A DNA stretch of 64,000 nt, from NCBI RefSeq assembly GCF_000023445.1, contig NC_012881.1:3153501-3217500 (forward strand), written 5' to 3'. How positions within the stretch are numbered: position 1 is the stretch's first letter; every line of letters begins with the position of its first letter. The notes under the pieces are model-generated. The model saw nothing but the letters and a program-made list of their open reading frames with translations, was not told the origin of the DNA and did not search any database. This document shows positions 1-64,000 of this stretch, in pieces. This stretch comes from Maridesulfovibrio salexigens DSM 2638 (GTDB lineage Bacteria > Desulfobacterota > Desulfovibrionia > Desulfovibrionales > Desulfovibrionaceae). The position numbers and the translations under genes were made by a program.

Positions 1-961
1 GCTTTACCAGTGTGGCAATCTGTGGCTTGGAGTACTGGCGGTTCGCTCCGACTGCATCACCTTTATGCAGTAACTCTTCAGTAATAAGAGATGAGAAAAG
101 ATAAACGGTCAGATCCCGCAAATTTGGGTCTTCTTTGATACGCTTAGTCAGAGCGTGACCGTCCATTCCCGGCATTTCAATGTCCGAGACAATCAGCTGT
201 ACGAATTCGGACACATGAAGTCCGGTTTTGGATACTTTAGCAGAAATTTCTTGAAGAGCCTTCCAGATTTCAAGCCCGTTCGGGTAAGCATCAACTTCAA
301 ACCCGCCCCGCTCAAGTGAATTTTTCACCAGATTTCGCATGGAACGCGAATCGTCAGCACAGATAGCCTGATAAACGCATTCTACAGACTCTTCCACTTC
401 TTCAAGAGCTGCCTTGTCACGGTCAGGATTCAAATCTTCCATGGCCTGCTCAAGATCTAGCACCTGCAGGATGCGGTCAGGATCGGTAAGCTTTACTGTG
501 CCGATGATGGTGCCTTCAGCATATTTAGCCATGTTGCCTTGCAGTGATTCAAGCTCACTCCAACTGACACGGTGAATACGGTTAACCCCGGAAACGAGAA
601 AAGCACTTACAACTTCATTAAACTCAGTAACCAAAACCATACGCCGGTCTTTGGAAACAGGTTCCATACGCAGCCAACCGCTAAGGTCAATGAGAGGAAT
701 GACAGTCCCCATAAACTCAAACATTCCCAGAACCAGAGGACTCTTGGTATCAATAGAGGACGAAACTCTTGAAACAGATCCTTCCTTCTTGTGTCCGGAA
801 AAATTTTTCAGATCTGCTTCGCGGACTATCTTCTTAACTTTGGCTACGTTCAGGCCGAATGACCAACGCTTGTATGAATCGCCGCTACCCTCATCAAGGT
901 AAAGTTCCAGAAGCTCAACTTCATTGGTTCCGGACTCAAGCAGAATTTTACTCCCCGTCAT
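1..961 (-). CDS. cheV: Chemotaxis protein CheV (CheW domain plus receiver), 3' end missing
   Basis: This gene is read leftward from an ATG at 961-959 and stays open to the window edge, giving about 320 codons. The N-terminal half (about residues 10-165) is CheW-like, with SPLVLGMFEFMG and VIPLIDLSGWL, the type of fold that docks on receptors and the kinase CheA. The C-terminal half is a receiver domain containing VSDIEMPGMDG, where the Asp is the likely phosphorylation site, and a later YSKP lysine. That order is CheV. The last visible residues resemble the usual CheV ending, so probably only some 10 residues are lost. CheV couples MCPs to CheA and may act as a phosphate sink in adaptation. 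The domain calls are direct from the sequence; the role is family knowledge. Confidence 0.93.
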   Translation of the reverse strand, partial: MTGSKILLESGTNEVELLELYLDEGSGDSYKRWSFGLNVAKVKKIVREADLKNFSGHKKEGSVSRVSSSIDTKSPLVLGMFEFMGTVIPLIDLSGWLRMEPVSKDRRMVLVTEFNEVVSAFLVSGVNRIHRVSWSELESLQGNMAKYAEGTIIGTVKLTDPDRILQVLDLEQAMEDLNPDRDKAALEEVEESVECVYQAICADDSRSMRNLVKNSLERGGFEVDAYPNGLEIWKALQEISAKVSKTGLHVSEFVQLIVSDIEMPGMDGHALTKRIKEDPNLRDLTVYLFSSLITEELLHKGDAVGANRQYSKPQIATLVK

Positions 962-1084
962 TACTGGCTATCCCCTCAATTAACTTTAAAAACTTAATCA
1001 ATTTTCTAGACCTGAGTCATGAGTTACCGCACCTGACACTTTCAGTCCAGCACTCTAAGTAAAAAGCACCGAATTGCCATTTAC

Positions 1085-2494
1085 TTAACTTTTTAGTTTC
1101 TGTTTCAGGGCCGCAAGCATGTTGTTAAAAACAAAACTCCAGTCTCCCGGCTTTTTCTGACGAAAAAGCGTCATGCTGGGATACCAGGGAGAATCCTTGC
1201 GCTTACGCATCCAGCGCCAGTCCGGGTTGTAGGGAATCGCCACCCACACGGGTATATTCAAAGCTCCGGCCAGATGTGCAACTGAAGTATCCACAGTAAT
1301 AATAAGATCCAGCTGCTCCATCACCTTGGCCGTATCTGCAAAATCCTCACAGCCGTTTCCGAGATCCCGTACCAGAACTCCGCAGCCGAACTCCTCGCGT
1401 TGCTTTGTTTCCGGTCCCTTTTGTAGGGAATAAACAGTAACACCGGGGAGTCCGGCAAAGGGCATGAAGTTTTCAATGCTCACAGAGCGGTTGTGATCAT
1501 TTTTATGGGTCGGCTTACCGGCCCAGACAATGCCGATCTTAAATTTAGTCCCTTCCGGGACATGAACCGGGAATCCTGCTTGTGCCGGAGCAGTGAGGTA
1601 AGGACACTCACGGGGAATGGACTTCAGATCATGTTTCAAAATCCTCGGTAGACTGATCAACGGGCTCTGAAAATCAAATTCCGGTAATTTATCACCGCCA
1701 CTCACAATTTTTTCAATACCGCCCATTCCTTCCAGCAATGAAATCAATTCCGGCTGGCACTCAAAAATAACCCTACCTCCGGCTTCGGCAACAAGCGGAA
1801 GATAGCGGCAAAAGTTCAAGGTATCCCCGAAGCCCTGCTCATGATAAATGAAAATTCTTTTCCCGTTTAAGGGGGAGCCATCCCAAAGAGGCTGACGGAA
1901 ATGGCGGGGAGCCAGCTCTTTACGCTTCCAGCGGTATTCATAAAGCTCAAAGCCGTTTATGAAGTCACCGTTGGATAATAAAGCCAATGACTTATCCCAG
2001 TTAATTCTGGGATCATCAGGCTTAAACTTGAGGCAGTGATTAAAAAGGCGAATTGATTCGTCCAGTTTTCCAAGATCCTGTAAAACCAATCCTAAATTGT
2101 AATAAGCATCTATAAATTTGCGGTCCAGTTCAATTGCCCTGCGATGGCAAGCGATGGATTCTTTAAGCTGCCCCAACCTGCGCAGGACATTGCCCAGATT
2201 GCTCCATGCACCGGGACTATCCGCCTTAACAGCAATTGCCCTGCGGTAACACGCTTCTGCGGCCTTAAATTTACCCTGTGCCCGCAAAGCAACCCCAAGA
2301 TTACCCAAAAGGACAGGATCGTCCGGCAGCAAACTCAAAGCCATAGAATAGAGTGCTACAGCTTCTTCATATTTCTCAGCAGAATGCGCCTTCACAGCAT
2401 TAATGAAAACTTCCTTCACCTTAGGAGGAACAGTATCGATCCATTCAGGCTGCTTGCTTTCCTGCTTTGGGGAAACGGGCCTTTTTTCGCTCAT
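1085..2494 (-). CDS. TPR protein with GT9-like glycosyltransferase domain
   Basis: This 469-residue cytoplasmic protein has tandem tetratricopeptide repeats over about residues 25-175 (ALYSMALSLLPDDPVLLGNLG, then further 34-residue units with CYRRAI and CHRRAIEL). A C-terminal half of about 270 residues resembles glycosyltransferase family 9, with KIGIVWAGKPTHKND and LIITVDTSVAHLAGAL, the latter typical of nucleotide-sugar binding in heptosyltransferase-like enzymes. The start codon overlaps the stop of the upstream membrane-fusion gene (2491-2494), so the two are translationally coupled in a type I secretion operon. A role in glycosylating the exported protein or a surface glycan is inference; acceptor and donor are unknown. 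Confidence 0.8.
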   Translation of the reverse strand: MSEKRPVSPKQESKQPEWIDTVPPKVKEVFINAVKAHSAEKYEEAVALYSMALSLLPDDPVLLGNLGVALRAQGKFKAAEACYRRAIAVKADSPGAWSNLGNVLRRLGQLKESIACHRRAIELDRKFIDAYYNLGLVLQDLGKLDESIRLFNHCLKFKPDDPRINWDKSLALLSNGDFINGFELYEYRWKRKELAPRHFRQPLWDGSPLNGKRIFIYHEQGFGDTLNFCRYLPLVAEAGGRVIFECQPELISLLEGMGGIEKIVSGGDKLPEFDFQSPLISLPRILKHDLKSIPRECPYLTAPAQAGFPVHVPEGTKFKIGIVWAGKPTHKNDHNRSVSIENFMPFAGLPGVTVYSLQKGPETKQREEFGCGVLVRDLGNGCEDFADTAKVMEQLDLIITVDTSVAHLAGALNIPVWVAIPYNPDWRWMRKRKDSPWYPSMTLFRQKKPGDWSFVFNNMLAALKQKLKS

Positions 2495-3783
2495 CGTTCC
2501 CTCATGGCATAGCTCATGGAGCCCATAAACGGTTCCAGAATATATTCCATCACCGAACGGGTTCCAATATGAATTCCGGCAATTACCCGTATGCCGGGAA
2601 AAAGTTTGTAGTAATTTCCATCGTGTTCAAAGAAATCCTTATCAGTCTCAATACGCACTCTGTAGAAGGTCAATCCGCGGTCAGTTGAGTCAGCGTCCGG
2701 GCTGATGTTAACAACCTTACCGTCAATATTGCCAAACCGTGCTGCATCGCTTGAAGCCAGCTTAACCACCGCCTTCTGTCCGTCCTTAACGTAACCGATA
2801 TCACTGATAGGCAAACGCGCTTCAATGACCAGCTTATCCCCGGCAGGAACAATATCCATGATAGTCATACCGGGACGCACAACTTCACCTACGCTGACCA
2901 CGTACAGGGTCTTAACCACCCCATCCACCGGAGAACGAATTATGGTGCGATTTAGGTTATCCTCAAATTTTCTTAGACGTTGGGATAGCTCGTCAAATTC
3001 CCTGCGAGCTTCCTGAAGTTCCTCACGCACCGAAGCCAGATAGGAGTTTCTGATCTCCCCGATATCAGCCTTAGCCTGCGCCAACGCAGAACGGGCCTTG
3101 GCAAGTTTCGCTGAATCCTCTTCAATAGAACTTTTCAGCTTTGACTCTTCTTTAAGAAAACCGAGATGCTTGTAACGCGAGGTCAGCCCGTCTTCCAGCA
3201 ACCCGGCACTGATTTTAATCTGTTCACGCAAAAGCTTAAGGCTGTTCCGTGAGTTGCGCTGCCGTGAAGTTATCTGTTTGATATCCTGTTCGCGCTGCTT
3301 GATCTTTTCCCGCTCGGAAAGCAAGTCACTTTCCACACGGGCCTTACGAGTCTGAAATAATTTCAGGGACCGCTCAATCAAAGCCGGAAATTTTTCGTAA
3401 ATATCTTTGGGGTAATCCGGAGCCTTAAGCCCTTGATCCTCGGCAGACAGGCGGGCAATATTCACCCGCAGGGAAGTTACGCGAACCTCAAGTTCATCAA
3501 CAGTGGAATCGCTGGCAGTTGCTTCCAGAACGACAAGCTCCTGTCCCTTTGCCACCATCTCCCCTTCGCGAACATTAATCTTCATGATAATGCCGCCTTC
3601 AAGGTGCTGAACAGGCTTAACCCTTGAGCTGGGAATAACCTCTCCCTCGGCCTGACTGACAATATCCAGCTGAAAGTAGCAGGCCCACCCCAGAAAGGCG
3701 AGGCACATGACTATACACAGGAAAAGGAAGAAATGGCTGGCGCCCTTTACCTCACCGGAGTATTCCGGGCTCATGCTGTTCAT
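2491..3783 (-). CDS. HlyD-family membrane fusion protein of a type I secretion system
   Basis: This 430-residue inner-membrane adaptor links the ABC exporter to the outer-membrane TolC channel. It has a short cytoplasmic N-terminus, one membrane segment (about residues 17-37), a lipoyl-like half around VKPVQHLEGGIIMKINVREG, a long coiled-coil hairpin (about 85-290, rich in Glu, Lys and Leu) and the beta-barrel section with IRSPVDGVVKTLYVVSVGEV. That architecture is HlyD/PrtE. It overlaps the exporter gene by 4 bases (3780-3783) and the downstream TPR/GT9 gene by 4 bases, so all three are one transcript. Confidence in the family is high; the secreted substrate is not in the window. Confidence 0.93.
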   Translation of the reverse strand: MNSMSPEYSGEVKGASHFFLFLCIVMCLAFLGWACYFQLDIVSQAEGEVIPSSRVKPVQHLEGGIIMKINVREGEMVAKGQELVVLEATASDSTVDELEVRVTSLRVNIARLSAEDQGLKAPDYPKDIYEKFPALIERSLKLFQTRKARVESDLLSEREKIKQREQDIKQITSRQRNSRNSLKLLREQIKISAGLLEDGLTSRYKHLGFLKEESKLKSSIEEDSAKLAKARSALAQAKADIGEIRNSYLASVREELQEARREFDELSQRLRKFEDNLNRTIIRSPVDGVVKTLYVVSVGEVVRPGMTIMDIVPAGDKLVIEARLPISDIGYVKDGQKAVVKLASSDAARFGNIDGKVVNISPDADSTDRGLTFYRVRIETDKDFFEHDGNYYKLFPGIRVIAGIHIGTRSVMEYILEPFMGSMSYAMRER

Positions 3784-5480
3784 TGCACACCCCCGCTTTT
3801 GGGTGCTTCAGTTTCCTTCGGCGCGGCATCCTTTTTAGGGTGTAGAACATTTGGTTTCGGCTTGTTTCCAAGATCGATAATGATATCCGCGCGCTGCATG
3901 AGACGCATATCCTGTGAAACAATAATCATGGTTTTCTTCACCTTGACCATGCTCTGGATAATCATGTCCATGGCCCGTAAACCTTCGATATCAAAACCCT
4001 CGGCAGGTTCATCAAGCACAGCCACAGCCCCCTGCACGGAAAGAGCGCGGGCAAGGGCAAGCCTGCGTCTGATGCCGACTGCCAATTCAGCTCCGCCGTT
4101 AACCACTTGGGCCTCCAGTCCCTGAACACTGGTATCAAGATATTTCTTAAGTCCTGCAATTTCCACAACCCGATTCAACCTATCGTCATCCATGCCCGGA
4201 GCATTCAGACATATATTTTCCCTGATAGATGCATTCAGAAAGGTCGGTTCCTGCGGCAGGTACATAACCTGCTTGCGCCACCAAGGAGCAGAGAGCTGAC
4301 GGACATCAACACCACCCGCAAGAATCTGTCCCCGTCCGGGATCTATAAGCCCCAGCAACAAACGCACAAGTGATGTTTTGCCTGCACCGTTATGTCCGGT
4401 AACAATTACAATATTCCCCGGCTCAATATTTACATCCAGTCCTTCAAATAAAGGTCCGGTAGAACCGGGGTATGCAAAACCGAGATCTTTGATTTCGATT
4501 GCGCCACGGTAATCCTTGAGTTCTGTCCCAGTTTCGGACTCAAGTGGCTGACGGACGAATTCATGTAAGGACTGCATCATTTGTCCGGCCTGAGCGATCA
4601 TGGCCCGTGATTTCATAAAGGATGCAGATACAGCCAGAGCCTTGCCGGAAAGAATGGAAGCCCCGATTAATCCACCGGTACTCATTGATCCGGCAACAAC
4701 TTCGCGTGCGCCCACAGCATAAACCATCACCCGCAATAACATGGCGATACTCTGCAAGACAGCCTGTCCACGGGTTCCGCTCTGGACCATATCCCGCTTG
4801 ATCTGTTGCAGTTTATCCATCTGGGCCTGAAAAACTCCGGTCAGATACCCGCGCCCGCCGAATGCGCGGACAGTATCAGCACCGCTGATAGCATTGGCAA
4901 GGTTGCCGCGATGGACCACAGATTCATTACGCATGGCATCGTTCATCCGCTTACCTCGGCGAATATTCAGCCATCCCGCAAGCATGGAACATGCTATCGC
5001 CAGAATGGTGATCAGAGCCAACACCGGACTGAGAAAAAAGGTAGCCCCGACAAAAAGGATCAAGAAAGGCATGTCCAAAACAGAGCAGATAACTGATGCG
5101 TCATAGCCGGACTGTACAACCTGTATCCCGCTCATAAGCTCATGAATACGAGCCGGGGGAATCCTGCCCAGAGTACTCATTTTGGCCCGAGCAAGGCAGC
5201 CCAGTACAGTCTCGGAAAGCACTCGATCAGGCCCCACATTGACAGCCGAGGCCAGACGGACCCGAACCACGGTAAAAGCATGATTCAAAACCCCGGCAAT
5301 TAGCATTCCGACGGTGAGTGTAATCAGAGTTCCGTCAAAACCGTAACCAACGTAACGATTCAGGACCTGAATTACGAAGATGGGAGAAGCAAGGGAAAGT
5401 AAATTGATAAAAAAAGACGCGAGGCAGATCTCGAATGCCAAAAACGGATGTAGCGATAATCTCCTCAACAACTCTCTCAT
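3780..5480 (-). CDS. Type I secretion ABC exporter (permease plus ATPase)
   Basis: The 566-residue protein has an N-terminal membrane domain (about residues 1-300, roughly six hydrophobic segments) and a C-terminal nucleotide-binding domain. There is no C39 or C39-like N-terminal domain, as in PrtD-type exporters. Walker A is VTGHNGAGKTSL and Walker B is AVAVLDEPAEGFD. The usual LSGGQ signature is replaced by LAVGIRRR, and the switch histidine after Walker B appears as Gln (IIVSQDMRL). These changes are unusual for an active exporter and are reported separately. Partners are the HlyD-like gene overlapping its 3' end and the TolC-like gene 111 bases upstream. Likely export of a large RTX-type protein is inference. 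Confidence 0.9.
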   Translation of the reverse strand: MRELLRRLSLHPFLAFEICLASFFINLLSLASPIFVIQVLNRYVGYGFDGTLITLTVGMLIAGVLNHAFTVVRVRLASAVNVGPDRVLSETVLGCLARAKMSTLGRIPPARIHELMSGIQVVQSGYDASVICSVLDMPFLILFVGATFFLSPVLALITILAIACSMLAGWLNIRRGKRMNDAMRNESVVHRGNLANAISGADTVRAFGGRGYLTGVFQAQMDKLQQIKRDMVQSGTRGQAVLQSIAMLLRVMVYAVGAREVVAGSMSTGGLIGASILSGKALAVSASFMKSRAMIAQAGQMMQSLHEFVRQPLESETGTELKDYRGAIEIKDLGFAYPGSTGPLFEGLDVNIEPGNIVIVTGHNGAGKTSLVRLLLGLIDPGRGQILAGGVDVRQLSAPWWRKQVMYLPQEPTFLNASIRENICLNAPGMDDDRLNRVVEIAGLKKYLDTSVQGLEAQVVNGGAELAVGIRRRLALARALSVQGAVAVLDEPAEGFDIEGLRAMDMIIQSMVKVKKTMIIVSQDMRLMQRADIIIDLGNKPKPNVLHPKKDAAPKETEAPKSGGVQ

Positions 5481-5591
5481 GTGACCGATCCTCTGTCCAA
5501 AGTAAGAAAATCAAAACTGCCCGGAAAAAGAAAATTCCATGAGCATGCACACATGGAATTTTCAGTAAACTTCTAAAATCGCGCTTAAAGC

Positions 5592-6932
5592 TTATTTGAA
5601 AACATCAATGTTCATCATGCCCATTTCATAGAGAAGCTTGTAGGCAAAGATAATGTTATCAATGTCGGCAGTAACGCTGGCACTGGTGGCTGTGGAGTAA
5701 TCCCTTTCACCGACAAGGATATCAAGCAGTTCCACCTGTTCACCTGTGGCTCTCTTTTTCTTGATCAGCTCAAGGAATTCCGCAGTAATGTTAGCCTGAG
5801 TCCTGTAAAGCTCAGCATTCTTACGCAGAGTCATAAGCTCAAGCCATGCATTACGGACATTTTCCTCAACAGTGCGGCGCACATCAAGGGTCTGCTTGCG
5901 GATTTCGCGCAGATTGGCCTTGGCGGACTGAGTGGCCTCGTATTCATACAGGCCGGAAAAACCGGAGTAGCCAACCTGAAAGGTTGCCTTATTCTCGGTT
6001 CTTACACCACTGGCACCCTGATCCTGCTCCCTTCTCTTACCTTCAAGCACGAATTCGAACTTGGGGTAAAGGGTGGCTTCCTGCACATCAACATCGTGGG
6101 AAAGCCTTTCCTTGGAAAATTTAAGCTGTAACAACATAGGGTTCTGGGCCTGTGCCTGAGTGATGGCATCATCAAGGGATGCAGGCATATAGCTGGCAGG
6201 CATGGCCACCGGAACCATCTTTTCAATTTCATCTATGGCAATGGGGAAACCGTAAACAGCCTTAAAACGGTTGCGTGCAGTCTGGAGGGAGCGCTCAACT
6301 GTAACCCTGTATGAAGTCGCCCCGGCAAGCTGAGCCTTGATCTGGAGTTCCTTGTAAGAAAGACCTGCTCCGCGCTTAACCAAAGTTTCTTCCATACCGG
6401 AAAGGCGTTTCATACTCTCTTCGGACTGAATGGCGTACTTAAGGGTTTCCCTTGCCCGGATCAGACCGAGATAAGCTTCAACACCCTGAATCATCAATTC
6501 CTGACGGGTCTGTTCAAGAACAGCCTTGTATTCATTCAGCAAGGCTTTGCTGCTGTCTATATCGCTATTCACGCCGCCGAAATCCCAAAGAAGCTGGGTC
6601 GCCTGAATCCTTTGTTCGTTACGGCCTTTGTTGGTACCGCCCCCGGGCTTGTCGATTTCTTCGCGTCCGCCTTCTACGGAAACATCAAAAGCTGGAGTCC
6701 ATCCGGACCAACTTTGGGAGACAAGGTGTTCTGCGGATTCAACACGTGCTTCAGCAGCCTTGATGCGGTCATGTGTGGAGAGGAGGTCATTGAGGATTGC
6801 TCTGAGGTAAGGCTTACCGTCAGCCTGATCAGGGTTCATGGGAGCCATTTCCTGCTGTGCCGAAGCAATACTGAATGCCCCTGCCAGCAGGCAGAGTGCC
6901 AAACTCAAAATAGAAACCTTAATTGCTTTCAC
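5592..6932 (-). CDS. TolC-family outer membrane efflux/secretion protein
   Basis: The chosen start is GTG at 6932, about 7 bases after a strong GGAGGGGGG ribosome site. It yields a 446-residue product beginning MKAIKVSILSLALCLLAGAF, a clear signal peptide with likely cleavage after ASA. A longer ATG reading frame up to 7010 would bury the signal peptide. The mature protein is mostly long helices with two related halves, the pattern of the TolC alpha-barrel (QATQLLWDFGGVNSDI, ARETLKYAIQ and, in the second half, KANLREIRKQTLDVRRTVEE). It is the first gene of the secretion operon and would supply the outer-membrane exit duct. Good family confidence, no substrate known. Confidence 0.9.
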   Translation of the reverse strand: MKAIKVSILSLALCLLAGAFSIASAQQEMAPMNPDQADGKPYLRAILNDLLSTHDRIKAAEARVESAEHLVSQSWSGWTPAFDVSVEGGREEIDKPGGGTNKGRNEQRIQATQLLWDFGGVNSDIDSSKALLNEYKAVLEQTRQELMIQGVEAYLGLIRARETLKYAIQSEESMKRLSGMEETLVKRGAGLSYKELQIKAQLAGATSYRVTVERSLQTARNRFKAVYGFPIAIDEIEKMVPVAMPASYMPASLDDAITQAQAQNPMLLQLKFSKERLSHDVDVQEATLYPKFEFVLEGKRREQDQGASGVRTENKATFQVGYSGFSGLYEYEATQSAKANLREIRKQTLDVRRTVEENVRNAWLELMTLRKNAELYRTQANITAEFLELIKKKRATGEQVELLDILVGERDYSTATSASVTADIDNIIFAYKLLYEMGMMNIDVFK

Positions 6933-7110
6933 CACACCCCCCTCCAAAAAGACTAGACATATTAAACACATAAAACCTAAAGCTTTCTTGTTTTTACTTA
7001 ATTGTTTCATATATATATAAATTCAATTGAAAAATCCAGACGATTCATACATATATAAATAGTATCTACCAATATCTTTTAACATAAATTCTAGCCCATA
7101 TCCAAAAAAA

Positions 7111-9468
7111 ATGCTGAGCGTACTAAAAAAAATAGCCGGTTCTGACTCATTCTTTCTACTGCTAACCGGGTTGGCTGTCTCTTTTCTGGTAGCAGCCCTC
7201 TATATTTTTCAGCCTCCGATCCTGCAATTTGTAGATTATAAAATCTATGACCAGTTTATGCGCTCCAGTCCTGTGGGCACTAAAACAAATATCCCGGTAA
7301 TCGTTGATATTGATGATGAAAGCCTTGCCGAACTGGGCCAATGGCCGTGGCCCCGCTATCGTATGGCCCTGCTGCTGGCGAAAATTCAACAGGCCGGAGC
7401 ACTCTCAACCGGACTTGATATTCTCATCGGGGAGCCGGACCGCACTTCACCAGCCACCATCCAAAAAAGTCTCCGTGAAGAACTGGGCGTAACAGTACAC
7501 TTCAAAGATCTCCCCCAAGGGCTTATGGACAACGATCTTGTTTTAGCTGATGTGCTTGAACGCGGTCGTTTTGTACTTGGCTTCTATTTTGATTTTATTG
7601 AAGAACAGGCTCCATCTTTGAATGACCAGCCCTGCTTTGTTAAAGCGTTGCCCATTGCCCAGATCAGGGCTAAGGGAGCGCCTCCGCTTAAAGATTTGAC
7701 CCTCAGCGCACTGGATGCAATCTGTCCGCTGCCTGTTCTGGCAAAAGCTTCACCTCTGTGCGGTTTCTATAATTCAATCACCGACTATGACGGAGTTGTC
7801 CGCCGGGTTCCGCTGATTATCACCATGAATGGCAAGCAATACCCAAGCCTCGCCCTCGCCACACTCATGAAGGCAATGGGCCGCAAGAACATAATTGCCA
7901 AAACAAGTCCTATCGGCATTGAATCCATCCGCGTCGGCAAAACGACCATACCAGTTGATGCCAAAGGGCAGATGCTGGTCCGTTACCGGGGCGGCATGGA
8001 AGAATTCCCCTACTACAGAGCCAAAGACATACTCAGCGGCAAAGTCGGGGAAAAAGAACTCAAAGGTAAAATCGTATTTATGGGTACCTCTGCCGCAGGA
8101 CTGCGCGATTTGAGAGTTACTCCTTTTGCTTCGGACTATCCCGGAGTTGAGGTCCACGCCACCATAGTGGACAATATCCTGACCCGTGACTTCCTGCTCA
8201 AACCGGACTGGGTACCCGGTCTGGAACTGGTACTGGTCATGGCTGCGGGTATAATCTCCATGATTCTGCTGACATGGTCCCGCTCCATGTGGATGATCCT
8301 GCCAATCGCGGGAATGGGTGCCGGTATTGTTTACGGCTCACTGCATGTTTTTCAGGAATACAATGCATACCTTACACCCATGTATGCACTGATCGCACTG
8401 GGCACGAACTTCACCCTGCTGACTCTGATCAAATTCTGGCGAGAGGAAGGACAAAAAAAATTCCTGCAAGCCACCTTCTCATCATATCTGGCCCCGGAAC
8501 TCATCGATGAGATGTTCAGCAACCGTGAAATGCCGGAACTCGGTGGTGAAGCGAGAGAAATCACAGCCTACTTTACCGATATCCAAAGTTTCTCAACCTT
8601 CTCCGAGAAGCTTACCGCACCGCAGTTGGTTGAACTGCTCAACGAATATCTCTCAGTAATGACCGACATTCTTATCGAGGAGAAAGGAACTCTTGATAAG
8701 TATGAAGGTGATGCAATTATCGCCTTTTTCGGAGCACCTATGGATGTACCGGACCACGCCCTTCGCGCCTGCCGTGTAGCAGTGAAAATGCAAAAGGCAG
8801 GAATAGAATTGCGCGAAAAGTGGGCCAAAGAAAGACAGCTACCCGATGAGCCGGACCGCAACACCAAAAATTTCCCCGAAGAGCAATGGGCCAAGGGCGA
8901 AAAATGGCCCAAGGTTGTACACAACATGCGTACCAGAATCGGGGTCAACTCCGGTGAAATCGTGGTCGGCAACATGGGTTCATCCATGCGTATGAACTAC
9001 ACCATGATGGGTGACGCTGTTAACCTCGCCGCCCGTCTGGAAGAAGGAGCCAAGCAATTCGGAATATTCACTGCGGTTTCGCATTTCACTCTTGATCAGG
9101 AAGTAAAAGTAGACGGAGAAACCCATAAGATTCTTGATCTCGTGGAAGCAAGGCTTATCGATAACATTCAGGTTGTCGGTAAAAATGAACCAGTGCGAAT
9201 CTACGAACTGGTAGCCATGAAAGGCGGCCTCACCGAAAGCGAAGAAATCCTCTTCGACCTTTTCGCCAAGGCCCGTGAAGAGTACGTTGCCCAGAACTGG
9301 GACAAGGCTATCGAACTCTATAAAGAAGCCAACAAATACGAACTCTACGACGACACCAAATTCACCCCCTCAGATGTATTCATCAAGCGCGCCGAGGAAC
9401 ACAAGATCAATCCACCTGTCCCCGAAGGAGAACTTTGGGATGGGGTTTATCGGATGACTAAGAAGTAG
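7111..9468 (+). CDS. CHASE2-domain class III adenylate/guanylate cyclase
   Basis: This 785-residue membrane sensor makes cyclic nucleotide from ATP (or GTP). One N-terminal membrane segment (about 14-33) is followed by a periplasmic CHASE2 domain (about 40-340, with VDIDDESLAELGQWPWPR typical of the family), three membrane helices (about 370-440) and a class III cyclase domain (about 480-690). Metal-binding Asp residues lie in YFTDIQSFS and YEGDAIIAFFG; the transition-state Asn and Arg lie in MGDAVNLAARLEE. A short TPR-like tail follows. The cyclase domain carries an acidic/basic insertion of about 40 residues before HNMRTRIGVNSGE. It is divergent from the TolC-like gene across about 180 bases. 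ATP rather than GTP as substrate is inference. Confidence 0.93.
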   Translation: MLSVLKKIAGSDSFFLLLTGLAVSFLVAALYIFQPPILQFVDYKIYDQFMRSSPVGTKTNIPVIVDIDDESLAELGQWPWPRYRMALLLAKIQQAGALSTGLDILIGEPDRTSPATIQKSLREELGVTVHFKDLPQGLMDNDLVLADVLERGRFVLGFYFDFIEEQAPSLNDQPCFVKALPIAQIRAKGAPPLKDLTLSALDAICPLPVLAKASPLCGFYNSITDYDGVVRRVPLIITMNGKQYPSLALATLMKAMGRKNIIAKTSPIGIESIRVGKTTIPVDAKGQMLVRYRGGMEEFPYYRAKDILSGKVGEKELKGKIVFMGTSAAGLRDLRVTPFASDYPGVEVHATIVDNILTRDFLLKPDWVPGLELVLVMAAGIISMILLTWSRSMWMILPIAGMGAGIVYGSLHVFQEYNAYLTPMYALIALGTNFTLLTLIKFWREEGQKKFLQATFSSYLAPELIDEMFSNREMPELGGEAREITAYFTDIQSFSTFSEKLTAPQLVELLNEYLSVMTDILIEEKGTLDKYEGDAIIAFFGAPMDVPDHALRACRVAVKMQKAGIELREKWAKERQLPDEPDRNTKNFPEEQWAKGEKWPKVVHNMRTRIGVNSGEIVVGNMGSSMRMNYTMMGDAVNLAARLEEGAKQFGIFTAVSHFTLDQEVKVDGETHKILDLVEARLIDNIQVVGKNEPVRIYELVAMKGGLTESEEILFDLFAKAREEYVAQNWDKAIELYKEANKYELYDDTKFTPSDVFIKRAEEHKINPPVPEGELWDGVYRMTKK

Positions 9469-9564
9469 AAACGCGAACAAACCCATTTAATGAAAAATTC
9501 TCAGGCGATATTGACAATTCCCCGATAATGAAGAACTTCACGGGTATAACTTTGCGAGGAAAAT

Positions 9565-10794
9565 ATGAAATTACTGATCGAGAATTTTTACAATATCAAG
9601 CACGCCGAACTGGATTTCAAAAAATTCAACATACTGATCGGCCCGCAGGCTGCGGGAAAGAGTTTGATTGCGAAGGTAATGTATTTATTTGAAGAAATAT
9701 ACACTATTCAAAGTTCTTTGAATTATTCTGAAGATGAATTCAAAAAACATCTCCCCAAATTAGACGAATTATTTAAATCGATATTTGAGACACAACAGCT
9801 TCAACAAGATTTCTCTCTTTTTTTAAGCATTTGCCCAGATGTTGGCTGGAAAATTAGTACAAAAGGACTTCAAACTCTAAATATTAACCAGATCAAAAAA
9901 GAAAAATTCCCCGATGAAGAAAGCATTGACCTCATCAATCAAGTGAGGGAATTATTTAAGAAAAACAAACAGGAAAAAGGCTTACAAATAACCAACGATA
10001 GTATAGAAAAAATTGTTGATTTGGCACAATCAGAACTATCTAAATATGGTTCAGAAAGACACTTATTCATACCAGCTTCTCGATCATTGGTAAGCATCAT
10101 TGCTGACAACACATTTTGGTTAAGCTCAAACAATGTTGAATTGTTATTGAATCGTTTTGGTCAAGTCTATACTAAGCAATTAGCATACGAAACGGCTGAT
10201 AAGTGTTCGTATTCATGCCCTCCTTTGAAATCAATCATCAAAGGCGAAATAATCAAAACAACCCCCAATAAATATATTATCATCAACAAAGACCGCAAAG
10301 TAACTTTAAGTAATGCTTCTTCTGGACAACAGTCCACAATACCTATTTTAATTGCACTTAATAAACTAGAAAATTCTGCCATACAAACAACATACATCGA
10401 AGAACCAGAAGCACACATATTCCCAGATGCCCAAAACCTGCTGACCCGATACATAGCCGAAATACACAACCAGACAGGAACTAACATAACGTTAACAACA
10501 CACAGCCCTTATCTGCTGACAACAGTAAATACTCTTATTTACGCTAATACCGTAGCCTCTCAAAGTGAAGAAAAGGCAGCTAAAGTAAGGGAAATCATTC
10601 CTGAAAGTGAATGGTTAAAAGCAGAAGATGTAGCTGCATACATGGTGAACGAAGACGGGACTGTAGAATCAATCTTTGACGAGGAAGAAGGATTGATTGT
10701 GGCAGACGCAATCGACGATATTTCCGATGTAATCGGCAGCAAATACAACGAGCTTCTGGACATTGAATTCGACGAAGAGGAACAGGATGACTAA
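9565..10794 (+). CDS. AAA/OLD-like ABC-class ATPase of a two-gene cassette
   Basis: This 409-residue soluble ATPase starts after a GAGGAAA ribosome site. Walker A is GPQAAGKS (residues 26-33), an ABC-type signature is SSGQQ (252-256), Walker B is YIEEPEAHIFPD with catalytic Glu 279/280, and an H-loop TTHSP carries His313. The arrangement matches the AAA_15/AAA_21 and OLD-type ATPases, but no TOPRIM nuclease domain follows; the protein ends in a very acidic tail. Its stop codon overlaps the start of a small nuclease-like gene (ATG at 10787, TAA at 10792). The central part is clearly AT-richer than the housekeeping neighbours, suggesting transfer. A phage-defence role is inference from paired ATPase-nuclease systems. 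Confidence 0.85.
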   Translation: MKLLIENFYNIKHAELDFKKFNILIGPQAAGKSLIAKVMYLFEEIYTIQSSLNYSEDEFKKHLPKLDELFKSIFETQQLQQDFSLFLSICPDVGWKISTKGLQTLNINQIKKEKFPDEESIDLINQVRELFKKNKQEKGLQITNDSIEKIVDLAQSELSKYGSERHLFIPASRSLVSIIADNTFWLSSNNVELLLNRFGQVYTKQLAYETADKCSYSCPPLKSIIKGEIIKTTPNKYIIINKDRKVTLSNASSGQQSTIPILIALNKLENSAIQTTYIEEPEAHIFPDAQNLLTRYIAEIHNQTGTNITLTTHSPYLLTTVNTLIYANTVASQSEEKAAKVREIIPESEWLKAEDVAAYMVNEDGTVESIFDEEEGLIVADAIDDISDVIGSKYNELLDIEFDEEEQDD

Positions 10795-11224
10795 AGACTG
10801 TTCAACTTCTTACGAGCAAAAGAAAATCACTCTACGTGACCCAGACAACAAATCAACCGCAATTGTAAAACTTGAATCAAATAGTGACATCAAATTTGAT
10901 GTCATCGATTTTGATGGTTGCTTAATGAAAGAAAAAACGGCTTGTGATTTTGTGGTCACCACCGAACACAACGAAGCTCTTTATGTTGAGCTAAAAGGCT
11001 CAGACTTAAAACATGCTTATGCCCAAATTGAAGCAGCTGCTGTTCACTTCAAGAAGGATCATTCGAATCACAAAAAGACCGGCATTATTTCATTTTCCGG
11101 TAAGTTCGGAACACCCAAAACAAAAACTACACTTAATGCTTTAGACAGAAATCTTAAGAAAAAATTTTCATTAACAATAGTTCGGGAAAAATCTCCTCTA
11201 ACGTATAAATTTAAAACGAAATAG
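10787..11224 (+). CDS. Small PD-(D/E)XK-like putative nuclease, partner of the ATPase
   Basis: The ATG at 10787 gives 145 residues and overlaps the ATPase stop, so the two are translated as a pair. Residues 47-82 read as a PD-(D/E)XK core: Asp54 in CDFVV, then a beta strand ALYVELKG with Glu68 and Lys70, then a helix with Gln80 (AYAQIEAA). This is the order found in Hjc/RecB-type nucleases. The remainder is basic and ends FKTK. I do not recognise a named family. Its size and lack of other domains suggest the ATPase provides target sensing or loading. Nuclease assignment rests on the spaced acidic/Lys/Gln residues only. Confidence 0.65.
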   Translation: MTKDCSTSYEQKKITLRDPDNKSTAIVKLESNSDIKFDVIDFDGCLMKEKTACDFVVTTEHNEALYVELKGSDLKHAYAQIEAAAVHFKKDHSNHKKTGIISFSGKFGTPKTKTTLNALDRNLKKKFSLTIVREKSPLTYKFKTK

Positions 11225-11231
11225 ACATACA

Positions 11232-11270
11232 AAAGCCCTCCCCCGGAAATTCCGAAGGAGGGCTTTACTT
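11232..11270. terminator. Bidirectional terminator
   Basis: A 10-bp stem (AAAGCCCTCC with GGAGGGCTTT at 11257-11266) has an inner CGGAA/TTCCG extension and flanking A and T runs. It separates the nuclease gene (+) from the convergent zinc-ribbon gene (-). Confidence 0.85.
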
Positions 11271-11283
11271 TAGCCAAAACAAT

Positions 11284-11487
11284 TTAAATTTGATGAATCA
11301 ATCCCGAAACGACTAAAGTCGCAGCAATCAACCACCAAAATGTCTTCCTGAATCCTGCCCGAAAGCTAGGCAAAAATCCTAACGATGGTCGTTCCACCTC
11401 ATAGGTATACCTATACCCGCATTTCGGACATTTGGCAGGCAGGTCGGAAATATCCGTCCCGCATTCTATGCAATGGAACTTATCCAT
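11284..11487 (-). CDS. Small zinc-ribbon membrane protein
   Basis: A 67-residue product whose N-terminus carries two CxxC pairs (CIECG at 6-10 and CPKCG around 19-23), a probable zinc ribbon, followed by one hydrophobic segment (about 49-64, WWLIAATLVVSGLI). The start ATG lies against the stop of the upstream CysK fusion gene (11487), suggesting co-transcription, and the terminator at 11232-11270 closes the unit. Function unknown; the protein is short but its compositional logic (zinc knuckle plus anchor) makes it likely real. Confidence 0.65.
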   Translation of the reverse strand: MDKFHCIECGTDISDLPAKCPKCGYRYTYEVERPSLGFLPSFRAGFRKTFWWLIAATLVVSGLIHQI

Positions 11488-13781
11488 TACCTAACCCGAA
11501 AAACCCGCGCCCCCTCGGAGCTGTCTTCTACGTTGAAGCCAAGCTTAAGAAGCTTGTCGCGCAGACCGTCGGCTGTGGTGAAGTCTTTGTTTGCACGGGC
11601 AAGTTCACGTTGTTCGAGCAGCTCTTTGGCCTCTTCGGGCAGAGATACGAACGGCACGGGCATAGCCTCGTGATCGAGAATGCCTAGGATATCGTCAACT
11701 TCCAGCAATTGATCGAGGCAGAACTTTGCTTCCTTGGCGGAAAGCTTGCCACTACCCAGCAGGGAGTTGATGGTCTTGGTGAAACTGAACAGGATGGGCC
11801 AGAAGCGGTGCAGCATGAGGTTGTCATTCAGGGCCTGTGAAAGACCGGACTTGAGGGTGAAGACCTCTTGGTCGATGTCCTCGGAAAGCTGACCGGAATC
11901 CCCGGCGTGAATGCTCAAGCCTGCGGCAAGGTCCTGTAATTTCTGCTGGTTCTTGACCCACATGGAAATGGACTGCTCGCTGCACACCAGCGGTTTCTTA
12001 TAGGATGATGAAAGCATCCACATACGTACGGCTATGGGCTGACCGGACTGCTCCAGAAGCTCATCAACACAGGGCAACACCGGACCGCCGGGAAGTACCG
12101 GCTGAGCCACCATCCATGCCTGTGGAGCGACTCTGGCTCCGGCCCAGATAGCGCGCAGGTTTTCCAGATGCGGAAAGCGATGGATTTCCCCGGCCAAGAC
12201 AAGACTTACTCCGGGCAGACCTTCAAGAGCGGTCACTGCTTGCTGCATAAACCAGCTGGGGCGAACATTACCCCACTCGGTTTCGATGATGTCGCCGAGT
12301 TTGAGATCCTGCAAGGTTGCCCGCTTGAGCAGAGTGAAATCCCGCGGATTTTCCTTAACGTAATCATCCATGTCTACGGTCTTACCAAGGCTGACCTTAT
12401 CGATGTCCATGTTGGACATCTGCCCGTAGCCTTTGTCGCGTGAGATATCAAAATACACGGACCGCAGCTTCTCGTAAGCCAAACCATGCGCGAGCAAAGC
12501 ACGGCAAAGCTCAACAGTACGATCCACGGATTCCGAGGCACGCTCGAAGCGCATAGATTTGCGCACGCCCAGCAGATAAGCGGCCTTACGTACCGCAGTG
12601 GCGATCTCAGTGGAGAAAGTTTCGCGATCTACACCCCGCTCACGGGAGGCAGCAAGGGTCTGGTCCTCAAGATCAGCCAAACCTACCAGCGCGGAAACCT
12701 TGGCTCCTTCACGTTCCAGATGACGTGCCAGAACATCGAGCAACACTATACGCCTGAACACCTCTGGATCATAGGGATTGTCGAATGACGGCCCCATGGT
12801 AAAAAGCCCGGTTTCGGCTTCGGAAATGGAAAGAACACGATCAGCACCACTGCTTTGATCAAATATTTTCGGTCCCTTCAGAACCTGTGGACGAAATAAA
12901 GGAGTGGAAAGGTAACGCTCCCCTCCATCGGGAAAAATGGTTACAACCAGTCCATCTTCAATCTCGGAGGCAATAGCAGCAGCCCCGGCCATGGCAGCAC
13001 CGGAACTCATGCCCACAAATACGCCCTCTTCCTTGGCAAGACGACGGCAGGATTCAAAAGCATCATTATCCTGTACCCGGATAACACGGTCCAGCTTCTG
13101 CTTATCGTAGATTCCGGGAGGATAGGATTCCTGCATATTCTTGAGGCCCTGAATCTTGTGCCCCGGCTCAGGCTCCACAGCGATCATCTGGATATCCTTG
13201 TTAAGCTCCTTGAGCCTTTTGGTGATACCCATCACCGTTCCGGTAGTACCGAGGCAGGCAACCACATGAGTTACTTTACCTTCGGTCTGATCCCAGATCT
13301 CCTGCCCGGTTCCTTCATAATGAGCATCAATGGAGGCCTCATTGTTATACTGATCCATGAGCAGGTATTTTTCCGGCTCCTCACGGTAGAAACGATAAGC
13401 CTGTTCAATGGCACCGTCAGTAGCAAGGTGACCGGGAGTGAGCATAATCTCAGCTCCGTAGGCACGCATGATCATCTTGCGTTCCTCGGAAGCGGTCTCC
13501 GGCATGATCAGCATCAGCTTGTATCCACGAACAGCACAAGCCATAGCCAGCCCGATCCCGGTATTACCGGAAGTAGCTTCAATAATAATTTTATCCGGGG
13601 TCAATTCCCCGCTTTTCTCGGCTTTGCGAATCATGGCCCCGGCTGCACGGTCCTTAATGGAACCGCCGGGGTTCATGGCCTCCAGCTTAGCCAGAATCTT
13701 GACATTTTTATTGGGATTGAGGACCCGCATCTCAACAAGGGGGGTTCCGCCGACCAGCTCAAGAATATCACGAGCAAACAT
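11487..13781 (-). CDS. Cysteine synthase fused to an inactive-looking cysteinyl-tRNA synthetase
   Basis: The product has 764 residues. Residues 1 to about 305 are a PLP-dependent O-acetylserine sulfhydrylase: PLP lysine in PGGSIKDRAAG (Lys43) and phosphate loop ATSGNTGIGLAM. Residues from about 325 to 764 align in order with class I cysteinyl-tRNA synthetase, including its C-terminal helical domain (ELARANKDFTTADGLRDKL, with KDF and ADGLRD as in CysRS). However, the HIGH position reads DPEV, KMSKS is absent, and the zinc-ligand positions known from E. coli CysRS (Cys28, Cys209, Glu238) read Met, Gln and Leu. It should make cysteine but not charge tRNA. A regulatory or substrate-sensing role for the second half is inference. 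Confidence 0.88.
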   Translation of the reverse strand: MFARDILELVGGTPLVEMRVLNPNKNVKILAKLEAMNPGGSIKDRAAGAMIRKAEKSGELTPDKIIIEATSGNTGIGLAMACAVRGYKLMLIMPETASEERKMIMRAYGAEIMLTPGHLATDGAIEQAYRFYREEPEKYLLMDQYNNEASIDAHYEGTGQEIWDQTEGKVTHVVACLGTTGTVMGITKRLKELNKDIQMIAVEPEPGHKIQGLKNMQESYPPGIYDKQKLDRVIRVQDNDAFESCRRLAKEEGVFVGMSSGAAMAGAAAIASEIEDGLVVTIFPDGGERYLSTPLFRPQVLKGPKIFDQSSGADRVLSISEAETGLFTMGPSFDNPYDPEVFRRIVLLDVLARHLEREGAKVSALVGLADLEDQTLAASRERGVDRETFSTEIATAVRKAAYLLGVRKSMRFERASESVDRTVELCRALLAHGLAYEKLRSVYFDISRDKGYGQMSNMDIDKVSLGKTVDMDDYVKENPRDFTLLKRATLQDLKLGDIIETEWGNVRPSWFMQQAVTALEGLPGVSLVLAGEIHRFPHLENLRAIWAGARVAPQAWMVAQPVLPGGPVLPCVDELLEQSGQPIAVRMWMLSSSYKKPLVCSEQSISMWVKNQQKLQDLAAGLSIHAGDSGQLSEDIDQEVFTLKSGLSQALNDNLMLHRFWPILFSFTKTINSLLGSGKLSAKEAKFCLDQLLEVDDILGILDHEAMPVPFVSLPEEAKELLEQRELARANKDFTTADGLRDKLLKLGFNVEDSSEGARVFRVR

Positions 13782-13958
13782 TTTATCTAATCCTTTCAGC
13801 TAATTATCTTTAAGAAAATGAATCTCAGGCCGCGTCCTTTTTACTTCTGGCAATCATTTTGCAAACAAGGGGCAGTAGATCATCAGTGTTTGAAATCCGG
13901 GGCAAGGAATGAACCCGGCTAATTACAGCTAATAAACAGTCTGCCAAGGACGGAACAA

Positions 13959-15722
13959 ATGTCAGCCTATCCTTTTCTTAAAGACAACATCGAAGCTCTT
14001 GCAACATACAACCCGCCCTTTTATTCCTGGCTGAGCAGTCAGGATATTGACGAAGAGAAACTGAAAGAATCTCTCTTCAAGAATAAGTGGGACATTCTCG
14101 ACTGGAAAATGGAAAACGGCAGCGGCATGTTTGAATCCGTCATGCCCAACATGATCTACAAGAGCTGGCAGGCCAAAGATAAACCAGAAACCAGCGCCAC
14201 CATCATTGTAGGCTGCAATGTGGGCTACGGTGTCAATCAGGTATTGATGAACACTCCCGACACCCACAAAGTCATTGTCAGCGAACCTAATCCTGAGATG
14301 CTGCTCGCCTGTCTGGGCCAGACCGACTACCGTCCTTTCATGAAGGCCGGCAAGCTCCATTTTTGCCCGGTCGATGAAAACAGCCTGATGAATATCATTA
14401 AAGAACTCGACCTTCAATTCGTATACGGCAAAATTTATTTGAGACTGGATATCCCCAGCCAGCAGATCGGACCGGAGTACGCCCGCTGGTCCTCAACCAT
14501 CCACAATAAGCTGGAATCATTCACCGTTGAGATGACCACCCTGCGCCTGAAACAGGACGTAATGGTCGGCAACGAACTGGATAACTTTTCACGCATCCTT
14601 GGGGACGGCAGCATTGCTCCGCTCAAGGGAGCAGGACGCGGCATGGGCGCAGTCATTCTCGGTGCTGGTCCATCGCTGGCTAAATTCGGTCCTGAACTGG
14701 CAAAGAATCCCGGACAGGCGGTTTTCACAACCTCGCTGCAGGGTCTTCCCGCTGTACATAAGGCCGGAATCAAGCCCCACTTCTGCATCGGTATTGACTA
14801 CAACGCATCTATGGGCCGTGTATACCAGCAGCTGGATCATGAATGGGCTAAAGACATTCCGCTCATCTACTCCACTAAGCTGGATCACGAAGTACTTGCC
14901 GCCTACCCCGGACCGACCATCCCCATGTGGACCGTGGGTGGACTGGGGACCTTTGCCCTGAACAACCACGAAGAAGTTTTTGATGCAGGTAGTAACGTCA
15001 GTATCACTCTGGCAAGATTCCTAGACTGGTGCGGATTCAACCATGTTCTGATGGTTGGTCAGGACTTCGCATGGAAAGGTCAGGTTTCCCACGCATCCGG
15101 CCACCAGAACTCAGGAGCCAAATATAACCCGGCAATGCTGGTGGAACTGGAAAATGCGGACGGCGAAAAGTTGACCTCCACCATCCAGTACATAACGTCC
15201 AAGCGTGAGATGGAAGACGACATCAAAAAACTGCGCACACCGTTCTACAATCTTTACGGCGGCTGTGCAGTAATCGAAGGCACCCGCAATGTGGATATGA
15301 ATGAGGTAAACATGGAAGGCCTGCTCTCGGCAGTTCCGGGCAGTATGGAACATTTCAAAACAGCCATGAATATGACCGCCACTCCGCGTGACATTCCGGC
15401 ATTCGAACCGCGCAGCCCGAAGTGGACCTCATCTCTGAACCACGTCACCAAGCGGCTTGAAAAACTTTTCCGCAAGCATGGTAAGAATCAGGAAGAAATC
15501 CATAAGGCGCTTCATGAAGTATATTTCTTCATCAGGCAGGACCTGCTCTACCTGCCATACCTGTACAACGAAATCCTCGATATGGCAGGGCTGGCAAGAG
15601 CAAAGTCACATTACGTGCCCAAGGACCTGCCCCATTACAAGAGGATCATCAAAAAAATCCTGACCAAGGTCCGCCACATGGACCGGGCCATGAACGTGTC
15701 CGGCAACCGCAAAGCGGCCTGA
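13959..15722 (+). CDS. DUF115/MptE-like, motility-associated (Maf-type) protein
   Basis: This 587-residue cytoplasmic protein has a central Rossmann-like segment beginning about residue 225 with GAVILGAGPSLAKFGPELAK, the hallmark of the DUF115 / 6-hydroxymethylpterin pyrophosphokinase MptE-like family. Related proteins act in flagellin glycosylation (Maf) and other glycan transfer in bacteria. The N-terminal region contains a second Rossmann-like stretch (ATIIVGCNVGYGVNQVL). The start ATG lies in an isolated unit with a terminator-like hairpin downstream. It is the only gene in its unit, so the substrate cannot be read from context; a role in surface or flagellar glycan modification is inference. 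Confidence 0.82.
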   Translation: MSAYPFLKDNIEALATYNPPFYSWLSSQDIDEEKLKESLFKNKWDILDWKMENGSGMFESVMPNMIYKSWQAKDKPETSATIIVGCNVGYGVNQVLMNTPDTHKVIVSEPNPEMLLACLGQTDYRPFMKAGKLHFCPVDENSLMNIIKELDLQFVYGKIYLRLDIPSQQIGPEYARWSSTIHNKLESFTVEMTTLRLKQDVMVGNELDNFSRILGDGSIAPLKGAGRGMGAVILGAGPSLAKFGPELAKNPGQAVFTTSLQGLPAVHKAGIKPHFCIGIDYNASMGRVYQQLDHEWAKDIPLIYSTKLDHEVLAAYPGPTIPMWTVGGLGTFALNNHEEVFDAGSNVSITLARFLDWCGFNHVLMVGQDFAWKGQVSHASGHQNSGAKYNPAMLVELENADGEKLTSTIQYITSKREMEDDIKKLRTPFYNLYGGCAVIEGTRNVDMNEVNMEGLLSAVPGSMEHFKTAMNMTATPRDIPAFEPRSPKWTSSLNHVTKRLEKLFRKHGKNQEEIHKALHEVYFFIRQDLLYLPYLYNEILDMAGLARAKSHYVPKDLPHYKRIIKKILTKVRHMDRAMNVSGNRKAA

Positions 15723-15773
15723 AAAGATCAACCAGACAAGAACGTCCAGTAAGTTAATTCATCATAAGAAATT

Positions 15774-15808
15774 CCCTTGCAGCACCTGCCCGCTGCAAGG
15801 GACTTTCG
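15774..15808. terminator. Terminator-like hairpin
   Basis: A perfect 10-bp stem, CCCTTGCAGC at 15774-15783 with GCTGCAAGGG at 15792-15801, and an 8-base loop, lies between the convergent DUF115 and sulfotransferase genes. The following T-run is weak. Confidence 0.65.
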
Positions 15809-15828
15809 CATTAAAATTTATAGACAGA

Positions 15829-17121
15829 TCACAGAAATTCATACCCAAAATTAATAAAATCGTCCTTATAACGCTCATTTACCAGCTTAATGAGCTCAGG
15901 GGTGTAATAATCCTTAATGTAATCAACTTTATCAGGTCTGGATTTATTCTTATGTGGAATTTCAATATCCTCCCCAAGCGCAGAAAAGAAACTTTTCATA
16001 TCGTCCGCAAAATTCTCCAGTCTTAACAGGGTGAAATCATCTCGCAGACCTTCCGGCAGGGTTAAATGTGCTGTCTGAGACATGAAGTGAACATCAGAAA
16101 ATTCATCCGGGCAATCGGCAATAAATCTGCAAAAATTATCAAAATTAAACGGACTGAAATATTTTTTGAAAACAGGATAAAAGAATTCATCTGGAGCAAC
16201 ACGCATCACATGAGAATACACTGATGCAAGTCGGGTATAAGGATTTCTGACTATGGCAAACTTAGTGTATTCATCAAAATAAGAAATACTTATTTCTCCA
16301 TAATTTCTTTGTTTTTTATAATGAACACACTGATTCTCATACTTCCTAAACAGCTGCTCAAGAATAAACTCCGTGCTTGAAAGACCGTTTTTGCATATTT
16401 CTAAAAATAAAAGTTTTTTTCCTTCAATAACTGAAAAATTTCTAGACGAAGGAATACGCCTGAAAAGACTTACCTCTTTACCGAAATCACAAGTTATCAA
16501 CTTCGCTATTTCAGCAAGTTTATCTAGCTTACCATCAATATCAATTATGCAAAACGCATCATACTTAGCACAATCATATTCATTCAATCTGCCACGTAAA
16601 TCATTATTCAGGTTAGTCACAAAACAACTACCTGCGGGCAAAATTACATTACCGCCTAAACAACTGAAAAAACGCTTTTGAGCATCCTTATCCAAGGCAA
16701 TATTAAAAACGTAAAACACTCTGTCATTATTTAGAGATGGAATAGTTTTAAGAATGCTCATTTTACTTTTATCAATCATATTGAAATCGTCATAGACATC
16801 ATAGGAGCGATCTATTTGACTATATATGTAAAAGGATGAACACCCAAACGAAACAAGAATATCTGAAATTTCTTTAAAAAATATTGACGCTATAATAATT
16901 ATACATCTTTCATACTTATGGACATCTGCAACATTCACAACAGGAACAGATCCTATTGCGCCAGATGTTTTATAACTATCCATAAAACAACTAACTATGA
17001 TATCTTTACGTTCTTTCTTAATGGCAGCGAACAATCCTTGCCCTACTTCACCAGAACCATAAATAACAACATCAGAACCAAATTCAATATCATTGATATT
17101 ATAAATATAATCAAATTTCAA
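15829..17121 (-). CDS. Sulfotransferase-family protein with N-terminal Rossmann-like domain
   Basis: The product has 430 residues. Residues about 15-95 form a nucleotide-binding fold beginning VVIYGSGEVGQGLFAAIKKE, similar to the sugar-nucleotide-modifying PglD N-domain. Residues about 225-425 resemble Sulfotransfer_2 enzymes that use PAPS: FLEICKNGLSSTEFIL occupies the 5'-phosphate loop position and AIVRNPYTRLASVYSHVMR the 3'-phosphate motif. The gene is clearly AT-richer than its neighbours, with many AAA/TTT codons, which suggests recent acquisition. A role in sulfating a surface polysaccharide is inference. The acceptor is unknown, and some sulfotransferase-like proteins of this type could transfer other groups. 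Confidence 0.75.
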   Translation of the reverse strand: MKFDYIYNINDIEFGSDVVIYGSGEVGQGLFAAIKKERKDIIVSCFMDSYKTSGAIGSVPVVNVADVHKYERCIIIIASIFFKEISDILVSFGCSSFYIYSQIDRSYDVYDDFNMIDKSKMSILKTIPSLNNDRVFYVFNIALDKDAQKRFFSCLGGNVILPAGSCFVTNLNNDLRGRLNEYDCAKYDAFCIIDIDGKLDKLAEIAKLITCDFGKEVSLFRRIPSSRNFSVIEGKKLLFLEICKNGLSSTEFILEQLFRKYENQCVHYKKQRNYGEISISYFDEYTKFAIVRNPYTRLASVYSHVMRVAPDEFFYPVFKKYFSPFNFDNFCRFIADCPDEFSDVHFMSQTAHLTLPEGLRDDFTLLRLENFADDMKSFFSALGEDIEIPHKNKSRPDKVDYIKDYYTPELIKLVNERYKDDFINFGYEFL

Positions 17122-17316
17122 AACGCACCATTTTCCTACATAGGGTTACAAAATAAAATCACAAGAAATCCCCAATAAAGACATCTTTCACTGAAATGTA
17201 TACGACACCATCCACTCAATTACAATCAAGACGTGTTTTAATATGGCATTAGTTAAAACCTTATTTAGCGCAATGATTCCCTTGAATCCTCTCCCGTCAG
17301 CGTGTAAACCGTGCCC

Positions 17317-17544
17317 ATGAGTGATAATAAGCAAGACATGCCCTATCTCATGGAAGACGGCACACTGGTTATCCCGTTCTCTTGTCCGGACCACGAGTAC
17401 AAGTACTGGAAAAAGGAAGGAAAAAAGCTTTCCGAAGTACTTGCTGATCTCAATACCGACAAAGAGACATGGTATAAATTTACCACAGACAAGCACCCGG
17501 ATGATGCTCCTGCAAAGGAAGAATCAGGTGATGGTGAGGAGTAG
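17317..17544 (+). CDS. Small acidic protein of unknown function
   Basis: The product is 75 residues from the ATG at 17317 (a GTG six bases upstream is also possible; no strong ribosome site precedes either). It is highly charged, with CPDHEYKYWKKEGKKLSEVL and an acidic tail EESGDGEE. The stop lies 4 bases before the TTG start of the PAP2 gene, so it is likely the first gene of the PAP2-GT39 operon. I do not recognise a family. Both strands carry overlapping frames here; this one is preferred because of its tight spacing with the next gene. Confidence 0.55.
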   Translation: MSDNKQDMPYLMEDGTLVIPFSCPDHEYKYWKKEGKKLSEVLADLNTDKETWYKFTTDKHPDDAPAKEESGDGEE

Positions 17545-17548
17545 GTAA

Positions 17549-18175
17549 TTGAATTCGTTTATTCACAGGAATCAGACCCTCTGCCATTACTTTCTGGGCT
17601 CCCTGCCCCTGATGCTGATATTCGCGGCCCTTTTTTTCAACTTCGGCAGCGAAGCGGAAGTACTGGCCTTTTTCAAGGCCCATTCGCAGGCACACCCGGA
17701 CATGAAATCCTTTGCCAAGATCGTGACCAACTGGGGCAACGCAGCCCTTTACCCGATTTACATCTGGTTTCTGATCACGGGTATCAAGCAGCGTAAGACT
17801 GATAAATCAAAGTTGCGTTTTGCTCTTGTTTTTCTTGCTGTGCAGCTGGCTGTCAGCCTGATCGCAGTACGCTTTCTGAAAATTGCCATAGGCAAACCCC
17901 GTCCGGGCGAAGGTACGTTTTTCGAACCTATGTCCATGAGGGGCGCCTATCATTCCATGCCTTCGGGCCATACATGTGAAATTTACGGGGCAAGCCTGCC
18001 CTTGATTCTACGCTATCGTAACCTGCTGCTGACCTTGGGACTGGGCATTTTTGCCGCAACCGTGGCCTTCAGCCGAATTTACCTGAACTGGCACCACCCC
18101 AGCGATGTTTTCTGCGGCTGGATGCTGGGATCAGTAGCCGGATTCGCCATTCACCTTTTTTCCAAAGAGGACTAG
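17549..18175 (+). CDS. PAP2-superfamily membrane phosphatase
   Basis: The protein has 208 residues from a TTG start that follows GAGGAGTAGG by a few bases; no ATG exists before residue 28. The three PAP2 catalytic motifs are present in order: KIAIGKPRP, SMPSGHT and SRIYLNWHHPSD, separated by hydrophobic helices. Such enzymes remove phosphate from lipid pyrophosphates or lipid A at the periplasmic face. The next gene begins 3 bases after its stop and encodes a GT39 glycosyltransferase, so the pair probably recycles undecaprenyl pyrophosphate or modifies lipid A. Substrate assignment is inference. Confidence 0.88.
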   Translation: MNSFIHRNQTLCHYFLGSLPLMLIFAALFFNFGSEAEVLAFFKAHSQAHPDMKSFAKIVTNWGNAALYPIYIWFLITGIKQRKTDKSKLRFALVFLAVQLAVSLIAVRFLKIAIGKPRPGEGTFFEPMSMRGAYHSMPSGHTCEIYGASLPLILRYRNLLLTLGLGIFAATVAFSRIYLNWHHPSDVFCGWMLGSVAGFAIHLFSKED

Positions 18176-18178
18176 TCC

Positions 18179-19816
18179 ATGCGCTATGAGAAAAGACCGT
18201 TCATCTGGGACATCATGGAAGCCAACCCGTGGCTCAGTGTCCTGTTCATAATCTTTCTGCAATCCATATTCACAATGGATTACCGCTCACTGTGGTTTTC
18301 CGATGAAGTCCGCTACGCTGATGTCTACACCCAGATGAAGGATGCCGGGCACTGGCTGGTTATGTACTTAAACGGCGTTGCCTACCCGGACAAACCGCCG
18401 GTATACTTCTGGTTTCTGTCCCTGATCGATACGCTGACCCCGGCAGACGGCATCAGTGTATTTTTCCTCGGTTCAGCACTTTCCGCTGCATTTTTCCTGC
18501 TTTCCACTGTGGCCCTTGCCCGTACCCTTGGTTGCGGACGCAAGACAGCCCTTGCTACCGGACTAGTGCTGCTGAGCAATATTTTCTTCATCGGCATAGC
18601 CCATTATTCACGCATGGACCTGCTCTTCGGCAGTTTCATTCTCTGGGCTAACATCTGTCTGTATAAAGGATTCCAGAACCGGGATTCCGGGAGATACTTC
18701 CTCTGGGCGTTCGGTTTCATGGGAATCGCAACCCTGACCAAAGGTCCTCTGGGACTTATCTTTCCCCTGCTCACTGCGGCCTGCTTCCTGATCTGGAAAG
18801 GCAAAACAAAACTGCTGCGCGATAAAAGCCTGCTTAAAGGGCTTGGTATCCTGCTAGCAATTCTTCTGGCATGGGTTGTAGGTGCGCTCATTGTGGACGG
18901 AACATCTTTCATCCACAATATCTTCTACAAACAAATCTACCAGCGAGCTGTAAGCTCCTTCCACCATGAAGAGCCTTTCCAGTATTACCTGATAGCATTC
19001 CCTCTGGCATGGCTGCCGTGGACACTGGCAATATTCGCTGCACCTTTGAAACAGATCTTCTCCATTGACCACTGGGTAAAAGTAACTTCCCAACGCAAAA
19101 GCACTCAGAACGAAGGTCGTGACTGGGCTTGGATTATGTTCATCAGCGGCTTTGTGTTGCTTACCTGTTTAAGCATCAAGGTTCTGATTTACATCCTGCC
19201 CCTTTTCGCCCCGCTCGCCATGCTGACCGCACGGGGACTTCTCGGCGAAGACGGACAGGAACCGGTTCTCGATTCCAAGAAACTCTGGATTGCCATTGCC
19301 GGATTCTATCTGCTGCTCGCTGTGGCTGCGCCTTTTGCAGAAGTGCTGATTCCCTTTGATATTACCCTGCACGGCCTCTCTTTCACTGTCCTGATCATGG
19401 GACTTGCCGGACTGTCCCTGCTCAAATTCAAAGACTCAGGCGCGTATAAAGGTTTGCTGGTCATGACTGCCGCCATGCTTCTCTGGCTCCAGCCGCTGGC
19501 CCTGCTTACCCTGCCCTCACTTGATCCGCTCATGAGTCCACGCCAGACCGGTGAGATGATGAAAGAGTACGTTGCCGAAGGCAGCTATCCTATGGCTCAC
19601 AAAATATACTCCGGTATTTTCACATACTACGCCGGCACCAACATCCACGAAACCAGCGACCTTAAAGAGATTGCAAAGGTTCTCGAAGAAAAAGACAATG
19701 TGATCCTGATCATGCAGAAAAAATACTATGACCGCTGGGAAGACAAGCCTGAAGGAATCACTGTAGTTAATGAGCAATTCATCTCCGACCGGCCTTACAT
19801 GCTGATCAAAAAATAA
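18179..19816 (+). CDS. GT39/ArnT-like membrane glycosyltransferase
   Basis: This 545-residue polytopic protein has about ten to twelve hydrophobic helices and the early Asp-Glu pair of the PMT_2/ArnT group in LWFSDEVRYADVYTQMKDAG (about residues 39-58), which binds metal and the lipid-linked donor. KPPVYFWFLSL follows, also typical. The C-terminal part after about residue 440 is soluble and probably periplasmic. These enzymes transfer a sugar from a polyprenyl phosphate to lipid A or protein. Coupling to the PAP2 gene (3-base gap) fits a lipid A or surface-glycan modification unit. A strong terminator follows at 19843. Confidence 0.86.
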   Translation: MRYEKRPFIWDIMEANPWLSVLFIIFLQSIFTMDYRSLWFSDEVRYADVYTQMKDAGHWLVMYLNGVAYPDKPPVYFWFLSLIDTLTPADGISVFFLGSALSAAFFLLSTVALARTLGCGRKTALATGLVLLSNIFFIGIAHYSRMDLLFGSFILWANICLYKGFQNRDSGRYFLWAFGFMGIATLTKGPLGLIFPLLTAACFLIWKGKTKLLRDKSLLKGLGILLAILLAWVVGALIVDGTSFIHNIFYKQIYQRAVSSFHHEEPFQYYLIAFPLAWLPWTLAIFAAPLKQIFSIDHWVKVTSQRKSTQNEGRDWAWIMFISGFVLLTCLSIKVLIYILPLFAPLAMLTARGLLGEDGQEPVLDSKKLWIAIAGFYLLLAVAAPFAEVLIPFDITLHGLSFTVLIMGLAGLSLLKFKDSGAYKGLLVMTAAMLLWLQPLALLTLPSLDPLMSPRQTGEMMKEYVAEGSYPMAHKIYSGIFTYYAGTNIHETSDLKEIAKVLEEKDNVILIMQKKYYDRWEDKPEGITVVNEQFISDRPYMLIKK

Positions 19817-19842
19817 CCAACAGCTGCAATAAAAAACAGTAG

Positions 19843-19880
19843 AACCCCGCTCCCGCTTTACAGGGAGCGGGGTTTTTTAT
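19843..19880 (+). terminator. Intrinsic terminator after the GT39 gene
   Basis: A 12-bp stem AACCCCGCTCCC (19843-19854) pairs with GGGAGCGGGGTT (19863-19874) and is followed by a T-run. It closes the 17317-19816 operon. Confidence 0.92.
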
Positions 19881-19974
19881 TTTCAAAAATCCACGGACCG
19901 TGCTATCGTCATACCATTAGCAACAATTACAACCGACTATATATCCAATTCATTTCATATTCCCGGAGATGATC

Positions 19975-21195
19975 ATGGGCCGCTCTAAAAACATACTTTT
20001 CATCGATAACGATAAAGATCAGCTGCGAAAACTTGATAAACAGTTAAGTGCTTTGAAAAAACGCTGGCAGGTTGACTACGCTTCAAACAAAGATGAAACC
20101 ATGGCCCAGCTCAGAACACGGCCTTATGATATCATTGCCATGGAACTTCATGTAGACGGTTTCGAAGGGGAAGAACTTCTTGATGAAATCAAATACCGCC
20201 AGCCCGGAAGCATTAGATTCATCATTTCCGAATCAGTAGACTCGGAAAACTACATTAGATTTGTCAAATACGCCCACCAGTTCATAACCAAACCTTATCT
20301 TCAGTCAGAATTAATTGGAAAAATCAAAAAAAGCCTGCGCCTGAAGCATGTATTTCTTAACGAACGAGCTTCAAAAGGAATTGCCTCCATTGAAGAACTT
20401 CCATCCATGCCGGAACTCTTTTTAAAGCTTGAAAGAGAACTGAATAAAGAGGATGTGATTATCAGCAATATCGGCAAGATGATAGCTGAAGACATGAGCA
20501 TGACTGCTGGACTGTTAAAGCTGGTCAATTCACCATTTTTCGGTCTCTATTCCAAAGTAACCAAACCAGAACAGGCCGTTACCCTGTTGGGTCTTGATAA
20601 CCTCAAAGGACTTGTGCTCGGCATTCATCTGTTCAACTCTACTAAGGGCGCCAAAATTGACTTTTCCATAGAGGAACTTGGCAAACACTGCCAATACACA
20701 GCCCTTATGGCCCGGGCCATAATCAAGGCTGAAGGCGGCAGCAATGAACAGGCAGAGCACACCTTCCTAGCCGGATTCCTGCACGATATAGGCAAGCTGG
20801 TCCTTGCCACATCATACCCGGATGAATACAGAACAATCCTGAGCATAGTGCGTGAAACAAATACCCCGGTTCCCGAAGCGGAGAAGGATATCCTGGGATT
20901 CACACACGCAGAAGTAGGAGCCTACCTGCTCGCTATCTGGGGATTTGACGAAGACGTAGTTGAAGCAATCTATTGCCACCACAGTCCGCAAAGGCTCGGC
21001 AGCGTAGACTTGAGCCCGGCTGTCGCAATCCATGTCGCTAATTCATTTGACCATGAATTGCGGGTCAAAAACAGCGAATACGCTCCACACCTGCTTTCTG
21101 CTGATTGGCTTGAACAAAATGAGTTCGGCTCGAAGCTTCCTGAATGGCTGCAAATATGTGCCGAAACAATGGAAGAAGAAGCAAGAGCAATATAG
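19975..21195 (+). CDS. Receiver-HDOD signalling protein
   Basis: The product is 406 residues when started at the second ATG (19975), which sits 6 bases after CGGAG; the ATG at 19969 is too close to it. Residues about 5-118 form a receiver-like domain (NILFIDNDKDQLRKL), but the usual phospho-Asp strand reads IIAMELHVDGFEG, with Glu in the expected place, so phosphorylation is doubtful. Residues about 140-340 form an HDOD domain (SMPELFLKLERELNKEDV, LLKLVNSPFFG, AGFLHDIGKLVLA), related to HD phosphodiesterases but usually non-catalytic. Such proteins tune motility and c-di-GMP responses. It is convergent with nadE across a shared terminator. Confidence 0.88.
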   Translation: MGRSKNILFIDNDKDQLRKLDKQLSALKKRWQVDYASNKDETMAQLRTRPYDIIAMELHVDGFEGEELLDEIKYRQPGSIRFIISESVDSENYIRFVKYAHQFITKPYLQSELIGKIKKSLRLKHVFLNERASKGIASIEELPSMPELFLKLERELNKEDVIISNIGKMIAEDMSMTAGLLKLVNSPFFGLYSKVTKPEQAVTLLGLDNLKGLVLGIHLFNSTKGAKIDFSIEELGKHCQYTALMARAIIKAEGGSNEQAEHTFLAGFLHDIGKLVLATSYPDEYRTILSIVRETNTPVPEAEKDILGFTHAEVGAYLLAIWGFDEDVVEAIYCHHSPQRLGSVDLSPAVAIHVANSFDHELRVKNSEYAPHLLSADWLEQNEFGSKLPEWLQICAETMEEEARAI

Positions 21196-21197
21196 AG

Positions 21198-21240
21198 AAA
21201 CACCCCGTCAAATCTATACTGATTTGACGGGGTGTTTTAT
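21198..21240. terminator. Bidirectional terminator between the HDOD gene and nadE
   Basis: A stem of about 16 bp (AAACACCCCGTCAAAT at 21198-21213 with ATTTGACGGGGTGTTT ending near 21237) is flanked by A and T runs on opposite sides, so it can serve both convergent genes. Confidence 0.92.
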
Positions 21241-21259
21241 TTCATAAAATAAGTTTCAA

Positions 21260-22909
21260 CTATCCGGTAAATCTGCATGCTATGGGCATACGCCATCCAG
21301 TACCAAAGGCCCTTGAAGTAATTTTAAGCCCCGGAGCTGCCTGCTTACGCTTAAACTCTGAAATTCTGATCAAGCGCAATACATGCTGCACAGTCTCAAC
21401 ATCAAATCCGGTTTCAGCAATAATTTCACTCTCAGCCTTATGGCCTTCCACCCGCAATTCGATGATCCGGTCCAGCACATCATACGGAGGCAATGAATCT
21501 TCATCCTTCTGCCCCGGACGCAACTCTGCGGACGGCGGTTTCTCAATAATCGCCACAGGGATGATCTCGCCCCTGCCCTGCTCATTCAGCCAGCGACAGA
21601 CCCGAAAGACAAGAGTCTTGTACAGGTCGGAGATTACAGCCAGACCTCCGGCCATGTCGCCGTAGATTGTACAATAACCAACAGCCAGTTCACTCTTGTT
21701 TCCGGTGGTGACCAGCAACGCGCCCATCTTGTTTGAAATCGCCATGACAAGATTTCCGCGGATACGTGACTGAATATTCTCTTCAGTAACGTTGGCGGGC
21801 AATCCTTCAAAAGTCGGTGCAAGGGCTTCCTCAAATTGCCCCATGAGCTTATCGATGGGGATGGTTGTGCAGTTGATGCCGATATTCTTCACCAGATCCA
21901 AAGAATCATCAACGCTGCCCTTGCTGGAATACGGGGACGGCATAAGTACTCCGGTAACATTTTCGGCACCGAGGGCCTCAGCAGCAACAGCAGCAGTCAG
22001 AGCAGAATCAATACCCCCGGAAAGACCAAGCACTACTTTACTGAAGCCGGTCTTGCCGAGATAGTCACGCAGTCCGAGAACCATGGCCTGCCATGCCTCG
22101 GCCTCTTCGCAAAAATCGTCTTCCTCAATGCGTCCGGCAGAACAGTCAGATTCAACAATAACCACGTCTTCCACGAAACCGTGTCCACGGGCAACCAGAT
22201 CACCGTCTGTATTGAAAGCACAACTACGCCCATCAAAGACCAGATCATCATTACCGCCAACCTGGTTGGCATAAAAAACCGGGACCTTGTATTTGGAAGC
22301 GATATCACCGAGAAGCTTCTCACGAGTCCGCTGTTTGCCGATACTGAAGGGAGAAGCGGAAAGGTTGACCAGAACATCTGGATTCATATCCATAATCTGC
22401 GGAATTGGGTTACTTCCGTAACGTCTTCCATTGTTATTTTCGCGGTCATTCCAAACATCTTCGCAGATGGTCACCCCGATTTTCAAACCGTCAAACTCAA
22501 AGAAATTTATATTTTCAGCAGGTTCAAAATAGCGCTGCTCGTCAAATACATCATAGGTAGGCAGCAACCATTTATAAAAGACTTTTGGAACAGCTCCATG
22601 CTCGATCAGCCATGCGGCGTTACGCAAAGGATTACCGATACCTTCATGGTTAAGGTCCACTCCCCCGGCCAGCAGAGCCATACCCTCTGGCATACGCCTT
22701 GAAATCTCAGAAACAGCTTCACGGCAACGGCAGACAAAATCCGCATTGAGCAGCAGATCCCGCGGAGGATAGCCGGTCAGGGCAAGTTCAGAAGTAAGGC
22801 AAAGCCTTGCACCGCGCTTAGCGGCCTTTCTAACTCCATCAAGGATGAGTTCTACGTTTCCTTCAAGATCGCCAACTGTCAGGTTGAGCTGCAACAGGGC
22901 TATTTTCAT
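21260..22909 (-). CDS. nadE: Glutamine-dependent NAD+ synthetase
   Basis: This 549-residue enzyme makes NAD+ from nicotinic acid adenine dinucleotide, ATP and glutamine. The N-terminal nitrilase-like amidase (about 1-250) shows the Glu-Lys-Cys triad: SELALTGYPPRDLL, YKWLLPTYDVFDEQRYF and VTICEDVWN. The C-terminal synthetase (about 275-549) has the ATP pyrophosphatase loop GLSGGIDSALTAAVAAEALG and the later TTGNKSELAVGYCTIYGD. Length is as expected for the two-domain bacterial enzyme. Ammonia would pass from the amidase to the synthetase site. Single gene, with a shared terminator at its 3' end. Confidence 0.96.
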   Translation of the reverse strand: MKIALLQLNLTVGDLEGNVELILDGVRKAAKRGARLCLTSELALTGYPPRDLLLNADFVCRCREAVSEISRRMPEGMALLAGGVDLNHEGIGNPLRNAAWLIEHGAVPKVFYKWLLPTYDVFDEQRYFEPAENINFFEFDGLKIGVTICEDVWNDRENNNGRRYGSNPIPQIMDMNPDVLVNLSASPFSIGKQRTREKLLGDIASKYKVPVFYANQVGGNDDLVFDGRSCAFNTDGDLVARGHGFVEDVVIVESDCSAGRIEEDDFCEEAEAWQAMVLGLRDYLGKTGFSKVVLGLSGGIDSALTAAVAAEALGAENVTGVLMPSPYSSKGSVDDSLDLVKNIGINCTTIPIDKLMGQFEEALAPTFEGLPANVTEENIQSRIRGNLVMAISNKMGALLVTTGNKSELAVGYCTIYGDMAGGLAVISDLYKTLVFRVCRWLNEQGRGEIIPVAIIEKPPSAELRPGQKDEDSLPPYDVLDRIIELRVEGHKAESEIIAETGFDVETVQHVLRLIRISEFKRKQAAPGLKITSRAFGTGWRMPIACRFTG

Positions 22910-23104
22910 TTATTCATGTCCGTCCTTAATATATTTGGGATGGGGAGTACGTAACGTCTGAAAGAGCAGTTGTCCATTGTCAGGGGACAAATAATTATCA
23001 GCCTCTCAGACTCTTAACCTTGCACTGAATATGCTGGAATGCTAAACAGTTGTCTATATCTAAAGCAAGAGCACGGGAATTTGCCCAACTAATCAACCAA
23101 CGGA

Positions 23105-25882
23105 TTGAAATTGTTAAAAATAGATAAAGTACAAACCAGAATCGGGGTTCTGATCGTAGCTATATCCCTAATTTCATTCATTGTTTCCGGGGCATACGAT
23201 TACAGTTCCATGCGTAGAAACATGCTCGATGAGCTCAACCAAAAGGCTGACGGCCTCGTTGAAAGGCTCTCCGAATCCCTGATTACTCCGCTCTGGAATG
23301 TCGATCAGGCTGCAATCAACCGTATCCTGCTATCTGAAATGAACGACAAACGCATCAAGGCCATTCTGGTTACAGAAGACAACGGAAACAATGTTTTTGC
23401 CGGAAAGATGCGTGACGAAACATGGAACATAATCAATTTCAAAAGCTGGCCCATCGGCAAATTCGTTAAACGCAAGACCGAAATTTCAATCATGAACCAG
23501 CCTATCGGGGCTGTTGAGATCTTTCTTTCCCCTAAATTTATTGACGATGAGCTATCTCAATCACTTCTTAATTCACTACTGCGCACAATGCTGCTGGTTA
23601 TCCTGATCAACCTTGCACTGTTTGTGACCATGCGCAGGATTCTCATTTCTCCCATAACCAAATTAAGCCAGACTGCCAGACAGATTTCGCTGGATAAAAA
23701 CTACAGCTCGCGGGTGCAAATCGAATGCAAAGGAGAAATGGAAAGCCTAGTCAAAAACTTCAACAATATGCTGCAACAAATTGAAGAGCAGGACCTTAAG
23801 CTCAAGCAATACAGCGGACAGTTGCAGGAAAAGATTCATCAAAGCAATAAAAACCTTGAAAAAAGTTACCGCGAACTGAAAATCATCAACCGCGAGCTGG
23901 AAATAGCCAAGGATGAAGCGGAAGCTGCATCCAAATCCAAAAGTGAATTCATGGCCAACGTCAGCCATGAAATCCGCACTCCCATGAATGCCATCATCGG
24001 TATGGCCGATCTGACCATGGAGACCGATCTTTCTTCCAAGCAACGAGAATTCATAAAAATCATCATCAGTTCGGGTAAGGTTCTGCTGCGGCTGATAAAC
24101 GATATTCTCGACTTCTCAAAAATAGAAGCCGGCAAACTCAGCCTCGAAGAAGTTAATTTCAACCTGCACCAGCTTATCCATGACATCAGCGATCTTTTTG
24201 TTGAACAAATGGTTGCCTCACAGACGGAACTGGTTATTGATATACGCCCCGGCGTGCCTCAGCGTATTATAGGTGACCCCTTGCGGCTCCGTCAGGTTCT
24301 GGTCAACATTACAGCCAATGCGTTTAAATTTACCAGCAAAGGTGAAATCATAATTACTGTTTCCGCAGACCAGATAAACGCCACCAAAACTGAAATTGTG
24401 TTTGCTATCAAGGATACAGGAATTGGAATTCCTGAAGAAGTGCAACCCCATCTTTTTGAAGCTTTCAAGCAGGCGGACGGTTCCACAACCCGCAAATACG
24501 GTGGAACAGGTCTGGGACTTTCCATCTCCAAACGCATCGTCAATCTCATGGGCGGGAATATCTGGTTCCGCAGCAGACCGGAAGACGGCAGTACATTTTT
24601 CTTCACCATCACTCCTAATGTGGCAGTGGAAACATCTCTGATTGAATTCGAAATTCCGCAGGAACTCAAAAATAAACCGGTTCTGGTGGTAGACGACAAC
24701 TTCGCGGTCCGCAGCGTACTGGTGCGCTATCTTAAACAATTCGGATTCCAGCCCACCAGCGTTGCCAGTGCTGAAGAAGCAATCAAAATTATTGAAGACA
24801 GGAAAGATGACCAATTCAAACTACTCATTATTGACCTCAAACTGCCCGGTATGAATGGAGATGAGGCAAGTATTGAAATCCGCAAGACCTACAGCAAAGA
24901 AGAACTCCCCATACTAATGATCACTGCAACAGAGCTCAATTCCGCCCTGAGTAAGGCCCAAAACGCTCAAATAAACAGAATGATCAGTAAACCGCTCAAA
25001 CAGGCCACCCTCTTCAATTCCATCATGGAAACTTTCGGTTATGATGTACCCAAAGAGTACTCTTACGAACCGTCAAAACCGATTAAAGATGAATTCAAAT
25101 CCTTCAGACTGCTTCTTGTTGAAGACAACCCCATAAACCAGCAGGTTGCGGAACAAATACTTGAACCCACCGGAATTGAAATTTCTTCAGCACCTAATGG
25201 TGCGGAAGCTGTCAGAATGGTGCAGGAAGCAGGCTATGACATCGTTCTTATGGATATACAGATGCCGGAAATGGACGGTTATGAGGCAACAACCATAATC
25301 CGTAATGACCTGAAAATGAAAGAGCTGCCGATCATCGCCATGACAGCCCACGCCATGCGCGGTGACAAAGAAAAATGTATTGCTTCCGGCATGGACGATT
25401 ATATTCCAAAGCCAATTGATAAAGAACTGATGATCAGCATCATCCGCAACCACCTGAAACAGGATAAAAAGACTGTACAGCCTGTCGCCACTTCCCCAAA
25501 AGAAGAATCAGACCCCACGCAGGGGGATGACACTCAATTAAGGGAAATAAACGTTCCCGAAGTTCTGGAAAGAATTGGTGGGGATATGGGAATTTTGGTC
25601 AGCATCCTGCGTAATTTCAGGGAGTACAACAAAGATTTTAATACAGATCTGCAAAAATTGCTTCAAACAGATCAACTCAAGGAAGCCGGAGACAAGGCGC
25701 ATACCCTGAAAGGTTCAGCCGCAAACATTTCCGCAACCGAATTGGCTATTGCTGCCCTTGAACTGGAGAAAAGCTGCAAATCTGACCTGAAGGAAGATGC
25801 TGAACTTGCCCTAGAAAAAACAACTGAGAAACTCAATCTGCTTTATGGAGAAATTGCGCTTCTTGAAAAGGATTTTGACTAG
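23105..25882 (+). CDS. Hybrid sensor histidine kinase with two receivers and Hpt
   Basis: The product has 925 residues from a TTG start; no ATG precedes the first membrane segment and no strong ribosome site is seen. Order: membrane helix (about 12-32), periplasmic sensor of about 120 residues, second helix (about 158-178), HAMP, coiled coil, dimerisation domain with phospho-His288 ([14 protein letters not shown]), ATPase domain (DTGIGIPEE and [11 protein letters not shown]), receiver 1 (Asp577 in [11 protein letters not shown]), receiver 2 (Asp717 in [11 protein letters not shown]) and Hpt (His866 in AHTLKGSAA). This is a self-contained phosphorelay of the BarA type. Target regulator not in the window; signal unknown. 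Confidence 0.95.
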
Positions 25883-25982
25883 GACAGAATATCAGAACAC
25901 GGTACATTCATTCAGTTGAAATAAATTCATATTTGAGGCAGAAATCATTAATAAATATTGACTGTAAAAGAGGATTTTAAAT

Positions 25983-26324
25983 ATGGCGTTAATGTTTGGA
26001 AGCCCCAACCGCAAGACAAACAGGACCATTGAAGATGCTAAAAAAGACCAGCGTCTTGATATGGCCCGCACCCTTTATCTAGGCGGAAAAGTAAAAATTG
26101 TGACCACCGAAGAAGTCCCGAACAGGGAAGTTCTCGGAACATTCGGTCTAATCGTTTGTCGAAGCTACAACTTCGACAATGCATTTTACGGCCTCATCGC
26201 ACAGGCAATTGATGCCAATGCCGATGCGATTGTGGGCTACCGAGAATCTGTCTCATTTCATCCTGAAGGGGACAAATTCTATTCCTGCTACGGCACAGCC
26301 GTTCGCCTGAAAAAAGTTAAATAA
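25983..26324 (+). CDS. Short YbjQ/UPF0145-like protein
   Basis: The 113-residue protein has a C-terminal part resembling the YbjQ (UPF0145) fold: VKIVTTEEVPNREVLGTFGL, then AIDANADAIVGYRESVSF and a final strand YGTAVRLKK. Full-length YbjQ proteins have a central helical segment between these pieces that seems shortened here. Residues 1-30 are basic and hydrophilic. The family forms small oligomers, and a heavy-metal-binding role has been proposed but is not settled. The ATG follows AAAAGAGGA at a normal distance. It stands alone between the hybrid kinase and a strong convergent terminator. Confidence 0.65.
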   Translation: MALMFGSPNRKTNRTIEDAKKDQRLDMARTLYLGGKVKIVTTEEVPNREVLGTFGLIVCRSYNFDNAFYGLIAQAIDANADAIVGYRESVSFHPEGDKFYSCYGTAVRLKKVK

Positions 26325-26360
26325 AAAAAAAGGACCGGAATTCCGGTCCTTTTTTTTATT
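26323..26360. terminator. Bidirectional terminator
   Basis: GGACCGGAA pairs with TTCCGGTCC, extended by eight A on the left and eight T on the right (26323-26358). It lies between the YbjQ-like gene and convergent glgP. Confidence 0.95.
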
Positions 26361-26361
26361 C

Positions 26362-28824
26362 TTACTTCACAGCCTTAATCTTCCAGATATCTTCAGCATA
26401 TTCCAGCATGGTCCGGTCAGTTGAAAATTTGCCCATGCGAGCAGTATTCAAAATTGCCTTGGCAGCCCAGATTTCCTTTTCAGCATAATCTCTGTCGATT
26501 CGTTTCTGAGCTTCACTATATGATTTGAAATCAGCCAGATGCATATACTGCTCATTATCAGTAAGCAGTTTATCGACCAGCCAGCGGAACAGGTCCGGCT
26601 CATCGGGCGAAAATCTGTTCTCCAATAGAGCGGTAAAAACCTGCCTTATTTCCGGACTGTGGTTGTATATTTCACGAGGATGATAGCTTCCTTCCCGCAA
26701 AGCTTTCTCAACTTCTTCCTGCTTCAGCCCGAAAAGATAAAAATTATCTTGCCCCACCTCTTCCAGCATCTCAATGTTTGCTCCATCGTAAGTTCCGACA
26801 GTCAAAGCACCGTTCATGGCGAATTTCATGTTTCCGGTACCGGAAGCCTCGGTTCCGGCAGTTGAAATCTGCTCACTTACATCACAGGCAGGAACAATCT
26901 TCTCCGCAAGGGAAACCCGGTAATCAGGCAGAAAAGCAACCTTGAGCAAACCTTCTGCACGCGGATCATTATTGATCACTTTTGCAACAGAATGAATCAG
27001 CTTTATAATCTGCTTGGCCTCCCAGTAACCGGGGGCTGCCTTTCCTGCAAAAAGAAAAGCCCTGGAACAGGACGGTTCTACATCATTATCCACCAATTCA
27101 AGATAAAGATGAATTACGTGCAGAACATTCAACAGCTGGCGCTTATACTCATGAATACGCTTGGCTTGAATATCGAAAATGGAATCCGGCGGGATATTAA
27201 TGTCCAAGGTGGAATTTATAAAATTGCCCAGCTTGATCTTATTTGTCCGCTTAGCCTCCATGAACCGTGCACGGAACTCACTGTCATTGATGTGCTCTTC
27301 CAGCTTATGCAACTCATTTAAATCAGTGATCCACCCCTTACCTAGAGTATCGGTAAGCAGCGCTGCAAGAGCAGGATTGGCCTTAAGCATCCAACGGCGC
27401 GGGGTTACTCCATTGGTCTTGTTGTTGAACTTTTGCGGGGCAAATTCATAAAAATCAGGAAACAAACGGGTCTTAACCAACTCAGAATGCAACTCGGAAA
27501 CCCCGTTAACAGAATGGGAACCGACCACGGCAAGGTTAGCCATGCGCACTTTCTTGGTACCGTCTTCACAGATAAGGGACATGCGCCTCAATTTTTCATT
27601 GTCAGCCGGATACTTGCTCTCAACCTTTTTCAAAAAACGACTGTTAATTTCGTAAATGATTTGCAAATGACGCGGCAAAACCTTTTCAATCAAGGAAACC
27701 GACCACAACTCAAGTGCTTCCGGGAGCAAAGTATGATTGGTGTATGCGCAGGTAGCGCGGGTAATTTCCCAAGCTTTATCCCATTCAATGCGTCTTTCAT
27801 CCACAAGATAGCGCATCAACTCCACAACGGTCAGGGCCGGATGGGTATCGTTAAGCTGAATGGCAACATAATCAGCAAACTCTTCAAAATTCTTGTTCTG
27901 GGCAAGGAATCGGCGGGTAATATCGCGCAATCCGCAAGCCACGAGAAAATATTCCTGCACCAGCCGCAACTCTTTACCGAAAGAAACAGATTCCGTTGGG
28001 TAAAGAACCTTGGAAACCATTTCTGATTCTATCTTACGTTGCACGGCCCTGATGTAGTCACCATGATTGAAGATATCCATGTCGAAATTTTCAGAGGCTC
28101 TGGCCGCAAACAATCGCAGGTAATTTACAGTCTTTCCGCCATAGCCGACCACGGGAATGTCATAAGGGACTCCGATAATATCATCCCAATCCACCCACAT
28201 AGGCAGGTAGTCTCCGCTGGGGGTAGCCGCACTTTCAACCCTTCCGTAAAGTGGAACAATTACCGACTGGTCCGGGCGGGCAACCTGCAAAGGCATCCCT
28301 TCCTTCATCCAGTAATCCGCAAGTTCCTTTTGATATCCATTATGGATGGACTGCCGAAACAGACCATACTCATAGTGAATCCCATACCCGCAACCGGGCA
28401 GATCAAGAGTCGCCAGAGAATCGAGGAAACAGGCAGCCAGTCTTCCCAAGCCCCCGTTACCGAGAGCGGGATCACGCTCACTGGCCCGGACTTCGTCCAG
28501 ATCGTAGCCAAGGTCCTTGAAAATATCCTCACAGAGATCAAGAATTTCCATATTACATAAGTTGTTACCGAGGCAGCGTCCCAGCAAATACTCAATGGAA
28601 AAGTAATACATCCGTTTTGCTTTTACCCGCCGATAGCGGTCACGAGTTTCGATCATCCTTTCCACCAGCCTGTCGCGCAAGGCTAAGGCAAGGGCCTTGC
28701 CTGCATCCCATTCACTGGCATCCTTAACTTCTTTACTCAAAGAATATATTACATGATTCCTGATATCCTCGGTAAGACTAACGCGATCATTCTTCTTCCG
28801 GACCTTGAAATTGCTTCTTTTCAT
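26362..28824 (-). CDS. glgP: Glycogen/starch phosphorylase
   Basis: This 820-residue GT35 enzyme releases glucose 1-phosphate from glycogen or maltodextrin using phosphate. Diagnostic stretches are GNGGLGRLAACFLDSLATLD near residue 120, the PLP site TEASGTGNMKFAMNGALTVG near 670 with its lysine, and AKRIHEYKRQLLNVLHVI near 555. Length matches bacterial and muscle phosphorylases. The gene is single, with a GGAGG ribosome site before ATG 28824. No other glycogen gene is in the window. The divergent DUF4301 gene is not an evident partner. Confidence 0.97.
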   Translation of the reverse strand: MKRSNFKVRKKNDRVSLTEDIRNHVIYSLSKEVKDASEWDAGKALALALRDRLVERMIETRDRYRRVKAKRMYYFSIEYLLGRCLGNNLCNMEILDLCEDIFKDLGYDLDEVRASERDPALGNGGLGRLAACFLDSLATLDLPGCGYGIHYEYGLFRQSIHNGYQKELADYWMKEGMPLQVARPDQSVIVPLYGRVESAATPSGDYLPMWVDWDDIIGVPYDIPVVGYGGKTVNYLRLFAARASENFDMDIFNHGDYIRAVQRKIESEMVSKVLYPTESVSFGKELRLVQEYFLVACGLRDITRRFLAQNKNFEEFADYVAIQLNDTHPALTVVELMRYLVDERRIEWDKAWEITRATCAYTNHTLLPEALELWSVSLIEKVLPRHLQIIYEINSRFLKKVESKYPADNEKLRRMSLICEDGTKKVRMANLAVVGSHSVNGVSELHSELVKTRLFPDFYEFAPQKFNNKTNGVTPRRWMLKANPALAALLTDTLGKGWITDLNELHKLEEHINDSEFRARFMEAKRTNKIKLGNFINSTLDINIPPDSIFDIQAKRIHEYKRQLLNVLHVIHLYLELVDNDVEPSCSRAFLFAGKAAPGYWEAKQIIKLIHSVAKVINNDPRAEGLLKVAFLPDYRVSLAEKIVPACDVSEQISTAGTEASGTGNMKFAMNGALTVGTYDGANIEMLEEVGQDNFYLFGLKQEEVEKALREGSYHPREIYNHSPEIRQVFTALLENRFSPDEPDLFRWLVDKLLTDNEQYMHLADFKSYSEAQKRIDRDYAEKEIWAAKAILNTARMGKFSTDRTMLEYAEDIWKIKAVK

Positions 28825-29029
28825 GACTCCTCCTAACGGCTACGGGGATTAGTTTTAAAGTAACAGCTTGGAAGGTCTAAATCCACTTTAAATATAAGCA
28901 TTCAGGAAAAGCTTAGTATTTCTTTGGACAATTATGGCGCGCTTTCACACAAGATGCTATAAGCACAGTAATCAAAACTAAATTTCTAATACCGATTTCT
29001 GAACGTATTCCAGTGCAGGAGAGGGCAAA

Positions 29030-30598
29030 ATGAAATCTTCAAACAGCAAAGAAGAATTAGAAAGACTACTCAAAGAAGCAGAAAAGGTTATTCAGCAAAT
29101 TATTGACAGCGGAGTTGCCGAAGAGACCATTGTTGACCAGATTAAAAGATTCCGGGCTGGCTTTCCAAGTACCCCGCTATTAAGGCCCTGCACTCCCGGT
29201 GACGGCATAAAAATCATTGATGATTCCGAACGCCCTCACCTGTCGGCCCACTTCAAAAAAGCAGCTCAAGAAGGCCGGGTAACTAAATTTGTTCCGGCTT
29301 CAGGAGCAGCTACACGTATGTTTAAATCCCTTCTGGCTGTCTACAACTCTGCTGAAATAGAAAACCTTGAAGGCAATAACGACAACCTCATCTTCTGCCG
29401 CACTTTTATTGAAAATCTGCAAAAATTCGCTTTTTATGATGAGTTAAAAAAAATCATGGAAGACAATGGAATTGATCTTAGAAATTCCTGCCGAAACATG
29501 GATTTCAAAACCATCCTGCATTATGTGCTCAGCCCGGAGGGACTTAACTTCGGCAACCTGCCTAAGGGCCTGATTCCATTTCACAGCTACCCTGAACATT
29601 CGCGCACTCCTTTTGCAGAGCATATTGTTGAGTCCATGGAATATGCCAAAGATGGAAAAAACAAAGTGCGAGCCCATTTCACGGTATCGCCAGAACACAG
29701 AAAAAGAATTATGGAACACGTCTCACAAACCGTAGAGAGGTACCCGGAGACAGAATTTCATATTTCATACTCAGAACAACGCAAACAGACCAACACCATT
29801 GCCGTTGATCTCAGTGGCGAAGGATTCCGCACAAGTGACGACAGGCTGTTATTTAGACCAGCAGGCCATGGGGCCCTGCTGGTGAATCTTAATGAACTTG
29901 GCGGCGACATTGTATTCCTGAAAAATATCGACAACGTAGCTCCGGATCACCTGAAAAAAGACACACTTGAATATAAGCAGATTCTCGGCGGATTGTTGAT
30001 ACAATTACAAGAAGAGATATTTGCACACATTCGCAAGATCAAACAGAGAACAGATAAACTGGATCAAACAGAAAAATTCATAACCGACCGTCTTTCCATC
30101 TCACTGCCTGACGATTACAGCAAAATGAGAGAAGGCGAGAAATCAACATGGCTGCTTTCAAAGCTGAATCGCCCGATCAGGGTTTGTGGAATGGTTGAAA
30201 ATACAGGGGAGCCCGGGGGTGGACCTTTTTGGGTAATCGGTCCGGACGGCATTCCGACTCCTCAGATAGTAGAAAAAAATCAGGTAGACCTGAGCAAACC
30301 GGATCAGGCTGACTGTATGTCTAAAGCCACACACTTCAATCCGGTAGATATCATCTGCGGGCTACGCGATTATGAAGGCAAACCATTTAATCTACTTGAA
30401 AGGATAGACAGGGATACCGGCTTCATTTCAGTAAAATCAAAAGACGGTAAGGAGTTAAAAGCAATGGAACTGCCCGGACTCTGGAACGGGGCCATGGCTG
30501 ACTGGATCACCATCTTTGTAGAGGTTCCCTTAAGCACCTTTTCTCCGGTGAAAACAGTTAACGACCTGCTGAAGCCGGAACATCAACCGGCAAGTTGA
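29030..30598 (+). CDS. DUF4301-family protein
   Basis: This 522-residue soluble protein has a conserved N-terminal pattern RFRAGFPSTPLLRPCTPGDG and KFVPASGAATRMFKSLL (about residues 88-104), which I recognise as DUF4301. The glycine/alanine-rich PASGAATRMFK stretch resembles a nucleotide-binding loop of nucleotidyltransferase-like folds, but no catalytic role is established. Later blocks are HSYPEHSRTPFAEHIVES, FRPAGHGALLVNLNELGGDI and NTGEPGGGPFWVIGPDG. The gene is monocistronic after an AGGAGAGGG ribosome site. Its last 16 bases (30583-30598) overlap the 3' end of the convergent tungstate ATPase gene. Confidence 0.75.
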   Translation: MKSSNSKEELERLLKEAEKVIQQIIDSGVAEETIVDQIKRFRAGFPSTPLLRPCTPGDGIKIIDDSERPHLSAHFKKAAQEGRVTKFVPASGAATRMFKSLLAVYNSAEIENLEGNNDNLIFCRTFIENLQKFAFYDELKKIMEDNGIDLRNSCRNMDFKTILHYVLSPEGLNFGNLPKGLIPFHSYPEHSRTPFAEHIVESMEYAKDGKNKVRAHFTVSPEHRKRIMEHVSQTVERYPETEFHISYSEQRKQTNTIAVDLSGEGFRTSDDRLLFRPAGHGALLVNLNELGGDIVFLKNIDNVAPDHLKKDTLEYKQILGGLLIQLQEEIFAHIRKIKQRTDKLDQTEKFITDRLSISLPDDYSKMREGEKSTWLLSKLNRPIRVCGMVENTGEPGGGPFWVIGPDGIPTPQIVEKNQVDLSKPDQADCMSKATHFNPVDIICGLRDYEGKPFNLLERIDRDTGFISVKSKDGKELKAMELPGLWNGAMADWITIFVEVPLSTFSPVKTVNDLLKPEHQPAS

Positions 30599-31230
30599 CC
30601 GTTTTCCAACCGATAAATTGTATCAGAGACTTCTTCCAGCCAAAGGTGATCATGGCTGACAATAACTAGGGTGGTTCCTTGCTCTTCACGGACAGAAACC
30701 GAAGCATCATGGATGAGCTGCGTGGATTCAAAATCAAGGCTGGCAGTGGGCTCATCAAGGAGCAGTACCCGTGGATTCAAAACAAGACGTGCAGCAAGAG
30801 CAACTCTCTGCGCCTCCCCGCCGGAAAGCTCAAACCAGTTGCGATGCAAAAATTTATCCGGGTCTAAACCGACCTGAATCAGGGAATCACAAACTCTGTC
30901 GTGAACATTATTTTCACCACGAAGTTCAAGGCCGTACGCAACATTTGCTTCAACCGAACGCTTAAGGAGGTACGGCTCCTGAGTAAGCATGGTAACTTCT
31001 CGGCGCAGGCTCAAGTCCGGTTCCCGGACCTCATTGCCGTCATAAAAAATTTTACCTGAATCCGGGCTTTCCAGAAAAGAGAGCATACGCATCAGGGTGC
31101 TTTTGCCGCTACCATTATGACCGGCTAAGCCGACAATCGCCCCTTCACCAACCGAAAATTCATCAAGGGACAGAACCTGCCGACCATTATAACGCTGGCA
31201 GATATTTTCAAGCCTGAACAAATCCGTCAT
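30583..31230 (-). CDS. tupC: Tungstate ABC importer, ATP-binding protein
   Basis: The 215-residue ATPase has Walker A AGHNGSGKSTLMR (about 34-46), signature LSGGEAQRVALAARLVLNPR, Walker B VLLLDEPTASLDFES and switch His in VIVSHDHLWLEE. It is shorter than ModC and has no C-terminal molybdate-binding (TOBE) domain, as in TupC. It overlaps the permease gene by one base at 31230. It powers import of tungstate captured by TupA, supplying the W cofactor of formate dehydrogenases. The assignment to tungstate rather than another oxyanion comes from the TupA partner and the local fdh context. Confidence 0.88.
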   Translation of the reverse strand: MTDLFRLENICQRYNGRQVLSLDEFSVGEGAIVGLAGHNGSGKSTLMRMLSFLESPDSGKIFYDGNEVREPDLSLRREVTMLTQEPYLLKRSVEANVAYGLELRGENNVHDRVCDSLIQVGLDPDKFLHRNWFELSGGEAQRVALAARLVLNPRVLLLDEPTASLDFESTQLIHDASVSVREEQGTTLVIVSHDHLWLEEVSDTIYRLENGQLAG

Positions 31231-31925
31231 TACTGGCCCGCCCTTTTTCTGACACCGGACATGGAATAGTTAACCGCAAAAGCAATAATCATGAGCACCA
31301 GACCAAGAGCTATACCCATAGCAAACTCCCCCTTGCCTGTTTCAAGGGCAATGGCAGTGGTAATGGTCCGGGTATGCCACTTGATATTTCCGCCGACCAT
31401 CATGGAAATGCCGATCTCGGAAACAATACGTCCGTAAGCGGCTGCAGCGGCAAGGATGAGGCTGTAACGGGCCTCCCAAAGGATGGTCCGCAAAATCTGT
31501 CCATGTGAAGCACCAAGGGTAAGCAAAGTCTGCTTTAGACGCAGGTCGAGGTTTTCCACCGCCGTGGCCATCATAGCAATGACAATAGGTAATCCGAGCA
31601 TCGTCTGCCCCACAGCAATACCCGGGATGGTGAATAGAAGCTCTATTTCTCCCATAGGCCCTCTGCGGGAAAGCATCGCGTAAACGAGCAATCCTATGAC
31701 AACAGTAGGGAAGGAAAGCATGGTATCGGCAATAAGACGCAAGCATCTCTTGCCGGGAAATTCATGGTAGCCGAGCATAAAGCCTAACGGAGCACCAATG
31801 ATCAGAGTTGCACTGATGGAAATGGTAGTCACGCAGACAGTGGTGTAAATGGCGGAATATGTTTCCGGGTCAGCGGAAAAGAGCAGTACAAATGCCTGCC
31901 AGAAGCCGTTAAAAATAAAGTCCAT
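31230..31925 (-). CDS. tupB: Tungstate ABC importer, permease
   Basis: This 231-residue inner-membrane protein has about five to six helices and the binding-protein-dependent transport EAA-type loop near residue 145 (TLGASHGQILRTILWEARYS), where the coupling helix contacts the ATPase. An early segment reads TLIIGAPLGFMLGYHEFPGK. Length and loop fit TupB. It lies 135 bases after tupA and one base before tupC. It probably forms a homodimeric channel. Confidence 0.88.
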   Translation of the reverse strand: MDFIFNGFWQAFVLLFSADPETYSAIYTTVCVTTISISATLIIGAPLGFMLGYHEFPGKRCLRLIADTMLSFPTVVIGLLVYAMLSRRGPMGEIELLFTIPGIAVGQTMLGLPIVIAMMATAVENLDLRLKQTLLTLGASHGQILRTILWEARYSLILAAAAAYGRIVSEIGISMMVGGNIKWHTRTITTAIALETGKGEFAMGIALGLVLMIIAFAVNYSMSGVRKRAGQ

Positions 31926-32060
31926 GTACTATTAATCCCTCCCTTTCACATAAATTCTATTAATACCAAACGGCCTTACAGAGAACAAGAACGAAACAGA
32001 CTATAACAAGGGGAGGGAAATGAGTGGAACTCCATAGGAGCTCCACTCAGGAATCATGAT

Positions 32061-32885
32061 CTATTTAGCGTTGGGAATGAAGAGTTTTTTACCGAGCAGC
32101 TTGAAGTCGCCGATAGCTTTCTGAGTGCTGGGGGAAGCCATCCACTCGGAGAACTTGGTTGCCAGTTCGTACTTTGCGTTCTTGCAGTTGGCGGGGTTAA
32201 CAGCCAGGACACTGTACTGGTTGAAGAGAGACTTATCGCCTTCCACCAGAACTTTCAGTTCGGGGGAACCGTTCTTGTTTGCGCTGTATTTAATGTAGGT
32301 GCCGCGGTCGGTCATGATGTATGCATCTCGCTCTTCAGCAACGGTGATACTTTTGATCATGCCCTGACCGGTCTGGATGTACCATTCTGCTTTATCGGGA
32401 ACAGCCATACCTGCAACTTTCCAAAGGGAAATTTCTTTTTTGTTGGTACCGGAGTTGTCGCCACGGCTGACGAAAGCAGCTTTTGCATCTGCAACAGCTT
32501 TCATTGCCTGCACAACAGGAAGGCCTTTAATGCCTGCGGGATCGGAATCGGGACCGATAATTACGAAGTCGTTGTACATTACTTCGCGGCGATCTTTGAG
32601 AGCACCCATATCAACATTTTTTTTTTCAGCAGCGGGAGCGTGAACCATAAGAACATCTACGTCGCAGTTCTGGCCCATTTTGAGAGCTTTACCGGTACCT
32701 ACAGCAGTCCATTTCAGCTCGATGCCGGTTTCCTTTTGAAACTTGGGTGCAAGTTCATCAAGCAGACCGGTGTTATCTGTGCTGGTGGTGGTAGCCATCA
32801 TCAGCGTTTCAGCTTTTACCAGTCCCGGAGCAACGAGCAGGGAAACGAGAGCGAAAGTAAGCAGCAATACTTTAAGTTTTTTCAT
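32061..32885 (-). CDS. tupA: Tungstate-binding periplasmic protein
   Basis: This 274-residue substrate-binding protein has a signal peptide MKKLKVLLLTFALVSLLVAP, with likely cleavage after VKA. The mature start contains TTTSTDNTGLLDELAPKF; the TTTS motif is the oxyanion signature of TupA, distinguishing it from ModA and WtpA. Other pieces are GTGKALKMGQNCDVDVLMVH and VSRGDNSGTNKKE. A GGAGG ribosome site precedes ATG 32885. It is the first gene of tupABC and divergent from fdhD, with a candidate operator dyad between them. Confidence 0.93.
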   Translation of the reverse strand: MKKLKVLLLTFALVSLLVAPGLVKAETLMMATTTSTDNTGLLDELAPKFQKETGIELKWTAVGTGKALKMGQNCDVDVLMVHAPAAEKKNVDMGALKDRREVMYNDFVIIGPDSDPAGIKGLPVVQAMKAVADAKAAFVSRGDNSGTNKKEISLWKVAGMAVPDKAEWYIQTGQGMIKSITVAEERDAYIMTDRGTYIKYSANKNGSPELKVLVEGDKSLFNQYSVLAVNPANCKNAKYELATKFSEWMASPSTQKAIGDFKLLGKKLFIPNAK

Positions 32886-32948
32886 TTTTCCTCCAAAAAG
32901 AACTCTGTTTAAAAATTCGTAAATTCCAGATCATCCGCAATATTGAAA

Positions 32949-32970
32949 TCACGCCTGATAATAAGCGTGA
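32949..32970. promoter_or_regulatory. Candidate operator dyad between tupA and fdhD
   Basis: TCACGC (32949-32954) and GCGTGA (32965-32970) form a 6-bp inverted repeat with a 10-base spacer in the shared divergent region. A ModE- or TunR-type oxyanion regulator is a plausible binder, but the consensus was not compared; this is a candidate only. Confidence 0.4.
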
Positions 32971-33139
32971 ATAGTGTATTTCTAGACCAGAAAGAACGCT
33001 CTATGTCAATATGAGCACAATTATACTCTTAGTCTTAACCTGATTTTGCACCAAAAGTGTGTAGAAACAGACGCAGAAATTAAGATCTTGCCCGCAATGC
33101 CTGTTACCCCTATGCTGTTTAAAATATATCAGGCGGAGC

Positions 33140-33928
33140 ATGATGAAAGAAAGTTTCAGCTATACAGTAAAAGAATATTGCGGTGGTGAATTCAAGGATA
33201 AAGAGATCAGCAGCATCCTTGAAGTACCTTTGACCATCAACCTTAACGGCCGCGAAGTGGTTACCCTGCTGACCACGGCCCGCTACCCGGATTATCTGGC
33301 TGTGGGTTTTCTAAAATCCGACGCTTATATTTCCACTCGCGACCAGATAACCGACCTGAAAATCACAGAACATGATGACCGTATCATTGCGGACATCAGC
33401 ACCAGCCATGATCCTTGGAAAGGCCGGGTTCTCGAATATTCCATCACTTCCGGCTGCGGTAAGGGCACCAACTTCGGACGCAATGTTTCCACCATCTCCA
33501 AACGTACCATCACGTCGGAGCTGACCGTAACCCCGGACCAAATCCTGACCCACGCCAATGAACTGCATTCGCGTTCCACCCTTTATAACAAAACCCGCGG
33601 CTGCCATAATTCATCCCTCTGCACCCCGGAAGAAATGCTCTACTTCCGTGAGGATATCGGCCGCCACAACGCCATCGACATGATTGTCGGCCAGTGCTTT
33701 CTTGAAAATGTACCCACTGACGGAAAAATGATTGTCTCCACCGGACGCGTAGCATCGGAAATCCTGCTCAAAGCGGTACGCATCGGAGTCCCCATACTCG
33801 CTTCCACTGCCGTGGCTACCAGTTTTTCCGTGGAGCTAGCCCGCAAAATAGGCATCACCCTTGTCGGAAACATCAGCAAAACAGGATTCTGGGTTTACAA
33901 CGATCAGGGCAGAATCAAAGGGTTGTAA
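33140..33928 (+). CDS. fdhD: Formate dehydrogenase accessory sulfurtransferase FdhD
   Basis: This 262-residue protein transfers sulfur to the Mo/W-bis-MGD cofactor of formate dehydrogenase. Family blocks are EVPLTINLNGREVVTLLTT, the nucleotide-loop region, and FREDIGRHNAIDMIVGQCF near residue 170. The Cys loop reads SGCGKGTN with one cysteine (Cys106), whereas the E. coli protein has a CxxC pair there. Two further cysteines occur at 155 and 161 (RGCHNSSLC) where many homologues read GGVHAAAL. The first ATG at 33140 is immediately followed by a second at 33143; either may start. It is divergent from tupA and 195 bases upstream of fdhE. Confidence 0.92.
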   Translation: MMKESFSYTVKEYCGGEFKDKEISSILEVPLTINLNGREVVTLLTTARYPDYLAVGFLKSDAYISTRDQITDLKITEHDDRIIADISTSHDPWKGRVLEYSITSGCGKGTNFGRNVSTISKRTITSELTVTPDQILTHANELHSRSTLYNKTRGCHNSSLCTPEEMLYFREDIGRHNAIDMIVGQCFLENVPTDGKMIVSTGRVASEILLKAVRIGVPILASTAVATSFSVELARKIGITLVGNISKTGFWVYNDQGRIKGL

Positions 33929-34123
33929 TTTTTCCACACACTTAAATTATACCATTTTAGCCATAATATTTTTCCCAAATAATCGATTAGACTTTGTGCC
34001 AAAACGCGATTAATTAACACTCTTATGCAGGTGCCACTATTAAGGCATATGCTTTTTTTAACAGGAATGAAACAATCCCGGCCGACCCTACAGCCGGGTT
34101 CCCCTTAAGGAGTGTTTTTTATA

Positions 34124-35065
34124 ATGAATTTTGATTACAGCAGTGCGAAAGAACAGCTGGATAAAAAAGTATCCGAGCTGCGGGAAAAGCCTTTCCTTCC
34201 GGAAGAGCTTGTTAATTTAATTTCAAATGTTGCCGCAATCCAGCTGGAAGCGCAGCAGCACTCCGCCCCGACCATTCCGACGGACCTCGCTCCTGAAGAT
34301 GCCAACCTGCAGGGACGCCCTCTGCTTGCCCGTGAAAATTTCACTTATGACTATGAACAGGCATGCAAGCTTGTTGATGAACTGGCTGAACTGGTAGGTA
34401 AGGAAGAAGGTCCTATTGCCGAAGCAACTACAATGATCACTGCATCCATCAAGTCCGGTGAGCTGGACCTGAAGCAGGCTTTCAAGGCTTACCTTGAAAC
34501 CGATGATGATTTCTTCATGGGCTGGGCGGAAAAAATGCCCGAGGCACCGCGCACCCTCAGCTTTCTCGTCCAGTCTGCGCTGACTCCTTCCATTAAGGCA
34601 GTTGCTGCCGCACTGGAAGAAAAGCTGCCCCATCAACCGGCAGACACCTCTGAACGTGCCGACAGTGCCGAACTTGATTTTGAACTTGAGCAGCCCGCAC
34701 CACGCAGCCACGGACACTGTCCCATCTGCGGGTCCGTGCCCTTCATGCACACCCTGCATCACCAGCAGGGATTCCGCTACGCCAACTGTTCCTTCTGCCA
34801 TACCGAGTACCGTGTTCGCCGCATGGCCTGTGCATACTGCGATAACACCAATGCGGACAGCCTTAAATTTTTCACCGTGGAAGAAGCACCGGGCTACCGT
34901 GTAGATGTCTGTGATTCCTGTAAAACCTATATGAAAACCGCAGACTTCAGGGAAGTGAATAAAGTTTCCGTCCCCGCACTCAATGACCTTGAATCCCTGC
35001 CGCTGGATTTTGTGGCAGTGGAGGAAGGATACAACCGGGGCACCCTCTCCGTCTGGGGATTCTAA
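34124..35065 (+). CDS. fdhE: Formate dehydrogenase accessory protein FdhE
   Basis: The chosen start ATG at 34124 follows AAGGAG by 11 bases and gives 313 residues; an in-frame GTG at 34112 overlaps that ribosome site. The C-terminal half is a rubredoxin-like metal-binding region with four CxxC pairs (CPICG, CSFC, CAYC and CDSC, about residues 200-280), the FdhE hallmark. FdhE acts late in formate dehydrogenase assembly and interacts with the catalytic subunit; the cysteines bind iron or zinc. It ends one base before moaA, so the two are coupled. Formate dehydrogenase structural genes are not in the window. Confidence 0.93.
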
Positions 35066-35066
35066 A

Positions 35067-36059
35067 ATGGTACTTACCGACAAGATAGGCCGCACGGTAA
35101 ATTACCTGCGGCTGAGTGTTACTGACCGCTGCAACCTGCGTTGCATGTATTGCGTAACCAAAGACTTCAAGCACATTCCCCACCCGGACATCCTGCGCTA
35201 TGAAGAGATGCTCCGCCTAGTGGACCTCGCTGCTTCCATGAATATTTCCAAGCTGCGCCTGACCGGGGGAGAACCCTTTGCCCGCAAGGGATTCATGGAT
35301 TTCATTTCACAAGTTATGGACAGCCACCCGGAAATAGACCTGCGCATAACCACCAACGGAACATTAATCGAGCCTCTGGTGCCTGAACTTAAAAAGATAG
35401 GGGTCAGCAGGCTGAACATTTCGCTTGATACCCTCGACCGGGAAACCTTCAAGGAAGTAACCGGACGCGATCATTTAACTGATGTACTGGCAACCATTTC
35501 CGCCTGTCTCTCAGCCGGAATCAGGGTTAAGGTCAACGCCGTGGCCATGAAAGGAATCAATGACAGAGAACTTAATTCCTTCATCGACTTTGCACGCGAA
35601 AATCCCATCGACATGCGCTTTATCGAATTCATGCCCATGGGCGACGATACCAAATCCGACAGCAGGTTCTGGTCTGCTGATGATATCCTCGAGCAAGGCA
35701 GGGAATACGTGAACCTGATCCCGGTAAAACGTACTGCCGAGAACCGCGGCCCTGCGCGCATGTACTCTATCGAAGGAGGTAAAGGGAGACTGGGCTTGAT
35801 TTCCCCGGTAAGTTCGCATTTCTGCGCTACATGTAACAGGTTGCGCATTACCTCCGACGGTCAGCTGCGCACCTGTCTTTTCTCCGACAAAACATACGGC
35901 CTGCGCGATATTTTAAGGAATCCCGAACTGGGTGATGATGCCCTGCGTAAGGTAATTGCTGAGGCAACTGTCGACAAACCGCTGGGTTACCATCTTTTAG
36001 AACAAAGATCAGGATGTGAAGGTGTATGCGAAACACAGATGTCATCCATAGGCGGATAA
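35067..36059 (+). CDS. moaA: GTP 3',8-cyclase MoaA
   Basis: The ATG at 35067 (one base after the fdhE stop) gives 330 residues beginning [20 protein letters not shown]; a longer upstream frame lies inside fdhE. The radical SAM cluster motif is CNLRCMYC (Cys22, 26, 29). The C-terminal second cluster uses Cys253, Cys256 and Cys270 ([19 protein letters not shown]). The final Gly-Gly needed for catalysis is present (SSIGG). MoaA with MoaC converts GTP to cyclic pyranopterin monophosphate, the first step of molybdopterin synthesis. Placement with fdhE ties cofactor supply to tungsten/molybdenum formate dehydrogenase maturation. Confidence 0.96.
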
Positions 36060-36070
36060 AAGGATCTTCT

Positions 36071-36955
36071 ATGGGAACTGTTTCCGAAAACAGGGATGAA
36101 CTACTGGCACGTCTGATGTCTTCTGAGGAGGAAGCCAGAAAATTCCTCCTGCACAAAGCTTTGGGAGATCGCAAACCCTTCTGCCCCCGCTGCCGGGAGC
36201 ACAAGCTCTACAATCTCAACGGTGACCGCTACCGCTGTTCCTCCTGCAAGTACACCTTTCAGGATTTCAGCGGTCGCTGGATCAACAACGGCGGCCTTTC
36301 CGCACGCGAATGGGTGCGCCTGATCCAGATGTTCGCCGAGGATCATACCGCACATGCAATTTCACTTGATCTGGAGCTTTCCTATAACGCAACCTACAAG
36401 GCCATCACTGCCCTGCGTTTCGCCATCCTAGCGCAGGCGATCGATGCTCAGCAGTTGCTAAGCCCAGAGACCGGGTTGCATAAGCACCTCAAAAACAAAA
36501 AGCTGACCGGGGTCCCTTCCAAGAAAACCACCGGAAGCATTCCCGTATTCGGAATAATGGAAAAGAACGGCTGGGTGTTCATCGATTTAATGCAGAACAT
36601 CACTGCGGAATCGGTGTTCCACTTCAACCACAACTTCCACCTCAAGCTGGTCCGTCACGGAAGTATTATCCACACCGACCGCTACCAGAAGTACGATTCC
36701 CTGATCCTCTGCGGAGATGATTCCCTACCGCTGGATTACATCCGAAAATACCCGGATGTCACCCCGCACATAGAAATATCAGGTGGAGAGTTCTGGCAAT
36801 TCGCACGTCAGCGCTTCAAGCGCTACAAGGGAATATCCCCGCACCGCTTTCCTTTATATCTGAAGGAACTGGAATTTAGATTCAACAATCGCTCGAAAGA
36901 TTTGTTCGATTTATTGACTAGTTATATTTGTAAGATTGTTCCTGACGTGGATTAG
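36071..36955 (+). CDS. IS1595-type transposase homologue, probably domesticated
   Basis: The 294-residue product begins at ATG 36071, 11 bases after moaA, with AAGGA before it. It has a zinc ribbon (Cys38, 41, 56, 59) and an IS1595/ISXO2-like body ending LKELEFRFNNRSKDLFDLL. In active relatives the first catalytic Asp lies in DETY; here the aligned place reads SPETGLH (131-137). Asp203 of HTDRYQKYD is kept, but the last acidic region reads SGGEFWQ where relatives have an N-x-x-E-G/S motif. No terminal inverted repeats or target duplications were seen. The tight fit after moaA suggests a co-opted regulator of Mo/W genes. This is inference. Confidence 0.7.
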   Translation: MGTVSENRDELLARLMSSEEEARKFLLHKALGDRKPFCPRCREHKLYNLNGDRYRCSSCKYTFQDFSGRWINNGGLSAREWVRLIQMFAEDHTAHAISLDLELSYNATYKAITALRFAILAQAIDAQQLLSPETGLHKHLKNKKLTGVPSKKTTGSIPVFGIMEKNGWVFIDLMQNITAESVFHFNHNFHLKLVRHGSIIHTDRYQKYDSLILCGDDSLPLDYIRKYPDVTPHIEISGGEFWQFARQRFKRYKGISPHRFPLYLKELEFRFNNRSKDLFDLLTSYICKIVPDVD

Positions 36956-36989
36956 GGATTATTCAGCTATTTTGATTGAGATAAATGGA

Positions 36990-37028
36990 AACTCCCCCGT
37001 CTGCTTGGGTAGGCGGGGGAGTTTTTAG
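36990..37028. terminator. Terminator after the moaA/IS1595-like operon
   Basis: AACTCCCCCG (36990-36999) pairs with CGGGGGAGTT (37014-37023), followed by a T-run, between convergent units. Confidence 0.9.
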
Positions 37029-37041
37029 TTAACCATATCTT

Positions 37042-37572
37042 CTATTCTTTTGATTCAACTTTTTCAGATTCAATAGCAACGACCTTAAGACATGAACGAC
37101 CTGTTGCTAGATTAATTAGACTCTGACGCAAAATCTGATTTTCTGTATCTACATTATTATAAAACTGCGGCGCATACCCACCACGTTCAATTTGAGAACG
37201 CTGAACAGAAAAATTTAAACATTTAGCAAGAGTTTCTATTAAATCATACAAAAGATGTTCCGTCTTACGATTCCACTCTTCGGCATCTTTCAGCCGATAT
37301 GCATGATCTTCGAGATGTTTTAAATATAAACTCCATGCACTTCTAACGGCTCTATCTCCGCTACTATTTGAGGCAAATTCAAAATCAATCAAATTTAAGG
37401 CCTTGACATGATCCAGATGTATTCCAAGCTTCCTTGTCGACATCAAGTCCTTAAAAACCTGCTCACGCCTTTCTTTTTTACTTTTCCTATCTTGCAAATA
37501 TTGACCAACAATAACAGCAAAAATGGGACCGAGAAGAATAGCAATTAGAGTCAAAACTTCATTCAATGACAT
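37042..37572 (-). CDS. Membrane-anchored protein of unknown function
   Basis: The 176-residue protein has one N-terminal membrane segment (about 5-25, VLTLIAILLGPIFAVIVGQY) followed by a basic helix DRKSKKERRE and a mostly helical cytoplasmic region. The pattern resembles the DUF6680-type family of short anchored proteins, recalled rather than verified. It is flanked by terminators at 36990 and 37676, so it is its own unit, and it is AT-richer than ruv and moa genes. Such orphan proteins often sit in variable or defence loci, but nothing nearby confirms that here. Confidence 0.55.
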   Translation of the reverse strand: MSLNEVLTLIAILLGPIFAVIVGQYLQDRKSKKERREQVFKDLMSTRKLGIHLDHVKALNLIDFEFASNSSGDRAVRSAWSLYLKHLEDHAYRLKDAEEWNRKTEHLLYDLIETLAKCLNFSVQRSQIERGGYAPQFYNNVDTENQILRQSLINLATGRSCLKVVAIESEKVESKE

Positions 37573-37675
37573 TTTTAATCCTCAAAATAGCATTTCTAAT
37601 TATTTAGTAAGCCAAAATTTATGCAAGAATCTACATCTTATAAGAACTAAGAGTCAATATTGAGACACGCATCAA

Positions 37676-37710
37676 AAAGCCCCGCACAACCAAGTTGTGC
37701 GGGGCTTTCC
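37676..37710. terminator. Terminator downstream of the diguanylate cyclase gene
   Basis: A perfect 15-bp stem AAAGCCCCGCACAAC (37676-37690) with GTTGTGCGGGGCTTT (37694-37708) has a 3-base loop. The A-run on the left provides the T-run for the leftward gene that ends at 37734. Confidence 0.93.
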
Positions 37711-37733
37711 AATAAAAATATCAAATCAAAATC

Positions 37734-39182
37734 TTAACCCTTAATAACCTTATCCTTCCCCTGAGCCTTAGACTCATACATAGCCTTATCAGCCCTCACG
37801 ATCAGAGAATCCAAGGTATCTGCGTCAGTGTACTGGGCAACACCGCAACTGACTGTAACTATCTCCCCGCAATCACTTGAGACAAGGTCCTCATTACACG
37901 CATCCGCTACAGCAGTTCTGATCCTCTCAGCAATATCAAACGCAAGGTCAACTTCGCCATCTACAAGCAGGAGGAACTCATCCCCTCCCCAGCGGGCGCA
38001 GAAATCTGAATCGCGGATGCAGGAGCGTATGATGGAGGAAATCTTCTTGAGTATACGATCCCCTTCCATATGACCGCATTTGTCATTGACCTCTTTGAAA
38101 CCATCAACATCTAATAAAATGATAGAAAAGGGACCAGATTTCTTCTTGATGCCGGAAACTGCGGACTCAAAAAAACGTTCAAATGATCGCCGATTTCCTA
38201 GGCCGGTCAACTCATCAGAATCAGCCTGCTGTTCCAAGCGCAACTGAAAATGATTGATTACAAGAATGCTCAAAACAACAATGAAAAGAGTAGCTATTCC
38301 ACCGACTATAATCGTACGCACAAAATTATGCCTTGCAGCATCAAGCAGCACGGTTTCATTCTGCTCAACAATGAGCCACCACTCTAATTCTGGGATATAG
38401 CGTGAAGTCAAAAAGATTCGATCGCCGTCGAAATCAAATTCATATGTTGCAGGCTCAGCAGGATTGCTCAAAACCTGAGAGGCAATCGTGCCGTGCCCCG
38501 GCATATGCCTTAAATTTATATTTTCGATCAATCCGACTTTATGATGAACCTGTATAAGACCGTTCCCATCGACCAGAAAAATTGTTTTACCGTACTTTTC
38601 TGAGAACTTTTTCAATAGTCTGGAAACATTATCCATCTTCAACCCGACACCGGTCACTCCCAGTAACTTACCGTCATCACTGGCCAAACGGTGATTGATG
38701 AAAACAGTCAGGATATTGTTAGCGGCTTCATTGGAATCAACATCCAAATCGTGACCCTCGCCACTGCTCACAAAGTCATAATACCAGACGTCGTGGTCAT
38801 CTTCAGGCGAGATAGTTTTGAGAATTCCACCCGGGTAGTAATATTTACCTGTTTCAGCTGAAACAAAAAAAGCGCTGAAAAATCCATACTTACCCTGAAT
38901 CTCTCCCAGATATCTCTCAATTTTAGAAATATCACTTTCCCCACCGGCAGCCCAATCCTTAAGAAAGGTATCGTTAGCCATGAGGGAAGACACAAACAAA
39001 GGCCGCATCAATACGGTCTGAATTTCGGAATAAATATTATCGCGAGTCAGAGGAAGGGATGAGTTAACTATATCCCTATGAATCTTTTTGCGGGATTCAT
39101 TATAGTTAAAAAGGCTGATTGAAATAAACGCAGAGACAAGAATCAAGGTCAACACGAGTATTAACTTTACCCGAACAGTCAT
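37734..39182 (-). CDS. Cache-type sensor diguanylate cyclase
   Basis: The start ATG at 39182 lies after GGAGGGG and gives 482 residues; an ATG 6 codons upstream overlaps that site. Residues 1 to about 20 and about 275-300 are membrane segments flanking a periplasmic Cache-like sensor domain (with GVTGVGLKMDNVSRLLKKF). The C-terminal GGDEF domain (about 320-482) has an intact active site RWGGDEFLLLVDG and the inhibitory RxxD site RDSD five residues before it, so it should make c-di-GMP and feel product inhibition. No EAL domain. Confidence 0.94.
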   Translation of the reverse strand: MTVRVKLILVLTLILVSAFISISLFNYNESRKKIHRDIVNSSLPLTRDNIYSEIQTVLMRPLFVSSLMANDTFLKDWAAGGESDISKIERYLGEIQGKYGFFSAFFVSAETGKYYYPGGILKTISPEDDHDVWYYDFVSSGEGHDLDVDSNEAANNILTVFINHRLASDDGKLLGVTGVGLKMDNVSRLLKKFSEKYGKTIFLVDGNGLIQVHHKVGLIENINLRHMPGHGTIASQVLSNPAEPATYEFDFDGDRIFLTSRYIPELEWWLIVEQNETVLLDAARHNFVRTIIVGGIATLFIVVLSILVINHFQLRLEQQADSDELTGLGNRRSFERFFESAVSGIKKKSGPFSIILLDVDGFKEVNDKCGHMEGDRILKKISSIIRSCIRDSDFCARWGGDEFLLLVDGEVDLAFDIAERIRTAVADACNEDLVSSDCGEIVTVSCGVAQYTDADTLDSLIVRADKAMYESKAQGKDKVIKG

Positions 39183-39268
39183 TTCCCCTCCTAAAAACAA
39201 AAATCAACAGATATTAGAAAATACTAATTGAATGGATATCAATAGAAAAGAAAAAGACCTAACCTTGC

Positions 39269-40255
39269 CTAAAATAAACTCCCCTGCCCGCCGGAAGCGA
39301 CCTTCTGGAGATGCTGGTAAGCCCGTGCAGTTGCAACACGCCCACGGGGGGTGCGCTTCATAAATCCGCACTGGATCAAGTATGGCTCATAGATTTCCTC
39401 AATGGTGCGCACTTCCTCGGAACAGGCCACGGCAATGGTTTTTACGCCAACAGGTCCACCGCCGAACTGGTCTATCAGAATAGAAAGAATCTTGCGGTCC
39501 ATGTAATCCAAGCCTAACGGGTCAACATCAAGCTTATTCAAGGCCATGTCTGCCAGCTCACCGCTTACTACCCCATCACCATGCACGGTGGCGAAATCTC
39601 GCACCCTGCGCAGCAGACGGTTAGCGATACGCGGTGTTCCGCGCGAACGCTTGCCGATGATTAATGCACCTTCGTCAGTAACCTTAAGGTCGAAGATTCT
39701 TGCAGCACGGGTAACAATGCGGGCCAGCTCCTCGGGAGAGTAAAATTCCAAGCGGAAGATGCAGCCGAAACGGTCACGCAGAGGTGAGGTCAGCAAACCT
39801 AGGCGGGTTGTGGCCCCTACGAGGGTAAACGGCTCAAGATCGATCTTCACGGTACGGGCGGCTGGTCCCTGCCCGATGATCAGGTCGATGTTGAAATCCT
39901 CCATAGCCGGATAGAGCACTTCCTCTACAGTGGCAGGCACACGGTGGATTTCATCGATGAAAAGAATGTCGTTGCGGGACAGGTTGGTCAGGATAGCGGC
40001 GAGGTCCCCGCTGCGCTCCAGAACCGGACCGGAAGTGGAAATGAGGTTAACCCCCAACTCGGAAGCGATGATCCGCGCAAGGGTTGTCTTGCCCAGACCG
40101 GGGTTGCCGTAGAAGAGGGCATGGTCCATAGCATTGCCGCGCCCGCGCGCAGCCTGAATGAAGACATCAAGGTTATCGCGCAAGTCATCCTGACCGATAA
40201 AATCGGTCAGCCGTTGCGGTCTGATGTGATCGTCTGAACCGTTGTTTTCCATCAT
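39269..40255 (-). CDS. ruvB: Holliday junction branch migration ATPase RuvB
   Basis: This 328-residue AAA+ motor drives branch migration with RuvA. Walker [15 protein letters not shown], Walker [22 protein letters not shown], sensor and arginine-finger regions, and the RuvB C-terminal winged helix ([20 protein letters not shown]) are present. It begins [14 protein letters not shown] as usual after a short variable start. It is the last gene of yebC-ruvC-ruvA-ruvB, 24 bases after ruvA. Length matches the family. Confidence 0.97.
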
Positions 40256-40279
40256 ATTCCGGTACTGCCTACTGAAAAA

Positions 40280-40891
40280 TTACTTGTTCTGGGAAATCTT
40301 TTTCAAAGCTACGCGGATAGCTCCACCAGCGTCAAGGTCGGGTTCTTCATCAAAGATATCCTTGAGAAAATCACGAACTTCATCATCCCCGTAGCCGAGA
40401 TTGCGCAGGCCGGAAAGAGCATCGAGAAATTCACTGCGGTCGCCCTCCACAGGACAGGCACCGCTGCGCACAGTGGCAGATTTCAGAGTTTCCATTTTGT
40501 CCTTAAGGGACCAGAGGATCTGGCGCGCGGACTTGGGTCCGATACCGGGAACGATGGAGAGAGTCTTCACGTCCTCGCGGAAAACGAGGTCCTGCAAATC
40601 CTTGGGACCAAACTGTGATAGGATCGCCAGTGCCTTTTTGGGACCGAGACGATCAACTGAAATAAGGGTGCGGAAGACCTCACGGTCATCAAAGCAGGGA
40701 AATCCGTAAAGATCAAAAGCATCTTCACGGATTACGGAATGAACGTAAAAAGTCACATCCGAGCCGGATTCCGGCAGGGTGGAGATAGCGGAAAGGGTCA
40801 GGAAAAGTTCATAGCCCACTCCGCCGGGAGTGAGGATAATGCAGGACTTGTCTGTGGCCTCTAGGAGCTTACCGTGGATATAGGCGATCAT
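40280..40891 (-). CDS. ruvA: Holliday junction DNA helicase RuvA
   Basis: The 203-residue protein binds four-way junctions as a tetramer. Domain I (about 1-65) begins MIAYIHGKLLEATDKSCII; the two helix-hairpin-helix motifs are in VDRLGPKKALAILSQFG and LSIVPGIGPKSARQILWSLK; the RuvB-binding domain III is LRNLGYGDDEVRDFL near residue 155. It overlaps the ruvC 3' end by 4 bases and is followed by ruvB. Confidence 0.96.
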   Translation of the reverse strand: MIAYIHGKLLEATDKSCIILTPGGVGYELFLTLSAISTLPESGSDVTFYVHSVIREDAFDLYGFPCFDDREVFRTLISVDRLGPKKALAILSQFGPKDLQDLVFREDVKTLSIVPGIGPKSARQILWSLKDKMETLKSATVRSGACPVEGDRSEFLDALSGLRNLGYGDDEVRDFLKDIFDEEPDLDAGGAIRVALKKISQNK

Positions 40892-41394
40892 CTTCCGGCT
40901 ACCTTTGCGAATCTTCGTTCATTTAGATGGCAGATCGCAATGCCCAGCGCATCGGTGGTATCGTTGGCCCACTTGGTGTTTTTCACCCCAAGGATGCGCT
41001 CCACCATAAAAGCGACCTGCGATTTATCAGCTCGTCCACTACCCACCAGGTTACTTTTAACCTTGGTCGGTTCATACCCGGAAACCACAAGACCGGATAC
41101 AGCACAGGCAGCCATGGCAGCACCACGGGCCTGTCCCAGCTTAAGAGCTGAAGCCGGATTAGAGGCGACAAACGCATTTTCGATTGCCGCCTCGTCCGGT
41201 GAATATTCTTTTATGAGCTCAGCAATGCGAGAGTATATCTCCCCCAATCGCGAGCACATGGGCTTTTTGGTATTGGTCCGGATTGTCCCGGCATCCACAA
41301 GGGATACCTGCCCGGAAAGCTCTCTGACGATACCGTATCCGGTAACGCGGGTTCCGGGGTCAATGCCGATGATTACAATACCTGATCCGCCCAT
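40888..41394 (-). CDS. ruvC: Holliday junction resolvase RuvC
   Basis: This 168-residue nuclease resolves junctions. Catalytic acids of the RNase H-like fold are visible: Asp in IIGIDPGTRVTGYGIV (about residue 10), Glu in AAIENAFVASNPASALKLGQ (about 70), and the paired Asp in NDTTDALGIAICH (about 145). It abuts yebC with no gap (41394/41395) and overlaps ruvA by 4 bases, making a RuvABC operon. Confidence 0.96.
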   Translation of the reverse strand: MGGSGIVIIGIDPGTRVTGYGIVRELSGQVSLVDAGTIRTNTKKPMCSRLGEIYSRIAELIKEYSPDEAAIENAFVASNPASALKLGQARGAAMAACAVSGLVVSGYEPTKVKSNLVGSGRADKSQVAFMVERILGVKNTKWANDTTDALGIAICHLNERRFAKVAGR

Positions 41395-42141
41395 CTAGTC
41401 TTCCATTTCAGCCATGAGCTCATCGGGGAAGTCAGCGTTAACATGTACATTCTGTACATCGTCGTTGTCTTCCAGCTTTTCCATGAGGTTCATGAGCTTT
41501 TTAGCGGTAGGAACGTCAACTTCAACGAGGTTCTTAGGAACGAAAGCGAGGTCGGAGCTTTTTGCTTCGCACTCAGCAGCTTCGAAAGCTTTCTGAACTT
41601 CGCTGAAATCTTCAGGCATGCAATGTACTTCGAGGCTTTCATCTTCAGCGATTACGTCCTCGGCACCTGCTTCAAGGCCGATTTCCAGCAGCTGGTCTTC
41701 GGTGTACTTTTCAGCATCAAAAACCATAACGCCTTTTTTATCGAACATCCATGCAACGCAGCCTGCTTCACCCATGGAGCCGCCGCCTTTACCGAGAGCG
41801 TGACGTACTTCGGCAACAGTACGGTTCTTGTTGTCGGTAGCTGCTTCAACGAGGATAGCAACACCGCCGGGACCGTAACCTTCGTACATGACTTCAGAAA
41901 TATCACCACCGGCCAGTTCGCCGGTACCTTTCTTGATTGCAGTATCGATTTTGTCGTTAGGCATGTTCACTGCTTTCGCCTTGGAGATGGCGAGACGCAG
42001 GGAGGGGTTCATTGCCGGATCGCCTCCACCTTTGGCTGCAAGGATGATGTCCTTTGCCATTTTGGTGAAAATTTTACCGCGCTTGGCGTCCTGTCTACCT
42101 TTTCTGTGCTGAATGTTAGCCCATTTACTATGTCCGGCCAT
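41395..42141 (-). CDS. yebC: YebC/PmpR-family regulatory protein
   Basis: The 248-residue protein begins MAGHSKWANIQHRKGRQDAK, the family hallmark, with later blocks KGTGELAGGDISEVMYEGYG and KNRTVAEVRHALGKGGGSMG. YebC proteins bind DNA or the ribosome and have been linked to transcription control and to easing translation of proline-rich stretches. It is the first gene of the yebC-ruvCAB operon, a common order. A GGAGG site precedes the ATG at 42141. Confidence 0.96.
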   Translation of the reverse strand: MAGHSKWANIQHRKGRQDAKRGKIFTKMAKDIILAAKGGGDPAMNPSLRLAISKAKAVNMPNDKIDTAIKKGTGELAGGDISEVMYEGYGPGGVAILVEAATDNKNRTVAEVRHALGKGGGSMGEAGCVAWMFDKKGVMVFDAEKYTEDQLLEIGLEAGAEDVIAEDESLEVHCMPEDFSEVQKAFEAAECEAKSSDLAFVPKNLVEVDVPTAKKLMNLMEKLEDNDDVQNVHVNADFPDELMAEMED

Positions 42142-42348
42142 TTTTTCCTCCTGAGAATATCAAAGTCCCGTCTGTTGGTTTTGATGGGACAATATTTATA
42201 TATAATGATGCCTTCGAAATACAACTCGGCGAAGCCTAATAAAAGGTTTTGGAATTCTTAAACCCTTTTGCAAAAGGATTTAAGCCGCCGGAGGCAAAGT
42301 CTTTTTTATCAAAAGCGCGAAGCGCATCAAATCAAAGAACCAATCTTC

Positions 42349-42948
42349 TTACCCTTCAATGCCACGAAAGCCAAGTCCTACGATAAAGAACTCCTTGCTT
42401 TCCTCCCTGCAACTCTTCGGCTTGAATCTTTTCACCTTGGAAAACATCTTCCGTAAAGAATCGATGTATTCTTTAACATCAGGTCCATCAAAAATTTTAA
42501 CGATGAAATGCCCGCCCTGCTTAAGCCTGCTGGGTACGATATCACGCGCACGTTCGCAAAGCTCAAGGGAGTTGGCCTGATCAGCAAACTTTACCCCGGT
42601 TGTCTTGGGAGCCATATCACTGATGATAAGGTCATAAGGCAACTGCTTATCCATAGCAGCCAAAAGCTCCGGCGAATCCTCGAATACGTCGGCCTGCAAA
42701 AAAGTTGCGTTATCAGGAAAGGCTGTATCAGTGGACTGAATGTCTACGGCAAGCACACGCCCTGTATCCCCGACTTTCTTGGCGGCAAACAGGGTCCATG
42801 AACCGGGAGCAGCTCCGAGATCCATAACATTCTGGCCTTTTGCGAAAACTTTGAAACGCTTGTCCAGTTCCTGAAGCTTGTATACGGAACGGGCAGGATA
42901 GTTTTCCTTTTTGGCCCTTTTAAAATAATGATCGCGATATTGTTTCAT
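42349..42948 (-). CDS. rlmE: 23S rRNA (uridine-2'-O-)-methyltransferase RlmE
   Basis: I chose ATG 42948, giving 199 residues beginning [20 protein letters not shown]; a longer frame to 43083 runs through the promoter region and into the divergent gene. The SAM loop [10 protein letters not shown] (about 50-60) and the K-D-K-E methyltransferase tetrad are visible ([26 protein letters not shown] and [11 protein letters not shown]). It methylates the A-loop uridine (U2552 in E. coli) late in ribosome assembly. Divergent from the CgeB-like gene with 109 bases between. Confidence 0.94.
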
Positions 42949-43057
42949 AATCTGATTTATGTTTCGCAGTGATCCGCAAAAGACTTTTGCTACCGACTGC
43001 GTTATAAGGTGACTGGAAATTAACTTATTACGGCCCGCAAGCCAAGTATAGTAAGCA

Positions 43058-44539
43058 ATGCAACGCCCTGAAAGAATCCGCATAAAAAACGAATCCGGTC
43101 AGCAGCAATCACTTCCCGAAGGTGAAAGATATTTTCAGGACCTCGGCGGCGAAGGGAAAATACTGTTCCTCGGCCTTGGACCGAATCCGGCAATAGCCGC
43201 ACAGCTTTTCCCGCAGGCGAAAAATTTATACTATCTCGAATGCCCGCAGCACTCCGCACAACTGCCCGAAGGGTATACAATCCCGTCCCGATTTAAGCAA
43301 ATCAACACGAACGACACAACAAATCTCTCCGAATTCCGGGTAATTCTGTATACTCCCGGCAAACGCTTATTTCCTTCTTTCTGGGAACCTTTGCTCGCCA
43401 AACTGACGGTAAACCGTACCGGAATAATGCGTAAAAGCCGCACTAAAACCGTCTGGATTCCGGGGGATGACAACTCGCTACTGGTACCGGAACTTTGCCG
43501 CGCCTTTGAGACAGAGGGGTTCTCTTACAGAGTTATTGAGCCGGACGCAATGCGCAAGGGCCTGCTCTCCCTACTGCACAGCGAATTACCGGAACTGGTA
43601 TTAAGCGTAAATTTCAACGGGCTTGATAATGCGGGAGAAACGTACTTCATGCTCCGTGAGGCAGGTGTGAAGATGGCTGTATGGATGGTGGACAATCCCT
43701 TCCATATCTTATCCGGAATTAAATCCACATACTGGCAGGAAGTCCCGATCATGGTCACCGATCATTGGTTCATTCCTGTGCTGGAAAAACACGGGGCGAA
43801 AAAAGTCGGACACCTGCCCTTAGCCACCGACCCACATATATTTAACGCCAGGATCGAGCCATATCCGGCCTTGGAAGAACGTACTGTTTTTGTTGGGCGC
43901 TCCAGTTTTCCAGCCAAAGAGAACTTTTTTTCCGGCTGTATTTTTAATGAAGAGGATGAACTTGCTGCCTTGAAGTCCATAAAAAACGGCACAAAACCAG
44001 ATTTTGAATGGTGGACTAAACGAGACAGCATAGAAAATTTCTGGCCCGGACTGGAAGTTCGCTCAACAGGTTACAAGACCGAACAATCAGGATTACTCTG
44101 GAGAATTTTGTCATTGCAAAACGCCGGAAAGCAACTCACTGTCTTTGGCGATGAAGGCTGGAAAAAATACCTTCCAGCAGCAGACCTGCGGCCTCCTGTT
44201 GATTACTTTACCACCCTGCCGAATATATATACCGGGGCCGAAATTAATCTGAATATGACCAGCCCGCTCCTGCCTTGCGGCCTGACCCAGCGCAATTTTG
44301 ATGTCTGGGCTGCCGGAGGATTCCTGTTGAGTGACTACACGCCGGGATTATCCATTTTTCCAGAAGATATTCTTGCCCACTGCACCTTCAAAAATCCTAA
44401 GAACCTGCCCGACCAAATTGAATTTATCAAAAGCAACCCACAACTTCGAAAAGAGCTTTCAAAAATTTGGCAGAAACATATAATGGAAGAACACACATAC
44501 AAGAACAGAATTTGTAAGCTGTTAAATTTTATAACCTAA
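43058..44539 (+). CDS. CgeB-like glycosyltransferase
   Basis: The 493-residue protein has an N-terminal part of about 140 residues with [20 protein letters not shown], resembling a nucleotide- or SAM-type Rossmann fold. The rest is CgeB/DUF3880-type glycosyltransferase: [46 protein letters not shown] and the donor-site-like [20 protein letters not shown] near residue 412. Such proteins are common in Desulfovibrio surface-glycan loci. It is alone here. No donor or acceptor can be named. Confidence 0.82.
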
Positions 44540-44612
44540 ACATGTTTAAAACAAAACGGCACAACTTTTGCTTTATCTGCACTCAGAAACTCTAATCAAG
44601 GATGATGACGAG

Positions 44613-45272
44613 ATGCGGAAACTAATATTTTGCCTTGCCCTGCTAGCTTTGACCTGCATGAGCGGATGCTCCGCTTCAGTGCTTATACCACCATTGCCCG
44701 GACCTATGATGATTCCGTCATCAGTTGGGACCTTTTACAATGCCTACGCAATCGGCACAGATGAACGAGGTTTCCAGACCATAGTTGAAGACGAAATGCT
44801 GGAAACCAGCATCCAGTCTGAAATTCTCAATGAAAAAAATCTCAACATCATGGACCTGAGCACTTACGCATACAACGGACACGTCTATGTGGTCGGTGAA
44901 TATGACAACAAGGAAGATTTTCAGCTCATCCGCAAGATTGTCAGAAAAAACAAGAAGGTCAATTCTCTTACCACCTACCTGTTCGCGGAAGATGAGACTG
45001 CATGCGCCAAAACGGATGACTATATGATCCAAATGGCGGTGAAAAGTGCATTACTGAACGATGACTCCGTATGGGGAGCAAACGTTGCAGTAAAATCAGT
45101 GCAATGTAATGTAGTGCTCATGGGCAGGGTCGCCAGCATAAATGAGGCGCTCAAAGCTAAGCAGATAGCCGCAGGAATTGGTGGGGTGAAGGGAGTGAAG
45201 TCATTCATCCGCTCCACCCGTCAGAACAAATATCTAGGGCAACAGCAACGAATAGCTGATGCAATGCGTTAA
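44613..45272 (+). CDS. BON-domain outer-membrane lipoprotein (DolP/YraP-like)
   Basis: The ATG at 44613 gives 219 residues beginning MRKLIFCLALLALTCMSGCS, a lipoprotein signal with the lipid-bearing cysteine in MSGCS; a longer frame starts upstream. Two BON domains follow (about 55-120 and 130-205, IMDLSTYAYNGHVYVVGEYD and VKSVQCNVVLMGRVASINEA). DolP-like lipoproteins are linked to outer-membrane integrity and assembly. The gene follows the glycosyltransferase gene by 73 bases and may share its transcript. Confidence 0.85.
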   Translation: MRKLIFCLALLALTCMSGCSASVLIPPLPGPMMIPSSVGTFYNAYAIGTDERGFQTIVEDEMLETSIQSEILNEKNLNIMDLSTYAYNGHVYVVGEYDNKEDFQLIRKIVRKNKKVNSLTTYLFAEDETACAKTDDYMIQMAVKSALLNDDSVWGANVAVKSVQCNVVLMGRVASINEALKAKQIAAGIGGVKGVKSFIRSTRQNKYLGQQQRIADAMR

Positions 45273-45294
45273 GATCCAAAGAACCCTATGAAGA

Positions 45295-45924
45295 TTAAAG
45301 GGAATAATGGTTCCGCAGAAGCTCTTTCGTAAGATCAAGATCGCCCGCTTTAACAGCATCAACAATCTCTCTATGCTCTTGAGCGTGCGCACCAAGATCT
45401 ACCCCATCTTCCAAATGCTGCTTTACCAAAGTAAACATCCAGTAGTCATTAGCTAAAGCTTCCCATGAGCGCACAAGTGAACCATTTCCGGAACACTCCA
45501 TAATTGTCCTGTGAAAATCAAGGTCAGCCTGCCCCAAGGCAGTCATATCCTTACGCTCAACTCCGGCATACATACTTTCAACAGCGGACATAAGACCGTC
45601 AATGTCGATCCTGTTAAGCTCATACCCCCAGCTTAGTGCCAAAGGCTCAAGCTCACTCCGCACAGCAAAATAATCATACAACTCGTCCGAAGACAGTACT
45701 TTTACCCGGGACCCTTTATAGGGTTCGGTCTCCACAAAACCTCTGGCGGTCAAATCCCTGATCGCCTCCCGCACAGCACCCTGACTGACCTGAAGCTCCC
45801 GTGAAATTCTGGTTTCAACTATCTTATCACCGGGTTTCAAGTGTCCTTTCAAAATACTGCCTACGATGTGTTCTACAACATCATCACGCAAAACCCGTCT
45901 TTTCAGTCCAATACTGGATACCAT
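45295..45924 (-). CDS. GntR-family regulator, FadR/FCD group
   Basis: The 209-residue regulator has an N-terminal winged helix (about 10-78, with recognition helix in SQGAVREAIRDLTARGFVET) and a C-terminal all-helical FCD domain (about 90-205; DLDFHRTIMECSGNGSL carries the metal-coordinating Asp and His). FCD-type GntR proteins sense small carboxylates or sugar acids. It is convergent with the BON lipoprotein gene, and an AT-rich 450-base stretch lies on its promoter side. Its target is unknown. Confidence 0.93.
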   Translation of the reverse strand: MVSSIGLKRRVLRDDVVEHIVGSILKGHLKPGDKIVETRISRELQVSQGAVREAIRDLTARGFVETEPYKGSRVKVLSSDELYDYFAVRSELEPLALSWGYELNRIDIDGLMSAVESMYAGVERKDMTALGQADLDFHRTIMECSGNGSLVRSWEALANDYWMFTLVKQHLEDGVDLGAHAQEHREIVDAVKAGDLDLTKELLRNHYSL

Positions 45925-46374
45925 AGAATTTTCCCCCTGAAGTAAAGGCCGGATCTATGCATTCCCCCTTTAAAACGCACATATCTTTGAGTGCGGAACC
46001 TAACCACTTTTTAAAACAATATCAAGGGAGGAAGTGTATACCACAACAATATATTATATAAAATCAATATCTAGCACACATACTAAAAACAACACAAACA
46101 CCACATCTAATTATAAAATAAGCAAAATACAACGGCACACTGCGTGCTTTTATATAACATATCATTCAATACAACAGTTTTATTAAACTAATTATCGCAA
46201 AGCAGAATGCATATACTTTTACTATATCACAGTATTGCAAACATATTCTAATGCATTTCACAACAACCTGTCATTCGAAAGTACAACCTACTGACAACTC
46301 ATTACTGCACTGAACAATAAAAAAGCCGCTATCCTTACGGATAGCGGCTTTTAAATAAGATTTTAATTAAGCGT
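45925..46374. other. Intergenic AT-rich region
   Basis: About 450 bases with no credible gene. 46040-46310 is strongly AT-rich and has several A/T runs that could hold the promoter of the GntR gene. The only clear structure is a terminator at 46321-46352. I see no repeats, RNA gene or transposon remnant. Confidence 0.5.
46321..46352. terminator. Terminator of the MCP gene
   Basis: A perfect 14-bp stem, AAAAGCCGCTATCC (46321-46334) with GGATAGCGGCTTTT (46339-46352), has a 4-base loop. It lies downstream of the leftward MCP gene. Confidence 0.93.
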
Positions 46375-48465
46375 TTATACTTTTTTCAGATCATCAATAA
46401 CACTCTTAAGATCTTCAGACAGGCGGGACAGCTCATGCACTGCCTGAGATGATTGTTCCATAGCCTGGGAAGTTTCAGCCGCGATACGGTTGATTTCATC
46501 AGTATTACGGTTAATCTCTTCAGAAGCGGCGGACTGCTCCTCAGATGCAGTAGCAATAGCTCTGACCTGATCTGCTGTTGACTCTACAATATTGACTATT
46601 GAAGACAATGACTCTCCTGCATCTGAAGCATAAGAGGTACTTCTTTCAACCATGCCGGAGGCTTTTTCCATATCACTGATGCTATTGCGGGTTCCGGACT
46701 GAATAGCTGAAACCGCTTCGCCGACTTCCTTAGTGGCATCCATTGTTTTTTCAGCCAATTTCCTGACTTCGTCTGCTACTACGGCAAATCCTCGCCCAGC
46801 TTCACCTGCACGGGCGGCTTCAATGGCTGCGTTAAGAGCCAGCAGGTTAGTCTGGTCGGCAATATCGGTGATCACGTTCATAACCTGCCCGATACCTTCA
46901 GCCCTCTTGCCGAGATTTTCAAGCCCGATAGCCATCTGCCCTGCAGCAGCATCAACTTCACCAATACTTGAAATAACATTATCAACAATCCCACCACCGT
47001 CATCGGCCTGTTTGCGGGCATCATCAGCGCTCTCAGCTGCCTGTGAAGCGTTCTGGGCTACTTCGAAAACAGACGCATTCATCTCTTCCATAGCGGTTGC
47101 AGCTTCAGCTGAACGTTCACGCTGAATTTCTGCGCCTGATCTGGACTGCTCTATCTGGGCGGAAAGCTCCTGCGATGCACTGGTAACTTGATCTACAATC
47201 TGCTCCAACTGCCCCGCAGCCTGCAGCATACCTTCACGCTTAGCGTTTTCTGCGGCATTTCTCGCTTCTTCCGCCTCTGCCAAAGCTTCTTTCGCCAGCT
47301 TAGTCTGCTCTTCGGCTTCAAGACCTTTCTCTTCAGTTGTTTTGAGCAATTTACCCAGATCGACAACCATATCTTTCAAGGCCTGCTGCAAGGTAAGCAG
47401 CTCGCCGGAAAAACGGGACTCATCAGGGATAGCATCAAAGTCACCCTTTGAAACAGATTGGGCCGCACCGACAAGCATCTGAATGGGATTAGCAATAGAC
47501 CGGGCAACAAACCAACCGAAAAGGCAAAGCACGACAGCAATACCAAGCCCCATAAGCAGGGTATCTTTAACGGTATCATACGCCCCTTCCATGATCTCTG
47601 CTTTATCGATCAGCAGAGCCAGCTTCCAGCCAAGGGCAGGCGAAGTAAATACCCGGACAAACTTCTCCTCTCCGCCAAGGATGACCGGAGCAAAGTCGTC
47701 TTTCATTTTAGCCAGTTCCTGCATTCCCGGATCTTCAAGATTATCCGCCTGCTTAAACGCATAATCCTTATTTAAAGGATCAGAGAGGATGGTGTTATCA
47801 CCTTCCATTAATATGATATATCCGGTCTTACCGATCTTAATTGCGGAAACAACATCGGTAAGTGTGGACAGGTTGATGTCGAAGCCTACAACACCTATTA
47901 CCCGGCCATTATCTCTGATCTTAGAAGTAATGGAACTTACAGCAACACCTGTTGTGGACTTGTACGCCTTACTGACAGAAGTATCCTTAGCCCCAGCCAT
48001 GGCTGAAGTATACCACGGTCTTGCCCGGGGATCATAACCGGCAGGCATGCCATCCTCCGGATACATGTTGAATCCACCATCCTCCATACCGAAGAAAGCA
48101 AAATCATAAGCTTTATGACTTGTAACCATTCGTTTCATCAGGTCAAAAGCGTCCTTTGCCTTATCATTCATCAAATCTCTTTTGACCGCATCAAGACTCT
48201 TATCCTGAACCAGATTCAGGTTATTACCGAATGACTCAGTTACCGCCGGTTCCCCGGCCAGAAATTTTGCATTCAACTCCGCTTCATGCATAAACTCTGA
48301 GATAAAATTATTCACTTGCTGCAATTCGCTAAGCGAAGACTCCTCAAAAGCCGTCTGAGCCATATCAGTCATTTTCACAAAAGAAATCGAAGCCATACCG
48401 CCTGCACATAGCAGTACAGCAGCCAGAATCAATAATATCAGTTTATTCTTGATGTCCAACCTCAT
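46375..48465 (-). CDS. dCache-type methyl-accepting chemotaxis protein
   Basis: This 696-residue transmembrane receptor has TM1 (about 8-28), a periplasmic dCache ligand domain (about 35-285; [20 protein letters not shown] and [15 protein letters not shown]), TM2 (about 300-322), HAMP (about 325-380) and a cytoplasmic signalling coiled coil with the hairpin [16 protein letters not shown] (about residue 555). It lacks an obvious CheR-binding pentapeptide at the C-terminus, ending DLKKV. The dCache type suggests an amino-acid or organic-acid signal, unproven. Single gene with its own terminator. Confidence 0.96.
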
Positions 48466-48613
48466 TCAGTTAACCTCCTACCGAATTCTCTCCAAAATAA
48501 ATGTAAGCACCACCCATGATATATTATTTATATATCGTCACAAACTGGCTTTACTTAAGTGAATCACACAGACTTTTGTATTATAATCCACCTAACTAAC
48601 ATCATAACAAAAA

Positions 48614-48640
48614 AAGCCTTCTGACAGGCAGAAGGCTTCA
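48614..48640. terminator. Terminator of the PAS kinase gene
   Basis: AAGCCTTCTG (48614-48623) pairs with CAGAAGGCTT (48629-48638). An A-run to the left supplies the T-run for the leftward histidine-kinase gene that stops at 48668. Confidence 0.85.
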
Positions 48641-48667
48641 TAGTGACACTTTTATTGAAATGCTTAG

Positions 48668-50959
48668 TTATTCATTTTCATGGTTATCACCGGCAGGTAA
48701 CCTGATTATGAACTTTGATCCCTTACCCTCTTCTGACTCAACAAGGAATTCTCCCTCATGATTGCGGGTAATGATAAAATAGGAAACTGAAAGACCGAGC
48801 CCTGTTCCAAGCCCCACGCGCTTTGTAGTATAAAACGGTTCAAAAACCCTTTTACGGACATCTTCATCCATTCCGGGACCGTTATCCTCTACTTCAACAC
48901 GTACAAACTTTCCGTCCTTGCGAGTTCTCAGAGTCAATGTTGGACGTTCATCCGTAAAATCTTTATCTGCCATAGCCTGAGCAGCATTTTTGAATATGTT
49001 CAAAAAGACCTGCTCAATCTCAGTTTCAGTAATACCTACGGCCGGAAGATTCTGTTCATAGTCCCTACGGATTTCAATGACCTTAAAATCATATTTTTTC
49101 TTAAGATCATAGTCATTCTCGGCAAGACTCAATGCTTTTTCGAGAATTCCCTTCACCTGAACCTGAGTACGGGAAGACTCACTTTTGCGGCTGAATTCAA
49201 GCATATTACGAACAATGGAAGCTGCCCTGCGTCCGGCATCGCTGATACCTCGCAAGTAACCGAGAATACCACGCTTATCCATATACTGGTGGACCTTATT
49301 CAAATCCAGACCCAACTCAGAAGCAACTTCTATATTCTTCTTCAAAGACGGAGATAAACGCCTTTCAGTACCCTGCACCCCTGAAAGCACTGCGCCCAGC
49401 GGATTATTGATTTCATGTGCCATCCCAGCGGCAAGACCACCGACAGACATCATCTTTTCAGTCTGAATCATCATATCCTCAAGGCGAGACTTCATGGTCA
49501 CATCATCAATAAGAACAACTGCGCCTCGTCCATCTTCACTTTCGAGCAGAGGATAAATTTTAATATTTTTATACTGAATATGACCATCTGAATTGAACGG
49601 AATCTTATTCTTCTCACGAACTTCAAGCTTTTCAACCGAGTCCATAATCAAATCACGTTCATCTTTAAGCTGGGGGAAAACGTCCATTAACTGAGTGCCA
49701 GCAACCTGTTCGTAGGTCAGTCCGGTATCTTCCTCAGCAGACCTGTTCCACTGATTAATCCTTAGGGATTCATCAACACCGACAAGCATCGTCGGCATGG
49801 AATCAATGGTATTTTTAAGCAGATTACGTAAACGGGCCAATTCGTTTTCAGCAGTCTTTTTCTCGGTAAAGTCAAAAGCGATTCCCAGAAAAGAAGTCAC
49901 CTCTCCTGTCTCATCCCTGACAACCACTGTACTATCTGCAATCCAGTATACCCGTCCTGTGGGATCTACGATCCGGTACTCATGCCGATAATGATCATCA
50001 CCGGCATCAATGAACCCTTGGACCTCTTCTTCTACCTTGGCTTTGTCGGCAGGATGAATAACCTCACCGTACTTCACCTTACCGGACATAAAGTCGTCGG
50101 CCTTAAATCCCAACTGGCTGACATTCTGAGAAACAAGCTCAACAGGCCAGTCATACTCATTTCTCCATTTAAAAAGAACCATAGGGCTTTTTTCAACAAT
50201 CATATTGGATTGCCGTAAAGCTTCTTCCGCTTTCTTACGCTCGGCAATATCCCGGATCAAATTAAGGCGCATTTCATTGAACGCCTCAGCAACACGATCA
50301 ATTTCATCCGGCTTGGTGTTTTTCTTCCGCCGCTTAAGTACCAACTCGCGGCCAAGGGTGCTGATATCCATTTCCTGTGCATATTCAGCCATGGTCTGCA
50401 AATGACGGGTGACCATATAATGGATAATCATGAGGATAAACAGCGCGACTAAAAAGGTCTTAACCGCCTGAGTAAGCAGGACGACAAAGACCCTTAATCG
50501 TAAGCGTTTGAAAACATTATCAAGATCGGCAACAGCACGCAGCTGTCCTACCTCAACACTCTTTCCGTCAATGACATGTACCAGTGGAAAATTTTTCTCA
50601 ATTACATTGCCACCGGCAGGCACTTTACCAATAAATGCCACCGGATCAACAGATCCGAAAGACATCTCAACGACCTCAAGGTATCGCATCCCGGGTAGCT
50701 TTAAAGCCCCTTCAAGCTGGATTTTAACATGGTCTATATTAATATCCCAAAGGCTGGCGGCTATCGTATTGACGTAGCTGTGCTCAATCTGCCCGAATCC
50801 TTTTTGAATCTCGCTGACATCACTACGGTATTCCATATACAGCTGGACGCTGGTGCCAAGAATCGTAAAAAAGGAACTACAAATTAAAATATATACAAGA
50901 AGCTTGTATGGAAGGACCTGTCCCTTTCTTATTTTTAAAAATTTGACCATATTCTCCAC
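48668..50959 (-). CDS. PAS-domain sensor histidine kinase
   Basis: The 763-residue kinase has two membrane helices (about 18-38 and 165-190) around a short periplasmic sensor, a HAMP-like linker, two PAS domains (YDWPVELVSQNVSQLGFKAD region, and DSMPTMLVGVDESLRINQWN), a dimerisation helix with phospho-His in AAGMAHEINNPLGAVLSG, and a catalytic ATPase (VEDNGPGMDEDV, then LGTGLGLSVSYFI). No receiver or partner regulator lies next to it, so it is an orphan sensor. It is transcribed apart from the MCP gene, with a terminator between. Confidence 0.94.
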   Translation of the reverse strand: MENMVKFLKIRKGQVLPYKLLVYILICSSFFTILGTSVQLYMEYRSDVSEIQKGFGQIEHSYVNTIAASLWDINIDHVKIQLEGALKLPGMRYLEVVEMSFGSVDPVAFIGKVPAGGNVIEKNFPLVHVIDGKSVEVGQLRAVADLDNVFKRLRLRVFVVLLTQAVKTFLVALFILMIIHYMVTRHLQTMAEYAQEMDISTLGRELVLKRRKKNTKPDEIDRVAEAFNEMRLNLIRDIAERKKAEEALRQSNMIVEKSPMVLFKWRNEYDWPVELVSQNVSQLGFKADDFMSGKVKYGEVIHPADKAKVEEEVQGFIDAGDDHYRHEYRIVDPTGRVYWIADSTVVVRDETGEVTSFLGIAFDFTEKKTAENELARLRNLLKNTIDSMPTMLVGVDESLRINQWNRSAEEDTGLTYEQVAGTQLMDVFPQLKDERDLIMDSVEKLEVREKNKIPFNSDGHIQYKNIKIYPLLESEDGRGAVVLIDDVTMKSRLEDMMIQTEKMMSVGGLAAGMAHEINNPLGAVLSGVQGTERRLSPSLKKNIEVASELGLDLNKVHQYMDKRGILGYLRGISDAGRRAASIVRNMLEFSRKSESSRTQVQVKGILEKALSLAENDYDLKKKYDFKVIEIRRDYEQNLPAVGITETEIEQVFLNIFKNAAQAMADKDFTDERPTLTLRTRKDGKFVRVEVEDNGPGMDEDVRKRVFEPFYTTKRVGLGTGLGLSVSYFIITRNHEGEFLVESEEGKGSKFIIRLPAGDNHENE

Positions 50960-51121
50960 CGGAATAAATGTCGCTAAGATATAAATGAAAACTGTTTTTC
51001 GATACGAACTCTTCAGCGTATATTGACATAAATCGCTAAAGGATAAAAGATTCTTTTGTAATAAAACAATTAATTAAAACTAAAAAGCAATCTGAACAGC
51101 AACATATTTCAAGGATCAAGC

Positions 51122-52234
51122 ATGGCCATACGGCAACACGCCATAGTAACTGCATTACTTAACAAAAGAACAATCACATTATCAATGCTGACTGTCTCGA
51201 CACTGCTACTGATTGTATCTTTTGTTGGCGCTGCCGTACCTTATCAAAATGACATGAAAACTTCTTCTTTGAGTGACAATGAAAACTTCAGTTTAGATTT
51301 AACCACAGACAAAGACAGTGCCCCCATAGAAACAGAGATCCTGCAACCAAAGCTGGCACCAATTCCAAACAAAGAAGAAGTCAGCCCCCAAAAAGCAAAT
51401 GAAATAAAGCCCTCAAAAGAATTAAAGGAAATCATTGAAAAGGTGAAAAGCGGGAAATTGCCAGCCAAGACCAATAAAACCGACGCCAAAATTGATTATT
51501 CAGTAAGCAAAGAAGATCTCGCTATTATCAAATCGGAAGGCAAAGCGTTTAAGGCTGAAGAAATCCAACCTTCTCCGGCTTTAGAGGCTGTCCTTGAAGC
51601 GTACCGAAGCGGCAATCTCGACTATACCCAACGGGATATTAAGGAAGTTGAAGATGAACTGTTTTACCATCAGCCATACTCAGAAATGAACATGGCATCC
51701 ATCTATGATCTGGTGTTGCTTCAAACCGGCCGCGACGTATTTCTGTCGCTGGATTACCAGCAACTTTCAATTAACGATAAAACATCAGAGCAATTGGAAT
51801 CCAGCCGAATCAAAGACCTGCAGCAAACCATTGCCGCCATCAAGGTCAAAGAGAAAAAAAAGCAGGACAAAGCAACGGACACCCACGAAGAAAAGCAAAA
51901 GAAAGCTCAGGTAAAGATTAAAATCAAACCCAAGGAAACTTTTGCCCGCAGAGTCCTTAACCTTCTTGGAATCAGGCGCAAAGATGAAACTGTTGATTAC
52001 GAAAGTCTCAGCAAGACATACAGGGCTTACAAACGCTGGGACGAGCACGTCAAAAACATCGATGACATGCTACGCCGCAAACGTAAGCGCAAAATTCAAC
52101 TGATTCAGCAACGCATTTACAGACCATCACAAAGGATAGACTGTAGTGCCCCTTCTTTTCGTGGAATATGCCCGGACGGGCAATTGAAAATCGATCCTTA
52201 CAAAAACGGCAATATAAGATTTATTAAACCTTAA
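51122..52234 (+). CDS. Anchored protein of unknown function with internal repeat
   Basis: The 370-residue product, starting after an AAGGA ribosome site, has one N-terminal membrane segment (about 18-40, LSMLTVSTLLLIVSFVGAAV) and a long hydrophilic, Lys/Glu-rich remainder, presumably periplasmic. Two segments repeat: EIKPSKELKEIIEKVKSGKL and EIQPSPALEAVLEAYRSGNL (about 93-112 and about 143-162). A basic middle (about 240-275) and a C-terminal part with two cysteines (DCSAPSFRGICPDGQLKID) follow. I recognise no family. It is convergent with the Lrp-type gene. Confidence 0.65.
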   Translation: MAIRQHAIVTALLNKRTITLSMLTVSTLLLIVSFVGAAVPYQNDMKTSSLSDNENFSLDLTTDKDSAPIETEILQPKLAPIPNKEEVSPQKANEIKPSKELKEIIEKVKSGKLPAKTNKTDAKIDYSVSKEDLAIIKSEGKAFKAEEIQPSPALEAVLEAYRSGNLDYTQRDIKEVEDELFYHQPYSEMNMASIYDLVLLQTGRDVFLSLDYQQLSINDKTSEQLESSRIKDLQQTIAAIKVKEKKKQDKATDTHEEKQKKAQVKIKIKPKETFARRVLNLLGIRRKDETVDYESLSKTYRAYKRWDEHVKNIDDMLRRKRKRKIQLIQQRIYRPSQRIDCSAPSFRGICPDGQLKIDPYKNGNIRFIKP

Positions 52235-52251
52235 TCAAGGAGCAGCCACTG

Positions 52252-52713
52252 CTACTCCTTGTGTTCCGCCCATTTGTTTACGGCTTCAAGAAACATAAAA
52301 GTTTCAGTAGATTTTACGCCGCCGACACTGGATAGATCATCAACAAGAAACTGGCGAAAAGCATTTCGGGAGGAAACAAAAACTTCAACAAGGAGGTCAA
52401 ATCGTCCGGAAACGTTCATTACAGACTGAACCCCTGGGACATTAGCCATTTTTTCCATGATATCAGGATTGGCTCTTTCTTCGAGGTTAATACCGACCAT
52501 GGCGATAAGGCTGTTTTCAAAATAGAGAGGATTTACGGAAGCAGTAATTCTCAAGTAATCATTTTTGATCATACGTTCTGTACGCAAGCGCACTGTTCCG
52601 TCGGAAACTCCAAGCTTACGGGCGATATTTTTATATGACTCGCGCCCATTACGCTGTAATTCTTCAATAATCTTACGGTCTACATCATCAAGTACCAAAG
52701 GACGCTCTTTCAC
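52252..52713 (-). CDS. Lrp/AsnC-family regulator
   Basis: This 153-residue leucine-responsive-type regulator has an N-terminal helix-turn-helix (VDRKIIEELQRNGRESYKNI and KLGVSDGTVRLRTERM) and a C-terminal RAM ligand domain (VGINLEERANPDIMEKMANV and FDLLVEVFVSSRNAF). It is divergent from kbl-tdh across 231 bases, a frequent arrangement where an Lrp protein controls threonine catabolism. Effector amino acid unknown; regulation of kbl is inference from position. Confidence 0.93.
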   Translation of the reverse strand: MKERPLVLDDVDRKIIEELQRNGRESYKNIARKLGVSDGTVRLRTERMIKNDYLRITASVNPLYFENSLIAMVGINLEERANPDIMEKMANVPGVQSVMNVSGRFDLLVEVFVSSRNAFRQFLVDDLSSVGGVKSTETFMFLEAVNKWAEHKE

Positions 52714-52874
52714 GCGAAATCTCCTTTACTTAAAATAAATTCACTTTTTATCATTTAATGAAACATACATAGGAGGAAAATAACAATTCCGTCAATATCT
52801 GATTTCATTAATGCGATTTCATCAAAATAGAGTTTTTATTGCCTTTCGCACAAAATTTATTATTAAAATTTTGC

Positions 52875-52904
52875 TTGACACAATTTAATATGTTGTTTTT
52901 TAAA
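52875..52904 (+). promoter_or_regulatory. Probable sigma-70 promoter for kbl
   Basis: TTGACA at 52875-52880 and TTTAAA at 52899-52904 are 18 bases apart, about 40 bases before the kbl start. The -35 is perfect, the -10 weaker. Confidence 0.6.
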
Positions 52905-52944
52905 TAACGCGTAGCAACACTATTACTGGACGGGAGAAACGTAT

Positions 52945-54135
52945 ATGAAAAATAATTTACTTCAGGCACTTTCAGCCCAGACCGAAGAGCTGAAAGCCAA
53001 TGGCCTTTACAAAGATGAAAGAATCATAACATCCCAGCAACAGGCCCTTATTTCGGTTAAGGGCGGTCAGGAAGTACTCAATTTCTGTGCTAACAACTAT
53101 CTGGGACTGGCTAACAACCCTGATCTAATTGAAACGGGCAAAAAAGCTCTGGATAAATATGGCTTCGGACTCTCTTCAGTACGTTTCATTTGCGGAACGC
53201 AGGATGTCCACAAAGCGCTGGAAAAAAGAATCAGCGAATTTCTCAAAACCGAAGACACAATTCTTTACAGCTCCTGCTTTGACGCCAATGGCGGTCTTTT
53301 CGAAACAATCCTCTCCAAAGAAGATGCGGTTATCAGCGATGCCCTGAACCATGCATCAATCATTGACGGCGTGCGCCTTTGTAAGGCCCAGCGCTTTCGT
53401 TACAAAAACAACGACATGGCTGACCTTGAAGAGCAGCTCAAAGCTGCTGAAGACTGCCGTTACAAACTGATCGTCACCGACGGTGTTTTCTCTATGGACG
53501 GCATTATCGCAGACCTCAAATCCATCTGTGATCTGGCGGACAAGTACGGTGCGCTGGTTATGGTTGACGATTCCCATGCAGTGGGCTTCATCGGAGAAAA
53601 CGGTCGCGGTACCCCTGAGTACTGCGGTGTGCTGGACCGTGTAGATATCATCACCGGAACCCTCGGCAAAGCCCTCGGCGGTGCTTCCGGCGGCTACACT
53701 TCCGGACGCAAGGAAATCATTGAATGGCTGCGTCAAAGATCCCGCCCATATCTCTTTTCCAACACCCTTGCTCCTGTAATTGCCTCCACTTCCATTGCTG
53801 TTCTGGACATGATTGCAGAAAAACCGGAACTCCGTGAAAGACTTAACGAAAACAGCAAAATATTCCGTACCCGCATGGAAGAAGCCGGTTTTGACCTCGT
53901 ACCTGGCAATCACCCGATCATCCCCGTAATGCTCGGCGATGCTGTTCTGGCCCAGAAAGTGGCCGAAGGACTGCTCAAGGAAGGCATTTACGTAATCGGA
54001 TTCAGCTTCCCGGTCGTTCCCCGCGGACAGGCACGCATCAGGACTCAGATGTCCGCCGCGCATACCCCGGAACAGGTTAACAGAGCGGTTGATGCTTTCA
54101 TCAAAGTCGGCCGTGAACTCGACATCATTAAATAA
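52945..54135 (+). CDS. kbl: Glycine C-acetyltransferase (2-amino-3-ketobutyrate CoA ligase)
   Basis: This 396-residue PLP enzyme of the alpha-oxoamine synthase family converts 2-amino-3-ketobutyrate and CoA to glycine and acetyl-CoA. The PLP lysine is in [19 protein letters not shown] (about residue 243); [16 protein letters not shown] and [14 protein letters not shown] are family blocks. It is the first gene of kbl-tdh, 18 bases before tdh, after a GGGAGAAA ribosome site. With Tdh it forms the two-step threonine to glycine route. Confidence 0.97.
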
Positions 54136-54153
54136 GGTACAAGGCAAAATATA

Positions 54154-55191
54154 ATGAGCACCATGAAAGCCCTCGTTAAGAGCAAAGCTGAAGAAGGCAT
54201 CTGGATGGAAGAAGTTCCGGTTCCGGAATGCGGTCACAACGATGTTCTGATCAAAGTAAAGAAAACCGCTATCTGCGGAACAGATATCCACATCTACAAC
54301 TGGGACAGCTGGGCACAGCAGACTATTCCCGTCCCAATGGTTGTTGGTCATGAATTTGTCGGTACCATTGAAAAAATGGGCGGCGAAGTTCAGGGACTTG
54401 CTCTTGGTGACCGCGTTTCCGCTGAAGGTCACGTTACCTGCGGACACTGCCGTAACTGTCGCGCAGGCAAGCGCCACCTCTGCCGCAACACCATCGGTGT
54501 AGGTGTAAACCGCCCCGGATGCTTTGCCGAATACGTATGCGTTCCCGCTGTCAACGTATTCAAGCTGAATGACGCCATCACTGATGATGTGGCCTCCATC
54601 TTCGACCCCCTTGGAAACGCTGTCCACACAGCTCTTTCCTTTGACCTCGTTGGTGAAGACGTTCTCATCACCGGAGCTGGCCCCATCGGAATGATGGCCG
54701 TAGCCGTTGCCCGCCACGCAGGTGCAAGACATGTTGTCATCACCGACATCAATGACTACCGCCTTGATCTGGCCGGTAAAATGGGTGCAACCCGTACCGT
54801 CAACGTGACTAAGGAAAAGCTGGAAGATGTCATGAACGAACTGGGCATGACTGAAGGCTTTGACGTAGGTCTTGAAATGTCCGGCAGCCCCGCCGCATTC
54901 GGCGAAATGCTGGATAAGATGAACCATGGCGGCAACATCGCACTGCTGGGAATTCTCCCGGACAACACCGCTATTGACTGGAACCAGGTAGTGTTCAAGG
55001 GTCTGAAACTTAAAGGCATCTACGGACGTGAAATGTTTGAGACATGGTACAAAATGGCTTCCATGCTCCAGTCCAGCCTTGATGTAACCCCCGCAATTAC
55101 CCACCACTTCAAAATCGACGACTTCCAAAAAGGTTTTGACGTGATGCGCAGCGGTCAGTCCGGAAAAGTAATCCTCGACTGGACCAAATAA
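54154..55191 (+). CDS. tdh: L-threonine 3-dehydrogenase
   Basis: The 345-residue zinc MDR enzyme oxidises L-threonine to 2-amino-3-ketobutyrate with NAD+. Catalytic Cys lies in [16 protein letters not shown] (about 36-51); the structural zinc lobe is [15 protein letters not shown] (about 93-107); the Rossmann loop is [19 protein letters not shown]. Length is normal. It is coupled to kbl and followed by a terminator at 55198. Confidence 0.97.
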
Positions 55192-55197
55192 ATTATT

Positions 55198-55232
55198 AAG
55201 GGCAGGCGGTATCAACCACCTGCCCTTTTTTC
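55198..55232. terminator. Terminator after kbl-tdh
   Basis: AAGGGCAGG (55198-55206) pairs with CCTGCCCTT (about 55219-55227), followed by T residues. It is convergent with the small Mor-like gene. Confidence 0.85.
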
Positions 55233-55238
55233 CTCCCA

Positions 55239-55508
55239 TCAATTCTTCATTGAGGCGTAGAGCCTGCGCACGTGCCGTTTGCTTATTCCCAATCTTTCAG
55301 CAATATCAGCATTTTCCACACCATAATCTTTAAGTTGAGCTACCTTTGCAGCCAGCCCGGCATGCTTTAAAAAGCGAGTTGAAACGTAAACGCTTTCATG
55401 AGCAAATTCGTTCATAACACTTAAGGCAGCATTTTCCGGACACTTCATTCCTGATTTTACATGGTTCATTTCCCGAACCAGAACATCGTAGAGTACATTC
55501 TCCCTCAT
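55239..55508 (-). CDS. Small Mor-like helix-turn-helix protein
   Basis: The 89-residue protein has a C-terminal helix-turn-helix (GVENADIAERLGISKRHVRR) preceded by ALSVMNEFAHESVYVSTRFL, an arrangement resembling the Mor/C middle-regulator family of phage Mu. It may be a chromosomal DNA-binding protein or a leftover phage regulator. It stands alone between two terminator-flanked units, with no phage structural gene nearby. The HTH is visible; the Mor assignment is moderate. Confidence 0.6.
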   Translation of the reverse strand: MRENVLYDVLVREMNHVKSGMKCPENAALSVMNEFAHESVYVSTRFLKHAGLAAKVAQLKDYGVENADIAERLGISKRHVRRLYASMKN

Positions 55509-55601
55509 TTATCCAACTCCGTATATTTATACTTGATTAGATATAGACTACAGTCTACCGAAGACATCCTCTGCCAGACCTTGTCAGTTTATATAAAATA
55601 A

Positions 55602-55630
55602 GCGGGCCGGACTTATAAAATCCGACCCGC
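55602..55630 (-). terminator. Terminator of the AsmA-like gene
   Basis: GCGGGCCGGA pairs with TCCGACCCGC, one internal mismatch, loop about 9 bases, with an A/T-rich run to its left. It lies 34 bases after the AsmA-like stop. Confidence 0.75.
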
Positions 55631-55663
55631 CACACTATTTAGCTAACTATTAATAAAGAGCAA

Positions 55664-57835
55664 TTAAAACAGTTTTTTAATAGCTCCACCAAGTTCCTGG
55701 ACAGGATTCTTCTCAGTTTCCTCACCGGAACCGGACTTTTTCTTTCCGGTAAAAGTATTGCCTATTCCTTCGAGAACATCACCGACACCCTCGATCACAC
55801 TACCTACAACCTTAAAACCGGACTTGGCTAAAATGGCAGCAAAGCGAGGCAGATCAACCATAACAGTAGGATCAACAACATCACCGGTGATGGTCATGGG
55901 AACGGTCAATCCTACGAGATCCTGCATACCTTTGCCGCCCTGCCCTTCAAGGGTGCCGACAACTTTTGCATCCAATCCGTAGTCAATCTTCATTGTGTTC
56001 AAATCAAGCTTGCCGGCACCGGCAGCACGCAGCAACGGAGATTTAAGCAACAGGTCACGGTTATCCGCAACACCATTTTTAATTTTGGCGGTGGCAGAGA
56101 CCTCACCGAACTCCGTCCGCTTGCTATCGCGCTTACCGAAAGCTCCTCCAGTCAAGACAGAGAAAGCATCGCCTGCGAGATAAAGAAGGTCAAAGCCGGA
56201 CACGTAACCGTCCAGAACTTTAAATCCAAGATCACCATTCAGGTTGGAATAAACGGTCTTCATATCATTACCGCTTGTCTTCAACCCGGTATTAAAACTC
56301 ATATGCCCGGAGAACTTATCTTCACCGGTCATCTGCTGCGACAGATCCGCACCATCCAATCCGGTCAGCCCCGCAGTTACAGACATAAGCGGTGTCTTAC
56401 CGCGAACATCCACTACTGCGGAAGAAGTAAAAGCACCCTTGGCCACATTGAATGAGGCAGGCTTTACAGTCAGCACCCCGTCCTTAGCACGGGCACGAAC
56501 TACGATCTCAGTTACTTTGGCTTTCTTGGCTATAAGCTCTTTTATGTTCAGATCTGCTTTAAGAGTAAGCTTACGAAGCAAGTCCACAGGAATAAGCTCT
56601 TCTTTGGACTCGGCAGATTTATTCTCCGCAGGTTTTTCTTCTTTCTTTTCAACCTTTTTCTCTGTTGCGGGGGGCAGGTAATTATCCACATTGATCTTAT
56701 CAATGCCGAGCTGGGCCACAATGTCTGGCCGTTCCGGGTTGGCAAAGGAGAACAAGCCCTTAATGGTAGTAGCATCAAGATTAACCTGCAAATCCTTGAT
56801 TTCGACTGACTTATTCGTACCTGCGTAGTTAAAATCCATACCCACAGAAGTCAGAGCTTTGCTATCCGCAGTTTCCACTCCCATTCCCATTTTATCCAGC
56901 GTATCCTTCAAGTTGAAGCCGGGAATACTCATATCGCCTGAAAAATTCATAGACTTGGAATTCAAGCCCTTTGCAGCAAGTGAACCTTGAGCCTTCATGC
57001 CGTAAGCATCAAGAACCAATCCGACAACATCGGCACTGCCTTTAATCATATCAAGAACCGCATCACCGGAAACCTTGACCTGACCCTGACCTCCGGGAAC
57101 AGCCTTACCACTGCCATCAACCACAACACTCAACCCTTTCACGCTGAGCTGCTTAAAATCTGCGGAAATGGAGGCTTTACCTGTGGTATTGATATCCGCT
57201 TTGACTTCAGGCTTAGTGGAAGAAAGAAGTACGTGGACATTGAAACTAAAAGGACTGCCCGGAGCAAAGCCTTCAACTATTATATCGCAATCATCGACTG
57301 CCTGCCGGACATCTTCCTTACGGTCGTCCCAGACCACACGGGCGTTCTGGATATTCACCCCACCCGCAGAAAGATTCAGTTCTGTTTTACCGGGAGAAGA
57401 TTTTTTCGGCTCTTCAGGCTTACTCTTTTTGTCTCCGGTCAGATCATCCCAGTTAGTCACTCCAGCCTTGTTGCGCATCAAAAAGAGCTGTAAATCAACA
57501 ACATCAACATTTTTAAGCTCTACCTTGCCGGAAATAAGCGGCAAAAGCTTTAGACTGACATCAGCAGATTTAAGGCTGAACATATTCTTTTCAGAAAAAC
57601 CGGCAGCATTGGAAAGAGATATTCCTCCGGTCTTTACCCCTATCCAAGGAAAAACCGAAAGTTCCAAGTCACCATCAAAAACAAGCTCGCGTCCGGTCTT
57701 ATCGCGCACAGCATCCGCGATGTCCCCTTTATAATCATTAGGATTAATCAAGATTACGGCTAGGACCATAGCCACGGCTACAACCAGCACCAGACCTGCA
57801 ACTGCTGCTACAACAATTTTTACTGCTTTACTCAT
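55664..57835 (-). CDS. AsmA-family membrane-anchored protein
   Basis: The start ATG at 57835 follows GGAGAG by 7 bases and gives 723 residues beginning MSKAVKIVVAAVAGLVLVVA, a signal anchor; a TTG two codons upstream is less likely. The periplasmic body has AsmA features: an N-terminal NPNDYKGDIADAVRDKTGRE and VDVVDLQLFLMRNKAGVTNW, and C-terminal repeats like GAAGKLDLNTMKIDYGLDAK. AsmA relatives form long beta-groove proteins thought to carry lipids from inner to outer membrane. A Lys/Glu/Pro-rich linker lies about residues 400-420. It is a single gene. Confidence 0.92.
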   Translation of the reverse strand: MSKAVKIVVAAVAGLVLVVAVAMVLAVILINPNDYKGDIADAVRDKTGRELVFDGDLELSVFPWIGVKTGGISLSNAAGFSEKNMFSLKSADVSLKLLPLISGKVELKNVDVVDLQLFLMRNKAGVTNWDDLTGDKKSKPEEPKKSSPGKTELNLSAGGVNIQNARVVWDDRKEDVRQAVDDCDIIVEGFAPGSPFSFNVHVLLSSTKPEVKADINTTGKASISADFKQLSVKGLSVVVDGSGKAVPGGQGQVKVSGDAVLDMIKGSADVVGLVLDAYGMKAQGSLAAKGLNSKSMNFSGDMSIPGFNLKDTLDKMGMGVETADSKALTSVGMDFNYAGTNKSVEIKDLQVNLDATTIKGLFSFANPERPDIVAQLGIDKINVDNYLPPATEKKVEKKEEKPAENKSAESKEELIPVDLLRKLTLKADLNIKELIAKKAKVTEIVVRARAKDGVLTVKPASFNVAKGAFTSSAVVDVRGKTPLMSVTAGLTGLDGADLSQQMTGEDKFSGHMSFNTGLKTSGNDMKTVYSNLNGDLGFKVLDGYVSGFDLLYLAGDAFSVLTGGAFGKRDSKRTEFGEVSATAKIKNGVADNRDLLLKSPLLRAAGAGKLDLNTMKIDYGLDAKVVGTLEGQGGKGMQDLVGLTVPMTITGDVVDPTVMVDLPRFAAILAKSGFKVVGSVIEGVGDVLEGIGNTFTGKKKSGSGEETEKNPVQELGGAIKKLF

Positions 57836-58021
57836 TATCAAACTCTCCGTTTAGCGTTGGCTATGGACAGCGTTTATAAAAAACAACTCATTATCATCAA
57901 ATACAAAACAAATTATATCTTCTCATGAGAGAAAATCAAACTATTAAATATAAAAAGCCGCTTATCCAGAGCAGTCCCGCTCCCGAATAAATTACAAGAA
58001 GGATTTGCCAAGCGCGTTAGA

Positions 58022-58828
58022 ATGAGGCAAACAATACCCATGAAAAATAAGAGGTCTTTACTTCTGGCGAGCATAGCCGCCTATATATTATATTTAGTGA
58101 CAATGGTTAAACTTCCGGGGCTTCTGGACCACCTCATCAATTCGGATTGGCCCAGAATGTTCGGACATAAATTCGCTCGAAAAATGAGCGACACTACCTT
58201 GCTCTACTTCTGCCTTGGGCATATGGCCGTATTCGGAGCAATCGTACCGCTTATCATTGCAAAAAAATTCGATCTCAAACCGCACAGAAAGGTTTCCGGG
58301 ACCATTCTCTGGCCGAGTATAGCCGTACTGATCGGTGCTTTTATGTTTTACGCGCACAATCAAGGCTTTCTGCCTAATATGCTAAATCCAAATCCTGACC
58401 CGGCCTATATGACCGAAGCATTTTTTTACATCTTCCCCCTATCGCTGGGGCTCTGTGTATACTCCTGCTTCCTGCTGCCCCGAGCAATAATGCACCTAAC
58501 GGATCAGAACAAGTATTCGCCGATCCTTGAGGCTCTCATCGCCGGGGGAACGATGCTGATTTCATGGAAGGTCTACACACTGAACCCACACATTGTGCCG
58601 GAAAAAGTATTCTGGACCGGAATCGCCATTGCTGCGGCAGGAGCACTATCACGTTCTTTCTACCTTGCATTTATAGCCTGTTTTGCCACTCTCTATGGTG
58701 CATCGATGGTTATCCCTGTTTTCTATAAAATACCGTGGCAACCTATGTTGCCCGGTTTTCTGGCTGCTTTCGTGGCCTTCTGTCTCTACCTGCATTCGCG
58801 GGACACCCGCAAATTTCCACTGCAATAA
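58022..58828 (+). CDS. Polytopic membrane protein of unknown function
   Basis: This 268-residue protein has about seven hydrophobic segments, starting at residue 12 (LLLASIAAYILYLVTMVKLP). The loop after helix 1 contains LLDHLINSDWPRMFGHKFAR. I recognise no catalytic motif or family. A second ATG seven codons in (58040) is an alternative start; neither has a strong ribosome site. A terminator follows at 58837. Confidence 0.65.
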   Translation: MRQTIPMKNKRSLLLASIAAYILYLVTMVKLPGLLDHLINSDWPRMFGHKFARKMSDTTLLYFCLGHMAVFGAIVPLIIAKKFDLKPHRKVSGTILWPSIAVLIGAFMFYAHNQGFLPNMLNPNPDPAYMTEAFFYIFPLSLGLCVYSCFLLPRAIMHLTDQNKYSPILEALIAGGTMLISWKVYTLNPHIVPEKVFWTGIAIAAAGALSRSFYLAFIACFATLYGASMVIPVFYKIPWQPMLPGFLAAFVAFCLYLHSRDTRKFPLQ

Positions 58829-58836
58829 AAAATAAA

Positions 58837-58877
58837 AGGGGAAGAATCGACAAGCTCGATCCTTCCCCTCATTTTTT
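58837..58877. terminator. Bidirectional terminator
   Basis: AGGGGAAG with an ATCGA extension pairs with TCGAT and CTTCCCCT across a 5-base loop, flanked by A and T runs. It is convergent for the membrane protein and the MerR gene. Confidence 0.9.
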
Positions 58878-58892
58878 TATAAACAGCTAAAA

Positions 58893-59297
58893 TCAATTCA
58901 ACATTTTTTTTAATTCCAGCAATTCATCCCTAATTTCGCGCAGCACTTCTTTATTCTGCTCTTCTCTGGACTCTTCGTGGCTGAAAAGAGGCATCTGAGC
59001 GACAGCATCTGAAGCCAAGGAACCTGCATCCTGAAAAACATCTACAGTGATGTCCTCCGGGGAATCAAGTCTCTTGCGTGCTCCCTCAATGGTCAAACCC
59101 TCGTCATGCAGCAAAGTCTTGATCCGGCTGATCAATGCAATATGCCCGTCATTATACAAGCGCTGACCGGATTCCGTACGAATCGGCTCCAGCTGCTCAA
59201 ACTCGCCCTCCCAAAACCGCAACACGTACGATTTAAGGCCCACAAGCTTGGCTGCCTGCCCGATCTTATATATTTTTTCTTTACTCTGCCCGCTCAT
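58893..59297 (-). CDS. MerR-family regulator
   Basis: The 134-residue protein has an N-terminal MerR winged helix (YKIGQAAKLVGLKSYVLRFW, then SGQRLYNDGHIALISRI) and a short helical tail, NKEVLREIRDELLELKKML, likely a dimerisation coil. No metal-binding cysteines are present, so it is not a metal sensor. It sits about 250 bases from tRNA-Val, with its promoter in between. Target unknown. Confidence 0.88.
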   Translation of the reverse strand: MSGQSKEKIYKIGQAAKLVGLKSYVLRFWEGEFEQLEPIRTESGQRLYNDGHIALISRIKTLLHDEGLTIEGARKRLDSPEDITVDVFQDAGSLASDAVAQMPLFSHEESREEQNKEVLREIRDELLELKKMLN

Positions 59298-59482
59298 AGA
59301 AAAAACTAGTACCAGAGAGCCATCCCTTAGAAAAGCCTAAACAGGCAAATATCTTCCTGATAATCATAATTCTTAATTGAAATTTCCACTAAAACAAGAT
59401 GACAGACACCGCACCTAACCCCCTCAAACACCTGTTTATTTAGAAAAAGGGATAGAATCATTAAAAAAACTAAAAAACCTGC

Positions 59483-59511
59483 TTGACAGCAGAGGCCCTC
59501 TTACGTAGAAC
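59483..59511 (+). promoter_or_regulatory. Promoter of tRNA-Val
   Basis: A perfect TTGACA (59483-59488), a 17-base spacer and TAGAAC (59506-59511) end 34 bases before the tRNA. This is a strong sigma-70-type promoter. Confidence 0.85.
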
Positions 59512-59545
59512 CTTCTTCGTCGACAGCGAGTCGGCACCCAAAAAT

Positions 59546-59620
59546 AGGCGCGTAGCTCAGGGGGAGAGCGCTTGCTTGACACGCAAGAGGTCAGCAGTTC
59601 AAAGCTGCTCGTGCCTACCA
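59546..59620 (+). tRNA. tRNA-Val (anticodon GAC)
   Basis: The 75-base gene folds as a cloverleaf: acceptor AGGCGCG with CGTGCCT (one G-T wobble), D-stem GCTC/GAGC, anticodon stem CTTGC/GCAAG with loop TTGACAC (anticodon GAC, reading the valine codon GTC), T-arm AGCAG/CTGCT with loop TTCAAAG, and an encoded CCA at 59618-59620. It is complete and has its own promoter and terminator. Its 3' half is duplicated at 61942-61989, marking it as an integration site. Confidence 0.97.
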
Positions 59621-59632
59621 GAAGATTCAAGG
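59573..59632. repeat. Left attachment-site repeat (60 bp)
   Basis: This copy runs from the anticodon stem of the intact tRNA-Val through its CCA and 12 bases beyond. It is identical, base for base, to 61942-62001. Confidence 0.93.
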
Positions 59633-59662
59633 GTTTAGGATTAATTCCTAGACCCTTTTTTT
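59631..59662 (+). terminator. Terminator behind the intact tRNA-Val
   Basis: GGGTTTAGGA pairs imperfectly with TCCTAGACCC, followed by seven or more T. Only its first two bases belong to the 60-bp repeat, so it lies on the island side of the left junction. Confidence 0.85.
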
Positions 59663-59969
59663 GTGGACGGTCAACCGAACGGTCAACCATTGTGGGTCTA
59701 CACCAATTAAAGGGGCGCAAGCCCGAATGATCAAATTTCTAGCCGTTGATGGGTCGACACCAAAATTACGGACGCTCGACTATTTTCAACGCATTATAAA
59801 CAAAAAAAGCTGGAGGCTGTCACTGCACCGACACAAACCCTAAAATGAATTAATTTCTCTCCCATATCCGCTAGGAGGTGGACCAAACAATGTGCAATAA
59901 CAGCATACGGTAGTCGTCCTAATTATGTGGATCATTTCTTTTTGCGCATCATCCATTCTTTAGAACTAA
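59663..59969. other. Left-end island DNA without a recognised gene
   Basis: About 300 bases between the tRNA terminator and the sigma-factor stop. It includes the GGTCAACC pair and a 60-codon frame (59661-59843) with no recognisable motif. It could be remnants of a lost integrase or regulatory DNA; neither can be shown. Confidence 0.4.
59669..59688. repeat. Left-end GGTCAACC pair
   Basis: Two direct copies of GGTCAACC, 12 bases apart (59669 and 59681), sit 36 bases inside the left repeat. A similar pair lies at the right end. Candidate recombinase arm sites. Confidence 0.5.
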
Positions 59970-60575
59970 TCAAACTAAATCTTTAGTTGCCTGCTTTCGA
60001 TCACAAGCGAATTCATTTCTTTCATTAATATAAAAATCGCAACCAACTTCAAGACTCTTTTTCAATTTGGCTTTTGCCCTATGAAGTCTGATTTTAGCTG
60101 TTTCAACTGATATCTTGAGAATTTCAGCTATCTCCTTATGTGTAAATCCTTCGATTTTATTAAGGATAACGACCGTTCTATAGTCAGGCGGCAGCCTGTC
60201 AATAAACTCCCTGATGCAATCATTCATTTCATCACGAATTAAAACTCTGTCAGGCGAGCCTATATTGTCGTTGGCCTTGGAAACAATTTCTTCGATTTCA
60301 GGCAAATGAATCTGGAGAGGCGCAAGCGGACCAGCATAAGAATGTTTGAATGATGATGATTTCAATTTGTCCAGAGCAGTTTTTGTAGCAATCATATAAA
60401 TCCAGGTGGATAACTTCGAGTTTCCTTTGAACGTATCCAGACCCTTATTAATCTTCTCAAATACTATCTGGGTAATTTCTTCTGCTTCGTGCTCGCCGAC
60501 AAATCCCTTTAGGTAATGATGAATCTTTGAATAATATTCATCATAAATTTCATTGAAAACGAGTTGTTTGACCAT
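59970..60575 (-). CDS. ECF-type sigma factor with cysteine tail
   Basis: The 201-residue protein has sigma region 2 (about 8-75, VFEKINKGLDTFKGNSKLST and WIYMIATKTALDKLKS) and region 4 (about 118-175, FTHKEIAEILKISVETAKIR), with no region 3 or 1.1, so it is group 4 (ECF). A tail of about 25 residues carries Cys179 and Cys191 (GCDFYINERNEFACDRK), possibly a metal or redox sensor. No anti-sigma gene is adjacent. It is divergent from the two cargo genes, whose upstream region has two ECF-like promoter repeats. Directing transcription of those genes is inference. Confidence 0.9.
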   Translation of the reverse strand: MVKQLVFNEIYDEYYSKIHHYLKGFVGEHEAEEITQIVFEKINKGLDTFKGNSKLSTWIYMIATKTALDKLKSSSFKHSYAGPLAPLQIHLPEIEEIVSKANDNIGSPDRVLIRDEMNDCIREFIDRLPPDYRTVVILNKIEGFTHKEIAEILKISVETAKIRLHRAKAKLKKSLEVGCDFYINERNEFACDRKQATKDLV

Positions 60576-60834
60576 AATTCACATCTTGTTAATGAGTACT
60601 TAAATTTGCCGCTATCAATAGCAACAGTATTTAGCCGATCATTCAATGCAGTTTTGAATACATCTAACCAAGACTCCAGTCCATAACATTTCATATAGAT
60701 TTTAAAGTACTACTGACTAATAAGCACTATCCGTCCGTAAAACACATTCAGTAACTCCTGCAATCGAGATCCGACAAAGCCAGACGAAATGGTAATTTTG
60801 TTTAGCGTAAGGTAATAATTTTCAATTTATCCTG
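60576..60834. other. Divergent intergenic region of the island
   Basis: AT-rich DNA between the sigma-factor start and the tandem repeats. I see no gene and no third copy of the repeat in either direction, so the sigma factor itself may use a different promoter. Confidence 0.4.
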
Positions 60835-60870
60835 CATCAGGGTGTATCCTTTTTAATTTTGAATCGTCTA
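60835..60870 (+). promoter_or_regulatory. Candidate ECF promoter, upstream copy
   Basis: This 36-bp element contains ATCC (60846-60849), a 15-base spacer and CGTCTA (60865-60870). It matches the element at 60898 in 28 of 36 positions. CGTC-type -10 sequences are typical of ECF sigma factors. Confidence 0.6.
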
Positions 60871-60897
60871 AAAATAGAGAAAGCCAAGCAGCACCTA

Positions 60898-60933
60898 CAT
60901 CAAGGTACATCCCTTTCAGTTCTTAATCGTCTA
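60898..60933 (+). promoter_or_regulatory. Candidate ECF promoter, downstream copy
   Basis: This second copy has ATCC (60909-60912), the same 15-base spacer and CGTCTA (60928-60933). A start about 7 bases further would leave a leader of some 20 bases before the gene at 60962, with AAGGAGGG at 60951 as ribosome site. Confidence 0.65.
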
Positions 60934-60961
60934 TTTTTTTGAATCATTAAAAGGAGGGCAA

Positions 60962-61198
60962 ATGATCGGACATGAATTTAGTGGGAACTACTGGTGGCTA
61001 TTCCCGTTGGTAATGTTATTATTTTGTCTTTTGTTTATGCGAGGCTGCTCTCTCAGCCGAGAAAAACCTAGCGGAAAGATGTGTAGATCTTGGGGACATA
61101 AAAGGACTGAGGAATCTACGTTGAAAATTCTTAACAAACGATATGCCAACGGAGATATTAGCCAAAAGGAATATGGGGGAAAAAAAGAGAATTACTAA
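60962..61198 (+). CDS. Small SHOCT-like membrane protein
   Basis: The 78-residue protein has one membrane segment (about 11-27, WLFPLVMLLFCLLFMRGCS), a basic linker, and a C-terminal SHOCT-like motif (STLKILNKRYANGDISQKEY, residues 52-71), a short helical module common in small membrane-linked proteins. It is preceded by an excellent ribosome site (AAGGAGGG) and the tandem promoter-like repeats. It is followed after 85 bases by the DGC gene, likely in one transcript. Role unknown; a membrane signal or anti-sigma-like partner of the ECF factor is possible but unproven. Confidence 0.75.
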   Translation: MIGHEFSGNYWWLFPLVMLLFCLLFMRGCSLSREKPSGKMCRSWGHKRTEESTLKILNKRYANGDISQKEYGGKKENY

Positions 61199-61283
61199 AA
61201 TTAATTATATGGGTAGCCCCCCGGAGAGAATGGGGAGAACTGTAATCACAATTTCAAAAAATATTATAAGGAAATAATAAACA

Positions 61284-61820
61284 ATGACTGATACATTTAC
61301 ACTGGAAGTTACAAAAACTGACAAAGTTTGTGCCGCAGGAGAGAAATTCGGACGCAAGAGTCAGGAAGAAAATTTAACCCCTGTTTTTTCATGTGAAGGA
61401 GGCTGTATCAAGGGAGAAATTGCCCGACAGACTGCGAACCTTATTGCCAAGGCAGACGGATATGCCCGAGCTTGTCATGGAGAGTTGTTTTCCGTCCCTC
61501 ACTCTGATCTGGCCAAATGGATCAGGCAAGCAGAAAAGGTAGTAGTTATTGATGGCTGCTCCTTGTTTTGCCATAGTAGAATGGCAGATAAAATCATAGA
61601 CAAGGACAAACTGGTCGTAATTGATTCCCTTTCCATTCACCAAAAATACGCAAACCTGATGGATGTTGACGATGTGCCTGAGGAGGAAAGAAGGCAGACA
61701 GCTGAGGAGGTTGCAAATATTATCCTTTCCAACTTGAAAGAGGGCATTTCCTTCGAAAAAAGCGACCAAGCTTGTTCCGAATGCTGCAATCCTCAAGTCA
61801 GTAACGACTGTTGTTCCTAA
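61284..61820 (+). CDS. DGC-family putative zinc-binding, cysteine-rich protein
   Basis: The 178-residue soluble protein resembles the DGC family (putative zinc-binding), with the named motif in VVVIDGCSLFCHSRM (Asp90, Gly91, Cys92, Cys96), an N-terminal FSCEGGCIKGEIARQTANL (Cys37, Cys41) and Cys64. The last 17 residues add five cysteines (CSECCNPQVSNDCCS), an unusual tail that could bind metal or a thiol-reactive ligand. It is the last gene of the island, ending about 10 bases before the GGTCAACC pair. With an ECF sigma factor it suggests a metal or thiol stress response, an inference. Confidence 0.8.
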   Translation: MTDTFTLEVTKTDKVCAAGEKFGRKSQEENLTPVFSCEGGCIKGEIARQTANLIAKADGYARACHGELFSVPHSDLAKWIRQAEKVVVIDGCSLFCHSRMADKIIDKDKLVVIDSLSIHQKYANLMDVDDVPEEERRQTAEEVANIILSNLKEGISFEKSDQACSECCNPQVSNDCCS

Positions 61821-61830
61821 GCAAAAACAG

Positions 61831-61875
61831 GGTCAACCGACGGTCAACCGATGCCTATAACATCCCTATAACATC
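61831..61875. repeat. Right-end GGTCAACC and CCTATAACATC pairs
   Basis: GGTCAACCG occurs at 61831-61839 and 61842-61850, then CCTATAACATC is tandem at 61854-61864 and 61865-61875. The 11-base periods suit protein-binding arm sites. No protein is assigned. Confidence 0.55.
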
Positions 61876-61941
61876 ACTGAAAAATGTTGGACCTCAAGAA
61901 AAATTGACCAATAAATTCAAACTATTAAGACCGTTATGTCG

Positions 61942-62001
61942 TGCTTGACACGCAAGAGGTCAGCAGTTCAAAGCTGCTCGTGCCTACCAGAAGATTCAAG
62001 G
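61942..62001. repeat. Right attachment-site repeat with tRNA-Val 3' fragment
   Basis: This exact copy of 59573-59632 holds the tRNA anticodon-to-CCA part (61942-61989) without a 5' half, so it cannot make a tRNA. It marks the right boundary of the island. Confidence 0.93.
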
Positions 62002-62034
62002 ACTTAAGAAGAAATTCTTAAGTCCTTTTTTCGT
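61998..62034 (+). terminator. Terminator beyond the right attachment repeat
   Basis: AAGGACTTAAGAA (61998-62010) pairs with TTCTTAAGTCCTT (62015-62027), followed by T residues. It sits in the same position relative to the tRNA 3' end as the terminator at 59631 but differs in sequence. Confidence 0.88.
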
Positions 62035-62191
62035 TTTAAAAAATGGCAAGAATTACACTAAGGCACTCCAATCCTGCCGCCCTGCTCACAAACGAAGTCC
62101 ACCAACACAAAATAAGACACAACTAATTGAATGGACTTACTTTATTTTTATCCAATTTTATTTACCGAAACCCGTGTTAGGTATATTCGTT

Positions 62192-62236
62192 AATTGCCCC
62201 GATAGGTCTTTCCTGACTTTGGGCGGGCAATTTTAA
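62192..62236 (+). promoter_or_regulatory. Hairpin in the leader of the GNAT-RimK gene
   Basis: AATTGCCCCG (62192-62201) pairs with CGGGCAATT (62224-62232), followed by TTT, right before the ribosome site GGAGAA at 62241. It could be a terminator-like attenuator or simply the end of an upstream transcript. Confidence 0.45.
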
Positions 62237-62250
62237 CAACGGAGAAATAC

Positions 62251-64000
62251 GTGAGCCTGATACACGGAGTGGATAACACTTCATGCCGATCCCATATCAT
62301 TCGGGAGGCGGTTCCTAACGACTTAGACTTTGTAATGCAGCTTGAACGTGAGTGCTTTGCGGAGAAACGCCAGAGTTCAAAGCGAAGCCTGCAAAACAGC
62401 ATATCCAGCACCAGCCAGCTTGTGTTGATCATTGAAAGCTCCACCGGACGTAAAAAAAACGTTAAAATGGGTGCAGCCGTAATTATCCATTACAAACGCT
62501 CAATTCGAATATATTCACTGGCCATCGACAGAAATTATAGAAAAACGGGAGTTGGCGAAGCCCTCGTTAGGCACATCATCAACTTTGCATCCAGTCATGG
62601 ATATGAACGGATTTCACTTGAAGCTGACATTAACAATCCGAGACTGGTCGACTGGTACAATAAATTTGGGTTTGAGGCGGCAAGAGCCCTGCCAGACTAC
62701 TATGGACCGGGAGAATCCGGACTCAGGATGTCTCTGGTGCTCTCTACCCAAAAAACAGTTCAGGACAGATTACTTATAGTTACAGATGATGTCAGATCAT
62801 TGAAGAAATGGTCTTCGGAACTGACTTTATGCTCTGCCCAAGACTACCTTTCGGACCATAACTATGCAAAATCCAATAGATTTCATATATTAAACATCTG
62901 TAATTCTTACAAAATCCACTCATTGGGGTATTATGTCTCTTTGCTGGCTAACGCACGCAATCACATGGTTATTCCGTCCGTTGTAAACATGAAAGATGTC
63001 ACAACTCCTATGGTTGCGCAAAGCCTCCTTGATGAAATCGAGAATTATCTTGCGGCAAAGTTGTCACTTATAACAAAGCAGAACTTCTCCCTGACAATTA
63101 TCATGGGTAAATCGAGCGACCAGCGATTTAGTGAACTGGCTCAGAAGTTGTTCCGCCTTTTTTCGATTCCATTCTTCAGTCTATGTCTTCAGCGCAAAGA
63201 CCGTTGGGTAGTGAAAAAGATTAAAGTGCTGTCTGTAAAAAATGTTATGGCTGAGCATGAACATTTGCTGCAGGAAGCTTTGGGTGAATACAGTGCGAAA
63301 AAACGCTATACCCGTCCACGGCTCAAGCATTTCAAATATGATCTGGCAATTCTGGTAAACCCGGAAGAGAAAACTCCCCCTTCCTGTCCTGATGCACTTG
63401 ATAGATTCAGGAAAGCAGCGGAAAAAACTGGTTTTTACGTGGAATTCATTACCAAAGCTGACAAACGTCGAATATGCGAGTTCGATGCCCTTTTTATTAG
63501 AGAAACAACAGCAATTGAAAACCATACATATGCCATATCGCGGCATGCATACACAGAAGGTCTTGTCGTAATTGACGACCCATGGTCCATAATGCTTTGC
63601 TCAAACAAAGTATTCCTCCATGAGAAACTTGGCAGCGAAGGGATTTGTCAGCCACGCGGATGGCTACTCACCAAGAAAGACATCTCTGAGAAACGCACTC
63701 AATCGTTAGTGTTTCCGCTGGTCTTAAAACTTCCTGAGAGCTCATTCTCTCAGGGAGTATATCGAGTTGATTCACACGCCGAGTTGCAGGAGCGTTTAAA
63801 TGAGATGCTGAAAAAATCAGATCTGGTTATTGCTCAGGAATTCCTCGTCTCGGAATATGACTGGCGGATTGGCGTTCTCGACAATAAGCCGATCTTCGCA
63901 TGCAAGTACTTTATGGCTAAGAATCATTGGCAAATATACAACTGGGATTCATCCGATGCGGTCGATTTCAGCGGCCAACATGAAGCTGTCCGCATAGATC
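62251..64000 (+). CDS. GNAT acetyltransferase fused to RimK-like ATP-grasp ligase, 3' end missing
   Basis: The frame opens at GTG 62251 after GGAGAA and stays open for 583 codons to the window end. Residues about 10-165 form a GNAT acetyltransferase (acetyl-CoA loop RKTGVGEALVRHI). Residues about 195-330 match the RLAN segment seen before RimK-like ATP-grasps (RFHILNICNSYKIHSLGYYV). From about 365 onward is the ATP-grasp part, with LFIRETTAIENHTYAISRHA, FPLVLKLPESSFSQGVYRVD and YDWRIGVLDNKPIFACKYFM. Such fusions are proposed to ligate amino acids to a peptide or protein and acetylate the product. The substrate is unknown. Confidence 0.85.
   Translation, partial: MSLIHGVDNTSCRSHIIREAVPNDLDFVMQLERECFAEKRQSSKRSLQNSISSTSQLVLIIESSTGRKKNVKMGAAVIIHYKRSIRIYSLAIDRNYRKTGVGEALVRHIINFASSHGYERISLEADINNPRLVDWYNKFGFEAARALPDYYGPGESGLRMSLVLSTQKTVQDRLLIVTDDVRSLKKWSSELTLCSAQDYLSDHNYAKSNRFHILNICNSYKIHSLGYYVSLLANARNHMVIPSVVNMKDVTTPMVAQSLLDEIENYLAAKLSLITKQNFSLTIIMGKSSDQRFSELAQKLFRLFSIPFFSLCLQRKDRWVVKKIKVLSVKNVMAEHEHLLQEALGEYSAKKRYTRPRLKHFKYDLAILVNPEEKTPPSCPDALDRFRKAAEKTGFYVEFITKADKRRICEFDALFIRETTAIENHTYAISRHAYTEGLVVIDDPWSIMLCSNKVFLHEKLGSEGICQPRGWLLTKKDISEKRTQSLVFPLVLKLPESSFSQGVYRVDSHAELQERLNEMLKKSDLVIAQEFLVSEYDWRIGVLDNKPIFACKYFMAKNHWQIYNWDSSDAVDFSGQHEAVRID

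Follow-up and report, generated by a model that had tools for sequence, protein, structure and literature searches.

The window, a 64-kb stretch of the Maridesulfovibrio salexigens DSM 2638 genome, holds a single tRNA gene, a tRNA-Val(gac) predicted by ARAGORN, and Rfam returned no match besides it. The 3' part of this gene forms the core of one copy of a 60-bp direct repeat, whose distal copy begins at tRNA nt 28 and is thus a 5'-truncated tRNA-Val (Table 1). Both copies are identical at 60/60 positions, with identity ending at both sides, and the only exact 40-mers repeated anywhere in the window are 21 overlapping ones, all from this pair. They enclose 2.3 kb with three genes, giving an element of ~2.4 kb. 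The first-pass annotation had described perfect repeats on an intact and a truncated tRNA-Val, an interior encoding an extracytoplasmic function (ECF) sigma factor, a SHOCT-like protein and a DGC-family protein, and an island at tRNA-Val; the exact repeats, the three genes and the location at the tRNA 3' half with a truncated distal copy bear out each of these, including a site-specific island. The ECF factor comprises regions 2 and 4 only (Sigma70_r2 and r4 above the Pfam cut-off, TIGR02937 also above cut-off). The small protein contains a single hydrophobic segment and matches SHOCT weakly, at 21 bits against a cut-off of 27; a relative at locus L044 scores 32.2 bits. The third protein matches the DGC family at 63.6 bits (cut-off 27). 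The best PDB sequence match of the DGC protein (E 9e-5), to 49 residues of a ryanodine-receptor chimera, was not accepted as a homologue. None of the three convincing ORFs is transfer-like.

Table 1. Features of the tRNA-Val element and its borders (window coordinates)
Feature	Position	Strand	Basis
Intact tRNA-Val(gac), integration target restored by the putative element	59546..59620	+	ARAGORN, Rfam
Proximal copy of the 60-bp core repeat (putative attL side)	59573..59632	+	exact repeat
Terminator-like stem and T-run 3' of the intact tRNA, GGGTTTAGG type	59629..59663	+	sequence
Left arm pair GGTCAACC-GAAC-GGTCAACC, putative integrase arm-type sites	59669..59688	+	pattern search, sequence
ECF sigma factor, 201 aa	59970..60575	-	Pfam
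Putative ECF promoter 1, GTGTATCC-N15-CGTCTA	60842..60870	+	motif comparison
Putative ECF promoter 2, GTACATCC-N15-CGTCTA	60905..60933	+	motif comparison
SHOCT-like small protein, 78 aa, probably membrane	60962..61198	+	ORF, weak Pfam match
DGC-family cysteine-rich protein, 178 aa	61284..61820	+	Pfam
Right arm pair GGTCAACC-GAC-GGTCAACC	61831..61849	+	pattern search, sequence
Repeated TATAACATC, 11 bp apart, kept in related right ends	61856..61875	+	right-end comparison
Distal core repeat copy with 5'-truncated tRNA-Val (putative attR side)	61942..62001	+	exact repeat
Terminator-like stem 3' of the distal copy, AAGGACTTAAGAA...TTCTTAAGTCC	61998..62030	+	sequence

Both ends of the window element carry a paired GGTCAACC site. 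Such arm pairs occur at 14 places in 7 of the 17 genus genomes, against none for a reversed-pattern control, and at 54 places in the family; among 46 examined, 28 lie at fixed offsets from a tRNA gene or fragment and 18 have no tRNA match. Arm types seen in the family are GGTCAACC, GGGGAACC and GATATACAC. Only the geometry is specific, because the bare GGTCAACC pair is common in viral contigs (at least 120 stretches) and lacks a tRNA in some contexts: 80 viral loci with the pair had no tRNA within 200 bp and no match to an HMM of the related integrase family, which was verified on known integrases and covers that family only. The right-end sequence recurs in relatives, set at a constant distance from fragments of tRNA-Val or tRNA-Ala, with a mean identity of 0.608 over 20 right ends and 0.524 between Val and Ala ends, versus 0.366 for a control 150 bp further inside. 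The stretch just inside the distal copy matches six genomes (G004, G016, G005, G003, G015 and G001) at 75–93%, with other genes present there. The TATAACATC repeats are possible excisionase or accessory sites. The terminator behind the intact tRNA, of a type also found 3' of tRNA-Val in G004, was probably brought by the element, and the stem behind the distal copy is probably chromosomal, its type recurring 3' of the tRNA-Val of G008, a genome with no second copy. A phage link was rejected: the right end matched none of 50,697 phage records, and the integrase matched 308, all at <60% identity, with ~25–26% among the ten matches listed.

Comparison of 16 small elements (1.3–6.1 kb) revealed conserved right ends, more variable left ends and changing contents. 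The exact right pair is present in 12 of them and the exact left pair in only three (G000, the genome of the window, G015 and G313), with left-end variants in most others and different boxes in G005, G294 and the second element of G281; because left ends vary, some elements may be hybrids. Cargo is mostly unrelated, with translated similarity in only 6 of 120 pairs. No integrase was found in any of the 16, and both large elements, at 12 and 18 kb, have a gene for a tyrosine integrase; integrase-bearing elements sharing the right ends occur in G277 and G305. In G277 two cassettes come after the 18-kb integrase element, one of 2.0 kb and one of 2.3 kb that contains two toxin–antitoxin-like pairs. 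A defensive role for the cargo was rejected after PADLOC analysis of ten proteins: the window ECF factor matched weakly at 19.3 bits, as did one small-element protein at 17.3 bits (LmuB), the window DGC protein and five further small-element proteins did not match, and the strong matches, TmtA and TIR/ThsB, both came from the 18-kb element of G277, in two of its proteins.

Within the genus, 10 of the 17 genomes (G000 included) have one or more additional truncated copies of tRNA-Val. The only matches to the window cargo outside G000 are distant DGC (33–35%) and ECF (20–32%) proteins, with none for the SHOCT-like protein in these 17 genomes. For the first-pass annotation, a region present in all relatives with no empty tRNA-Val site would have spoken against the island. 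An empty site is seen in G012 and G014, where the gene adjoining tRNA-Val is that which follows the last tRNA copy in G005 and G006, and none of the other 16 genus genomes has the window cargo.

The reported lack of a recombinase was likewise upheld, as Pfam/HMM and tblastn searches of the interior found no integrase and no convincing remnant of one. The best tblastn hit of 37 related integrases against the element (E 0.018) was at chance level, and integrase HMMs at E ≤ 0.5 found nothing in it, with weak frames in other elements (G005, 0.011; G281, 0.062; G294, 0.28). In our view the locus is probably a non-autonomous element that has integrated here and belongs to a tyrosine-integrase family with exchangeable cargo, in this case a recurrent ECF sigma module. 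The core site of this family would begin in the tRNA anticodon arm, and the element would hold both attachment-site halves, comprising the paired GGTCAACC arms on each side, the TATAACATC repeats, the tRNA 3' half and a terminator. Since both halves appear to be there and an integrase is not, the element was most likely moved by an integrase acting in trans or along with a neighbouring element, its cargo being swapped, we suggest, between such ends.

Small elements could instead be fixed relics, because the related integrase family was not found at E ≤ 1e-25 in G000 or in G003, G005, G015 and G016, which carry small elements (7 candidates per genome scored). The window element would then be a once complete island whose integrase was deleted, a classical cis-mobilizable element (CIME) by decay with a coincidentally small size. 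The differing left ends fit such decay, as does the description of CIMEs, in the part of PMC5704250 that concerns them, as decayed ICEs or IMEs. Yet the interior lacks any convincing integrase remnant, the arms are intact on both sides, and the distal copy is unchanged despite lying outside any working tRNA; the same compact, integrase-less build is moreover repeated across 16 elements with so little cargo in common, and we regard decay as unlikely, though the more credible rival to a non-autonomous element. The other rival supposes that the tRNA-Val locus was long ago duplicated in tandem and that the genes now lying between its copies are unrelated; such a duplication had been named at first pass as an outcome that would overturn the island reading. 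It accounts for two same-orientation copies of the tRNA 3' half, but is contradicted by the start of the distal copy within the tRNA, the fixed distances of the right arms, an equal layout at tRNA-Ala with other sequences, one-copy genomes with conserved flanks, and the terminators, which differ between the two copies and each have a counterpart in another genome. Duplication is therefore extremely improbable, and the island reading stands.

The cargo itself is not confined to this setting. ECF, SHOCT and DGC genes occur together, not at tRNA-Val or tRNA-Ala, in a further genus of the family to which the window belongs, in Desulfobulbaceae and in Nitrospirota, and the ECF–DGC pair extends to Firmicutes. 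The suggestion that the same three genes might form a tRNA cassette elsewhere found no support: neither tRNA-Val nor tRNA-Ala was found in the stretches examined around 12 other DGC loci, six of which have an ECF gene close by, and one locus had a tRNA-SeC 4.4 kb away. The window ECF factor has only three cysteines (C120, C179 and C191), which are conserved in 9/9 module ECFs and in 0/5 full-length genus ECFs outside the module. From this pattern we infer a CorE-like thiol/metal(loid) sensor, probably responding to a thiol-reactive metal or metalloid through the three cysteines. Arsenite is our leading guess as ligand; arsenic genes lie near two module loci only, with ArsM adjoining the module at L105 and genes resembling ArsC and ACR3 in the vicinity of L046. 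According to the part of PMC8999054 dealing with CorE-type factors (ECF238, formerly ECF44), these have C-terminal cysteines as well as one that lies between or before region 4. The window factor likewise has a cysteine before region 4 and C-terminal cysteines, but differs from that account in having just one before region 4, a C-X11-C tail and other gene partners; its cysteine pattern lacks the CXC linker motif that, together with a C-terminal cysteine-rich domain, marks the type.

The promoter-like tandem repeats noted previously are indeed present as two copies that lie 63 bp apart and share 78% of positions over 40 nt. In seven loci (six others and, twice, the window) the SHOCT or DGC gene is preceded by a TGTA(T)CC-N15/16-CGTC-like motif. 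The ECF factor would read both window promoters and so drive transcription of the SHOCT-like and DGC genes, the function of the latter in the putative response being likewise one that we infer. The claim that the cargo brings its own sigma factor and cognate promoters is supported by the motif before the same operon in other lineages, but does not extend to the Firmicutes loci L046–L048, where no motif was found. That gap, the lack of the motif upstream of the window ECF gene itself, and the twelve loose matches that fall elsewhere than at module loci, one of which (L102) has the GTGTACC form, would fit an ECF factor that does not regulate the adjacent operon, with the repeats incidental or bound by another protein. 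Set against the two-block motif in all seven loci, and a second copy before a CMD-type gene at L104, this reading seems improbable.

The first-pass annotation knew of no described system of this kind, which holds in part. Islands flanked by att sites and without an integrase are known. CIMEs (Pavlovic 2004, as cited in PMC5704250) are defined in that section as att-flanked, without integration and transfer genes, and accreting in tandem at one site; likewise, the window element has putative att flanks and neither integration nor transfer genes. We thus class it as CIME-like, a non-autonomous member of a recurring family that departs from the CIMEs of that account in that its small elements, spread over several genera and two tRNA targets, have conserved right ends in common while their cargo is swapped, with no decayed integrase seen. 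Dehalococcoides genomic islands lie in tandem at ssrA, bounded by its repeats, and 15 of 31 lack an integration module (PMC3146451), whereas here the targets are tRNA-Val and tRNA-Ala, with GGTCAACC arms and other cargo. Tycheposons, as outlined in part of PMC10872708, are also tRNA-bounded cargo elements but span 4–200 kb and carry a tyrosine recombinase, unlike this 2.4-kb element, whose lack of its own recombinase also separates it from IMEs and ICEs. Our search of CC-licensed PMC text found these precedents and no paper on the element family or the ECF–SHOCT–DGC module, which look like new variants of a known theme.

More tentatively, and with rather less than even confidence, we propose that Desulfovibrio-like bacteria maintain a dispersed, integron-like cassette economy, in which a family of integrase att ends would carry cargo units of 1–3 kb, in trans, to and from tRNA-Val and tRNA-Ala sites and stack them in arrays, the window cassette being a complete one-component response composed of a three-thiol metalloid-sensor sigma factor, its own promoters and its targets. 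With its likely promoter and targets already mapped, the sigma module would open to experiment a kind of sigma factor that carries its own thiol sensor, perhaps one for arsenic. If the non-autonomous reading is true, two ends and a cargo, with an integrase in trans, would define a minimal mobile unit and help to explain how small adaptive genes come to lie at conserved tRNA sites with no visible vehicle.

The 60-bp direct repeats bounding the tRNA-Val element of Maridesulfovibrio salexigens DSM 2638 (G000) are exact over their full length and constitute the sole exact repeat of at least 40 nt in the window. The distal copy is a tRNA-Val fragment starting at tRNA nucleotide 28. Between the copies lie an ECF sigma factor gene on the minus strand and SHOCT-like and DGC-family genes on the plus strand, in an interior AT-richer than the window (GC 0.392 vs 0.462). 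Both ends carry a pair of GGTCAACC boxes, putative integrase arm-type sites; its left and right ends are matched.

Coordinates of the tRNA-Val element and its putative attachment features
Feature	Position	Remark
tRNA-Val, intact	59546-59620	proximal 60-bp repeat starts within the tRNA
Direct repeat, proximal	59573-59632	
Direct repeat, distal	61942-62001	
GGTCAACC box pair, left	59669/59681	on the inner side of the proximal repeat
GGTCAACC box pair, right	61831/61842	on the inner side of the distal repeat

Within the genus, 7 of 17 genomes showed the pair pattern, at 14 places altogether (reversed control 0): eleven tRNA-Val ends, two tRNA-Ala fragments (G002, G016) and one place at neither (G001). 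Across the family, 34 of 288 genomes carried it, at 54 places in total, with reversed control columns summing to 15; a tRNA gene or fragment adjoined 28 of the 46 places inspected, and a tRNA match was absent at 18. The tRNA-linked places comprised six left-end contexts, with pairs 47–64 bp past the tRNA end, and 22 right-end contexts representing 19 distinct ends (three ends have three boxes each), with pairs mostly 111–117 bp before the tRNA fragment. Mean identity across 20 aligned right ends was 0.608, and 0.524 between tRNA-Val and tRNA-Ala elements, compared with 0.366 for control stretches 150 bp further inside, aligned in the same way. From its sequence, the common right end (approximately GGTCAACC-n4-GGTCAACC-AA-nGCCTnTAACAC-nCCTnnAACATCACTGA) resembles putative integrase arm sites with accessory, excisionase-like repeats behind them.

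A tRNA query matched in all 40 genomes searched (G000 included), some matches being weak and perhaps arising via other tRNAs, and 10 of the 17 genus genomes contained one or more additional truncated copies of tRNA-Val. We compared 18 elements, a non-random sample picked for these ends or for a second tRNA copy: 14 adjoining a tRNA, either tRNA-Val (one each in G000, G001, G003, G005, G015 and G016) or tRNA-Ala (two in G281, and G294, G295, G306, G311, G313 and G314); in G277, one large element and two second-rank cassettes; and the large element of G305. Genomes G004, G006, G007 and G013 were omitted; in G004 the first tRNA copy is 56 kb off and an integrase lies at 3862742. Just inside a truncated tRNA-Val copy in the same genome (L066, G004:C1:3837501-3848000) are large proteins that we take, from their opening residues, to resemble DNA-modification DndD/DndE-like proteins.

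Both large elements (12,262 and 17,674 bp) contain an integrase frame, and no convincing one was found in any of the 16 small elements (1,258–6,099 bp from tRNA start to copy). Cargo is diverse, with translated similarity at E<=1e-8 in 6 of 120 pairs of small elements: RHS-type proteins in G016 and G003; in G015 an SMR transporter and a HATPase-domain protein; DUF3800 in G281; toxin-antitoxin-like pairs in G277; and, between further tRNA copies of G005, a methyltransferase and a DUF4910 protein. A small protein sits beside the RHS/YD-repeat proteins in the G016 and G003 integrase-less tRNA-Val elements, to which sequence in G001 is related (L050:2943-4898, L051:2945-4153, L049). The 12-kb integrase element of G305 includes a 1307-aa frame (L214:13452-17375) with a presumably flagellin-like N-terminus, which would be odd cargo for such an element. 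In G277 an 18-kb integrase element is followed in tandem by 2.0-kb and 2.3-kb cassettes, the last of which holds an extra arm pair without a tRNA fragment, suggesting that it contains a further, merged unit.

Left ends of the small elements vary more than right ends. The exact left pair was found in 3 of 16 (G000, G015, G313), GGTCAACA pairs in G001, G003 and G016, altered pairs or a single box in the first G281 element, G295, G306, G311, G314 and the G277 cassettes, and other boxes in G005, the second G281 element and G294. The right pair was exact in 12 of 16, with altered or single boxes in G001, G005, G016 and the first G277 cassette. Because left ends are non-uniform and the right pair is not always exact, some small elements may be hybrids between two attachment types.

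The first-pass annotation had suggested looking for an empty tRNA-Val site in relatives; such sites occur in G012 and G014, each with a single tRNA-Val copy adjoined by the gene that follows the last tRNA copy in G005 and G006; no empty site with the exact flanks of G000 was found in the genus genomes. The single copy in G008 has the terminator type that stands behind the distal copy of G000, and the terminator behind the intact tRNA-Val of G000 is of a type found in G004. Of the 16 other genomes of the genus, three have a strong match to the gene right of the element: G011, at a distance of 14.6 kb from the tRNA; G004, well past its islands; and G016, at another location. The empty-site case for G000 itself is less direct than for G012 and G014.

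The three cargo genes are new in the genus, being absent from its 16 other genomes compared. Relatives occur in a Desulfobulbaceae MAG (L044; ECF 62%, SHOCT 55%, DGC 71%) and a Nitrospirota MAG (L045; ECF 44%, DGC 59%, SHOCT match over 21 residues only), and the three genes also stand together at L104 and L105 in genus g36. L043 has SHOCT and DGC. ECF and DGC are found at L108 and, in Firmicutes, at L046, L047 and L048; a CMD-type gene separates the two in L046 and, by sequence, L048. ECF orientation differs between module loci, and five g36 loci (L106, L107, L109-L111) have DGC without a close ECF gene. Neither tRNA-Val nor tRNA-Ala lay within the fetched stretch at any of 12 loci checked; the module is therefore not limited to tRNA cassettes of the window type. 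Codon 23 of the L044 DGC gene (L044:5992-6534), which specifies K, L or E in relatives, is an in-frame TGA, reflecting either a broken gene or a sequencing error.

Tandem repeats in the window element, putative ECF promoters, read GTGTATCC-N15-CGTCTA and GTACATCC-N15-CGTCTA. Sites resembling these lie ahead of the SHOCT or DGC gene at L043, L044, L045 (CTGTATCC, outside the loose regular expression used for counting), L104 and L105 (both GTGTACC) and L108 (GTGTATCT), with a second promoter-like site ahead of the CMD-type gene in L104. The expression was run on 1.42 Mb of sequence, some of it overlapping, and returned 42 rows; after deduplication these were eight sites at module loci and 12 outside them, including one at L102 in the GTGTACC form. 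No motif was found before the window ECF gene, at L046-L048 or at the five loci where DGC lacks a nearby ECF gene.

The only cysteines of the window ECF (C120, C179 and C191) are invariant in an alignment of eight module ECFs, nine with L108, and all three are missing from the five full-length sequences among six non-module genus ECFs, the sixth being a fragment. A second, eight-cysteine ECF at L105 (L105:7090-7662) aligns with a cysteine in all three columns, so the trait may extend beyond the module; its gene directly adjoins an arsenite methyltransferase gene. Known metal sensors include the CorE-type factors, which have cysteines in the linker and at the C-terminus (PMC8999054); their cysteine motif differs from that of the module ECFs. 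At L105, ArsM (343.6 bits, cut-off 263) starts ~0.3 kb past the SHOCT gene. Within ~6 kb of the L046 module are an ArsC-like and an ACR3-like gene, each scoring under its equivalog cut-off; we would therefore guess at arsenite as the ligand.

Elements lacking integration genes have precedents: cis-mobilizable elements (CIMEs) are defined by loss of integration and transfer genes with retention of attL and attR (PMC5704250), and 15 of 31 ssrA islands detected in Dehalococcoides lack an integration module (PMC3146451). The window family is like these in kind, but its paired right ends are conserved, its elements are small and it uses two tRNA targets. Our literature search, with most subscription journals outside its scope, returned no paper on the element family or the sigma module.

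Other ends at the same tRNA-Val core carry GGGGAACC or GATATACAC/GATCTACAT boxes (L059, L061, L065, L068), which suggests that several integrase specificities use this one target; in islands of the GATATACAC/GATCTACAT type the integrase is 0.1 kb (G006) and 2.2 kb (G013) from the tRNA. With seven first-look candidates scored per genome, 129 of the 288 genomes of the family had a member of the related integrase family (E<=1e-25); at that threshold none was found in the small-element carriers G000, G003, G005, G015 and G016. G000 has 11 PF00589 matches, with none in the window among the seven positions listed. The window element would be moved in trans by a helper integrase and, since no related one was found in G000, that helper may have come from a passing element, may be a more distant integrase, or may have been lost.
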